Below, piece after piece: positions 1-40,132 of a stretch of DNA of 40,132 nucleotides. The number at the start of each line of letters is the position of its first letter. Positions within the stretch are counted from its first letter, which is position 1. The notes beneath the pieces were generated by a model. It was not told the DNA's origin, searched no databases, and saw only the letters and a program-made list of their open reading frames with translations. A program made the translations under genes and the position numbers. Source of the stretch: Candidatus Phascolarctobacterium caballi (GTDB lineage Bacteria > Bacillota > Negativicutes > Acidaminococcales > Acidaminococcaceae). The stretch covers positions 1-40,132 of the forward strand of contig JAGHTS010000059.1 of NCBI GenBank assembly GCA_018065225.1, read 5' to 3'.

Positions 1-327
1 GATAATGTTATAGTTTGTGGCCATGCCCGGGTATTGGCGGCAAAAAAATTAGGATTTGAAGAATTACCCTGTGTGATAGTGACAGATTTGACTGAAGAGC
101 AAATCAGGGCTTACCGGATAGCAGATAATCAGGTGGCGGCATACGCAACATGGGACGAAGAACAACTGCAGGCGGAATTGGATGCTCTCGGTTTGGATTT
201 GAGCGATTATGGATTTGAGATTGGCAAAGAATTGGAAAACAGTGCCGCCGAAATTCAAGTAACGGATTTTGACGACACAGAGTTTGATACAGAATGCCCT
301 TATTGTGGGTTCAGGTTCAACAGATGA
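1..327 (+). CDS. ParB-like N-terminal-domain protein, 5'-truncated at window start; C-terminal zinc-knuckle (CPYCGFRF)
   Basis: Open frame from position 1; DNVIVCGHARVLAAKKLG...LTEEQIRAYRIADNQ is ParB/Srx-like; closely similar to the CDS starting at 39818. Confidence 0.75.
   Translation, partial: DNVIVCGHARVLAAKKLGFEELPCVIVTDLTEEQIRAYRIADNQVAAYATWDEEQLQAELDALGLDLSDYGFEIGKELENSAAEIQVTDFDDTEFDTECPYCGFRFNR
94..180 (+). repeat. 87-bp exact terminal direct repeat, copy 1 (copy 2 at 40046-40132)
   Basis: Identical from gaagagcaaatcagg to gcggaattg; flank upstream diverges. Confidence 0.9.
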
Positions 328-1346
328 AGTATAGTGTTAAATGGAGATTGGCTGATCTGCATCCGGATAAACCAGTGAAGGTATTTACGACCTTCAGTTG
401 TGGCGGCGGCAGTTCAATGGGTTACAAAAGAGCAGGGTTTCAGGTAATCGGAAACTGCGAAATAGACCCCAAAATAAACGAACTGTATCAAAGAAACCAC
501 CACCCAAAGTACAATTTCTGCATGGACATCAGGGAATTGGTTAAAAAGGAAGATTTACCGGAAGAATTATATGGAATAGATATTTTGGACGGTTCGCCAC
601 CCTGCTCCACATTCAGTATGGCAGGTGACAGGGAAAAAGCATGGGGAAAAAAGAAAGTATTTCGCGAGGGACAAAAAGAACAGACCCTTGACGATTTATT
701 CTTTACCTTCCTTGACTTGGTGGAAAAATTAAAACCCAAAGCAGTTGTGGCGGAAAATGTAACAGGATTGCTGAAAGGCAACGCCAAAGGATATGTCAAT
801 CTTATAATTAAGAGATTTAAGGAATTAGGATATAATGTTCAAATATTCCTGCTAAATTCAGCATTTATGGATGTCCCCCAAAGACGTGAGCGTGTATTCT
901 TCATAGCGAACAGAATGGGGTGGCCAAAGCTGAAGATAGAAATAAATGAGCCGGTAATCCCGTTCGGGAAAATAAGAACAAAGGATGGTGGAAGAAAACC
1001 AAAAGAAGGAACCAATACCGAGTGGCTGATTAGGAATGCTGCCAAAGAAACAAATTGCAGTATGATACAAAAGAGGTTAGGGCGAAAGCTTAAATTTTAC
1101 AATCAGACAATCCTGCATGACAATGAAGTGCCAATGACACTGACAGCAGGAACAATACCACTCAGGGCATGTGACGGAACATATTGCACGGTGGAAGACA
1201 TAACCGCAATACAGACATTCCCTGTGGACTATGACTATGGGAAGAGGTCGGCCAATACAGCATGTTATGTATGCGGAATGAGCGTGCCACCCAATATGAT
1301 GGCACATATAGCAGACGTGCTATGGTCACAATGGTTTCAAAAGTAA
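324..1346 (+). CDS. C5-cytosine DNA methyltransferase
   Basis: Motifs FTTFSCGGGSSMGYKRAGF (SAM binding), GSPPCSTFS (catalytic PC), AENVTGLLKG (ENV), PQRRERVFFIA; ATG at 324 preferred over the ORF-track start. Confidence 0.93.
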   Translation: MKYSVKWRLADLHPDKPVKVFTTFSCGGGSSMGYKRAGFQVIGNCEIDPKINELYQRNHHPKYNFCMDIRELVKKEDLPEELYGIDILDGSPPCSTFSMAGDREKAWGKKKVFREGQKEQTLDDLFFTFLDLVEKLKPKAVVAENVTGLLKGNAKGYVNLIIKRFKELGYNVQIFLLNSAFMDVPQRRERVFFIANRMGWPKLKIEINEPVIPFGKIRTKDGGRKPKEGTNTEWLIRNAAKETNCSMIQKRLGRKLKFYNQTILHDNEVPMTLTAGTIPLRACDGTYCTVEDITAIQTFPVDYDYGKRSANTACYVCGMSVPPNMMAHIADVLWSQWFQK

Positions 1347-1386
1347 ATGAAATCATATAATAATAACAAGGCAAAAGGCAGGGCAA

Positions 1387-1713
1387 ATGGTAACAGAAAA
1401 GCAAAAAGCAAATCTCGTAATGTTCAAGAAGGGCGAGAGCAGAGCGAGAGAGTGCGGCAAGAAAGGAAAGAAAGCTTCAGATGAAACCAAAGCCAGAAAG
1501 AAAAGATTAAGGGAAATAGCAGAGATAATGTTCAGGTTGCCGTTGAGGGGTGACGGACAGCAGGTAGAACTGGAAGAGGTCAAGAGCTTGCAAGAGGCGG
1601 CAGCAATGAACATGTCAGTAGCAGAGGCAAGTGTGGCCGCAGTGATACGAAGGGTATTGACAGGCGATATTAAAGCGGCAGAACTGTTGTATAGGATTGT
1701 TGGAGAGATATAA
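1387..1713 (+). CDS. small basic phage protein, possibly terminase-associated
   Basis: Charged N-terminus, position upstream of the packaging genes. Confidence 0.4.
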   Translation: MVTEKQKANLVMFKKGESRARECGKKGKKASDETKARKKRLREIAEIMFRLPLRGDGQQVELEEVKSLQEAAAMNMSVAEASVAAVIRRVLTGDIKAAELLYRIVGEI

Positions 1714-1760
1714 CAGGTCTTTTTATTTTGGCGAGGGGTATGTTTTGGAATTTGGAAGGA

Positions 1761-1798
1761 AGAAAACGCAGACCGGGTTGGGAGTTTTCTTTTTTTTT
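1761..1798 (+). terminator. putative intrinsic terminator
   Basis: AGAAAAC ... GTTTTCT stem followed by a T-run. Confidence 0.45.
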
Positions 1799-1822
1799 CA
1801 CTTCAAGAAAAAGTAGTAAAAA

Positions 1823-2209
1823 ATGACGACAAAAGCAAAGAAAACAACTAAAAAAAGCACAAAAAAAGCAGTTTCGGCGAAAATTAAGGACGAAAATAAG
1901 GCAAAAATCCTTGAAGATTTGATTTGGTCGGAAAAGGAACAGTGCGAAAGTGTTTGTGAAATTAACCGGGGGCTTATATCTCAGTATTGCCGGTTCGCAG
2001 TTATGGCTGACGAACTATCGGCGGATATTGAAAGAGGGATGAGGGAAGGAACGGAAACCCAATCAGGAATCATTGGGAAACTGGACATTTACGAAAAATT
2101 GAACAAACAAGTCCTTTCTCTGTTCAAAGTGTTGGGTCTGAACAGCATTAAAGATAAACTGGCTACTCAAAGAAATCAATTTTTGGCGGCGTTGGAAGAT
2201 GACGATTAA
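1823..2209 (+). CDS. P27-like phage terminase small subunit
   Basis: Lys-rich N-terminus, helical body, located just before HNH and TerL. Confidence 0.6.
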   Translation: MTTKAKKTTKKSTKKAVSAKIKDENKAKILEDLIWSEKEQCESVCEINRGLISQYCRFAVMADELSADIERGMREGTETQSGIIGKLDIYEKLNKQVLSLFKVLGLNSIKDKLATQRNQFLAALEDDD

Positions 2210-2618
2210 ACGACGGTGCAATAACTGCCATGAGTTGTATGAAGGGCGGCATTGCCCGGTATGCAGTAAAAAGTTTGCTGCCAAGTCGGATAAAAGGCGG
2301 TTGGAAAAGGACGAACAACGGCGAATATACAAAAGCCGATTGTGGGAGAAATGCCGGAAGAACGTCCGGCTGAGATACAGCGATTATGATATTTGGCTTT
2401 TGGCGGTGGGGATTAAAAGGGTATGTGCTAAACCATATATTCACCACATAATCCCTCGTGACGAAGACCCGGATTTGACATTCAACCTTGATAATCTGAT
2501 TACGGTTAGCAAAGAAAGCCATGAGCAGATTCACCAATGGTATAAAACTGACCGGGCGGCGGCAATGGCCAGAATCAATAAAGGGATAAAGGAATACAGG
2601 GAGTATGGCGGTAACTAA
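2199..2618 (+). CDS. HNH endonuclease (packaging-associated)
   Basis: CNNCHELYEGRHCPVC zinc motif; IHHIIPRDEDPDLTFNLDNLITVSKESHEQIH HNH signature; adjacent to TerL. Confidence 0.85.
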   Translation: MTIKRRCNNCHELYEGRHCPVCSKKFAAKSDKRRLEKDEQRRIYKSRLWEKCRKNVRLRYSDYDIWLLAVGIKRVCAKPYIHHIIPRDEDPDLTFNLDNLITVSKESHEQIHQWYKTDRAAAMARINKGIKEYREYGGN

Positions 2619-4458
2619 GGAAGATGTATTAGCGGTAGCATTGCCTAAGGAACTGGAAGAGTTTATTGGGGATTATTATGTTGCTTTAACAAAAAGGGCT
2701 GACATAGGATTACTCGGTGAATCAGAGTTTCGGTGCTTTAGGCGGTACGTGCAAATGTACCAAAGCCACATGTACCAATTTGATGGTCAGGGCTTGCGGC
2801 GAATGTTCCGCTTTATAGGACTAATAATATATATAGACGAAGACGGGAAACCTCACCGGCTGAAGTTATATCCTGCACAGAAATTTATGCTGTGTGGGAT
2901 TTTTAGTTATAAGACCGAAGACGGGCGGTATGTAGTCAACGAGGCCAACCTATATGTAGGAAGAAGAAACGGGAAATCATTCCTGTTGGCGGCTTTGCTC
3001 CACTACCTAATGAACGGCACTAAGTATAAGAATGAACGGTTGATATTGGCATCGTGCAAAGGCCAGAATGCCACAATCTGCTTTGGCGAGTTCGCAAACG
3101 CTACAGATACGAACCCTGACCTGAAGGAATTGTACACCAACATTAACCGGACATCTTGCTATGCACGGTCGGGGGTTACCGGCAATACATTGGAAATGTT
3201 CCGGACAGGTGCCGGGGCTAAAAAGACATTGGACGGATTCACCAATAAGGTGGCGGTCATAGACGAAGAGATGCTTTGCGATGAAATAATAACAAAGACG
3301 ATTCAGGGCGGACAAACTTCGTTCCAAGACCGCTTGTTGGTCACAATGTCCACAGCTCAATTCACGGTTGGTGGAGAAAACCACAAGAAATGGATACGGC
3401 TACGCAAGCAACTATATGAGAATGCACTTGCTGACAATCAGTTTCTGTTTTTGGCCGAACCCGACGCAGAAGATTTGGCGGCCAAAGATTATGCCAATAT
3501 AAACCTATGGGGCAAAGCAAATCCGTGTTTGTTGTTTGAAAATGACGGGTACACCATAAAAAAACACATAAAAAAGACATATTTACAAATGGCAAAAGAA
3601 GCGGTCAACAAAAAGGGTTTTGATTTGCAGAATTTCATTACAAAGAATTGTAATGTGTGGTATTCCGCTGAAGAAAGGTCGCTCTGTACCTACGACCAAA
3701 TGAAGGCCTGCGAAGTCAATTATGGATTTGACGACCTCGTGGCGGTCGGGTATGTGAACTGGTATTTAGGAATAGACCTTAGTCAGGTACTGGATTTGTC
3801 AAGCGTGGCCATAATGACATATTACGGGGTGGACGAAGAGGGAAAGATAGTACCGCCGGAAATAACCCCGGCAAAATGGCGACTAATGATACACGTCCTG
3901 AGTTGGTTGCCTAAAAATCGGCTGCAACAACATATTGATACTGACCAATTCAGCTACATGGATTATGTGGACAAGGAATTGTTTCTGTGCACAGGCGGCG
4001 GTGGGGACAACATTGACACAACCCAAATATATGAACACATTGCCAATATGTTAGAAACCAAAGGAATCAACATAGTCACCACCACGGCAGACCCATATAA
4101 CTTTGCCGGGGTGCAGGACAGATTTGACGATATCAGCGAAACGGTTATTCTGCAGAATCAAACGCCTAAGGCATTGAGCCAATATATAGAGGCATTTGGC
4201 AAAGCATGGAAGGATGGCACCATTGCTATCCAAAAGGGCGGGGAAGAAATATTGGAAAAAGCCATGACTAACAGTTTGCTTGTCAGGAATAGCAGCGGCT
4301 ATTATTCAGTGGAAAAAATGACACTCCGGGCAGACAGCAATATCAGAATTGACCCGGTGGATGCCTCGCTGAATGGGTTTATTGCGGCTTATATTGACCA
4401 TAACAAAGCAGAGGCGAGCGGTGATCAGATTGTTGAAGAGTGGCTTAATAATTTATAG
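2605..4458 (+). CDS. terminase large subunit
   Basis: Walker A-like LYVGRRNGKSFLLAAL, Walker B VAVIDEEM, nuclease domain LGIDLSQVLDLSSVA; 617 aa. Confidence 0.93.
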   Translation: MAVTKEDVLAVALPKELEEFIGDYYVALTKRADIGLLGESEFRCFRRYVQMYQSHMYQFDGQGLRRMFRFIGLIIYIDEDGKPHRLKLYPAQKFMLCGIFSYKTEDGRYVVNEANLYVGRRNGKSFLLAALLHYLMNGTKYKNERLILASCKGQNATICFGEFANATDTNPDLKELYTNINRTSCYARSGVTGNTLEMFRTGAGAKKTLDGFTNKVAVIDEEMLCDEIITKTIQGGQTSFQDRLLVTMSTAQFTVGGENHKKWIRLRKQLYENALADNQFLFLAEPDAEDLAAKDYANINLWGKANPCLLFENDGYTIKKHIKKTYLQMAKEAVNKKGFDLQNFITKNCNVWYSAEERSLCTYDQMKACEVNYGFDDLVAVGYVNWYLGIDLSQVLDLSSVAIMTYYGVDEEGKIVPPEITPAKWRLMIHVLSWLPKNRLQQHIDTDQFSYMDYVDKELFLCTGGGGDNIDTTQIYEHIANMLETKGINIVTTTADPYNFAGVQDRFDDISETVILQNQTPKALSQYIEAFGKAWKDGTIAIQKGGEEILEKAMTNSLLVRNSSGYYSVEKMTLRADSNIRIDPVDASLNGFIAAYIDHNKAEASGDQIVEEWLNNL

Positions 4459-4467
4459 GGGGTAAAA

Positions 4468-4773
4468 ATGGTAACAGTTCAACAGGTAAAGGATTATTTA
4501 AGGATTCCTTTTAACGACGACGACACCGCCATTCAGGCGATGCTTGACGCAGGGAATGCTTATTTAGTGAATGCCATAGACGATTGCCTGATTAAGTACA
4601 CCCAAAATGAAGGGTTTAGGAAACAGGCGGATGATTGGATTTTACGCTACTGGATGCCAGTAGCTTATAACGACCGTGAAGGTCAGGGGGCGGAAGGACT
4701 TGGTTATGTTGCCCGGTCTGTGTTGACCCAATTGCAAATGTATGAGGTGGAGGTGCCAAATGATAGCAATTAA
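4468..4773 (+). CDS. head-tail connector (gp6-like)
   Basis: MVTVQQVKDYLRIPFNDDDTAIQAMLDAGNAYL. Confidence 0.75.
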   Translation: MVTVQQVKDYLRIPFNDDDTAIQAMLDAGNAYLVNAIDDCLIKYTQNEGFRKQADDWILRYWMPVAYNDREGQGAEGLGYVARSVLTQLQMYEVEVPNDSN

Positions 4774-5395
4774 GGGCGAATTATTCGAAAGTGAAGAAAT
4801 GACTGCGGTGGCGGAAGAAATCCGCACTACACCGGAAGACGTGGAACTGGTTGTGAACAGTCCCGGTGGGGATGTATTTGTGGGGCTGGATATTGCAAAC
4901 GCAATTTTGAATTGCACACATAAAGTCACAGCCACAGTAGAAACCATTGCTGCAAGTGCGGCGGCGGTAATTGCGGTGGCTTGTGATAAGGTCAAAGTAG
5001 ATAAGAACAGCATTATTATGCTGCACTACTGCTGGACAATAGCAATGGGGGACAAGCAGGAAATGGAGCAACAGGCAAAAGCGATGGAAACCATTGATAA
5101 TGTGCTGTTGTCCATTGTTAGCGAACATTGCAAAGACCCTGAAGGGTTGAAAGCAAGAATGGATGCCGGCGACGTATGGCTGACGGGTGAAGAGTTCGCG
5201 GAATTGTTTGACAACGTAGAACTTGTAGAAATTCAACGTCCGGAAGAAGGGAAAAAGGCGGCTTATGGCGGTCTTGGTGAATATATCGCCAAATTGAGGG
5301 CGGAAATTTCAACACTAAAGGCGGCAAAGGAAGAACCCAAGCCGGAATATAAGATTTCAGAAGAATTGAAGGCACTCTTAGAAGTGAAGATGTGA
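4760..5395 (+). CDS. ClpP-like prohead maturation protease
   Basis: VVNSPGGDVFVGLDIANAI, IAASAAAVIAVACDKV, IMLHYCW; ATG at 4760 begins MIAIKGELF. Confidence 0.88.
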   Translation: MIAIKGELFESEEMTAVAEEIRTTPEDVELVVNSPGGDVFVGLDIANAILNCTHKVTATVETIAASAAAVIAVACDKVKVDKNSIIMLHYCWTIAMGDKQEMEQQAKAMETIDNVLLSIVSEHCKDPEGLKARMDAGDVWLTGEEFAELFDNVELVEIQRPEEGKKAAYGGLGEYIAKLRAEISTLKAAKEEPKPEYKISEELKALLEVKM

Positions 5396-5396
5396 A

Positions 5397-6599
5397 ATGT
5401 TTGAAAAAATAAAAGCATTGTTAAGGGGCCCGGTTACCAAGCATTATCAACACCCAATTGCATTTGGGAGAGGTAGCACAATTAGGGTGGATGCTCATGG
5501 TGACCTGACCTACGCAACATGTATCGAAATCATAAGTAAATATATGGCTCAAATAAAGTGGGGCGTGTATTCCAAAGACAACGTAGAGGCCAAGCGTGCG
5601 GTGTCCCGGTGTAACAGGATGCTCAACTTTCAGCCGTGCGATGGAATCAACGCTTACGATTTTTGGCGGAACATGGAGCAACAGCGACTGGCAAAAGGAA
5701 ACGCATTTGCTTACATCAGGGGAAACAAGCTGATTCCGTTGCAACCGGAACGAATGACTATTTTTTGGGATAATGCCGGATTGTTTGCCGAAAAAAGAAT
5801 TATCTATCAGTATTCAGATGAGGTATCACAGCAAACATTGACCTTCTTACCCGAAGAAATCTTGCATTTCAAGGCCTACAGTGCCAACGGGATTGTAGGA
5901 CGAAGTGCCTTTGACGTCATGGTTGAAACCTTAAAAGCAAACGCCGAAGTGGAAGGAGCCATGCGAGGGGCGGTTAAATCCGGTGTAAGCGGTACCATTG
6001 TTGTGGAATTCACCGCAGATTTGGGCGAACAAAAGAAAAAGGCCTTGCAAGAAAAGGTCATGGAGCGACTGAAAGACAGTGAATCCAAATTCCTGTTGCT
6101 CCCACCGGGAATGAAAGCCGAAGTATTAGGAAATGACATAAGAGCTTACCACGAAACGCTGAAGAATGCCAATATTGAGGCAATCACAGCGTTTTTTGGT
6201 ATTCCGTTGGCTATGGTCAATAAAGGAACCGGGGCGGGTACCGCCACATTCAGCACTAATCAGCTGACGCAGTTCTACAACACCACGGTGCAACCGATTA
6301 TTTGCCATTATGCGGCGGAAATGAATGTCAAATTACTGACAACGGGTGAACAGTTAGCAGGGTGCTATTTTGATAGCTCAAATGATGCCTTTGAATTCTT
6401 GGATGCCCACGCCAAAGCCAGCGTGCTGACGAGCTATGTTGGCGGCGGTGTGCTGACACCCAACGAAGCAAGAACATCTTTGAAATATCCGCGAAGTAAT
6501 GACCCACAGGCGGACAAACTTAACTTCAGAGGCGGCAGCGGTGCCATAGGTGACGGTGCCGGAACTGGGGGGGAAGGAGGTAGACCGAATGGTTCTTGA
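5397..6599 (+). CDS. phage portal protein
   Basis: EQQRLAKGNAFAYIRG, PLQPERMTIFWD, EEILHFKAYSANGIVGRSAFDV, FGIPLAMVN. Confidence 0.93.
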   Translation: MFEKIKALLRGPVTKHYQHPIAFGRGSTIRVDAHGDLTYATCIEIISKYMAQIKWGVYSKDNVEAKRAVSRCNRMLNFQPCDGINAYDFWRNMEQQRLAKGNAFAYIRGNKLIPLQPERMTIFWDNAGLFAEKRIIYQYSDEVSQQTLTFLPEEILHFKAYSANGIVGRSAFDVMVETLKANAEVEGAMRGAVKSGVSGTIVVEFTADLGEQKKKALQEKVMERLKDSESKFLLLPPGMKAEVLGNDIRAYHETLKNANIEAITAFFGIPLAMVNKGTGAGTATFSTNQLTQFYNTTVQPIICHYAAEMNVKLLTTGEQLAGCYFDSSNDAFEFLDAHAKASVLTSYVGGGVLTPNEARTSLKYPRSNDPQADKLNFRGGSGAIGDGAGTGGEGGRPNGS

Positions 6600-6966
6600 C
6601 GTGTTTAAGAATGTCACAATTGACGGAAAAGAATACAAACTGGGATTTCCTAATAAGGTCTTGTACAAGGCCGAAAGAGAATTATCTTGTGGCAATCTTA
6701 TCCGTGTTATGGCGTTTCCCCCACCCAGCATGGGAGACATATTTGTTCTGTTCAAATACGCGTTAATTGGCGGTGGCCATAAATTTACTGAAGAAGAATA
6801 TGACGACCTGTTCAATAATGCGATTGCCGAACTCGGCGGATATGTCGGCGTTTCTGAAATTATTTTAGCGGCGTTAGAACTTGCCGCACCATTGCAAGCA
6901 CAGAAACAAGCACAGAAGCAATCAAAAAAAGCGGAGGCACGGGAGCCGGTAAGTCCTACACCGTAA
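6589..6966 (+). CDS. tail assembly chaperone, G-like frame
   Basis: DVFKNVTIDGKEYKLGFPNKVLYKAERELSCG...; ATG at 6589 after aaggaggtag; ends with A-rich slippery site. Confidence 0.6.
   Translation: MVLDVFKNVTIDGKEYKLGFPNKVLYKAERELSCGNLIRVMAFPPPSMGDIFVLFKYALIGGGHKFTEEEYDDLFNNAIAELGGYVGVSEIILAALELAAPLQAQKQAQKQSKKAEAREPVSPTP
6924..6931 (+). promoter_or_regulatory. candidate -1 ribosomal frameshift site (A AAA AAA G)
   Basis: Heptamer is in the zero frame (TCA AAA AAA GCG); the -1 frame is open through to 7265. Confidence 0.6.
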
Positions 6967-7265
6967 CAGAAGTGTTGGAATCATACGAACCGATTGCACT
7001 GGGAGAACTTAACCTGACGATTGAGCAGTTTGGCGATTACACAATGAGTCAAATCAGTGCTCTGATTAAGGGGCTTAAACGTCGGCAGAAGTACACAGAA
7101 GACCTGTTCGTAATATTCTCCGCACTACCTGTTTATAAGTGCTTTGGGGGTAAAAATGCCCCCACCTATGAAGAACTGACTGCTTATAGGAACGGGGAAA
7201 AGAAACAGTCGGAAATGGATTTTTGGCGTGACGTTCTCACGCAGAAAGGAAAAAAGAAATGTTAA
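6930..7265 (+). CDS. tail assembly chaperone, T-like frame (probable -1 frameshift extension)
   Basis: -1 frame reads SGGTGAGKSYTVTEVLESYEPIALGELNLTIEQFGDY... continuous with ORF 6972-7265. Confidence 0.55.
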   Translation, partial: SGGTGAGKSYTVTEVLESYEPIALGELNLTIEQFGDYTMSQISALIKGLKRRQKYTEDLFVIFSALPVYKCFGGKNAPTYEELTAYRNGEKKQSEMDFWRDVLTQKGKKKC

Positions 7266-8551
7266 AAAGTGAAGAAATCAGACAGGAATTTTTGAACCTG
7301 CAAAACTCTTTGAAAGCGAAAGCTGAGGCAAAGACAGTTGTTACTGAAGACGAGCAAAAGAAACTCGCCGAATTGAAAAAGTCCTTTGAAGATGCTCTTG
7401 CGGCAGAGCAAGCTGAACGGGACAAAATTGATTTGAAAGGGGATTTGAAAATGAACAAAGTTAATGGAAAAATGAATGACCGTGCGATGAAAAACAAAAT
7501 TCTGCGTGCGATTTTGAGGGGTGGTGAAATCACTGATGAAATGAGAGCGAGTGGTTATTTTGCCACAGTTGGCAGTTATGGCCAAATTGGTGTAATTACA
7601 GAAACTATTACTGGTGACCGTGGCGGTTACTTGGTGCCGGAAGAGTTTTTGGATGTTGAACGCAATGGGGAAGGCATTGGCATTGAAGTTCCCTGTCGCG
7701 TAGTTCCTGTAAATAAACCCACAGGCAAGATTCCTACATTTGACGTGACACAAGGTGCTGGTGATGGTAAGTTCCTATATACAATGGATGAATTGGCTGA
7801 AATGACCAAGACCCACGCATTGTTTGGACAGTTGTCCTATACATGTGTTGATAAGGGCGGTATTGTGCCTATCTCTAATAGAGTTTTGGACGATGCAGAC
7901 GCAGATATTGTGGCTATGGTGAGTGAATGCTTTAACACAGCGTCCTTGTACCAAAGGAGTGCTGATGTTTTGACTGCAGTTGAGGGCATTACCAACGTAA
8001 CAACTGAATACCTTGGCAGTGGCAAAACCTTTGGCGATAAAGAGGCAATGAAGGCATTTATTAAGACCATTCGTGCGACCTTAAAAGGAAAGAACCGGGC
8101 ATTTGCAAAGATTGTAATGTGCGATACTGACTTTGCAAAATTGGCTAACTTGCAAATGACCAATGGAGAATACTACTTGAAACCGATGGCTTATGACGCC
8201 AGCCGTTATATGGTAGAAGGTATTGAGGTAATTGCGGTTGACGACAAGTTGTTCACCAAGACGGTATCTGACACTACCACTGTTGGTGGATACTGCTTTG
8301 TCGGCAACTTCAATAAAGCTTGGTACATTAACCGTAAAGGATTGGAATTGGCTGCAAGCAATGAGGCAGGGTTCACCCAAGATGCGTTGCTGGTTCGTGG
8401 AATTAAACGTGGCGTTGCTAAGATATTGGATACTAACGCATTTGTTGTTATTCGTGAAGGTGCAGCACCCACTGCTGGCGGCGAAGGAGGCGGTGGTGAA
8501 GCTGGCGGTGGTGAAGCTGGCGGTGGTGCCGCTGGTGGCAATCCTGGTTGA
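7259..8551 (+). CDS. HK97-fold major capsid protein
   Basis: N-terminal coiled-coil delta-like region, RGGYLVPEEFLDV...IPTFDVTQGAGDGKF...KGGIVPISNRVLDD. Confidence 0.92.
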   Translation: MLKSEEIRQEFLNLQNSLKAKAEAKTVVTEDEQKKLAELKKSFEDALAAEQAERDKIDLKGDLKMNKVNGKMNDRAMKNKILRAILRGGEITDEMRASGYFATVGSYGQIGVITETITGDRGGYLVPEEFLDVERNGEGIGIEVPCRVVPVNKPTGKIPTFDVTQGAGDGKFLYTMDELAEMTKTHALFGQLSYTCVDKGGIVPISNRVLDDADADIVAMVSECFNTASLYQRSADVLTAVEGITNVTTEYLGSGKTFGDKEAMKAFIKTIRATLKGKNRAFAKIVMCDTDFAKLANLQMTNGEYYLKPMAYDASRYMVEGIEVIAVDDKLFTKTVSDTTTVGGYCFVGNFNKAWYINRKGLELAASNEAGFTQDALLVRGIKRGVAKILDTNAFVVIREGAAPTAGGEGGGGEAGGGEAGGGAAGGNPG

Positions 8552-8561
8552 GATTGATTAT

Positions 8562-8594
8562 AAGGGTGGGAATTACCCCACCCTTAATTTTTAG
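8562..8594 (+). terminator. intrinsic terminator downstream of capsid gene
   Basis: AAGGGTGGG-aattac-CCCACCCTT followed by AATTTTT. Confidence 0.8.
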
Positions 8595-8603
8595 GGGGTA
8601 AAA

Positions 8604-8972
8604 ATGGCGTTCAAACGGAATGCTGGACGGTTCGTCCACAAGATAGAACTATATAAGCCGGGGCAAAGTACGAGGGACGAGCTCGGTGGTCTAACTACCG
8701 GTGAACGGACATTGGCTGCTACCGTGTTTTCCATGTGCGAGCAAAAGAGTCAAACCCGGCAGGAAATTCTTGGCGATTATGTTAGCACAGCAACAAGATT
8801 CTTTGTTGTTCCAGATATCAGGACACTGTGCACTGGACTCAACAAAGATTGGGAGATTAAGTATAACGGATTAACCTACAAAATCAACGATATTACGTTG
8901 ATAGACGAGAGTGTACCGTATTATATCCAAATTACGGCCACCGCTCTTAATCCGGACGGGGGTGCAATATGA
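8604..8972 (+). CDS. head closure / stopper protein
   Basis: NAGRFVHKIELYKPGQSTRDELGGLTTGERTLAATVFSMCEQKS, head-tail joining family pattern. Confidence 0.75.
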   Translation: MAFKRNAGRFVHKIELYKPGQSTRDELGGLTTGERTLAATVFSMCEQKSQTRQEILGDYVSTATRFFVVPDIRTLCTGLNKDWEIKYNGLTYKINDITLIDESVPYYIQITATALNPDGGAI

Positions 8973-9421
8973 GATATAGGGTTCCATTCTATTCGGTAGG
9001 CAAAGCGTTGTATGCTGCACTTGCCGAAATTGACGGTACAAAGTGGTTTCAGGCGAGCACAACGCCGGACGAAGTCAAAGCCCAATTCAAAGGGCGGAAT
9101 GAATATTTGTACGGGATAATCGGTTCCATTGCTGCGAATGTTGACGATAACAAGGACGTGGCAATATGGAGAGTGCCGGTTCAGCTGGAATTATATTCCA
9201 GTTACAAAGGCAACAAAGTATTGGCACAGGAAATTGAGGCGGTTGTTAATTACTTCAGTGATGCGGAGAAAACAATCATGGCAGAAAAACTTGCTGCAGA
9301 CGGGTTTTCCTTGATATCGCTGGAAATTAACGATATGTCAATCAACAGCCCGATTGATTCTGATGAGGGCTCATGGACAATGGGTGGTATGCAATTAGTG
9401 ATTTGTATAGGGCAGGTTTAA
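8969..9421 (+). CDS. tail terminator / tail completion protein
   Basis: Size and position between stopper and major tail protein. Confidence 0.55.
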   Translation: MRYRVPFYSVGKALYAALAEIDGTKWFQASTTPDEVKAQFKGRNEYLYGIIGSIAANVDDNKDVAIWRVPVQLELYSSYKGNKVLAQEIEAVVNYFSDAEKTIMAEKLAADGFSLISLEINDMSINSPIDSDEGSWTMGGMQLVICIGQV

Positions 9422-9434
9422 GAGGAGATTAAAA

Positions 9435-10217
9435 ATGGCAATTATTATTGAAAAAAGTAAATTCCCTTCCTTTGCTGCATCTGTAGGACAGAGCGGTAAA
9501 AGGTGGCTTGTTTACTTGAATTATGGCGTAAACGCCACTGAGCAAAATCCTGTATGGACTATGTTGGGCGGAATAATCAACAACTCTGTCAATTTTAAGG
9601 CGAATGTTACTTCCAACAACACCAAAGATACAGGAATGTGGGAAGAAAGTGTAATCACCAGTAAGGGTGGTGAGGTTTCCTTTGAAGTTATCTTTAAGGC
9701 GGGCAATGAGGCACAGGCGGCGTTTGAAGAGTTTATGATTAACGACGAAATCACCAACGAAAAGAAAATGTTGGATATTGCAGTCGTTGATTTGGACGAA
9801 AGCGAATATTTCCGCTTGAAGATTGTTCCTTCAGCATGGAACCTTGTTGCCAATTCCAGCGACATGGTAACCAAATCTTTGACCGCAACAATCAACGGAA
9901 AACCTGAATACCATACAGGGTGGCTTAACCCTGATGAGAATGGTGTTCAACCTTCCGGCATTGTGGTATTTGACAAAGACCACGCAGAAGACAAGACCTT
10001 CAGCGTAAGCTTGGCCGATGGCGTAACTGTAACTGCAATCAAGAATGGCGATACAGCATTGACCAGTGGTACAGATTACAACTTGGCCAGCGGCACTCTT
10101 GTAATTAAGAGTTCCTATTTGGCAACCTGTGACAACGGAATTGTCACATTAACTGTGGCCTGCTCCGGCGGCAATAATCCGGAATTGACATTTGCGGTTA
10201 CCGGAACCGGGGAATGA
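9435..10217 (+). CDS. major tail (tube) protein with C-terminal X2/Ig-like domain
   Basis: Position; C-terminus VFDKDHAEDKTFSVSLADGVTVTAIKNGDTALTSGTDYNLASGTLVIKSSYLATCDNGIVTLTVACSGG matches X2 (CBM_X2) pattern. Confidence 0.75.
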   Translation: MAIIIEKSKFPSFAASVGQSGKRWLVYLNYGVNATEQNPVWTMLGGIINNSVNFKANVTSNNTKDTGMWEESVITSKGGEVSFEVIFKAGNEAQAAFEEFMINDEITNEKKMLDIAVVDLDESEYFRLKIVPSAWNLVANSSDMVTKSLTATINGKPEYHTGWLNPDENGVQPSGIVVFDKDHAEDKTFSVSLADGVTVTAIKNGDTALTSGTDYNLASGTLVIKSSYLATCDNGIVTLTVACSGGNNPELTFAVTGTGE

Positions 10218-10256
10218 TTAATGAGGGGGTGTAAAAGCCCCCTCACTTAATTTTAT
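10218..10256 (+). terminator. intrinsic terminator downstream of major tail protein
   Basis: TTAATGAGGGGG-tgtaaaa-GCCCCCTCAcTTAA followed by TTTTATTT. Confidence 0.8.
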
Positions 10257-10258
10257 TT

Positions 10259-10675
10259 ATGGAGAATATTAAGGAAAAGATACAAAAATTAATAGATGGT
10301 GGGTTTGCGGCGGAAGTGAATGCCGCCTGTAAGTATGCCCAAAATGAAACACGGGCATTTATTGCAAGAACACACCCACACACAGCATTTGGTGGAAAGA
10401 CCCTTGACGATAAGCAATTCGTTGCAGGGTTTTTTGATATTGCGGCCGAAAAAGTAAAGACCTCAATATATGCCACCTATTTTGCCCGTTGGTATAACAC
10501 CGGTGCATTTGGACGTGTTATACGGTACGGGAGCTACCGTGGAAGGAAAGCAACTAAATACCCACCACGGGGCAATTACTTTGAAAGCAACGCAAAAGCA
10601 ATAGAAGAATACTATTTGCGATGCGTGGATAGATATTTACAAAGGAGCTTGGACAAATGGCTACCGCAAAAATAG
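10259..10675 (+). CDS. HK97 gp10-like neck/tail protein
   Basis: ARWYNTGAFGRVIRYGSYRGRKATKYPPRGNYFESNAKAIEEYY. Confidence 0.45.
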   Translation: MENIKEKIQKLIDGGFAAEVNAACKYAQNETRAFIARTHPHTAFGGKTLDDKQFVAGFFDIAAEKVKTSIYATYFARWYNTGAFGRVIRYGSYRGRKATKYPPRGNYFESNAKAIEEYYLRCVDRYLQRSLDKWLPQK

Positions 10676-12693
10676 TAATTGAGACAATGGCCAAGAATGA
10701 AGGCCTACAGAAACTGAATACAGAGTTAGCTACGGGGTGCCAGAATTTAAAACAGGCACAGACAGAGCTCCGTAATTTGGAAAAAGCCACCAAAGGTGGT
10801 ACGACCGCAACCGCTGAACAAGCGGAACGGATGAAGGAATTAAACACAGAGATTATCCGTCAAAAACAGTACAACGGACAGTTGAGCCGTGCAATTAATG
10901 AAACCACGGCTGAAATTAAAAAACAGGTCAGTGCAACCGGCGAGGCGAACGGGGCAACGGGTGTATGGTCTAAAGCGATGCAGACACTTGGTCTTAATAG
11001 CCAAACATTAAATACAGCACTTGGCGTGTTGGGCGGTAATATCCTAACCGGCATTGTTAATCAGATGAAGGATTTGGCGGTGGAAACTCTGAAGATTGGA
11101 GCTAACACCCAAAAATTTACTGCCACATTACAGGGTATGGGGTTAAGTGCTCAGGATGCCCTGACGACCTACAGGCAATTCAATGACGTAGCGAGGGATA
11201 CTAACTTTAATGCCGATAACGTATACGCCATAGGGCAACAGATGATGCTGTTGGGTCTTAACAGCAAACAGGCGGCTGACATGATGCGTTTGTGCGCGGA
11301 TGCTGGTGTTGGATTAGGCAAAGGACAACAGGGGGCGGAACAGATTGCCACCGCTATGGCCAAAATAGCAGCCACCGGCAGAATGGGTAACAGGGAACTG
11401 GATGCCTTAAAAATGTCTGGTATTAACGTTGCCCAGATATTGGCCAACAAGACAGGCGAAAGCATTGCCGATATAGAAAAGGCGTTGGCAAAAGGAGCGA
11501 TTAACGGACAAGAGGCCTTTGCAATCTTGGCTGAATATATGCAGACAAAGTTTGCCGGAGCAATGGCAAGAAGTAAGCAAAATGTCATTGACACTTGGGG
11601 CGATTTATCCGGCAATATGGAAGCGATTATGGGTGTGGTCGGGAAAAGTATTTTTGATGCCTTTTACCAGAGCGAAATCATACAAGAACTGGTTGACCTT
11701 ACCCAATCCTTTTTAACGATGCTCCGTAGTGATGGAACCGGAATATTAAGCGACTTTGGTGAAATCGGCAAATGGGCTTTGGGGCTGATTGGTGACGGAT
11801 TAGGTTTTATAAGCACCACCATTAAGGCGGTTGTTCTTGTAATTCACGAAATGTATGACGGATTCAGAAAAATGTGTAGTGACGTCATAGATTGGCTGAC
11901 CGACCTTTGCAAACCGCTTATTGAGGTGTACAACTGGATTAAGAAGATTGTCACAGGCATAGGCAAGCAGATTAAGGAAGATATTGACAAAGCGTGGAAC
12001 AAAACATTTACAAATAGCAGGAAGGATGACGCGGTGACAATTCCCGGCGGTAATAAAGCGGCAGGGGATAACTTCAGCGGTCTTATTGCCTCTTATGGCA
12101 ATTTGGAAAAGTCACAAAAAACCGCAATTATTAACCAAAAGAAATTCAACGAAAGCACTAAAGAAACCATTGATTGGGGCAAGAAATTGTCTGATTCTTT
12201 TAGCGGACTGGCAAACACACTATTCAACGACTCTGCCAATTTATTCAGTTCCTTTGCGGATATGTTTAGCGATTTCATTCAGGACATTTGCAAACAACTT
12301 TTAGAACTTTACGTAAAGGGAATGATGGTCAAAGGTTTAGGGCTCTTTGGTGGTGGCGGTAGCAGCATTATTAGCGGGGCTGATTTTGGTTTGGGACCAA
12401 TTCCAGCATTTGCCGGTGGCGGCATAGCCAGTGGATGGGCGAAGGTCGGGGAAAATGGCCCTGAATTAATCCATGTGGGAAGTCCCAGCAGGGTTATGAC
12501 CGCATCTGAATCAGCAACTATGAGCGGTGGATGCAATGTAACTGTAGAAATTATAAACCAAAGTGGACAGCAACTGCAGGGAAAACAAGGTACGCCTCAA
12601 TATGACGCTAAAGGGGTTGTAATACCAGTTCTTTTAGAGGCGATTGGGGAAAACTATATGGGAATTAACAGGTTTTTGAAAGGACCAAGATAA
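10657..12693 (+). CDS. tail tape measure protein
   Basis: 678 aa; MSGINVAQILANKTGESIADIEKALAKGAINGQEAFAIL tape-measure N-terminal motif; Gly-rich C-terminus. Confidence 0.93.
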   Translation: MATAKIVIETMAKNEGLQKLNTELATGCQNLKQAQTELRNLEKATKGGTTATAEQAERMKELNTEIIRQKQYNGQLSRAINETTAEIKKQVSATGEANGATGVWSKAMQTLGLNSQTLNTALGVLGGNILTGIVNQMKDLAVETLKIGANTQKFTATLQGMGLSAQDALTTYRQFNDVARDTNFNADNVYAIGQQMMLLGLNSKQAADMMRLCADAGVGLGKGQQGAEQIATAMAKIAATGRMGNRELDALKMSGINVAQILANKTGESIADIEKALAKGAINGQEAFAILAEYMQTKFAGAMARSKQNVIDTWGDLSGNMEAIMGVVGKSIFDAFYQSEIIQELVDLTQSFLTMLRSDGTGILSDFGEIGKWALGLIGDGLGFISTTIKAVVLVIHEMYDGFRKMCSDVIDWLTDLCKPLIEVYNWIKKIVTGIGKQIKEDIDKAWNKTFTNSRKDDAVTIPGGNKAAGDNFSGLIASYGNLEKSQKTAIINQKKFNESTKETIDWGKKLSDSFSGLANTLFNDSANLFSSFADMFSDFIQDICKQLLELYVKGMMVKGLGLFGGGGSSIISGADFGLGPIPAFAGGGIASGWAKVGENGPELIHVGSPSRVMTASESATMSGGCNVTVEIINQSGQQLQGKQGTPQYDAKGVVIPVLLEAIGENYMGINRFLKGPR

Positions 12694-12694
12694 A

Positions 12695-13036
12695 ATGGAT
12701 TTTCCAAACATTAAGCCGCCGCCTTATGGTGGCATTGAAGAAGAATATGAAGACAACTCTTTGATTACAGAGTATGAGGACGGGTCGCAACAATCACGTA
12801 AAAAAATGCCGCGTTCCCGAAGGATATTCACTTTGACGTGGAAGATATTAAGCGACGCGGATTATCAGACACTCAAGAACTTTATTGTCAATACGGCGGT
12901 GCACGCTTGCAATGTTTTTAATTGGACAAACCCTTTGACAAATGAGGTTATTGAGGTGCGGTGTACGAAGTTCAACAAATGGAAGGCGATATACCACGGT
13001 TGGTGGACAGGCGATATAGAACTGACGGAAGTGTGA
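12695..13036 (+). CDS. minor tail protein, lambda gpM-like
   Basis: FTLTWKILSDADYQTLKNFI..., position after tape measure. Confidence 0.65.
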   Translation: MDFPNIKPPPYGGIEEEYEDNSLITEYEDGSQQSRKKMPRSRRIFTLTWKILSDADYQTLKNFIVNTAVHACNVFNWTNPLTNEVIEVRCTKFNKWKAIYHGWWTGDIELTEV

Positions 13037-13037
13037 T

Positions 13038-13643
13038 ATGGGATTATTACTATCAAGCATAGGGAAAAAAGAAAAGAATAAATTAAGCACTGACAGCCAG
13101 TTTGCTATATTGCTCAAAATCAACTTGGCTGAAGAAGTCAACCTTTGCTATTCAAATCAGGACATATATTGGGATGGCAAGAATTGGGTGGCGTTCCCTA
13201 TGAAGATAGGGGATAACACGGAAGACAATACCGGCAGTGACCCGAACCTAACCCTGCAAGTGGACAATGTGTCCAGAGCGTTACAGGGGGCGATTCAAAA
13301 TGGGGGCGGCGGTGTCGGCACCAAAGTCCAATTGTATGTGGTTAACACCAAAAATTTAGCTTCAGCCACGGCTGAATTTGACGACGAGTACGTGGTTATA
13401 AATACCAAAGAGAATTATCAATATATTAATTTCACTTTGGGAAATGAATATTCTGCCCGGACACGTAGACCGCTGGACAGGTATTTCAAAGATTTTTGCC
13501 CATTCAAGTATAAGGGAATACGGTGTGGGTACTGTGGGGATAAGGCAACCTGCAACAAGACCTTATTGGATTGCCGTGAGCATGGCAATTCTGCAAGGTT
13601 CGGTGGGTTCCCCGGCATAGACCAAAAAGGGATTTATATGTAG
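13038..13643 (+). CDS. minor tail protein, lambda gpL-like with C-terminal Cys cluster
   Basis: DPNLTLQVDNVSRALQGAIQ; CPFKYKGIRCGYCGDKATCNKTLLDC. Confidence 0.7.
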   Translation: MGLLLSSIGKKEKNKLSTDSQFAILLKINLAEEVNLCYSNQDIYWDGKNWVAFPMKIGDNTEDNTGSDPNLTLQVDNVSRALQGAIQNGGGGVGTKVQLYVVNTKNLASATAEFDDEYVVINTKENYQYINFTLGNEYSARTRRPLDRYFKDFCPFKYKGIRCGYCGDKATCNKTLLDCREHGNSARFGGFPGIDQKGIYM

Positions 13644-13651
13644 GGGGAATT

Positions 13652-13930
13652 ATGGAACAACTGATTTTAGATTATTTAGCGAAGGTATTGGAACCACAGG
13701 CACTGGTTAATCTTTGCATTTTGGCGGTTCTAATCAAAATGATAGGTGCTATCCGGTCAGGATTGTTGGCTGACATAACACGCATACATTCAGGAGCAAC
13801 CAAAAACGGCTGCATCCGCAAAGATACCCTGAGAATAGTGGAAGATTGTTATGCCAAATACAAAGGCCTTTGGGGTGACGGTTTTGCGGATGCCATTATG
13901 AGCGAAATTAGAGGGCTACCGTTGAAATGA
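13652..13930 (+). CDS. small membrane-associated protein of unknown function
   Basis: Hydrophobic N-terminal segment ALVNLCILAVLIKMIGAI. Confidence 0.55.
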   Translation: MEQLILDYLAKVLEPQALVNLCILAVLIKMIGAIRSGLLADITRIHSGATKNGCIRKDTLRIVEDCYAKYKGLWGDGFADAIMSEIRGLPLK

Positions 13931-14202
13931 TTAACAAGATTAAAGGGATGCTGGCAAATATATCCTTTACACCCTACATTACGGCCATTGTGGTGTGTTA
14001 TGCACTTTTTGTGGCGGTGGCTGCGTTTTTGTGGCTGGCACGGTGGCTGGGATATATGACTTATGCCGGAGGCCTGCAAGACCTTACTAATTTCATTCAA
14101 ACAATGGTGGCCACTAACACGGTCAACTGTGTTTATTCCATTGCCAGAGGTTTGGCGGATAAGAATAATAACGGGGTGCCAGATGTATTTGAAAAAGATT
14201 GA
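13927..14202 (+). CDS. small transmembrane protein with C-terminal Ca-binding-like DKNNNGVPDVFE motif
   Basis: YITAIVVCYALFVAVAAFLWLARWLGYM; ADKNNNGVPDVFEKD. Confidence 0.6.
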   Translation: MINKIKGMLANISFTPYITAIVVCYALFVAVAAFLWLARWLGYMTYAGGLQDLTNFIQTMVATNTVNCVYSIARGLADKNNNGVPDVFEKD

Positions 14203-14629
14203 CGACCTGATAGGTATTCCATTTGTGGGCGGTGGCCGTGACCCCAATAAAGGGTTAGATTGCTACGGATTAGTGATGGAAGTATTCCGCAGATATGGTT
14301 ACGAACTGCCGGAATACACGGACGCAGTCAGGGAATGGAATAACGAGAAAAGGTGTCATGAATTTTATACCGAACAAAAATCACGGTACTGGAAGGAAAT
14401 TAAGAACCCTACAGTACCGTGTTTAATTGCTTTTTCGTTTAATGTTCCACGTGGAACGGTCAACCATAGCGGTGTCTATATCGGCGATGGCAAATTTATT
14501 CACACAAGGGAACGGGTGGGGGCTTGCATAGAGTCAATTAACAACCCTGCGTGGAGAAGATTGATAGAGGGATATTATGAGTGCACGATTAACGGTAGTA
14601 AGGAATCCAATAATACCGGAAAAGAATAG
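14183..14629 (+). CDS. NlpC/P60 tail-tip peptidase (lambda gpK-like)
   Basis: GRDPNKGLDCYGLVMEVFRRYG (catalytic Cys), NHSGVYIGDGKFIH (catalytic His); ATG at 14183 inside ORF 14063-14629. Confidence 0.85.
   Translation: MYLKKIDDLIGIPFVGGGRDPNKGLDCYGLVMEVFRRYGYELPEYTDAVREWNNEKRCHEFYTEQKSRYWKEIKNPTVPCLIAFSFNVPRGTVNHSGVYIGDGKFIHTRERVGACIESINNPAWRRLIEGYYECTINGSKESNNTGKE
14443..14458. promoter_or_regulatory. parS-like palindrome TGTTCCACGTGGAACG
   Basis: Perfect 14-bp palindrome GTTCCACGTGGAAC resembling bacterial parS; inside coding sequence. Confidence 0.35.
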
Positions 14630-17600
14630 ATATGTTGGAGAGTTCCCGTTCAAGACCATAGGCGAGGCAAGAGCATGGCTGGACGGACAGGAAGTTAATA
14701 TCACCGTTGATAACTGGCTTGTTACAGATGATTATGAACCAAAAACAGGGGAAATGGTCTTGATAATGCCTGTCATTGGTAAGGGCGGTGGAAAATCCGT
14801 CTTTGGTGTTGTGGCAATGGTGGCATTGGCGGTAGTTTCTCATGGTATTGCAACAGGCGGATGGTTGGCTGGTGCCGGTATTGCTGCAGGCACTACGGCG
14901 GCTTATGGAATTGCGGCAGCCACATTGTTCATTGGCGGTACCTTGATAAGCAGGTCGATGACCAGTGGTGCCAAAGCGGATGTCGGTAGGCACGATTACG
15001 AGAATAACGCAACCTATTCTTGGGGCGACCCACAGACAATGGAAGGTCAGAATAATGCCATAGCCGAAACCTATGGTAAGGTTCAAAGTGCAGGTCAAAC
15101 ACTGGGAAAATTCGTTTCTTTAAGTGGTAATGACGAAGTATTGAATTGGCTGGTGGGATGCGGTAAGGGCGAGTTGGATATTACCGATATCAAACTGAAC
15201 GACAACCCCATTGAGTATTACAAAAATATTTCCTGCGAAATTCGTAGGGGAACAAATGACCAAGAAATAATTAGTAATTTCAACGATACCTATTTTACCG
15301 AAAATGTGTCCGCATTAATGAGCGGTAGTACACCAGTTGTAAGACAGGCACAAGGAACTGCAACAGAGGGATTGATATATAAGATTTCCTGTGATCAAGG
15401 CCTGTATTATGCCAATGATGACGGGGGATTAAGTACAGCGTGGGTAAGAATTCAAATGGATTACCGGTTGCACGCTGCACCCGGCGAAGAAGAGAATCCG
15501 TGGACAGTTTGGCAAACGGTTCAGATATCAGGAGCACAGAATAACGCTCTGCGTAGAGAATACAGATTGGACAATCTCCCTGCAGGTCAATACGATATCC
15601 GGACAACCTGCGTGGGGCGTTCCCATAGTGAATCAAGCTCACGTGCAGGGGTTAAGGTATGGCTTAATTCCATAACCAGTATTGTTTATGATGATTTTGT
15701 GTATCCGGGCATTGCCCTAATAGGAATTAAGGGATTAGCCACAGACCAGCTGAATGGTTCCCCGACAATTAAATTCATTAAAGAGCGAAAATTCATTTGG
15801 GCGTACAATCCTAACACAGGCATGTACGAAGAGCAACCTGCCAATAATCCGGCATGGGCGGCTTATGACATGTTGCATCAAGCCCAAAAGGTAATGAATA
15901 TTAACACCGGGAAATATGAATTTGTTTTTCGGGGTGTTGACAAAAACCATATTCTATACGACCAGTTCAAGGAATGGGGTGACTGGTGTGAAGATATGGA
16001 TTTGCACATCAATCTTGAGATTTGCGAAACAGGGGAAATGCTTGACCTGATTAACAGCAAGATTGCTTGTATTGGTCGTGGGTTGGTTATTAGATTTGGC
16101 ACCCGTTATGGGGCTAAATGGTCACACGCTCAAAACCCGGTTCAGATGTTCGGCATGGGCAATATAGTCAAAGATACCTTTGAGGAAAGTTTCCTGAGTA
16201 TTGATGACCGGGCGAATGCGGTGGAGATAACATTCACGGATGCCGAAAGGGATTACCAACGCCGGACAATCACCGTATTTGGGGAAAATTACAATACGGA
16301 TGCCACAGAAAAGGTTGCACAGGCAACATACGATGGGATTACCAGTTATGAGCAGGCCTTCCGTGAGGGTATGTATCAGCTGGCATGCAACAAATATTTA
16401 TTGCGGACGGTGTCTTTTGACGCTGACGTGGACAGTATTGCTTGTACGGTTGGTGACGTTATTGTAGTTTCCCATGACATTGTACAGGCGGCTTATTCAG
16501 GAAGAATAAGTAAGGTGGTAGGACGTGTGGTTACGTTACCAACCGTTGACCCGGTGGACACAACCCAAAGCTATAAACTCATGTACAGGTCGAGCGAACA
16601 CGACACATTGGAAGAATATGACGTGTCCGTGGCATATAACGAGAATAACGAATTAGAGGCAACCATATTAGGCGAGATTGACCCCGACCCTGCACCTGCA
16701 GTCAATGATATATATGATTTGGCACTGGTGACAATGGGGCGGAGAATGTTTACAATTCAAAGCATTACAAGGTCAAGCGAGTTTCGGCGTCACATTGAGG
16801 CGTTGGAATATAACGCTCAGGTCTATTCCGAAGATTACGATATTCCTGAAATAGAATACAGCAGAGGCGGTGACGTGGCACAGAATGTTACAGGTCTTTC
16901 TTGTGCTCAAGTTGCCTATGTCCGCAAGGACGGAACGCGGGCAAGCCAACTCAATGTGTCGTGGGTAGAGGCGGTGGGCGGTGGTCACTACAACGTCTAT
17001 ATCAGTACCAACGGTAAGGATTGGACACCAATAGCAACTAACACCAGTAAGGTTCAGGTCAAAGCTGACGTTCAACCGTGGACAACCTATTATGTTAAGG
17101 TTGTAACTATATTGGGCGTTAGTCAAAGTAGTGGGGTTGTTGAATATCCTGTTCCGCCGGGAGATGATGTCTTACCGCCGAATGTTCTACAGCTTGATTG
17201 TGAGGTACTGAAGGACGGGACAAGGAGATACCATTGGGATTTCAATTATCCTGAACCAAATGATATTGCCGGGTTCAAAATGAAATATTGTCATGGTACG
17301 GGAGGTAACTGGAACATTGCGGACGATGTTCAAGACGGGTTGATAACAGCCCAACCATACGAGGCAAAGACAATCCGACAGGGTACACATACCATATTCA
17401 TTAAAGCGGTAGATAACGCAGGGCAGGAATCACCATTGCCGGCAACCTGCATAATCAATTTCGGAAAACCTTTGGAAGAGAATGTTTTGGAAACCAAAGA
17501 TTTCAGCGAAAACGGTTGGGGAGAACTGAATTTTGGCGAATTTTGGGATGAAGATGAAAATAAAGAGTTTTGGAACCCCAACGAAGAAACAGATTTTTGG

Positions 17601-18236
17601 GTAAATCATTCACACAACGGAACAGCAAGAGGTTGTTATGTTGGAGCAGACAACAAGATTTATACAGATACTACCGATAGTTATTGGGCTAACCCCGGCG
17701 ACAATAAATGGACGGGCGAAGACGACTACGAATGGACAGCACAATATTGTGACTTCTATGTAGATTTCACGCACGTAGCACAGGCAAGCGGTTATTGGTG
17801 GTTGGATTATGAGATTTCCGGGACTTTCAATATTTATTATTGGATTAACAACGATGGCATTAAGAAACAGTACAACACAAGAATTAAAGTTAATGCCGGG
17901 GATGTTATCCACATAAGTGTTGAGGGAACCGCAAATATGATTATTGTCAGTTCGCTGGTGTCGATTATTGATGTTCCCGACCGGGTAGAACACTTTGAAA
18001 GCATCGATATCAGCAGTGAGGGGACAGAACTGCCGATAAAGACACCAAACTACAAGACAATTACAGTTCATTTGGACAGCTTACCGCTGGAGAACAACGA
18101 AGAGGTCTATTTGGAAGAAATCAGTAAGGAACCATCAATAATCAGATTACGCAAAAAAGATGGAACACCGATAACTGCAACAGCCAAGAGAATCACTTGG
18201 CAGGGATACGAAAGAGAGGTTATTAGCAATGGCTGA
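14577..18236 (+). CDS. tail tip attachment protein (lambda gpJ-like)
   Basis: 1219 aa; gpJ-like core, fibronectin-III-like segments (SCAQVAYVRKDGTRASQLNVSWVEAVGGGHYNVYISTNGKDW); N-terminus with Gly/Ala hydrophobic stretch suggests gpI-like fusion. Confidence 0.88.
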   Translation: MSARLTVVRNPIIPEKNRYVGEFPFKTIGEARAWLDGQEVNITVDNWLVTDDYEPKTGEMVLIMPVIGKGGGKSVFGVVAMVALAVVSHGIATGGWLAGAGIAAGTTAAYGIAAATLFIGGTLISRSMTSGAKADVGRHDYENNATYSWGDPQTMEGQNNAIAETYGKVQSAGQTLGKFVSLSGNDEVLNWLVGCGKGELDITDIKLNDNPIEYYKNISCEIRRGTNDQEIISNFNDTYFTENVSALMSGSTPVVRQAQGTATEGLIYKISCDQGLYYANDDGGLSTAWVRIQMDYRLHAAPGEEENPWTVWQTVQISGAQNNALRREYRLDNLPAGQYDIRTTCVGRSHSESSSRAGVKVWLNSITSIVYDDFVYPGIALIGIKGLATDQLNGSPTIKFIKERKFIWAYNPNTGMYEEQPANNPAWAAYDMLHQAQKVMNINTGKYEFVFRGVDKNHILYDQFKEWGDWCEDMDLHINLEICETGEMLDLINSKIACIGRGLVIRFGTRYGAKWSHAQNPVQMFGMGNIVKDTFEESFLSIDDRANAVEITFTDAERDYQRRTITVFGENYNTDATEKVAQATYDGITSYEQAFREGMYQLACNKYLLRTVSFDADVDSIACTVGDVIVVSHDIVQAAYSGRISKVVGRVVTLPTVDPVDTTQSYKLMYRSSEHDTLEEYDVSVAYNENNELEATILGEIDPDPAPAVNDIYDLALVTMGRRMFTIQSITRSSEFRRHIEALEYNAQVYSEDYDIPEIEYSRGGDVAQNVTGLSCAQVAYVRKDGTRASQLNVSWVEAVGGGHYNVYISTNGKDWTPIATNTSKVQVKADVQPWTTYYVKVVTILGVSQSSGVVEYPVPPGDDVLPPNVLQLDCEVLKDGTRRYHWDFNYPEPNDIAGFKMKYCHGTGGNWNIADDVQDGLITAQPYEAKTIRQGTHTIFIKAVDNAGQESPLPATCIINFGKPLEENVLETKDFSENGWGELNFGEFWDEDENKEFWNPNEETDFWVNHSHNGTARGCYVGADNKIYTDTTDSYWANPGDNKWTGEDDYEWTAQYCDFYVDFTHVAQASGYWWLDYEISGTFNIYYWINNDGIKKQYNTRIKVNAGDVIHISVEGTANMIIVSSLVSIIDVPDRVEHFESIDISSEGTELPIKTPNYKTITVHLDSLPLENNEEVYLEEISKEPSIIRLRKKDGTPITATAKRITWQGYEREVISNG

Positions 18237-19056
18237 AAGGTCGCTTAAATTTAGTAATTACAATAAGTACAACGATACTACCCAAGGCCAGTACCAAGAG
18301 TATAGCCGGAATCAGAATAGTATTGTGACCGAAATGGCAGAGGCACTATTGTGGCAACCTTCCACAATGTACTCTGCCGGGCAGGTATGTATGTCCACCA
18401 AAATACCAAAAGGGAAATGGGCGGTATGTTCAGTTGCGGGCACCAGCGGGCAGGAAGAACCTGATAACTGGGATTCTACCACCCAAGACGGAACTGTAAC
18501 GTGGGTAATAAGGCCAATATCCGTGGTGGTGGACGGTTCAATTATTCAGGGCGGAACAAACCCTGTAACCGCGGCAGCCATTTATTTGGCTTTGTCGGGG
18601 AAACAGAATATAGCTGACCCTGCGGCACTGGCCATAGCGGACAGGAACGGTAATGAGATTAACTTTACAGGGGCAGGCATTAAATTAGTTTTGGGAAATA
18701 CTGCTGTTGCTCGTGCAATAGCAGATAAAGACGGTAATCCTATTGACGGTATTGTGGATGAAGAGCTGGACGGAGAAAGTACCCACGCAATACAAAATAA
18801 GGCGGTCTATGAGGCGATTGGTGCAGATGGGTTTCAGTTTACTGCCAGTCAACAAGCGGCTTTGACATATCAAGCGGCTTATGGTGGCGGAATCAACTAT
18901 TTATATACTCAAACAGGGTTGCCGGAACAGAAGGCGACCCTAAAAACCATAGTCCAAAAGCTGATTAACTTGAGCCATAGTCACACATTGGGGTCTTGGA
19001 ACTGCAACTGTAATTGTGACTGTGACTGCACATGTGACTGTTCAGGGGGGGAATAA
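18229..19056 (+). CDS. tail fibre-like protein with C-terminal alternating-Cys tail
   Basis: Carbohydrate-binding-like repeat LLWQPSTMYSAGQVCMSTKIPKGKWAVCSVAGTSGQEEP...DGTVTW; C-terminus SHSHTLGSWNCNCNCDCDCTCDCSGGE. Confidence 0.8.
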   Translation: MAERSLKFSNYNKYNDTTQGQYQEYSRNQNSIVTEMAEALLWQPSTMYSAGQVCMSTKIPKGKWAVCSVAGTSGQEEPDNWDSTTQDGTVTWVIRPISVVVDGSIIQGGTNPVTAAAIYLALSGKQNIADPAALAIADRNGNEINFTGAGIKLVLGNTAVARAIADKDGNPIDGIVDEELDGESTHAIQNKAVYEAIGADGFQFTASQQAALTYQAAYGGGINYLYTQTGLPEQKATLKTIVQKLINLSHSHTLGSWNCNCNCDCDCTCDCSGGE

Positions 19057-19821
19057 ATGAAGGTTTTTTATAAAAATGACAAAACGCAAAGACAATTAGG
19101 TTTTGAAAACAGTGGTGGCAAACTGACAGCCACTATGTATGTTCAGGAAGAAATCAAACAGGATGACAAAACCAAGATTGTTGAAAAGGTTGCTTTTTCA
19201 AAAACGTGGGAAATTGCAGAGTTATACAAGTTACGAACCAATTCCAATAATTTTACGGTAAAGGTATATTTTAATGATACCGCATTTACAAAAGTTATTC
19301 ACATTATGCCATCACGGGACAACATGAAGGAATATTGCAAGAATATGATTGTATCGGAGAATGGTGGACAGTCCAAAGGTATTGCGTTCTCGGTGTTCTT
19401 CAATGGCCCGGTTGATTGTTGCGTAGTAGTCAACAATTTCACTGTTAAACAATCAGCAGGAATTGAACTTGTAAAGAGTGATAACCCTGACAGGTCAGCA
19501 TTCCAATATTACCCTAATTTTTTGAATAACATGAAAAGGTTCAAAGCGAAACAAGAATTGCTGGCAAAGCTGGATTGCAACGATTCACTTTGTGGCAACG
19601 AGGCACAGGTCGATATCTTAACCAAGATTGTTAAGGCATTGGTGGAGCTGAACCCGGACAGGACAATTAGGGAAAAGGTGCCTGAACTGGATGCCTTCTT
19701 TGAGGCGGTGGACAGCACCAGTGTGCTGACCTTAAAAACCACCACTAAAGCCATTCAGGACATGAAAAAGCAAAAGGAGAATATAAGATATGCCCAACAG
19801 GAATATTTCCAAAACAAATAA
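19057..19821 (+). CDS. unknown protein between Cys-tailed fibre and radical SAM gene
   Basis: Intact 254-aa ORF; no recognisable family. Confidence 0.8.
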   Translation: MKVFYKNDKTQRQLGFENSGGKLTATMYVQEEIKQDDKTKIVEKVAFSKTWEIAELYKLRTNSNNFTVKVYFNDTAFTKVIHIMPSRDNMKEYCKNMIVSENGGQSKGIAFSVFFNGPVDCCVVVNNFTVKQSAGIELVKSDNPDRSAFQYYPNFLNNMKRFKAKQELLAKLDCNDSLCGNEAQVDILTKIVKALVELNPDRTIREKVPELDAFFEAVDSTSVLTLKTTTKAIQDMKKQKENIRYAQQEYFQNK

Positions 19822-20899
19822 AGTTATTAAGATTTTTTTGGGTTCTGCCTGCAACTTCCAGTGTAAATATTGTGTGCAAACCAAAATAGCACAGGAAGTC
19901 CACACACAGCAGGATTTCTCGAAAATAAAAAAGTTTCTTATTGACGAACAGCCGGACAGAGTGTTGTTGTGGGGTGGGGAGCCCCTTTTGTTTTGGGAAA
20001 CATTTAAGGCCATAGCAGAATTTGTGGCTGAAAATTGCCCCAAAGCCGATATTATCACCATAACCAACGGTTCGTTGCTGACTATGGATAAAGTAGAATT
20101 TATCAATAAGTACAATATCGGCATAGGCCTGAGCAATGACGGAAGGCACACTATCAAGACCCGGAACAAGAATGTATTAGAAGATATGCATATTCTTGAT
20201 TGTTTTTTGGGAATAAAGCACAAAGGCATTTGCACGGTACTGACCCCCCTAAACTTTGACATTTACAAAGATATTTGGGGTTATTTTGACGAAGTGCTTA
20301 TGGGCGAAAGGGTCAATGTCAATATAGACCCGGTTAAGAATTGCACAGGGTTGGATATGTTTATTCCCTCTGATTCAGATATGGAAGTGCTGAAAAAGTC
20401 CGTCCATATTATGGGGGATAAATTTGTGGAGTCCATTCAAAAAGGCGACTACAACAGCAGGGAATATATCTTTTTTGAACGGATTATTAGCCACATTAAA
20501 CGAGGTATTTTTGACAGGGAAGATTTAAGCCCTCGTCTTTTGTGCGGTCACGGTCACAATATTATGACCATTGATTTACAGGGAAATATTTTTACCTGCA
20601 ACAATTCCGGCATAATCGTTGGAACCGTGGCAGACAAAGACAAAGCCAATGCCGAAATCAACAAAAGGGTTATCCCAGATAAAAAGTGTATGGAATGTCC
20701 ATACCTTAACATCTGCATACCCGGAACCTGCACCCTGATAACCAAAGATGAAAGGGAGCAGGAATGCCGGATAAGGAAGGTGTTTTACAAGGAATTGATT
20801 TCCCGATTATTCCAATTGGGTGCAAATGGTATTTTGGACGCAACCGCACCCAAACAGGCAAATCTTGACAGGGAAATGTGCCTGTATTCTATGACATAG
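19790..20899 (+). CDS. radical SAM / SPASM-domain protein, putative peptide maturase
   Basis: CNFQCKYC (CxxxCxxC); SPASM-like LLCGHGHNIMTIDLQGNIFTC...KCMECPYLNICIPGTC...QEC; RBS aaaggag upstream. Confidence 0.9.
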   Translation: MPNRNISKTNKVIKIFLGSACNFQCKYCVQTKIAQEVHTQQDFSKIKKFLIDEQPDRVLLWGGEPLLFWETFKAIAEFVAENCPKADIITITNGSLLTMDKVEFINKYNIGIGLSNDGRHTIKTRNKNVLEDMHILDCFLGIKHKGICTVLTPLNFDIYKDIWGYFDEVLMGERVNVNIDPVKNCTGLDMFIPSDSDMEVLKKSVHIMGDKFVESIQKGDYNSREYIFFERIISHIKRGIFDREDLSPRLLCGHGHNIMTIDLQGNIFTCNNSGIIVGTVADKDKANAEINKRVIPDKKCMECPYLNICIPGTCTLITKDEREQECRIRKVFYKELISRLFQLGANGILDATAPKQANLDREMCLYSMT

Positions 20900-20909
20900 G
20901 AGATATAAA

Positions 20910-21902
20910 ATGGCAACACAATTACTTAATTACGATAATTTTACAAGGTTACAACATCCAAAAGAAAAAGAATTATCTGATTATTTTAAAAATCAAAATA
21001 TTGTGCTGGGTGAAGTTCAAAACGATGTTGAGAGTATGAAAACAGGCAAAGCGGACGCAACTAACCTAACCGACCACATCGAAGACGAAGGTAACCCCCA
21101 TAACGTTACCGCTCACCAAGTGGGAACTTTGACCGCCAGCGAAATCATAGAGGCAACGGGAATGCTTATGCGTTCTACCACATATATGGTAGGCGATATT
21201 TGTAAGGTTTCTTTATTGCCTAACAATTTCTATGTGGAATGTACCCAAGCAGGCACAACCAGTTCCACAGAGCCAACCTACACCCCTGTGCTTAATTCAG
21301 AGGTACTGGACGGAACAGCAAAATTTAAGGTGTACCGTTACGCGAACACCACAGAATTAGGTTTTATTCTGCGGAATACAGCGTATGTTGTTGGTGATGC
21401 CTGTTTTTCGGTTCAACTGCAACACAATATGACTTTGGTCTGCACCCAAGCAGGGACAACAGCAGGAACTGAACCGACAATAACCAACCCCGTAATGGGT
21501 ATGGTAATTTCGGACGGCACAGCCAAATTCACGATTAAGCCAACGGTGGCTGAATATTGCAACACCCAACCCACAACAACCAGTACCGCTTCCCCGTATA
21601 AACCAGTGGTCTGTATAGAGAATTATTACGATGAAGAAACGGGCGACTGGTATAGAAAGTACAGCGACGGTTTTATAGAACAGGGTGGGAGAATTGCTGC
21701 CGGTAGTGACAAACAATACACCGGAACATTCCTTATTCCTTTTTCTAATATTAATTACCAAATTTGTTATAGGGGCGTAGCAAGGAATAGTAATACAACT
21801 GCCACCCAATGGCAATGGATTGAAATTAACGCTATCTCTACTACCAGTTTTTGGGCAAAACAAATAAATTTCTACCGTGATTGGTATGCGTGTGGTTATT
21901 AG
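20910..21902 (+). CDS. phase-variable tail fibre, expressed form, gp53-like C-terminal tip
   Basis: HIEDEGNPHNVTAHQVG fibre motif; two carbohydrate-binding-like repeats; tip after DGFIE-QGG lies in invertible segment 1 and ends DWYACGY. Confidence 0.88.
   Translation: MATQLLNYDNFTRLQHPKEKELSDYFKNQNIVLGEVQNDVESMKTGKADATNLTDHIEDEGNPHNVTAHQVGTLTASEIIEATGMLMRSTTYMVGDICKVSLLPNNFYVECTQAGTTSSTEPTYTPVLNSEVLDGTAKFKVYRYANTTELGFILRNTAYVVGDACFSVQLQHNMTLVCTQAGTTAGTEPTITNPVMGMVISDGTAKFTIKPTVAEYCNTQPTTTSTASPYKPVVCIENYYDEETGDWYRKYSDGFIEQGGRIAAGSDKQYTGTFLIPFSNINYQICYRGVARNSNTTATQWQWIEINAISTTSFWAKQINFYRDWYACGY
21681..21689 (+). repeat. shufflon left terminal half-site CAGGGTGGG
   Basis: Matches right arm of the internal sites; left arm absent (...ttttatagaa). 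Confidence 0.75.
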
Positions 21903-22135
21903 TAACCATAAGCTATCCAATAACCAAAGACATTACGAGCGTCAGCCCCTCTTACTATACCTATATGCATAAACCCAGTGGTTGTTACAGACCCATTTTC
22001 CAATCCGGGTTCATAACTATCTGACGAAGTACCGCCACAATCTCCGAGCATGACAACTGGAGTTTTTTGAAACGGCAATATAAAACTAACTTGATGCCGA
22101 GTGTCACTTGCTTGTGTTCCAATTTTACCACCCTG
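21899..22135 (-). CDS. silent fibre tip 1' (QGGKIGTQASDTRHQVSFILPF...FGYWIAYGY)
   Basis: Open from CAGGGTGG to TAA; stop overlaps the stop of tip 1. Confidence 0.85.
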   Translation of the reverse strand, partial: QGGKIGTQASDTRHQVSFILPFQKTPVVMLGDCGGTSSDSYEPGLENGSVTTTGFMHIGIVRGADARNVFGYWIAYGY

Positions 22136-22147
22136 CTATCAGGGTGG
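22128..22147. repeat. shufflon site 1 CCACCCTG-CTAT-CAGGGTGG
   Basis: Palindromic arms, asymmetric 4-nt centre. Confidence 0.88.
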
Positions 22148-22388
22148 TATTTTAACCCCAAGCACTTGGGTAAGAATAGGAATTGGCAATTACAAAATAA
22201 CATTTCTTGTTCCTATGAACAACGTTGTTTTAGCACAAGGAACAGTTAAACAAACCGTAGCAGTTCCTTTTGGTTGGGCTGCTTTCGGTACAGTTACAAA
22301 TGTTAGTATTATTTTTACGCTTATGACAGTTGCAAATAGTTCAAGCGACCAATCAAATAATCTTTGGTGGCGAGTTTGTGGTTATTAG
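22140..22388 (+). CDS. silent fibre tip 2 (QGGILTPSTWVRIGIGNYKITFLVPM...WWRVCGY)
   Basis: Open from CAGGGTGG to TAG. Confidence 0.85.
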   Translation, partial: QGGILTPSTWVRIGIGNYKITFLVPMNNVVLAQGTVKQTVAVPFGWAAFGTVTNVSIIFTLMTVANSSSDQSNNLWWRVCGY

Positions 22389-22609
22389 TAACCACAAGCG
22401 TAGTACCCCCTGCTGACCGCAGAAACAGGTACTGCCCTAAAAGAGGACGCAGATACTGCATAGATTTGGAGTTGCCACCATCCGGGGTTTGTTGTATATG
22501 AAGTTACATCTTGACCCAAATATCCTATTTTATATTTTGCGTTTTTGAACGGAACAAGCAATGTTCCGTCATAATATTGACTGGCGATGCCCGGTATCTT
22601 ACCACCCTG
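22385..22609 (-). CDS. silent fibre tip 2' (QGGKIPGIASQYYDGTLLVPF...GYYACGY)
   Basis: Open from CAGGGTGG to TAA. Confidence 0.85.
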   Translation of the reverse strand, partial: QGGKIPGIASQYYDGTLLVPFKNAKYKIGYLGQDVTSYTTNPGWWQLQIYAVSASSFRAVPVSAVSRGYYACGY

Positions 22610-22621
22610 ATAGCAGGGTGG
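22602..22621. repeat. shufflon site 2 CCACCCTG-ATAG-CAGGGTGG
   Basis: Same arms, reverse-complement centre. Confidence 0.88.
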
Positions 22622-22823
22622 GTACTCAATAGGTGAAGGCAGTAAAAACTTGATTGTCCCATTCCAAAAAAGTTATGTTGCTGTAATTAGTGCTGTTGCA
22701 AGCGGTGATGTAAGATACGAAATCAAATTAGGAACAATAACATTGACTACTTTTAATGTTGTATATCATAGGTCTTCAACATCAGTAACTTGTAATTTTA
22801 ATTGGGTTGCTTATGGGTACTAA
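22614..22823 (+). CDS. silent fibre tip 3 (QGGYSIGEGSKNLIVPF...NWVAYGY)
   Basis: Open from CAGGGTGG to TAA. Confidence 0.85.
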   Translation, partial: QGGYSIGEGSKNLIVPFQKSYVAVISAVASGDVRYEIKLGTITLTTFNVVYHRSSTSVTCNFNWVAYGY

Positions 22824-23041
22824 TAACCGCAGCATCCCCATGTAACTAACTTATTGCTAACAGTAGTTCCCAAAGTAGCTACATATGAGCTTCCCTTAAA
22901 ATTTGTAAATGTTTTACTGTTTAAGGTTATTGAAAAAGGGCATGCCCCTTCAACAGCACCATACACCAAATATTTGGTAGCGGTAAAAGGTATAATAAGG
23001 GTAATTAAAGTACCTTCCTTAATATTGCTAATACCACCCTG
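22820..23041 (-). CDS. silent fibre tip 3' (QGGISNIKEGTLITLIIPF...TWGCCGY)
   Basis: Open from CAGGGTGG to TAG. Confidence 0.85.
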   Translation of the reverse strand, partial: QGGISNIKEGTLITLIIPFTATKYLVYGAVEGACPFSITLNSKTFTNFKGSSYVATLGTTVSNKLVTWGCCGY

Positions 23042-23053
23042 ATAGCAGGGTGG
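23034..23053. repeat. shufflon site 3 CCACCCTG-ATAG-CAGGGTGG
   Basis: Same arms. Confidence 0.88.
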
Positions 23054-23267
23054 TAAATTTAACAAGGCAGGTTTAGTTACAATTGTCTTGATTGTTAGCT
23101 TTTCTAACGTCAACTATTTTTTAAGTTGCGTACCAAGATATAGCGACCATTCAATATCCGCCCCGTTTGGAAGATTAGGTTTTAATAAAACGACAACAAC
23201 TTTCCAAAACGGAGCATCAACAACAAGTGGCGGTGTTCCCACAGATTGGTATGCTTGTGGTTTTTAA
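23046..23267 (+). CDS. silent fibre tip 4 (QGGKFNKAGLVTIVLIVSF...DWYACGF)
   Basis: Open from CAGGGTGG to TAA. Confidence 0.85.
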   Translation, partial: QGGKFNKAGLVTIVLIVSFSNVNYFLSCVPRYSDHSISAPFGRLGFNKTTTTFQNGASTTSGGVPTDWYACGF

Positions 23268-23476
23268 TAACCGCAACAGCACCACCAATTTTGTGAAGCA
23301 AGATCAGATACACCAGCAATGCTAATTGCGGTATTCGTTTTCGCCAAACCGCCAATATTGCAATTGTGGGCTCCCAACGCAGTCCCTGATAACGCAGAAT
23401 AATTGTTGTGCAAGAATGGCATTAAAAAAGTTATGGTCTTAACTTGACCAGCATTTAGATATACACTACCACCCTG
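23264..23476 (-). CDS. silent fibre tip 4' (QGGSVYLNAGQVKTITFLMPF...NWWCCCGY)
   Basis: Open from CAGGGTGG to TAA. Confidence 0.85.
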   Translation of the reverse strand, partial: QGGSVYLNAGQVKTITFLMPFLHNNYSALSGTALGAHNCNIGGLAKTNTAISIAGVSDLASQNWWCCCGY

Positions 23477-23488
23477 CTATCAGGGTGG
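23469..23488. repeat. shufflon site 4 CCACCCTG-CTAT-CAGGGTGG
   Basis: Same arms. Confidence 0.88.
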
Positions 23489-23702
23489 GGTCATTTCGTA
23501 CAATGGTAGTAGTTCGGGAAATACATATCAATTTTTAACACCATTTTCAACAACCCATTTATATGTTGGTTGCACCTGCATAACAACTATGGATGCTTAT
23601 ATTGTTAGAAACATAACTCAAACTTCATTTATTGTCTCAGCAGGTACAAGAAATATTGGGTGGTTTGCCAACAATTTTATATGGTATGCGTCCGGTTATT
23701 GA
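23481..23702 (+). CDS. silent fibre tip 5 (QGGVISYNGSSSGNTYQFLTPF...IWYASGY)
   Basis: Open from CAGGGTGG to TGA. Confidence 0.85.
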   Translation, partial: QGGVISYNGSSSGNTYQFLTPFSTTHLYVGCTCITTMDAYIVRNITQTSFIVSAGTRNIGWFANNFIWYASGY

Positions 23703-23926
23703 TATCCACAAGCATAATACGAAACTATTCCTGTATTCTCGTCTTGATAATAAGTAAAACCGGTTCCGGTTCGTTTTTGCGGCACCCAATTAACAGAAGT
23801 CATACTTCCGCTCCAACCGTTTTCTATAGAGTAACAAAACAGCAAAGAATAATTATTATTGGAGAACGGGACAAGAAAAGTCAACGTGTAATATGTACGT
23901 CCAATGACAGGTCTGTACCCACCCTG
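23696..23926 (-). CDS. silent fibre tip 5' (QGGYRPVIGRTYYTLTFLVPF...SYYACGYQ)
   Basis: Open from CAGGGTGG to TAA. Confidence 0.85.
   Translation of the reverse strand, partial: QGGYRPVIGRTYYTLTFLVPFSNNNYSLLFCYSIENGWSGSMTSVNWVPQKRTGTGFTYYQDENTGIVSYYACGYQ
23919..23926 (-). repeat. shufflon right terminal half-site CCACCCTG
   Basis: Half-site followed by ctcttaatc, no right arm. Confidence 0.75.
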
Positions 23927-23997
23927 CTCTTAATCAAATTTCAGTCGATTTAGAAAGTCGCTTGAAATTTGGCTAAAAGCCGAAAGGAGAATAAAAA

Positions 23998-24378
23998 ATG
24001 AGTATTGGAACAAAATTGCCTAAACCCTGTCCACAAAATCAGTGGTTAGAGGCGAGAAAGTGGGCGATGGGGCATAATGCCACCATTGAAGACAAAGGGA
24101 ATTATTATGAGATTGTAGCCATTCCTGCACCGAGTGTTGAAGAACTGCAAAGTCAAAGACGGGGGGTCAGAGATAACTACCTGAATGGTATTGAATGGCG
24201 GGTTGACAGGTACAAAGACCAGTTGGCTTTGGGCATTCCCACAAATGACACAGAAACCACATACAGAGCGGTTTTGCAGTATATGCAGTACCTGAGGGAT
24301 TATCCAAACAATTTGGGCGGTAACTGGTGGGAAGAAGACCCTTTAACTTTCGAAAAATGGCTTGAAATCAATGGTTAA
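23998..24378 (+). CDS. tail fibre assembly protein
   Basis: QSQRRGVRDNYLNGIEWRVDRYKDQLALG...YRAVLQYMQYLRDYPN resembles phage fibre-assembly chaperone C-termini; immediately downstream of the fibre locus. Confidence 0.7.
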   Translation: MSIGTKLPKPCPQNQWLEARKWAMGHNATIEDKGNYYEIVAIPAPSVEELQSQRRGVRDNYLNGIEWRVDRYKDQLALGIPTNDTETTYRAVLQYMQYLRDYPNNLGGNWWEEDPLTFEKWLEING

Positions 24379-24403
24379 AGGGATTTTTAATGCGTTAATT
24401 TAA

Positions 24404-24491
24404 TTAGTAACAAATTAGTAACACGTTAAAAAGTGATAAATGCGTGGGTTAAAAGGAAAACAATTCTTGAATTAGTAACAGGTTAGTAACA
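24404..24491 (+). repeat. four direct copies of TTAGTAACA in two pairs upstream of the recombinase
   Basis: TTAGTAACA at 24404, 24415, 24472 and 24483; 11-bp spacing within each pair. Confidence 0.8.
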
Positions 24492-24505
24492 CAATATTAC
24501 CGGAG

Positions 24506-25540
24506 GTGGTAAAAATGAAGTTACCGAACGGCTTTGGAAGTGTTACTAAATTAAGCGGAAACCGGAGAAAACCTTTTGCGGTTAGAAAGTGGATGTCGGG
24601 CAAACAGATTTATGCCGGAAGTTTCGAAACTTACGAACTTGCCATTGCGTACCTTATCAATTCCCAAAAGAGCCATAGTGCCATTGGCATTAAGAGAATG
24701 ACCTTTATTGAGGTGTACCGGCAAATGGCGGCAGAAAAATATGGCGACCTTGCGGAAAACAGTGTCAAGAATTATGAGGCGGCACTAAGGCATTGCGAAT
24801 TACTTTTTAATAAGCCCTTATGTGAAATTAAATTATCAGACCTGCAAAAGGTAATTTCCCAAATGGATGCCCAAAAGATAGGGTACGCAAGCCAAAGGAA
24901 ATGCCGGTCTTTATTCCACAATGTCTATGGCTACGCAATTAAGTATGAGATTGTGGACGTGGACTATTCCCAGTGGGTGGAGATTTGCAAAAGGGTGGTA
25001 TTGCACCCCAAGAAACCTTTTAACCGGCGGCAGCTCAACAGGGTTATTGCATTAGCTGAAGGGGATGGAGCGTTGGCACGGTGGGCAAAGTGTGTTGTTA
25101 TGCTTTGCTACAATGGATGCAGGGCAGGGGAATTTTTGAGCATAAAGAAAACAGACGTAAAATTGGGGCAAAAATTCTTTATTGTCCGGGAAAGCAAAAC
25201 TGAATCAGGGCGAAACAGGATTGTTCCCATTCATAAAAAATTATTACCTTATTATCAATGGTGGTATGAACAAGAGGGCTCAACCCTGATAAGCGAGAAC
25301 GGGGAACCGGTAACATATCAGCGGTTCAAAGCTCTTTTTGACAGGGTAATGAAAATAAGCCATTGCCACCACAGCCCCCATGAATGCCGCCATACTTTGG
25401 CAACATGGCTGGACGATGCCGGAGCAAATGAAGTTGCTACCAAAAAGATACTTGGCCACAGCGTGAAGGGAATAACCAAAGGTGTTTATACCCACAAGAA
25501 CCTGCACGAACTGAGAAAGGCAATAAACAAGGTAAAATAG
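24506..25540 (+). CDS. tyrosine recombinase, probable shufflon (Rci-like) recombinase
   Basis: R-H-x-x-R-Y signature (NGCRAGEFLSIKK; HECRHTLATWLDD; ILGHSVKGITKGVYTH); adjacent to shufflon, separate from the attP-linked integrase. Confidence 0.85.
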   Translation: MVKMKLPNGFGSVTKLSGNRRKPFAVRKWMSGKQIYAGSFETYELAIAYLINSQKSHSAIGIKRMTFIEVYRQMAAEKYGDLAENSVKNYEAALRHCELLFNKPLCEIKLSDLQKVISQMDAQKIGYASQRKCRSLFHNVYGYAIKYEIVDVDYSQWVEICKRVVLHPKKPFNRRQLNRVIALAEGDGALARWAKCVVMLCYNGCRAGEFLSIKKTDVKLGQKFFIVRESKTESGRNRIVPIHKKLLPYYQWWYEQEGSTLISENGEPVTYQRFKALFDRVMKISHCHHSPHECRHTLATWLDDAGANEVATKKILGHSVKGITKGVYTHKNLHELRKAINKVK

Positions 25541-25588
25541 GTTATAAGCCGTATCAACTGATGCGGCTTTTTTATTGGAGAAAGGAGA

Positions 25589-26137
25589 ATGAAAATGAAA
25601 ATTGGGATTAATCCCGGACATGATACCGGGGGTCATGTCGGGGCGGTCAACCCGGCAAAGGGTGTTGACGAAGGACACATCGTCTTGCAGATTGGAATTT
25701 TGTTGCAGGAAATCCTTCAGCAAAAAGGCCATGAGGTTGTATTTATTCAGCAAGACAATTTGAGAGGCGAGGCACCTTATTTCAATTATAAAGATAGTGT
25801 TGTGGGGTTCCTGAATGCTCAGCATACAGACGTGAATATAAGCTTGCATTGCAACGCATGGCAGGGAGCTGACGAAGATGCCGAAGGCACGGAAACCTTT
25901 TATTACAGCACGAATGAAAAAGGGCTTGCACTTGCAGCAGATATTCAAACAGAGCTGGTAAGGTTGGGGTTTGCCAACCGTGGTGTCAAACACGGAGACG
26001 GACAATCTTTCGTAAGAGATACCACCGCAACCAGTGTGTTGGTTGAAATCGGTTTTATTCGCAACAGCCATGACGTGAATTTATTGTTGAATCATCAAAA
26101 AGAAATCGCAGAGGCAATTGCCAGAGCGATAAAATGA
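25589..26137 (+). CDS. N-acetylmuramoyl-L-alanine amidase endolysin (Amidase_3)
   Basis: MKIGINPGHDTGG...VNISLHCNA...ETFYYS...SVLVEIGFIRNSHD. Confidence 0.92.
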   Translation: MKMKIGINPGHDTGGHVGAVNPAKGVDEGHIVLQIGILLQEILQQKGHEVVFIQQDNLRGEAPYFNYKDSVVGFLNAQHTDVNISLHCNAWQGADEDAEGTETFYYSTNEKGLALAADIQTELVRLGFANRGVKHGDGQSFVRDTTATSVLVEIGFIRNSHDVNLLLNHQKEIAEAIARAIK

Positions 26138-26151
26138 AAGGAGAATGAAAA

Positions 26152-26562
26152 ATGTTAAATTTGAACCCATTAAATCAAGTAGGTGTGTTTTTGTTTTTGG
26201 TCGTAGCGGTGCTGGTGGCGTATATTTATTGCCACTATATCAAGAGGGGGGAACCATTACCACCTTCTGATAAGGATTGGAAAAGAACACGTGATACCGT
26301 GGTTGCTGAGGCAATTAAAGATTTGGAAGAGTTTATTCAAAACTTCAAAAGAGATTTGGCTTTTAAGCGTGAACGACTGGATAATAATTTATCTATTATG
26401 TTTAAGCAACTTTGGAATGACGGGATATTTCAGTGGGGTTTTATTGCGGAATGCTTTAAGGAATTTGGGCGGCTGATTAACTGGAAGAAATACCGAGTTG
26501 TATATTGCATTATAATCCTTATTCTCTGCGGATTGTTCCTGTACTACGTGATTGGGGTATGA
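26152..26562 (+). CDS. membrane protein, putative holin-like
   Basis: N- and C-terminal hydrophobic segments; lies after endolysin. Confidence 0.5.
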   Translation: MLNLNPLNQVGVFLFLVVAVLVAYIYCHYIKRGEPLPPSDKDWKRTRDTVVAEAIKDLEEFIQNFKRDLAFKRERLDNNLSIMFKQLWNDGIFQWGFIAECFKEFGRLINWKKYRVVYCIIILILCGLFLYYVIGV

Positions 26563-26566
26563 GGGG

Positions 26567-26827
26567 ATGAATAATGGTAAGAATTTTATTGTTATTCTGC
26601 TTGCTGCAGTTCTCGTTTTTGCCGCTGGCTATTGGGCAGGAATACATAGTGACGGACGCTCAGCTGACGAAGTTAGAAAACAAATTAATTCAGCTCAAAG
26701 CAATCAACAGTCAATTACAGGTTCAATTGGAACAGCTGCACAAGCAGTCAGCGAATCAGGAAGAGTCATTGAAGAACTTATCGATGGACTTCGACAAGTT
26801 CGCCGCCAGCCAGCACCGGAAAATTAA
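26567..26827 (+). CDS. small membrane protein, possible inner-membrane spanin
   Basis: N-terminal TM FIVILLAAVLVFAAGYWAGI; lysis locus; ATG at 26567. Confidence 0.5.
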   Translation: MNNGKNFIVILLAAVLVFAAGYWAGIHSDGRSADEVRKQINSAQSNQQSITGSIGTAAQAVSESGRVIEELIDGLRQVRRQPAPEN

Positions 26828-26894
26828 CGAGTTGAAACTGCAGAGGGTATTGCTTGTTTTTGGGGCTTTAGCGGCGGTATCGATTAAAAGATAA
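26574..26894 (+). CDS. overlapping signal-peptide/coiled-coil protein, possible spanin partner
   Basis: MVRILLLFCLLQFSFLPLAIGQ signal-like, heptad-rich body, C-terminal hydrophobic VLLVFGALAAV; overlaps the previous CDS in another frame. Confidence 0.5.
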   Translation: MVRILLLFCLLQFSFLPLAIGQEYIVTDAQLTKLENKLIQLKAINSQLQVQLEQLHKQSANQEESLKNLSMDFDKFAASQHRKINELKLQRVLLVFGALAAVSIKR

Positions 26895-26900
26895 CAATAC

Positions 26901-26929
26901 TTGACGACCAAAAGAAAAAGAGGTATAAT
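26901..26929 (+). promoter_or_regulatory. sigma70-type promoter TTGACG-N17-TATAAT
   Basis: -35 at 26901-26906, -10 at 26924-26929. Confidence 0.7.
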
Positions 26930-26935
26930 AAAAGC

Positions 26936-27005
26936 ACCCTTTTTAGGGTTGCCAATTGCCTTGTTGGTATAGAAAGGTCGGGTGTACTGCTCGGCTTTTC
27001 TTTTT
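26936..27005 (+). ncRNA. candidate ~70-nt small RNA ending in intrinsic terminator
   Basis: Downstream of promoter; hairpin ACCC-tttttaGGGT; terminator stem GAAAGGTCGGGT/GCTCGGCTTTTC then TTTTT. Confidence 0.5.
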
Positions 27006-27100
27006 AATTAGAAAATAAAAGGTCGTCAAACAGGTCGTCAGAACAAAAATTTAGAGGGCTTTGGAATTTATCCAAAACCCTCTAAACCTTGATTGTTCTG

Positions 27101-27157
27101 TGGTGCCGGAGGCCGGAGTCGAACCGGCACGGTTGTTACACCGCTTGATTTTGAGAT
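27101..27157 (-). other. attP core: 3' portion of a tRNA-Leu (CAA-type) gene
   Basis: Reverse complement CTCAAAATCAAGCGGTGTAACAACCGTGCCGGTTCGACTCCGGCCTCCGGCACCA contains T-arm and CCA end; 5' half missing; integrase adjacent. Confidence 0.82.
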
Positions 27158-27176
27158 ATAAAATTGGAATTTTGGA

Positions 27177-27227
27177 AAATGGCTTAATGGTGCGGAAAAC
27201 CGCATTATTGAGCCATTTTTTTATTTT
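27177..27227. terminator. strong, possibly bidirectional intrinsic terminator
   Basis: AAAATGGCTTAATGGTGCGG-aaaa-CCGCATTATTGAGCCATTTTTTT. Confidence 0.75.
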
Positions 27228-27364
27228 TGATTTGATTAAATATTTTTGTTTTTTGCATCTTTTTGAAGCCAAAAGGTCGTCGGAAAAGTCGTCAACGATA
27301 CCGCTTGACTGATAGTCAAAATTTTGCAAAAAAATGGCTTAACCGTGCGGTGGAATTGGAAGAC

Positions 27365-28465
27365 CTATAATTTATTCAACAAGTCAAGTGTACTTTTGTC
27401 CATTTCGGGGGTGTGCTTAACGTATTTATTTAATGTCATGGCGACGGTGGAATGACCGAGTTTCGCCTGTATTTTTTTTGGGTTAATGTCATTCTCCGCT
27501 AAATAAGTTGCCACAGTAGCACGCAGGGAATGAAAGGTCATTTCGTCCGGGAAACCTAATACTTTACGTGCATCGCAAAAAGCACGGCTTAACGAATTGG
27601 GCATAAGAAAACCGCCTGTGCGAGATTGAAACACAAATGAATCAGGATTTATTTTTTTATTTTTTTCTTTATTAAAAGAAATCTGCTCTTGTAATAATTT
27701 TTTCATAACAGGGGGGATGGCGATTGCACGGATAGAGCTTTTGGTTTTCAATGAACCGACAATCCATTGACCATTATAAACCTTAATGCCACGTTCTACT
27801 ACAATATAATTTTCGTCCAAGCGCAAGTCCTTTATTTGCAGACCGCAGATTTCGCCGCGTCGCATTCCTGTGTTCCGGGCAAAGCGGAAAATTCTTTTCA
27901 TTTGCTGGCTGGGAATTGCATCCAACAAAATATCAAATTCCTCTTTGGTAAGGGTCAACCGTTCTTTGCTTTCATACTTAGGTTTATCGATGAAGTCAAA
28001 AGGATTTTCTTTTATAACCTTTTCTTTCCATGCTTGATGGAAAACCGCTTTTAAAAACACATAGAGCATCTGCTTTGTCCGCCTGCCGTCAACCGCCGCT
28101 TTCGGCTTAAAAGATAACAAAAATTGACGACTTGCAGGAACATTGACGGTGTCCATTTTCATTCTGGAAAAATTAGTTCCGGCAATATAATTCTTGATTA
28201 GGCAATCGTAAGTGTCAAGGGTAGAAGTGCCCGGGTCATTCTCCCGCCGTGCTTTCATGTAGTAGTCAATGAACGAACCCACAGAATATACATTACGGGA
28301 CAACCCTGAATATTTTAGCATTAACTTATTGATTTTTTCAGTCAACTCCACTTGCGTATCTGCGTACACATGCTTGCTGAACGCTTCCCCTGTAATTCCG
28401 TCATACAAAGTAATTTTTCTTTCAAACCGCCCGTCAGGGCGCTTTTTTATTTTCGGCTTATTCAT
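27365..28465 (-). CDS. int: phage integrase (tyrosine recombinase)
   Basis: NTGMRRGEICGLQIKDL; FHSLRATVATYLAENDINPKKIQAKLGHSTVAMTLNKYVKH; adjacent to tRNA-derived attP. Confidence 0.93.
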   Translation of the reverse strand: MNKPKIKKRPDGRFERKITLYDGITGEAFSKHVYADTQVELTEKINKLMLKYSGLSRNVYSVGSFIDYYMKARRENDPGTSTLDTYDCLIKNYIAGTNFSRMKMDTVNVPASRQFLLSFKPKAAVDGRRTKQMLYVFLKAVFHQAWKEKVIKENPFDFIDKPKYESKERLTLTKEEFDILLDAIPSQQMKRIFRFARNTGMRRGEICGLQIKDLRLDENYIVVERGIKVYNGQWIVGSLKTKSSIRAIAIPPVMKKLLQEQISFNKEKNKKINPDSFVFQSRTGGFLMPNSLSRAFCDARKVLGFPDEMTFHSLRATVATYLAENDINPKKIQAKLGHSTVAMTLNKYVKHTPEMDKSTLDLLNKL

Positions 28466-29067
28466 GGCAAAACCTTCTTTCTCACTTCAACAACTTCGCC
28501 ACATATTGTAACAGGCAAGGTCATAACTTCTTTACGGGTATATAACTTGGGCGGGAAAACATCGGTGTTATATGCCCGGAGTTCAATTCCATTGTCGCGG
28601 AAAAATACTTTTTTACAAGTCCCCTCATCTCCATTAACTAAAACAATGGCAACAGCACCGGAACGGACAACAGGCGTCTGCTTAACGATAACAATATCCC
28701 CCGGGGCAATGTAAGGCAACATACTGTCGCCGGTGATTTGCAGGGCAAAGAAATCTCCTTCCATTGCCACATTGGACGAAATCTCTTCCCAGTCAATAAT
28801 GTTCTCTTCTGCGGTTATGGGAATGCCGGCGGCGACGGTCCCAAGAACGGGAATACGAGTGCGAGCCGGTGCGACGGGTAAATTGTTATTAATAAGAGCG
28901 TCAACAGTCACCCCATAAAAATCCGCCAATTGGATAAGGCGGTCTTTTTTTGGATAATGAATACCACGCTCCCATCGTGAAATAGTGTTTTGCGGAACTC
29001 CCAAATGACGGGCTACTTCTATTTGGGATAATCCTTTTTCTTTTCGTATTTTTTCAAGGTTAGTCAT
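28462..29067 (-). CDS. CI/LexA-like repressor (HTH_3 + S24 peptidase)
   Basis: MTNLEKIRKEKGLSQIEVARHLGVPQNTISRWERG; ITGDSMLPYIAPGDIVIVKQ (Ser); GAVAIVLVNGDEGTCKKV (Lys). Confidence 0.93.
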   Translation of the reverse strand: MTNLEKIRKEKGLSQIEVARHLGVPQNTISRWERGIHYPKKDRLIQLADFYGVTVDALINNNLPVAPARTRIPVLGTVAAGIPITAEENIIDWEEISSNVAMEGDFFALQITGDSMLPYIAPGDIVIVKQTPVVRSGAVAIVLVNGDEGTCKKVFFRDNGIELRAYNTDVFPPKLYTRKEVMTLPVTICGEVVEVRKKVLP

Positions 29068-29152
29068 ATATACCTCCTATCCACAAAACGGAATGTAGGC
29101 GTGATTATATCAAGAAAAAAATAAAAAAACAACAAAAAAATTAAAAAAAGTA

Positions 29153-29180
29153 TTGACATTCTACGAGAAACGGATATAAT
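29153..29180 (+). promoter_or_regulatory. early promoter TTGACA-N16-TATAAT with an AAACGGATA operator-like spacer
   Basis: -35 29153-29158, -10 29175-29180. Confidence 0.75.
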
Positions 29181-29257
29181 ACAATTACACAACGCAAAAC
29201 GGATAATAAAGCACAAAAGCGTTGAGAAAAAAAGCACATACCGGAAGGGGTGAGAAA

Positions 29258-29476
29258 ATGGAAAAAATCAAAAAAGTTAAAAATGTCATAAGGGGCTTAA
29301 AGACACAATATCCGCTTGAAGAAATAACAATATTTACTGACGATGAAGTATTGTTCAGCGGTAAGTTGGACGCATGGGAACACCCAAACGACATGGCAAT
29401 GTTTGCATTTGAAGTGGGCGAAAGAATTTGTAAAAAGGTTATTACGTTCCACAGCAAAGCATTCATATTTACTTAA
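29258..29476 (+). CDS. small early protein of unknown function
   Basis: First ORF after early promoter; RBS-like ggggtgag before ATG 29258. Confidence 0.55.
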   Translation: MEKIKKVKNVIRGLKTQYPLEEITIFTDDEVLFSGKLDAWEHPNDMAMFAFEVGERICKKVITFHSKAFIFT

Positions 29477-29599
29477 AAAGCACATACCGGGCAAAGCCCG
29501 TATGAATAAAGCCCCCAACGTGGCGTAGCAAGGCAATAGGTTCTGATGAGTGGCTTAAAACTTAACTATGTTGGGCGGCGGGGGCAGAAAGGAGTAGAA

Positions 29600-29848
29600 A
29601 TGCAACCATTATTGCTGAGTGTGCAAGATGCAAGCGAGTATTCAGGATTGAGCGTTGACGTAATTAAAGGTGAGGTGATTAATGGGAATCTGGACTATGT
29701 CATAACCGATAAGCGGCAGAAGGTTCTTATTCACCGCGTGTCATTGGACAACCGTGTTGCGGAAATGGCAAGAGTGCATGAGGTTATATCACCGACCCAA
29801 GCACGCAAAACTTACCGCGAAATCAAAGCAAGCCAAAAAAAGCAATAA
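29600..29848 (+). CDS. excisionase-like / helix-turn-helix DNA-binding protein
   Basis: LLSVQDASEYSGLSVDVIKGEVINGNLDYVITDKRQKVLIHRVSLD; RBS aaaggag. Confidence 0.6.
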   Translation: MQPLLLSVQDASEYSGLSVDVIKGEVINGNLDYVITDKRQKVLIHRVSLDNRVAEMARVHEVISPTQARKTYREIKASQKKQ

Positions 29849-29887
29849 AAAAAGCACGTCGGCAAACGTGCTAATTTAAGGGCAATT

Positions 29888-30106
29888 ATGCCCAGAAAGG
29901 ATATTTATATGATAACAAAATTGCGAAGAAATGTCAACACAGAGGCATTGTTAACCGGACTAATGCAATCTTATGCGAATGTGGGTGTTAATGTTATAGG
30001 TTTTTCACCCAAACCAACGCATGAAGATATTGCAGAGAAACGGTATCACAGATTAATGGCGGTCGTGATAGTTGCCGAAGTGCTGACATTATTTTATTGG
30101 TGGTAA
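29888..30106 (+). CDS. small early membrane protein
   Basis: C-terminal hydrophobic MAVVIVAEVLTLFYWW. Confidence 0.5.
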   Translation: MPRKDIYMITKLRRNVNTEALLTGLMQSYANVGVNVIGFSPKPTHEDIAEKRYHRLMAVVIVAEVLTLFYWW

Positions 30107-30366
30107 CCATGACGGTTAAAGAATTTTGCCAAATCCTTAACCTTGACGACTGCGGTGTACATTCAATAACAATTAGGGCGGTCAACGGAAATAAGATAAC
30201 CGAAGAACATTATAGCGATAGCGATTTCGGTTATGGTGAAGATTACGACTGCTACACCACAGTAACAGAGCGGCTGATAGGTGAATATGGGGATTGGCAG
30301 ATTATGGACGACAACTATATAACTTCGGATGGTTGCTTCGTCGTTGATTTAAGAAAGGCAGGGTGA
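30097..30366 (+). CDS. hypothetical early protein
   Basis: Intact ORF overlapping neighbours, operon-like. Confidence 0.6.
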   Translation: MVVTMTVKEFCQILNLDDCGVHSITIRAVNGNKITEEHYSDSDFGYGEDYDCYTTVTERLIGEYGDWQIMDDNYITSDGCFVVDLRKAG

Positions 30367-30367
30367 A

Positions 30368-30625
30368 ATGGACAGAGAAACACAAGAAGTTTATAACAAA
30401 AAATCGGCGTTTGTCCGTGATTTCGGAGTGTTTTTGAAGGAACACAAAATTAGCGATGTTGTCTCGCTAAAATATCACTACAACACCGAAGGCAATCGTC
30501 GTGAATATGTTACGGTAACTTATTTTGACCCGATAACAGGGCAATACATTGACAAAAATGTCAACGTAACATTAGACAGCATACCGGCAATAATTTTAGA
30601 TATTACAAAATATGGGCTTTTATGA
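30368..30625 (+). CDS. hypothetical early protein
   Basis: Intact ORF in operon. Confidence 0.6.
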   Translation: MDRETQEVYNKKSAFVRDFGVFLKEHKISDVVSLKYHYNTEGNRREYVTVTYFDPITGQYIDKNVNVTLDSIPAIILDITKYGLL

Positions 30626-31137
30626 GCCAAAAGAAAGGAAAAAGGAAAATGGCTAAACTTTATGAAATTTGTAATGAATTGGATGCAATAATCCAAGACG
30701 GCAAAGTGTTTGTGAGCACGGAAACAGGCGAGGTATTCACGCCTGACGCACTGGATGCGTTGAAGTTGGAAAAGGCAGAAAAGGTTGACAACTGCTTAAT
30801 GGTTATGCGGCAGTATGAAACCGATGCAGCGGGGATTGATTTGGAGATTGAACGGCTCACGGCATTAAAAAAACACTATGCCAGCCGTGCAAAATGGCTC
30901 AAAGAATATGTCAAGGATTGCCTGAACGGCGAAGAATTTAAAAGTGGTAAATTCAAAGTTACTTACCGGCAAAGCCGTGCGATCGTCTTTACCGATTGGC
31001 GGAAAGTGCCGGAGCAATATTTTAAAGACCAAACAGAGAAAGATATTTCAAAGGTGGCACTGATGGACGTGTTAAAGAATGGCGGCACCGTTCCGGGTGT
31101 AGTACTGGAAGAGAGAATTAATATGGTGGTGAAATGA
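30622..31137 (+). CDS. siphovirus Gp157-family protein
   Basis: IDLEIERLTALKKHYASRAKWLKEYVKDCL...FKVTYRQSRAIVFTDWRKVPEQYF. Confidence 0.75.
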   Translation: MSQKKGKRKMAKLYEICNELDAIIQDGKVFVSTETGEVFTPDALDALKLEKAEKVDNCLMVMRQYETDAAGIDLEIERLTALKKHYASRAKWLKEYVKDCLNGEEFKSGKFKVTYRQSRAIVFTDWRKVPEQYFKDQTEKDISKVALMDVLKNGGTVPGVVLEERINMVVK

Positions 31138-31856
31138 TAATGGGCGCAATAGAAATTTACAACAAAATGAAAACCCCGCCTACAAATGCACTTAGAAAAA
31201 TTGAAATCGGAACATTGAAGGGCAAAACCAACATTGACCCCCAATGGCGAATTCAGGTAATGACAGAAACCTTTGGCTTGTGTGGTGTGGGCTGGAAGTT
31301 CAATGTTCTTGACACCAAAGTGGAGCAGTGCCCCGAAGGTCAAAGGTTGGTTTATATGCAAATATCACTGCAGGTCAAGTCCGCTGAAGGTGAATGGTCA
31401 GAACCGATATATGCATATGGCGGAGACATGATTGTTGAAAAAAATAAGAATGGTCTTGTTCCTAATGACGAAGCATACAAAATGTGCTTGACTGACGCTT
31501 TGGGCAACGCAATGAGATATTTAGGAGTGGCGGCGGATGTTTATCAGGGAAAATTTGATAACAAGTACGAACGGCAAACGTGGAATAACCCCCCTAATTC
31601 AACGCAGGACACAAGTAAAAGCACAACCATACAAAATCCACCGTATGAGAAAAAACAAACAATTACAGCCCCATATACAACCCATACAGACGGGAAACTT
31701 ATGGTTAAGTCATTAAAAGACGGTTCATGGTTGGCTGTCGCACATATGAATAAAGCACAAATGGAATGGGCTTATAAATGCGAGAAATACGCAGAAGTTA
31801 AAGACGAAATCGCAGCTTTGGGAAAGATGAGTTTTGGGGCAGAATGGCAGAGTTAA
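31134..31856 (+). CDS. Rad52/Sak-like single-strand annealing protein
   Basis: PTNALRKIEIGTLKGKTNIDPQWRIQVMTETFGLCGVGWKF...YGGDMIVEKNKNGLVPNDEAYKMCLTDALGNAMRYLGVAADVY. Confidence 0.65.
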   Translation: MIMGAIEIYNKMKTPPTNALRKIEIGTLKGKTNIDPQWRIQVMTETFGLCGVGWKFNVLDTKVEQCPEGQRLVYMQISLQVKSAEGEWSEPIYAYGGDMIVEKNKNGLVPNDEAYKMCLTDALGNAMRYLGVAADVYQGKFDNKYERQTWNNPPNSTQDTSKSTTIQNPPYEKKQTITAPYTTHTDGKLMVKSLKDGSWLAVAHMNKAQMEWAYKCEKYAEVKDEIAALGKMSFGAEWQS

Positions 31857-32149
31857 GAGCGATACCGAAAAAAAAGAAAATAAAGCTTAGCGTGGGGCAG
31901 CAAATTGCCCTACGCAAGGCAATATTCGAAAGAGACCACTATTGCTGTGTTGTGTGTGGGAAAAAGGCACAGCACAGACATCATGAGCCGCCGGGAAGTA
32001 ATAAGACCGACAGAATAGAAACTGGTGTGGCTTTATGCGTAGAATGCCACAACATCAGACACAATGACCCGAACCGCAGCTTACAGTGGAAAAAGATAAT
32101 AGTTGATTATTTGAGGAATATATATGCTGATTACTACAAATCAAATTAA
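31844..32149 (+). CDS. HNH endonuclease
   Basis: RDHYCCVVCGKKAQHRHHEPPG...CVECHNIRH. Confidence 0.85.
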   Translation: MAELRAIPKKKKIKLSVGQQIALRKAIFERDHYCCVVCGKKAQHRHHEPPGSNKTDRIETGVALCVECHNIRHNDPNRSLQWKKIIVDYLRNIYADYYKSN

Positions 32150-32660
32150 CTTCTTCAACGGTCTTATCCAGATAATACTGCCGGCAGGTCATATTGAGCA
32201 GGCAAACGATTTGGGACAAGCCCTTAACAAAGGTAAAAGATTGGTAGTAAAGATTGAGCCGGAAAAAAAGAAAAGGTCATTGAATGCAAACGCCTGTATG
32301 TGGGCAATGCTGAACGAGTTGGCAATTAAACTACATACCACAGCCGAGGAACTATACATTGAAGAGTTACGGAAATATGGTGTAAGGCATTACATTCCTG
32401 CTCTTCCTGAGAGCATACCAATATACGAGAAAGCGTTCAAGTTCGTTGAGGTGGTTGACAGGGAACCAATTGTAACGGGTAACAGACAAGATGCGGTTAC
32501 GTTGGCGGTGTATCTTGGCAGTAGCACTTACAACACGGCAGAGTTCAGCCGTTTGCTTGACGGCATTATAGAAGATGCCAAAGAGCAAGGGTGTATATAT
32601 ATAAGTCCCGAAGACAGGGATTTACTGATTGAAAGGTGGGGAAAAGATGGCGGCGAATGA
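32124..32660 (+). CDS. NinB-like recombination protein
   Basis: KKKRSLNANACMWAMLNELAIKLHTTAEELYIEELRKYG. Confidence 0.7.
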   Translation: MLITTNQINFFNGLIQIILPAGHIEQANDLGQALNKGKRLVVKIEPEKKKRSLNANACMWAMLNELAIKLHTTAEELYIEELRKYGVRHYIPALPESIPIYEKAFKFVEVVDREPIVTGNRQDAVTLAVYLGSSTYNTAEFSRLLDGIIEDAKEQGCIYISPEDRDLLIERWGKDGGE

Positions 32661-33561
32661 TACCAAGAGATTCTACTGGTTGAAACTTCACAAAGATTTT
32701 TTCAAAAAACATGAAATAAAAATTGTTGAAGGAATGCCAAATGGTAAGGACTATGTCTTGTTCTACTTAAAATTGCTTGTTGAAAGTGTGAGCCATGAAG
32801 GGGATTTACGGTTTAGCGACACAGTCCCTTACAATGAGCAGATGCTGAGCATATTGACAGACACCAATATTGACGTGGTACGGTCAGCAATGAAAATCTT
32901 TACTGACCTAAAAATGATAGAGGTGCTTGACGATGCCACAATTCACATGGCAGAGGTGAATAAGTTAATCGGCAGTGAAACAGGAAAAGCACAAAGAATG
33001 AGAGAATATCGGGAAAAGATAAGTGCTACAGACGGGCTACAATCGGGCTACAATGTAGCCAAGAGATTAGAGATTAGAGGTAAGATATATAGTGGTGGTG
33101 GTAATAGTAGTGACACTTATAAAGTAAGCCAAGATTGTAAAAATAGATACTTAAGCAATACTGATAATTCCAGTAATCAACTTGATATAAATAATAAAGA
33201 TAAGACCACCACCGCCACCACCGTTGTTATGGAAGAATACGAAAAAAATATTGGCAAGCCAACACCTGCCATAGAGAAAAGAATCAAAGCATTGGTTGAA
33301 GAGGTTGGCGACAAAACGGTGATGGATGCCATAGAAGAGGCGGCGGCAATGAATATCAGAAATTATAAATACATGGCGGCAATTGCACGGGGTCATAAGG
33401 GGAAGAAGAAAGAAAGGCAAATTGAACCGGGCGACAAGGGGTACAAACATATTGACCCTAACTGCCCTGAGTGCAACGGAACGGGTGAAGCGGTAAGATA
33501 CATAGGCGGACGGGCTGATATGCCAGTGAAAATTGATTGTCCAATCTGTTGCAGGCATTGA
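32635..33561 (+). CDS. phage replisome organizer / replication initiation protein
   Basis: FYWLKLHKDFFKKHEIKIVEGMPNGKDYVLFYLKLLVESVSHEGDLRFSDTVPYNEQMLSILT; C-terminal CPECNGTG...CPICC. Confidence 0.8.
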   Translation, partial: GGEKMAANDTKRFYWLKLHKDFFKKHEIKIVEGMPNGKDYVLFYLKLLVESVSHEGDLRFSDTVPYNEQMLSILTDTNIDVVRSAMKIFTDLKMIEVLDDATIHMAEVNKLIGSETGKAQRMREYREKISATDGLQSGYNVAKRLEIRGKIYSGGGNSSDTYKVSQDCKNRYLSNTDNSSNQLDINNKDKTTTATTVVMEEYEKNIGKPTPAIEKRIKALVEEVGDKTVMDAIEEAAAMNIRNYKYMAAIARGHKGKKKERQIEPGDKGYKHIDPNCPECNGTGEAVRYIGGRADMPVKIDCPICCRH

Positions 33562-33572
33562 GAGGTGGGAAA

Positions 33573-33899
33573 ATGATTAAGACGGTAGAAGAAACAAATA
33601 ACTGCATCCGGTTAATTAATTCTATGCCTTATAACCAAAGAATTAGCAGAGGGGAATTAAGCAGGGCAACAGGATTAAGCGACCGAATTATGCGTAAGAC
33701 AATAGAACTGCTCCGGAAGGACGGGGAGTTCATAATCAATAATCAGTCCGGCGGTGGATATACACGGTTGGAAAAAACTGCTGAAAACGAAATCAAAATG
33801 ATGGAATGGGTAAAGCAGGAAAAAAGCCGGGCAATGAAAATCATTAAAAACTATATGCCGGTTGAATACTGGCTAAAAAATCAAAGGGCGTTATTTTAG
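33573..33899 (+). CDS. HTH-containing early protein
   Basis: RISRGELSRATGLSDRIMRKTIELLRKDGEFIIN winged-helix-like. Confidence 0.6.
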   Translation: MIKTVEETNNCIRLINSMPYNQRISRGELSRATGLSDRIMRKTIELLRKDGEFIINNQSGGGYTRLEKTAENEIKMMEWVKQEKSRAMKIIKNYMPVEYWLKNQRALF

Positions 33900-33913
33900 A
33901 AAGGAGAAAAGAA

Positions 33914-34096
33914 ATGAGCAAATGGGTTGAAATTCGGGAAGATGCTTTTATTAAATTTGAAAAAATAACGGGGCTTGAATTGACCCCGTTGGGAGATTTG
34001 TTTGTGGTAGTGGAAGGCAGATGCTACATAGTTAAAGAAAAGGCAACAAGAAAGGATTTGCTGGATTGGAAAAAGAAATTGGAGAAAGAAAAATGA
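33914..34096 (+). CDS. hypothetical protein
   Basis: Short ORF with RBS agaaaggag. Confidence 0.55.
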   Translation: MSKWVEIREDAFIKFEKITGLELTPLGDLFVVVEGRCYIVKEKATRKDLLDWKKKLEKEK

Positions 34097-34334
34097 TAAA
34101 CATTGACGAATGCCCGGTTAAGCAGGGAGATATTATATGGGGAAATCGAGGTAAAAGAGTGGTGCTGGATACATTCCGTAGCGATAACAATTCAATGGAA
34201 TGGCAGTGTACATTTGCGGTCACAAAAAACCGCTGGAAACAAAAGGAAAAATATTTGAAAGGGTTGTACTTACGGAACATTGCGGAATGGGGGCATACCA
34301 AAATAAGAATGAACGCAAGGGTGGAGGGTTGGAA

Positions 34335-34607
34335 ATGAGTGCAAGACAAGTGGTAAGAATAGATGTTTCCCAAAGAACATACGACCGCATAAAAAATGGC
34401 TTTCAACCTTTCCTGATTCTCCCGATAGCAAAGGGGGTTAATGGTGGCGATACGCTGTGGATTTACAAAAACAAAGGTGGAGCTCAAAAAATAAGTTGCT
34501 TTGTACTTGGCGAATGCGGCTATTGTCGTCAAAAAGGAGAAACAGAGGGAATGCAAGAAGGTTATATGATAGTAACGCTTAAAGGCGTACGGGAAGTTGA
34601 GGGGTAA
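34335..34607 (+). CDS. hypothetical protein
   Basis: ATG 34335 in ORF 34200-34607. Confidence 0.5.
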   Translation: MSARQVVRIDVSQRTYDRIKNGFQPFLILPIAKGVNGGDTLWIYKNKGGAQKISCFVLGECGYCRQKGETEGMQEGYMIVTLKGVREVEG

Positions 34608-34763
34608 AAATGGCAATGACTTTGACAAAATGAATAAAGAGTGTGGATTTGAAGAAATAGAGGAATACTGCAAACTGTTTATTCCGCCTATGGTGTTGGA
34701 CGCTATTCGTGATTTGCAAATTCAAATAGTGCGGAATACAAGAGTAAAGGTGGTGATTGAGGG

Positions 34764-35123
34764 ATGGAAATAAACATTAGCGAGTATATTGAAGGAATGA
34801 TTGCGGACAGAGTTAATGCGGCGACGGCAGGGTTAAAGCAAACAATTCTTGATTTGCAGAAAGAAAAGGTAGAGTTGGTTAAATATCTTAACGAGGAACA
34901 AGAGAAAATTCAAAAATTGCAAAAACGAAATTATTATTTACAACGGGTTCTGGACGGACACGGGATTAAATTAGTGTTCGTCGGCGATACATTGGTAAGT
35001 GTTGATAGCAAACCTAATAAGCGAATAGAAGAGTTGGAAAAAGAAAATGAAAAGCTGAAAGAACGCTGCGAGAATTACAAAACTTTGATTAGAGAGGCGA
35101 TGGGAAGGGGGAATACGTTGTGA
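34764..35123 (+). CDS. coiled-coil early protein
   Basis: KEKVELVKYLNEEQEKIQKLQKRNYYLQ, heptads. Confidence 0.55.
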   Translation: MEINISEYIEGMIADRVNAATAGLKQTILDLQKEKVELVKYLNEEQEKIQKLQKRNYYLQRVLDGHGIKLVFVGDTLVSVDSKPNKRIEELEKENEKLKERCENYKTLIREAMGRGNTL

Positions 35124-35533
35124 TTACTGTTAAAAAGCACGGAAGAGAGTGGCGACTGAGGGAATGCCAACGTTGTGGTAGCGAAGAAATAGACTTTATT
35201 GATGCAATAGATGCACCTGAGGCAAGAGTTCGATGCTCCAAATGTGGGGAGTCAACTGAGTGGTACAGTGGGACGGAGAATGCGGTTGAAGCGTGGAATA
35301 GTGGCGAAAAAATAGAAGAAATACGAACGATGGAACAGCTGTTTCAAAAACTAAAAAATACAGTGGAAAAAGTGCGAACGGTAGATTTTACAATAAAACT
35401 TACTGGGCGGTCTTTAGATGACTTTGAACGATTCATAAAAAGGGATTCTTCTGATAATTATATTCGCGGTTTTACCTGTACTATAGCTAATTATGGAAAT
35501 GGCAGACATATGGAATGTGAGGTGGAAATGTGA
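35120..35533 (+). CDS. Lar/restriction-alleviation-like zinc-ribbon protein
   Basis: CQRCGSEEIDF...ARVRCSKCGESTEWYSGTENAVEAWNSG. Confidence 0.55.
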   Translation: MITVKKHGREWRLRECQRCGSEEIDFIDAIDAPEARVRCSKCGESTEWYSGTENAVEAWNSGEKIEEIRTMEQLFQKLKNTVEKVRTVDFTIKLTGRSLDDFERFIKRDSSDNYIRGFTCTIANYGNGRHMECEVEM

Positions 35534-35880
35534 AAAAAATCATAAGAGAATGGTATAAATGTGAATATTGTGATTTGGAATGCCAAGACAGTGCAGTGAT
35601 TGAAGAGCACGAAAAGAAATGTTCGCAAAGATTAGTAGATGAGTTTAAGAAAACGAACAATTTTCGTGTAATGGCAAATTGCACTACCTGTAAAAATTTC
35701 TTTGACGGGTATAAAGATAACGTACATCATGTGCTGGAATGTAATTTATGTAATCTTGACGGGACAGAAGGAATGGCAAAACTAATAACTGATGGATTTT
35801 TTGGCACGCCATCGCCCAGAGAGTGTATTTGTGATAGGTATGAGGATAAGGATAGCAGTGAAAACAAAAAAATGTTGTAA
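35530..35880 (+). CDS. zinc-finger hypothetical protein
   Basis: CEYCDLECQDSAVIEEHEKKC. Confidence 0.55.
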   Translation: MKKIIREWYKCEYCDLECQDSAVIEEHEKKCSQRLVDEFKKTNNFRVMANCTTCKNFFDGYKDNVHHVLECNLCNLDGTEGMAKLITDGFFGTPSPRECICDRYEDKDSSENKKML

Positions 35881-36145
35881 AGGGTGTGATGGTTATTCCG
35901 GCTGTACTTTGGTATGCGAAGAATATTTAGGAATTGCGGAACAAAGGAATGCTGAATATGAAGAAAGCACCAAACAATTTAAGTTTGGTAGAGCAAAGGA
36001 ATCAACAGGCAAAGGCAAGGTTTGCCCTATATGTGGGAAATTATTTTATCTGACAAAAGGTGGTCGCAAATACTGTAGCGACATTTGCCGACACGAGGCA
36101 AATATTTTAAGAGGAAGAAAGTGGAGGAAGGAAAATGGAAAATAA
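35840..36145 (+). CDS. Cys-rich zinc-binding protein
   Basis: CPICGKLFYLTKGGRKYCSDICRHEAN; ATG 35840. Confidence 0.6.
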   Translation: MRIRIAVKTKKCCKGCDGYSGCTLVCEEYLGIAEQRNAEYEESTKQFKFGRAKESTGKGKVCPICGKLFYLTKGGRKYCSDICRHEANILRGRKWRKENGK

Positions 36146-36341
36146 GTTTAAGTATGAAATCGGCAAAAAAGGTGTTATCAGTTTGGACGATGACCCGAAA
36201 ATGTCCAAAAATGGGGTAATAGTGGCAAGAAGTTATAACACGCTGGCAAAGGAAAATTGCTACTGTATCAGGTATGACGATGGTTGCTTGATTACCGATT
36301 TTGAAAGCAACATTGTGGAAGAAAAGGATTGGAAGGAATGA
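36135..36341 (+). CDS. hypothetical protein
   Basis: Intact ORF in operon. Confidence 0.5.
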   Translation: MENKFKYEIGKKGVISLDDDPKMSKNGVIVARSYNTLAKENCYCIRYDDGCLITDFESNIVEEKDWKE

Positions 36342-36481
36342 GAATAAATCCAAAGTTTTTTCCAACAGTAATGATATTGCTTGACTTATGCTCAGCGGTG
36401 GTGTGGGGGTATCACGGGAACATTAGGCAAGTTATTTACTGGGTGGCTGCGGCGGTGCTGACCGCAAGCGTGACTTATTGA
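36338..36481 (+). CDS. short hydrophobic protein (47 aa)
   Basis: MRINPKFFPTVMILLDLCSAVVWGYHGNIRQVIYWVAAAVLTASVTY, overlapping start/stop with neighbours; below the ORF-track cutoff. Confidence 0.5.
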   Translation: MRINPKFFPTVMILLDLCSAVVWGYHGNIRQVIYWVAAAVLTASVTY

Positions 36482-36792
36482 GGGGGTGCAGAATGCGGTT
36501 TGTGGATAATCCGATAATTATTCAAATTTTTGCGATAATTGGTGGTGGAGCCGTGATATTTTGTTTAGGAACGATTGTTACAATCATTCTAAAAGAATTT
36601 ATAAAAAATGCACGGCAAGAAAAGGATATGGAATTGATTGAGGATATTAACCGATTATTAGACGAAAACGAAGAGCTTAGAGAACAAGTAAGAAGATGGG
36701 CTGAAAAAGCGAGAGAGGCGGTCAATAAATCAGGAATCAGATTAGGGGAAATAGAGGGGGTGCAAAATGATAAAGTATGTTGTAAAAATTGA
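36478..36792 (+). CDS. membrane-anchored coiled-coil protein
   Basis: IIIQIFAIIGGGAVIFCLGTIVTIIL then charged coiled coil. Confidence 0.5.
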   Translation: MRGCRMRFVDNPIIIQIFAIIGGGAVIFCLGTIVTIILKEFIKNARQEKDMELIEDINRLLDENEELREQVRRWAEKAREAVNKSGIRLGEIEGVQNDKVCCKN

Positions 36793-36943
36793 CGGGAAAT
36801 ATCTGACAAGGTATGGAACGCTCACCGCAAAAAAGAGTTGTGCTGAAAGACACAAAGAATATGGGGACGCAGAATGTGCTGCGGACGAGTATGCAGATTG
36901 CCACGATTGTTATGCAGAGATTGAAGAGGTGGAATGTGATTAA
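36767..36943 (+). CDS. small Cys-rich protein (58 aa)
   Basis: MIKYVVKIDGKYLTRYGTLTAKKSCAERHKEYGDAECAADEYADCHDCYAEIEEVECD; below the ORF-track cutoff. Confidence 0.5.
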   Translation: MIKYVVKIDGKYLTRYGTLTAKKSCAERHKEYGDAECAADEYADCHDCYAEIEEVECD

Positions 36944-37223
36944 CTTAATTATTAAAGGGGTATTGCTTATGGGGCTTGGCTTTGGTTGTGGATGGACGGT
37001 TGACCAGTTCATGGAACAACCGATAGTGTACCTAAAAAGCGGCGGTCAGTTCACGAACTATTGCCAAATTGGAAATAGGTCAGATTATGACAGGGTAATC
37101 AATGTACGGAACGTGGCCACCATGAGAAAGGTGGAAAATAACAGGTTGGTCATTGATGGCAATTTGAACATTCTATTTAAGGACGATGAAGAACGGGAGA
37201 AATTTATAAATGTTTGGCAATAA
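36936..37223 (+). CDS. hypothetical membrane-anchored protein (GTG start)
   Basis: Part of ORF 36813-37223; LIIKGVLLMGLGFGCGW. Confidence 0.45.
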   Translation: MINLIIKGVLLMGLGFGCGWTVDQFMEQPIVYLKSGGQFTNYCQIGNRSDYDRVINVRNVATMRKVENNRLVIDGNLNILFKDDEEREKFINVWQ

Positions 37224-37542
37224 ATACCATTCACGAAAAACGACCATTGACGGCATTACTTTTGACAGCAGAAAAGAGGCGAACTATTACTGCCAACTGA
37301 GAATGCTATTGAAGGGGAAGGTAATTAAGGGATTCCGAAGACAGGTCAAGTTTGAACTGCAAGAGGGGTACACACGGAACGGAGAAAAGGTAAGACCGAT
37401 TTACTACGTGGCAGATTTTGTGGTGGAATATAAAGACCGTGTTGAGGTTGTGGACGTGAAGGGAATGCGGACTGACGTCTATAAACTCAAAAAGAAATTG
37501 TTGCTTAAGAAATACCCGGAAATGATTTTTGTGGAGGTATGA
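37210..37542 (+). CDS. DUF1064-family nuclease-like protein
   Basis: NKYHSRKTTIDGITFDSRKEANYYCQL...YVADFVVEYKDRVEVVDVKG. Confidence 0.8.
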   Translation: MFGNKYHSRKTTIDGITFDSRKEANYYCQLRMLLKGKVIKGFRRQVKFELQEGYTRNGEKVRPIYYVADFVVEYKDRVEVVDVKGMRTDVYKLKKKLLLKKYPEMIFVEV

Positions 37543-37949
37543 TGGATAATATCAAAGCACTGTACGAAGTTAAAGCCAAAAGGTTGGCATATCAACGGTG
37601 GACATTGAAGGTTGAGGTTATAAGAGCCAAACTTGAATATCCTGCCGGTAGCATGGGGGGCGAAAAAAGCGGCTCCCCCACTAATGTCAACACGATAGAA
37701 TATACTCAGGCGGAATACGTTGACACAGTGAGGGCGATGGATAAGGCAAAAGAGGCGTGGAAAATGGCAGAGGCGAGGGCATTAACCGTTATTGCTAAAC
37801 TGACAGACCCAGTACAGACCACAGTTCTACAGATGCGATTCATTGATTTTATGCCATTTGACAAAATTGCAACAGCAATAGGATATTCTGAAAGACAAGT
37901 AATAAGGATAAACCTAAAAGCGATAAAAAAAATAAAAAGATGTCACTAA
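37539..37949 (+). CDS. DUF1492/ArpU-like sigma-factor-like late regulator
   Basis: TVLQMRFIDFMPFDKIATAIGYSERQVIRINLKAIKKIKR (sigma region 4-like HTH). Confidence 0.75.
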   Translation: MMDNIKALYEVKAKRLAYQRWTLKVEVIRAKLEYPAGSMGGEKSGSPTNVNTIEYTQAEYVDTVRAMDKAKEAWKMAEARALTVIAKLTDPVQTTVLQMRFIDFMPFDKIATAIGYSERQVIRINLKAIKKIKRCH

Positions 37950-37970
37950 ATGTCATTGAATGTCAGTATA
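37940..37970 (+). repeat. three tandem 10-bp repeats ATGTCANTRA
   Basis: atgtcactaa atgtcattga atgtcagtat. Confidence 0.75.
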
Positions 37971-38084
37971 GGTAAGTGATATTATTTATACTGAACAAAA
38001 ACCGTAGAGAGGAACTTTGGTTCCGCAACCACAAGTGCCTTTTCTGCGGTTTTATATTGGTTTTTTACAAGGCAAGAGGTAAAA

Positions 38085-39353
38085 ATGAAAATTGAAAAAG
38101 TGAAATTGTGTGACCTCGTCCCGGACAATCGGAACGCCCGGTCGCACAGCGAGCGAAACATTATCGAGATAATGAAATCGCTTGAAGAACATGGCCAGTA
38201 CAGACCCTTTGTTGTCCAAAAAGGAACAAACAGGGTTTGTGTCGGGAATGGAATGTTGGCGGCTATGCTGCGGTTAGGTATGACTGAAGGCGATGCGGTC
38301 ATTAAAGAACTGACGGACGAACAATTCACCCGTTTGGCTTTGGCTGATAACCGAACAGCCGAACTTGCAGAATGGAATGACGACATTCTCAAAGATTTGC
38401 TTAAAGAACTGGACAACCCAATAGGGTGGACACAAGAAGAGGTGGCCATGATATTGGATGCTGGAAAAAAGGAAATCGTACAGGATATTCCTCCGGCTGT
38501 TCAGGCAAAGACAAAATCCAAAACAGGGGAACTGTGGCGGATGGGTGAGCATATTCTTATGGTGGGAGATGCCACCAACAAAAAAGACGTAGAGACATTG
38601 TGCAAGGGTAAGACGGTGGACTTGTTCCTGACCGACCCACCCTACAATGTGAATTACACCAAAGGAACAGCCGGAACCATAGAAAATGACAATATGGAAT
38701 CGGCAGCGTTTTTGGCATTTTTGGTTGATTCATTCAAGGCGGCGGATGCGGTGCTGAAGTCGGGCGGTGCATTTTATATTTGGCACGCAGACCTAAACGG
38801 CAACCCGTTCCGTGCGGCGGTGGCCACAGTGGGGTGGGAACTAAAACAAATACTGATTTGGAAGAAAAATCACTTCACTCTTGGGCGACAAGATTATCAA
38901 TGGCAACATGAACCCTGCTTGTATGGGTGGAAATCTGGAGCGGGGCATTACTTTATAAACGAACGTATAAATGCGACAATATTGGAGAAAACAAATGAAA
39001 AAGAGCTAAAAGATTATACCAAAGCGGAATTAATTGACTTGCTTAATACTATAAAGGCATTAGACAGTACGGTGTTAAGTTATGATAAACCAGTCCGCAG
39101 TGCAGAACACCCGACAATGAAGCCGGTGGAACTCATTGCCCGGGAAATCAAAAACAGCACCAAACCAAAACAGACCATACTGGACACCTTCGGTGGAAGT
39201 GGAACAACAATGATTGCGGCAGAGCAATTGGGGAGAAATTGCCTTATGATGGAGATTGACCCCCATTATGCTGACGTGATTATCAGAAGGTGGCAGAACT
39301 TCACTGGCAAGCAAGCCGTGAATATGGCCACTGGGAAAAAGTTTGGAAAGTGA
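38085..39353 (+). CDS. ParB-N domain fused to N4/N6 DNA methyltransferase
   Basis: VPDNRNARSHSERNIIEIMKSLEEHGQYRPFVVQ; LTDPPYNVNY; ILDTFGGSGTTMIAAEQLGR. Confidence 0.93.
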   Translation: MKIEKVKLCDLVPDNRNARSHSERNIIEIMKSLEEHGQYRPFVVQKGTNRVCVGNGMLAAMLRLGMTEGDAVIKELTDEQFTRLALADNRTAELAEWNDDILKDLLKELDNPIGWTQEEVAMILDAGKKEIVQDIPPAVQAKTKSKTGELWRMGEHILMVGDATNKKDVETLCKGKTVDLFLTDPPYNVNYTKGTAGTIENDNMESAAFLAFLVDSFKAADAVLKSGGAFYIWHADLNGNPFRAAVATVGWELKQILIWKKNHFTLGRQDYQWQHEPCLYGWKSGAGHYFINERINATILEKTNEKELKDYTKAELIDLLNTIKALDSTVLSYDKPVRSAEHPTMKPVELIAREIKNSTKPKQTILDTFGGSGTTMIAAEQLGRNCLMMEIDPHYADVIIRRWQNFTGKQAVNMATGKKFGK

Positions 39354-39359
39354 GGGCTT

Positions 39360-39815
39360 ATGAAAGTTATAAACAAGGCAATTGGGAAGATATACCCATA
39401 TAAAAACAACCCCCGGCATAATGCCAATGCCATTGAATATGTGGCAAGTAGCATTAGGCGGTTTGGGTTCAATAACCCTATTCTGATAGATAAGGATGGG
39501 GTAATAATCAGCGGACATACAAGGTATGAGGCGGCCAAAATATTAGGGCTGAAGAAAATACCGTGTGTTATGGCCGAAGATATGACTGAAGAGCAAATTA
39601 AGGCCTTCAGGTTAGTGGACAACAAAGTAGGCGAGCAGTCCACATGGGATTGGGAAAAACTTCAAACGGAACTACAGGCAATTACCGGGCTGGACATGGA
39701 AAAGGAATTTGGGTTTGAGAAAATAGACCTTACACCACCGGAGCCAAAGACAAAGCCGGAAAAGAATGAGTATGAATGCAAATGCCCGAAATGCGGCAAA
39801 AAGTTTGAGGTGTAA
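39360..39815 (+). CDS. ParB-like nuclease-domain protein with zinc knuckle
   Basis: YPYKNNPRHNANAIEYVASSIRRFGFNNPILIDKDGVIISGHTRYEAAKILGL; CKCPKCGKKF. Confidence 0.85.
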   Translation: MKVINKAIGKIYPYKNNPRHNANAIEYVASSIRRFGFNNPILIDKDGVIISGHTRYEAAKILGLKKIPCVMAEDMTEEQIKAFRLVDNKVGEQSTWDWEKLQTELQAITGLDMEKEFGFEKIDLTPPEPKTKPEKNEYECKCPKCGKKFEV

Positions 39816-39817
39816 CC

Positions 39818-40132
39818 ATGAAAATTAAAATATTAAAGATTGAAGAAATAAAAGAGTATGCCAACAACCCCCGAAAGGTTGACAAATCGGTAAAAGCATT
39901 GATTAAGTCAATCAAACAATTCGGGTTCAGGATTCCGTTGGTAGTGGATAAGGACAATATCATAGTTTGCGGTCATGCACGTGTAATTGCGGCAAAGAAA
40001 TTAGGACTAAAAGAATTACCCTGCGTGATAGTGACCGATTTGACCGAAGAGCAAATCAGGGCTTACCGGATAGCAGATAATCAGGTGGCGGCATACGCAA
40101 CATGGGACGAAGAACAACTGCAGGCGGAATTG
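39818..40132 (+). CDS. ParB-like nuclease-domain protein, 3'-truncated at window end
   Basis: MKIKILKIEEIKEYANNPRKVDKSVKALIKSIKQFGFRIPLVVDKDNIIVCGHARVIAAKKLGL; frame continues into position 181 if the molecule is circular. Confidence 0.85.
   Translation, partial: MKIKILKIEEIKEYANNPRKVDKSVKALIKSIKQFGFRIPLVVDKDNIIVCGHARVIAAKKLGLKELPCVIVTDLTEEQIRAYRIADNQVAAYATWDEEQLQAEL

Follow-up and report, generated by a model that had tools for sequence, protein, structure and literature searches.

The window, by which we mean the whole stretch of 40,132 nucleotides analysed here, is a lambda-like siphovirus contig in which a terminase, portal, major head, tape measure, and J-type tip could be identified. 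The contig belongs to an Acidaminococcaceae genome bin. Immediately 3' of the J-like tail-tip gene (14577-18236), three ORFs lie on the + strand, namely those for a tail-fibre protein of 275 amino acids (18229-19056), for a protein of 254 amino acids that we call partner B (19057-19821), and for a radical SAM/SPASM enzyme of 369 amino acids resembling phrog_1802 (19790-20899). The first base after the fibre stop is the start of the partner B ORF, with which the enzyme ORF shares 32 nt, and because of this abutting start and overlap the three ORFs are read as one operon. The DNA of this module had no match among plasmids.

The fibre ORF terminates in WNCNCNCDCDCTCDCSGGE, and its translation bore out the sequence-only reading that seven Cys, encoded at 19000-19041, alternate here with N, D, or T; in the C-terminus SHSHTLGSWNCNCNCDCDCTCDCSGGE, the residues standing strictly between them are N, N, D, D, T, and D. 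This tail (NCNCNCDCDCTCDC, 19000-19041, + strand), which on the basis of its sequence and of family statistics is the presumed modification site, is preceded on the + strand by a candidate leader or recognition segment, GLPEQKATLKTIVQKLINLSHSHTLGSW, delimited by family conservation at 18928-18996 (the boundaries are approximate). With Cys at 1.9% of the residues of the window genes, the chance expectation for seven alternating Cys is about 1e-8 per window, and the codons of the tail are mixed (TGC/TGT, AAC/AAT, GAC, and ACA), which excludes a DNA microsatellite; both chance and a microsatellite could therefore be ruled out as the origin of the tail, which is also the sole CXCXC run among the called genes of the window. 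The body of the fibre carries a domain that is repeated in the next fibre ORF (a weak phrog_20658 match) and, among the fibres compared, has homologues only in loci L236 and L238. Neither a Hint nor an S74 domain is found in the window fibre itself.

The radical SAM/SPASM enzyme and partner B

That the third ORF encodes a radical SAM protein with a CxxxCxxC motif and a full SPASM-like Cys set, as had been proposed from the sequence, was confirmed by Pfam (Radical_SAM, PF04055, at 1.4e-8, with the gathering score exceeded), by the match to the phage radical SAM proteins of phrog_1802 (3.6e-36, residues 4-352), and by a 59-member alignment of homologues, in which C21, C25, and C28 of the motif (CNFQCKYC) and the auxiliary C270, C300, C303, C309, C314, and C326 are invariant, and C252 is conserved in at least 90% of members. 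The gp030 protein of phage JWF, which together with phage 2-1 is one of two cultured Achromobacter phages carrying the module, matches phrog_1802 at 2.1e-74. The solved structures nearest to the model of the enzyme are those of peptide- or protein-modifying SPASM enzymes (CteB, ChlB, anSME, TigE, and SuiB), and among these matches the thioether maturase CteB gave the longest alignment and the highest Z (24.1 over 318 residues, rmsd 4.0), with anSME nearly as close (Z 22.3-22.5). The alignment begins at CteB residue 88, and an N-terminal RRE-type domain is absent from the 369-residue enzyme. The best NCBIfam model was that of the PapB family (NF047865, E 1e-22), whose 80.9 bits lie below the 340-bit cut-off; the cut-offs for the SCIFF maturase (TIGR03974, 49.6 bits vs 425) and the anaerobic sulfatase maturase (TIGR03942, 40.2 bits vs 349) were not reached either, and the HxsB and HxsC models matched weakly, with scores far under both cut-offs. 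An antiviral-defence viperin (pVip) was considered and rejected, as NF038283 scored 50.9 bits against a cut-off of 180, and the PADLOC pVip match spans residues 12-120 only. In one record, the JWF enzyme is labelled "anaerobic sulfatase-maturating enzyme".

With the ranthipeptide/SCIFF maturases (CteB; PapB-PapA, freyrasin) the module shares the SPASM rSAM fold, two auxiliary cluster sites, and a Cys-rich putative substrate. Unlike in those systems, however, the putative substrate would be the C-terminus of a fibre rather than a small peptide, and the enzyme comes without an N-terminal RRE and with a 254-residue partner. There is a likeness also to anSME (Z 22.5), a SPASM enzyme whose target is a Cys in a full-size protein, although neither a sulfatase nor a C-x-P-x-R motif is found in the phage module. 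In the His-Xaa-Ser system (HxsA/HxsB/HxsC), a short-period repeat protein is accompanied by radical SAM enzymes, of which there may be two; the phage module has the same pairing of short-period repeat protein and radical SAM enzyme, but its repeat is Cys-Xaa and lies within tail modules.

Partner B, the C-terminal half of which is helical with an EAQVDxLT motif, is conserved beside the enzyme. A profile built without the window protein recovered the latter at E 5.9e-20, the gene order including partner B is identical in JWF, and in locus L165 partner B is fused to an rSAM. The C-terminal helices were modelled with confidence by AF2, the N-terminal part was not, and the structure search returned coiled-coil matches alone, with Z of at most 5.5. 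This protein had been suggested to be either a recognition partner or the acceptor of the modification, and the former is the better supported of the two, because partner B is conserved with the enzyme and carries no Cys-repeat. It may take the role of recognition protein for an enzyme devoid of an RRE.

Linkage and architecture of the tail in other phages

The association between tail and enzyme was tested in both directions. Starting from the tail, a DNA-pattern scan of IMG/VR for (RAYTGY)x5, which stands for (N/D-C)x5 alone, yielded 120 stretches, in 86 of which the run sits at the C-terminus of a protein; starting from the enzyme, CXCXC was sought in the last 30 residues of any ORF at 80 viral loci, with reversed sequences as control. 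A homologous rSAM was present in 70 of the 86 stretches with a C-terminal run vs 6 of the 34 others (Fisher 1e-10), and a CXCXC terminus was found at 56 of the 80 rSAM-selected loci and, after reversal of the sequences, in 3 of 80 (p 8e-20), p-values which overstate independence because there is some redundancy and relatedness among the loci of both collections. Five of the six rSAM-bearing non-terminal cases were in fact tails ahead of an S74 or Hint domain. The expectation that (CX)n tails and this rSAM family would co-occur in many unrelated phages was thus borne out from either side, while the search for homologous rSAM genes lacking a Cys-repeat protein gave a mixed answer, as 24 of the 80 loci had no CXCXC terminus, several of them having looser Cys-dense ends. 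No alternating-Cys ORF was found near the rSAM in the Variovorax/Ramlibacter loci L171, L174, L175, L177, and L178, nor in viral locus L249. At the 141 loci having both genes, tail and rSAM are always on the same strand, with the tail gene upstream in 121 and a median gap of 903 nt, and the association spans about 17 rSAM lineages when these are drawn at 40% identity, or 30 when drawn at 50%. IMG/VR scans started from the window rSAM and fibre proteins gave zero confirmed relatives, and patterns and profiles were needed.

Two other groups of phage rSAMs were set aside. Those of gut phages MT836452, MT838578, and MT836984 have neighbouring genes of bacterial type, with no tail genes among them, and look like host RiPP maturases, and those of Campylobacter phages belong to a different enzyme group, located among T4-like replication and virion genes, where no alternating-Cys protein is encoded.

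Three routes put the tail at the mature C-terminus of its protein: directly, ahead of a self-cleaving Hint domain (JWF, 2-1, Halomonas L181, L281, L103, L165, and L025), or ahead of a self-cleaving S74 chaperone (L028 and L117), and the Hint and S74 domains that follow these tails match their Pfam models. Self-processing phage tail proteins are a known parallel for some relatives, with the difference that here the boundary of the Hint or Peptidase_S74 domain coincides with a Cys tail, and an rSAM is linked to it. The C-terminal 62 residues are alike in 80 of 91 fibre pairs and the bodies in 18 of 91; judging from these comparisons, the pre-tail segment (consensus AGTYTLxxLLQxLVNxSHxH in the window's group) and the tail are a cassette placed on otherwise unrelated fibre bodies in this group. 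Two fibres of a single prophage (L153) carry this modular tag. Across 61 distinct cores, X is N in 53%, D in 21%, and A in 15%, Asn and Asp together making up 74%, and some tails have Ala or Lys in this position (CACACAC, (CK)n). A putative substrate that is linked to the enzyme and has a conserved leader-like segment and a variable Cys core, as is the case here, is the arrangement by which substrates of RiPP-type rSAM/SPASM systems are recognised as such. Many tail-bearing proteins are only 60-130 residues long, with sometimes three at a locus, and need not be fibres; genes for a Trp halogenase and weakly matching 2OG oxygenases occur nearby at some loci.

Possible chemistry and meaning for phage fibres

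We consider it probable that these genes are a phage-encoded, RiPP-like maturation module for the tip of the tail fibre, most likely forming Cys thioethers. The enzyme, aided by partner B, would recognise the TLxxLLQxLxNxSHxH segment near the fibre C-terminus and then modify the alternating-Cys tail, the most likely bond being a thioether from Cys sulfur to a carbon of the neighbouring Asn or Asp (-2 Da each), with cross-links within one chain or among three fibre chains. If, as presumed, the fibre ends distally in this tail, the product would be a tip that has been hardened chemically or made adhesive and that touches the host. Such bonds are chemically feasible at the (C-N/D)n spacing, as PapB, which forms Cys-to-Asp/Glu thioethers, joins Cys to Asp across 0 to 6 intervening residues (CX0-6D; PMC9413430). 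Due to the tails in which X is Ala or Lys, however, a Cys-Asn/Asp bond does not fit as the only chemistry.

It is unlikely, although these same Ala and Lys tails would then require no Asn/Asp partner, that the tail is the target of another chemistry, in which Cys would become formylglycine or thioaldehyde, giving a row of aldehydes bonding the host surface, or alternate residues would be epimerised into an L/D helix. Known peptide epimerases alter every second residue, a pattern resembled by that of the tails, anSME structures rank among the nearest (Z 22.3-22.5), and the JWF enzyme was once recorded under that name; against this, the tails have no C/S-x-P-x-R sulfatase motif, Asn and Asp prevail as X, and CteB gives the top match. 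We find it improbable that the (CX)n tail serves to knot the fibre trimer together through disulfides or through bound metal or Fe-S clusters, with the rSAM delivering a cluster or performing another step and no cross-links being made. Metallothionein CXC motifs do bind metals, metal ions are present in phage spike tips, and the presumed trimer has the tail at its distal end, but no SPASM-type radical enzyme is known to load metals into an already folded protein, and a simple metal knot would not require this enzyme, whereas linkage to this SPASM-type class is seen in 17 lineages. That the rSAM acts elsewhere, on a different phage protein or on a component of the host surface, and that proximity reflects the clustering of host-interaction genes, seems very unlikely: a Cys tail is missing from about 30% of the viral loci with a homologous rSAM, and tail-fibre modules gather many morons, halogenase and oxygenase genes included, but the link holds in two directions, always on one strand and usually between adjacent genes, in unrelated phages, and the cassette recurs on unrelated fibres where the phage has the enzyme. 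Least credible is that the short Cys-tailed proteins, and with them the fibre tail, give rise to a RiPP-like peptide that is released (a bacteriocin or exclusion factor) and are not part of the virion, since, in spite of the small carriers and standard RiPP tailoring genes at some loci, a long fibre-like protein beside J bears the tail both in the window and in JWF, no exporter or protease was seen among the gene families recurring in the loci, and Hint or S74 cleavage keeps the tail on the large N-terminal part.

Radical SAM genes have been mentioned, without a Cys tail, for Campylobacter phages (PMC3322345) and for the host-recognition islands of pelagimyophages (PMC7029224). A description of radical SAM modification in phages or virions was not found in the literature searched, which covered few subscription journals or preprints, so that this absence is not proof. 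More tentatively than for the module itself, we propose that virion maturation includes a class that is widespread but has gone undescribed, in which rSAMs from phages of many bacterial groups, sometimes with halogenases or oxygenases, would convert a C-terminal (Cys-X)n fibre tag into a cross-linked cap that is exposed by suitably timed Hint or S74 cleavage. Fibre tips determine which cell is infected, and both host-range prediction and engineering treat them as plain protein. Should an enzyme modify the ends of fibres, those expressed on their own would be without an active tip, which could explain failed recombinant binding assays. As two Achromobacter phages with the module are in culture, the thioether formation that we favour can be tested directly; the module would also provide pairs of enzyme and substrate, with a modular tag, for cross-linking peptides, and offers a role for phrog_1802, an unassigned family of phage enzymes. 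Our results suggest that the phage alters the tip of its particle ahead of any contact with a host and, if this is true, receptor-contacting tips would be the product of post-translationally synthesised chemistry, beyond plain protein.

The fibre, partner and enzyme genes and their counterparts in cultured phages

The window carries genes for a terminase, a portal, a major head protein, a tape measure and a tip protein resembling lambda J, as in a siphovirus-like contig. Immediately 3' of J lies a tightly packed trio on the forward strand, encoding a 275-aa fibre (18229-19056), a 254-aa protein (19057-19821) and a 369-aa radical SAM enzyme (19790-20899). The fibre ends in NCNCNCDCDCTCDCSGGE, an alternating-Cys run that is far above chance expectation, is written in mixed codons and has no second example among the window's called genes. 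The sequence-only reading was thus right to report such a tail near a radical SAM enzyme, and its interpretation, a RiPP-like modification of the tail by this enzyme, largely held in its direction, namely the linkage of the two; the module is, in fact, much more widespread than was implied.

The same gene order is found 3' of J in Achromobacter phage JWF (fibre gp028, 240-aa gp029, radical SAM gp030). JWF gp028 includes PRQNCNCDCNCNCSCFPAGTMV, an alternating-Cys run followed at once by a Hint domain (Pfam Hom_end_hint, 3e-12). Achromobacter phage 2-1 shares this arrangement, Hint domain included. From established Hint/intein chemistry, domains of this kind are expected to cleave ahead of their own first Cys, and the Cys run would therefore become the C-terminus. 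When about 50,700 phage records were searched with five radical SAM queries, these two isolates (three records) gave the only close full-length matches, all others being weak or partial; this scarcity of close matches may explain how the module escaped notice.

Linkage of the Cys tail to the radical SAM gene

A tail-first scan of IMG/VR for (N/D-C)x5, at the DNA level alone, returned at least 120 stretches. Among the matches listed, the run lay no more than 15 aa from the ORF end in 86 of 120, and a homologous radical SAM gene accompanied 70 of these 86 versus 6 of the other 34 (Fisher 1e-10). Five of those six non-terminal runs sit directly ahead of an S74 chaperone (L028, L050, L065 and L117, with the domain confirmed by Pfam in L028 and L117) or a Hint domain (L103), and the sixth (L017) is interrupted by the contig end. 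Several of the 16 listed C-terminal tails without the enzyme come from short or edge-cut stretches.

Conversely, 80 loci were retrieved by radical SAM profile, with cysteines ignored, and 56 of them had CXCXC within the last 30 aa of some ORF, compared to 3 of 80 reversed sequences (p 8e-20). By a similar criterion, the signal appeared near 6 of 53 weak, other-family genomic matches, and these six include at least one true member, Ewingella L193. Where a radical SAM locus has no Cys tail, either the tail was lost or other substrates are used. In all 141 loci carrying both genes they share a strand, and the tail gene is 5' in 121 (median gap, 903 nt). Since related sequences are not independent, the number of lineages is preferable to that of loci: 17 radical SAM lineages with an identity threshold of 40%, or 30 with one of 50%.

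Tag, enzyme and partner

The final 62 residues of the window-group fibres are alike in 80 of 91 pairs, but likeness of the bodies is limited to 18 of these 91; in two fibres of a single Phascolarctobacterium prophage, likeness is likewise confined to the C-terminal end. The common piece consists of AGTYTLxxLLQxLVNxSHxH and, after it, the Cys run, with an echo in Ewingella (LLDSLLNHTHVYLDDYGTACNCNC). As read from sequence, the layout is that of a leader and core placed C-terminally on a structural protein. Positions separating the cysteines are Asn in 53%, Asp in 21% and Ala in 15% of cases, counted over 61 distinct cores.

The window enzyme matches Pfam Radical_SAM and phrog_1802. Among NCBIfam models it scores best against peptide maturases, with PapB leading, but every score lies so far below cut-off that it is no member of those named families. 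Core and auxiliary cluster cysteines are kept across 59 homologues. The nearest solved structures to its AlphaFold model, which is good (mean pLDDT 87.3), are CteB, ChlB, anSME, TigE and SuiB, and the nearest by sequence profile are TigE, CteB and anSME. Alignment begins at CteB residue 88; the window enzyme therefore lacks CteB's N-terminal recognition domain.

The 254-aa protein is one of a family encoded beside these enzymes: a profile built without it recovers it at 5.9e-20. In L165, from a Duodenibacillus MAG, a radical SAM enzyme carries the partner domain as a C-terminal fusion. AlphaFold predicts a helical, confident C-terminal half and a low-confidence N-terminal half, and a structure search gave no meaningful fold match. 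In other lineages the partner comes from a distinct family (clusters 1 and 12), whose proteins are about 280 aa long.

Elaborated loci and a proposed maturation

Acidaminococcus and Phascolarctobacterium prophages have two radical SAM genes. Three Acidaminococcaceae prophages (L144, L150, L153) encode a free-standing Hint-like protein that lacks the catalytic first Cys, and L144 and L150 also encode small proteins with many CQxCQ repeats (GNCCQxNCCQTCQ...) that end NCNCxC like the tail. Further genes in some viral loci encode a Trp halogenase (Pfam 3.4e-92), which at L050:11790-12944 and similar loci lies within the phage (CX)n/radical SAM locus, or 2OG-Fe(II) oxygenase-like proteins (a weak match, below the Pfam cut-off). 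At L165:5111-11758, about five radical SAM genes stand in a row, one with the partner fusion, together with a fibre whose Cys tail precedes a Hint-like domain. In L289 and L294 the alternation is of the (CK)n type and extends very far, to about 20 cysteines or more; the L289 run directly precedes an S74-like SDGRLKEN motif.

Elsewhere in the window (21891-23716 and 24506-25540), there are four copies (about 22-31 nt) of CCACCCTG(C/A)TA(T/G)CAGGGTGG in alternating orientation, spaced about 435-475 nt apart. Both strands encode alternative fibre ends (..YACGY, ..WWRVCGY, ..TWGCCGY, ..YYACGYQ) and a tyrosine recombinase gene follows, an arrangement that resembles a shufflon acting on tail-fibre tips. 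A DNA methyltransferase fused to a ParB-like domain (phrog_498, 1.6e-134) lies at 38085-39350.

Beyond the linked tag, enzyme and partner, we infer all steps: binding, radical chemistry, exposure and the role at the tip. The fibre would be synthesised with its tag, whose conserved segment the partner and the enzyme would bind; the enzyme would then generate radicals in the Cys core and link Cys sulfur to Asn/Asp carbons, or alter Cys otherwise. The completed tail, which in some phages Hint or S74 cleavage would uncover, would be the fibre tip. PapB couples Cys to Asp across 0 to 6 intervening residues (PMC9413430), which shows that such spacing is chemically feasible. Other chemistries are also possible, because Ala- and Lys-rich tails exist and the enzyme is close to anSME. 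The module appears to be a variant of radical SAM peptide maturation in which a virion protein is the putative substrate.

Follow-up and report, generated by a model that had tools for sequence, protein, structure and literature searches.

Shufflons that join the constant N-terminus of a phage receptor-binding protein (RBP) to one of several dissimilar C-termini, with the help of an adjacent tyrosine recombinase of the Rin type, were published in 2018 and 2022 for prophages of Bifidobacterium (PMC6109161) and Eggerthella lenta (PMC8778435), and in bifidophages the inversions have been observed in sequencing reads (PMC6109161). How Rin favours inversion over deletion was left open by its authors. 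The locus described here lies in a stretch of 40,132 nucleotides from Candidatus Phascolarctobacterium caballi, referred to as the window, and belongs to this known kind of system. Like the Rin loci it is phage-borne, has an adjacent tyrosine recombinase besides a separate integrase, carries short crossover sites (8 bp in the window, 11 bp and 8 bp for Rin) and combines a constant N-terminus with one of several dissimilar RBP C-termini. However, bifidophages encode five RBP versions with tips described as tandem, whereas the window has ten tips in five convergent pairs, and site, fibre family and host phylum are all different. Furthermore, Rin was reported without an arm-type N-terminal domain, whereas the window recombinase has a beta-sheet-plus-helix domain according to its structural model. 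The window system would therefore work like Rin, but in view of Rin's published description we do not class its recombinase, as modelled, as a Rin. New features are the host group, the strict back-to-back pairing of ten tips, the 8-bp coding sites and the predicted lambda-Int-like N-terminal domain; our literature search, which covered few subscription papers, found no reports of such shufflons in Negativicutes phages.

Other systems share the principle. Min of p15B, Gin of Mu and Cin of P1 also switch tail-fibre C-termini by inversion, Min in a multi-segment array, but they are serine recombinases acting on other sites (PMC6109161), whereas the window enzyme is a tyrosine recombinase of the Phage_integrase family. 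The pilV shufflon of R64 resembles the window in its tyrosine recombinase (Rci), its multi-segment inversion and its alternative C-termini; its target, in contrast, is the tip of a conjugative pilus, its sites are different and Rci is not significantly similar to the window recombinase. The tRNA-Met prophages of Bifidobacterium (PMC6109161) possess a strikingly similar 8-bp site, CAGGGTTA, at which a single stretch of roughly 500 bp within structural genes is inverted, but they lack an adjacent recombinase and have two states only. The original prediction, made from the window sequence, had compared the locus with R64, Mu and P1; these are indeed related by the inversion principle, but the closest ones, Rin and Min, had been missed. 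It had also considered a ten-tip phage shufflon far larger than the classical systems. The ten tips hold, whereas the system is less isolated than supposed, given the published Rin loci and relatives with up to 12 tips.

The tip array and its products

Downstream of the fibre constant part, positions 21681-23926 resolve into five segments of 455, 470, 428, 431 and 446 bp, each with inverted CAGGGTGG/CCACCCTG at both borders. The relevant features are as follows.

20910..21902, + strand: tail fibre gene as now expressed, ORF of 330 aa, consisting of the constant part (20910-21680) and tip 1
21681..22135: putative invertible segment 1, holding the expressed tip 1 on the + strand (73 aa) and tip 2 on the - strand (78 aa), with CAGGGTGG at 21681 and CCACCCTG at 22128
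22140..22609: putative invertible segment 2, holding tip 3 on the + strand (82 aa) and tip 4 on the - strand (74 aa)
22614..23041: putative invertible segment 3, holding tip 5 on the + strand (69 aa) and tip 6 on the - strand (73 aa)
23046..23476: putative invertible segment 4, holding tip 7 on the + strand (73 aa) and tip 8 on the - strand (70 aa)
23481..23926: putative invertible segment 5, holding tip 9 on the + strand (73 aa) and tip 10 on the - strand (76 aa)
21681..21688, + strand: outer left site CAGGGTGG, read as Gln-Gly-Gly within the fibre gene as now expressed
22128..22147: back-to-back site pair CCACCCTG-CTAT-CAGGGTGG
22602..22621: back-to-back site pair, ATAG linker
23034..23053: back-to-back site pair, ATAG linker
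23469..23488: back-to-back site pair, CTAT linker
23919..23926, - strand: outer right site CCACCCTG
23998..24378, + strand: 126-aa protein resembling tail fibre assembly proteins (2.4e-11 to phrog_188, tail fiber assembly)
24506..25540, + strand: tyrosine recombinase, 344 aa, proposed shufflon invertase (Phage_integrase, 3.5e-21)
27365-28465: second tyrosine recombinase, adjoining a CI-like repressor and a tRNA-Leu attP

Five segments of about 430-470 bp with inverted flanking sites, each holding two convergent tips whose stop codons abut or overlap, had been predicted, and both features are present in the sequence. The window contains 12 copies of CAGGGTGG, 10 of them inside the array and in the strict order +-+-+-+-+-. 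Shuffled controls contained 1.0 copies on average and never more than 4, and an origin of the site array by chance is excluded by these shuffles. All four internal junctions are near-palindromes of the form CCACCCTG-NNNN-CAGGGTGG, with CTAT as linker in two and ATAG in the other two, and this composite with either linker is absent from the rest of the 1.56-Mb host assembly. As the linker occurs in both orientations, the junctions show the pattern that past multi-segment inversions would leave. The palindromic site was also encountered in seven viral contigs, with one copy per contig, which we took as chance.

At all ten sites the codons are identical (CAG GGT), although CAG accounts for 43% of Gln codons and GGT for 29% of Gly codons in window genes. 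Using this codon usage and assuming independent tips, the joint chance of CAG GGT at ten sites is about 1e-9, which argues for conservation of the DNA itself and points to constraint on the nucleotide sequence or to its exchange.

Translation in the frame of the fibre gene, whose constant part ends in ...YSDGFIE, showed that each of the ten tips is open over 69-82 codons (individual lengths are listed above), begins with Gln-Gly-Gly and finishes in an aromatic-rich end with Gly-Tyr or Gly-Phe; the original prediction had given roughly 70-80 aa per tip and an aromatic-rich end for most of them. Under a first-order Markov model of this region, 69 consecutive open codons have a probability of p=0.016, and the chance that the nine silent tips, 9/9 of which are intact, are all open is estimated at about 1e-16. 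Codon-bias scoring ranked the correct frame first in 6 of 10 tips and carries little weight for or against.

Alignment and structure prediction, suggested as a check of the original prediction, showed that the tips share the QGG start, a Pro-Phe motif and the terminal Gly and are otherwise dissimilar, with 23-45% identity to tip 1 (42% for tip 4). Their supposed resemblance to gp53-like domains was borne out in part: tip 10 matches Gp53-like_C (PF21882) above the curated cut-off (1.4e-5) and tips 1 (2e-4), 2 (1e-3), 5 and 8 match below it, whereas the other five of the ten tips gave no match to this family. Tip 5 has a weak H_lectin match beside its weak Gp53-like_C match, and the fibre gene itself gave weak PHROG tail-fibre matches. 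Structures were predicted with AlphaFold2 for the expressed tip and 90 other tips from the window and its relatives. The model of the expressed tip is all-beta (pLDDT 84), and its top four matches in a Foldseek search of the PDB are tail-fibre ends of R2- and R1-pyocins, the best being the R2-pyocin fibre tip (probability 1.00, TM 0.61, E 4e-3). From such models we naturally infer that the tips would bind receptors. A radical SAM/SPASM protein is encoded directly 5' of the fibre gene (19790-20899) and is most similar to PapB-type ranthipeptide maturases (1e-22, below the cut-off).

Recombinases and related loci

In an alignment of the recombinase encoded at 24506-25540 with 25 relatives, residues R206, K231, R295, H318 and Y328 are invariant and H292 is nearly so. 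Its conserved residues 1-65 are modelled as a three-stranded sheet plus helix ahead of the usual two domains, and the model aligns over full-length lambda Int, so that the N-terminal domain is, as modelled, lambda-Int-like. The comparison with Rci yielded a best E of 0.097, and Rci falls outside the recombinase set. The recombinase gene is co-directional with the fibre gene and lies beyond the assembly gene, whereas it is convergent in the relatives inspected, a difference that counts against its proposed role. Two pairs of TTAGTAAC direct repeats, 11 bp apart in each pair, are located just 5' of it (24404-24490); the paired motif has no second occurrence in the host genome, and the upstream regions of the relatives checked lack repeats of this kind. 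These repeats are possible operator or arm-type sites.

The second recombinase (27365-28465) is taken to be the integrase because the adjoining 63 bp (27093-27155) match the 3' end of tRNA-Leu(CAA) from a congeneric genome without a single mismatch. With its CI-like repressor and attP it covers integration, which leaves the recombinase at 24506-25540 free for inversion.

Relatives of this latter recombinase include proteins from Phascolarctobacterium, Megasphaera, Acidaminococcus, Veillonella, Anaerovibrio and Gallibacterium. Among 176 loci scanned, some of which are one place fetched twice, 39 have arrays of at least 3 tips that open with the sites CAGTGGGG, CAGGGGGG, CAAGGGGG or CAGGGTGG, all of which encode Gln-Trp/Gly-Gly in frame. 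Some 8-mer families of an early automated scan were tandem repeats, and counts were taken from stricter scans. In a FastTree tree the array-bearing recombinases all fall into one supported clade of 59 rows from Negativicutes and Gallibacterium. Inverted in-frame Gln-Trp/Gly-Gly tips accompany 38 of these 59 members, two-tip systems included; another 15 reach the contig end within 2 kb, and 6 lack such tips, three of them having other inverted repeats. Outside the clade the 176-locus scan revealed no Gln-Trp/Gly-Gly tip arrays beside recombinases, three apparent exceptions having recombinases 94-100% identical to clade members. Across the clade the number of tips per array ranges from 2 to 12. 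Strict site alternation as in the window was also found in two relatives (L176 and L224), and the nearest relative of the window site is that of a two-tip CAGGGCGG system (L130), whose recombinase is 52% identical. Same-clade recombinases of Megasphaera massiliensis (L037, 13961-14648) and Acidaminococcus intestini (L039, 11894-12962) are accompanied by tail-collar-like tips and other sites (CCGTTGGGGAGTT and CCACCGATGA, respectively). Contig breaks 3' of the recombinase were considered as a mark of mixed arrangements (18 of 59 in the clade versus 6 upstream), but this signature was dropped since recombinases outside the clade are equally biased (35 versus 9 upstream, of 117).

Looking for shuffled order in related phages, which had been put forward as a check, led to the contigs of two related prophages (L163 and L209) that share one IMG genome number in their names and have flanks 98.3-99.98% identical. 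They carry five identical tips, ordered A+B+C-D-E- in one case and A+D+B+C-E- in the other, a change for which two inversions suffice and in which all five tips are retained. At the changed junctions the outer sequence was kept and the inner one swapped, and every breakpoint lies exactly in the 10-bp ACAGTGGGGA. The pair demonstrates programmed inversion in this recombinase family; by analogy it probably also occurs at the window locus, although the recombinase there is only 36% identical to that of the pair. In another relative (L150, 7748-8280) one 16-bp linker between back-to-back sites is present in opposite orientations within a single array, likely as the footprint of a block inversion. 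No close relatives of the window phage were retrieved from viral contigs, whether with the recombinase, the fibre, the J protein or the radical SAM protein as query, or from phage, plasmid and family DNA.

Proposed mechanism and alternatives

Array anatomy, gp53- and pyocin-like tips, an array-specific recombinase clade and the rearrangement in a relative together support the multi-segment tip shufflon of the original prediction as the best reading, and we consider it very probable that the locus is a phage shufflon of fibre tips inverted by the adjacent recombinase. The recombinase would act on oppositely oriented short sites (8-bp core CAGGGTGG) and invert one or more segments. As the site encodes Gln-Gly-Gly in the fibre frame, any tip moved next to position 21680 would be fused in frame and expressed, with the other nine silent at that time, and crossover within the conserved Gln-Gly-Gly codons would preserve the reading frame with nothing added. 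If every + site can recombine with every - site, inversion could generate 5! x 2^5 = 3840 signed orders (derived from the site order, for whole-segment inversions) and ten fibre proteins. Such tip switching would vary the receptor specificity of the virion, and we infer an effect of inversion in the window on host range.

In a static or decayed archive of tips the repeats would reflect the conserved Gln-Gly-Gly motif only, and tips would change by rare homologous recombination. Gln-Gly/Trp-Gly is indeed a conserved protein motif at the tip start, and neither a second copy nor another arrangement of the window locus was found among viral contigs, phages, plasmids and genomes of the family. However, the intact state of all nine silent tips, the identity of synonymous positions over ten sites, the inverted back-to-back placement of sites and the related pair with two inversions and breakpoints only within the site speak against such an archive, which we regard as highly unlikely. 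Alternatively, the segments might mainly undergo deletion or expansion between direct sites, the array being a transient of cassette exchange without a reversible switch. Direct site pairs do exist and the tip number varies in the clade, but the sole difference seen between near-identical loci is a pure inversion in which no tip was lost, making this explanation very improbable.

The shufflon might also be driven in trans by another recombinase, with the enzyme at 24506-25540 serving something else, for example integration. Trans-acting invertases exist (discussed in PMC6109161) and the window does encode a second tyrosine recombinase; yet the latter adjoins attP and a CI-like repressor, and Gln-Trp/Gly-Gly arrays accompany only the clade of the 24506-25540 recombinase, so that we judge action in trans extremely unlikely. 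For the favoured reading, inversion by the adjacent recombinase, the N-terminal domain of the enzyme is a candidate for avoiding deletion between direct sites. Tentatively, and with rather less than even expectation, one may go further and postulate a separate lambda-Int-like, arm-domain clade in Negativicutes and Pasteurellaceae that is specialised in fibre-tip inversion at an 8-10 bp site in Gln-Trp/Gly-Gly codons and whose arm domain enforces inversion over deletion.

These results suggest that fibre shuffling by recombinases is widespread among phages as a strategy and more than a Bifidobacterium curiosity. The clade supplies dozens of natural arrays with recognisable sites, and thereby compact enzyme-site pairs for studying the preference of inversion over deletion. 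Since silent tips belong to the repertoire, one assembled genome is insufficient for the host range of such phages.

Phage context

The attP is flanked by phage genes on both sides, and the contig therefore looks like a phage in excised or circularly permuted form. Two spacers of one CRISPR array from a congeneric genome (G002 contig 14, L235) match the window, one with 30/30 positions in the terminase (3218-3247) and the other with 28/30 positions in the fibre constant part (21388-21417), which supports the host genus. The contig ends (1-180 and 39953-40132) are paralogous DNA with 164 of 180 positions identical and the last 90 or so bases exact; assembly of the contig probably stopped at this repeat.
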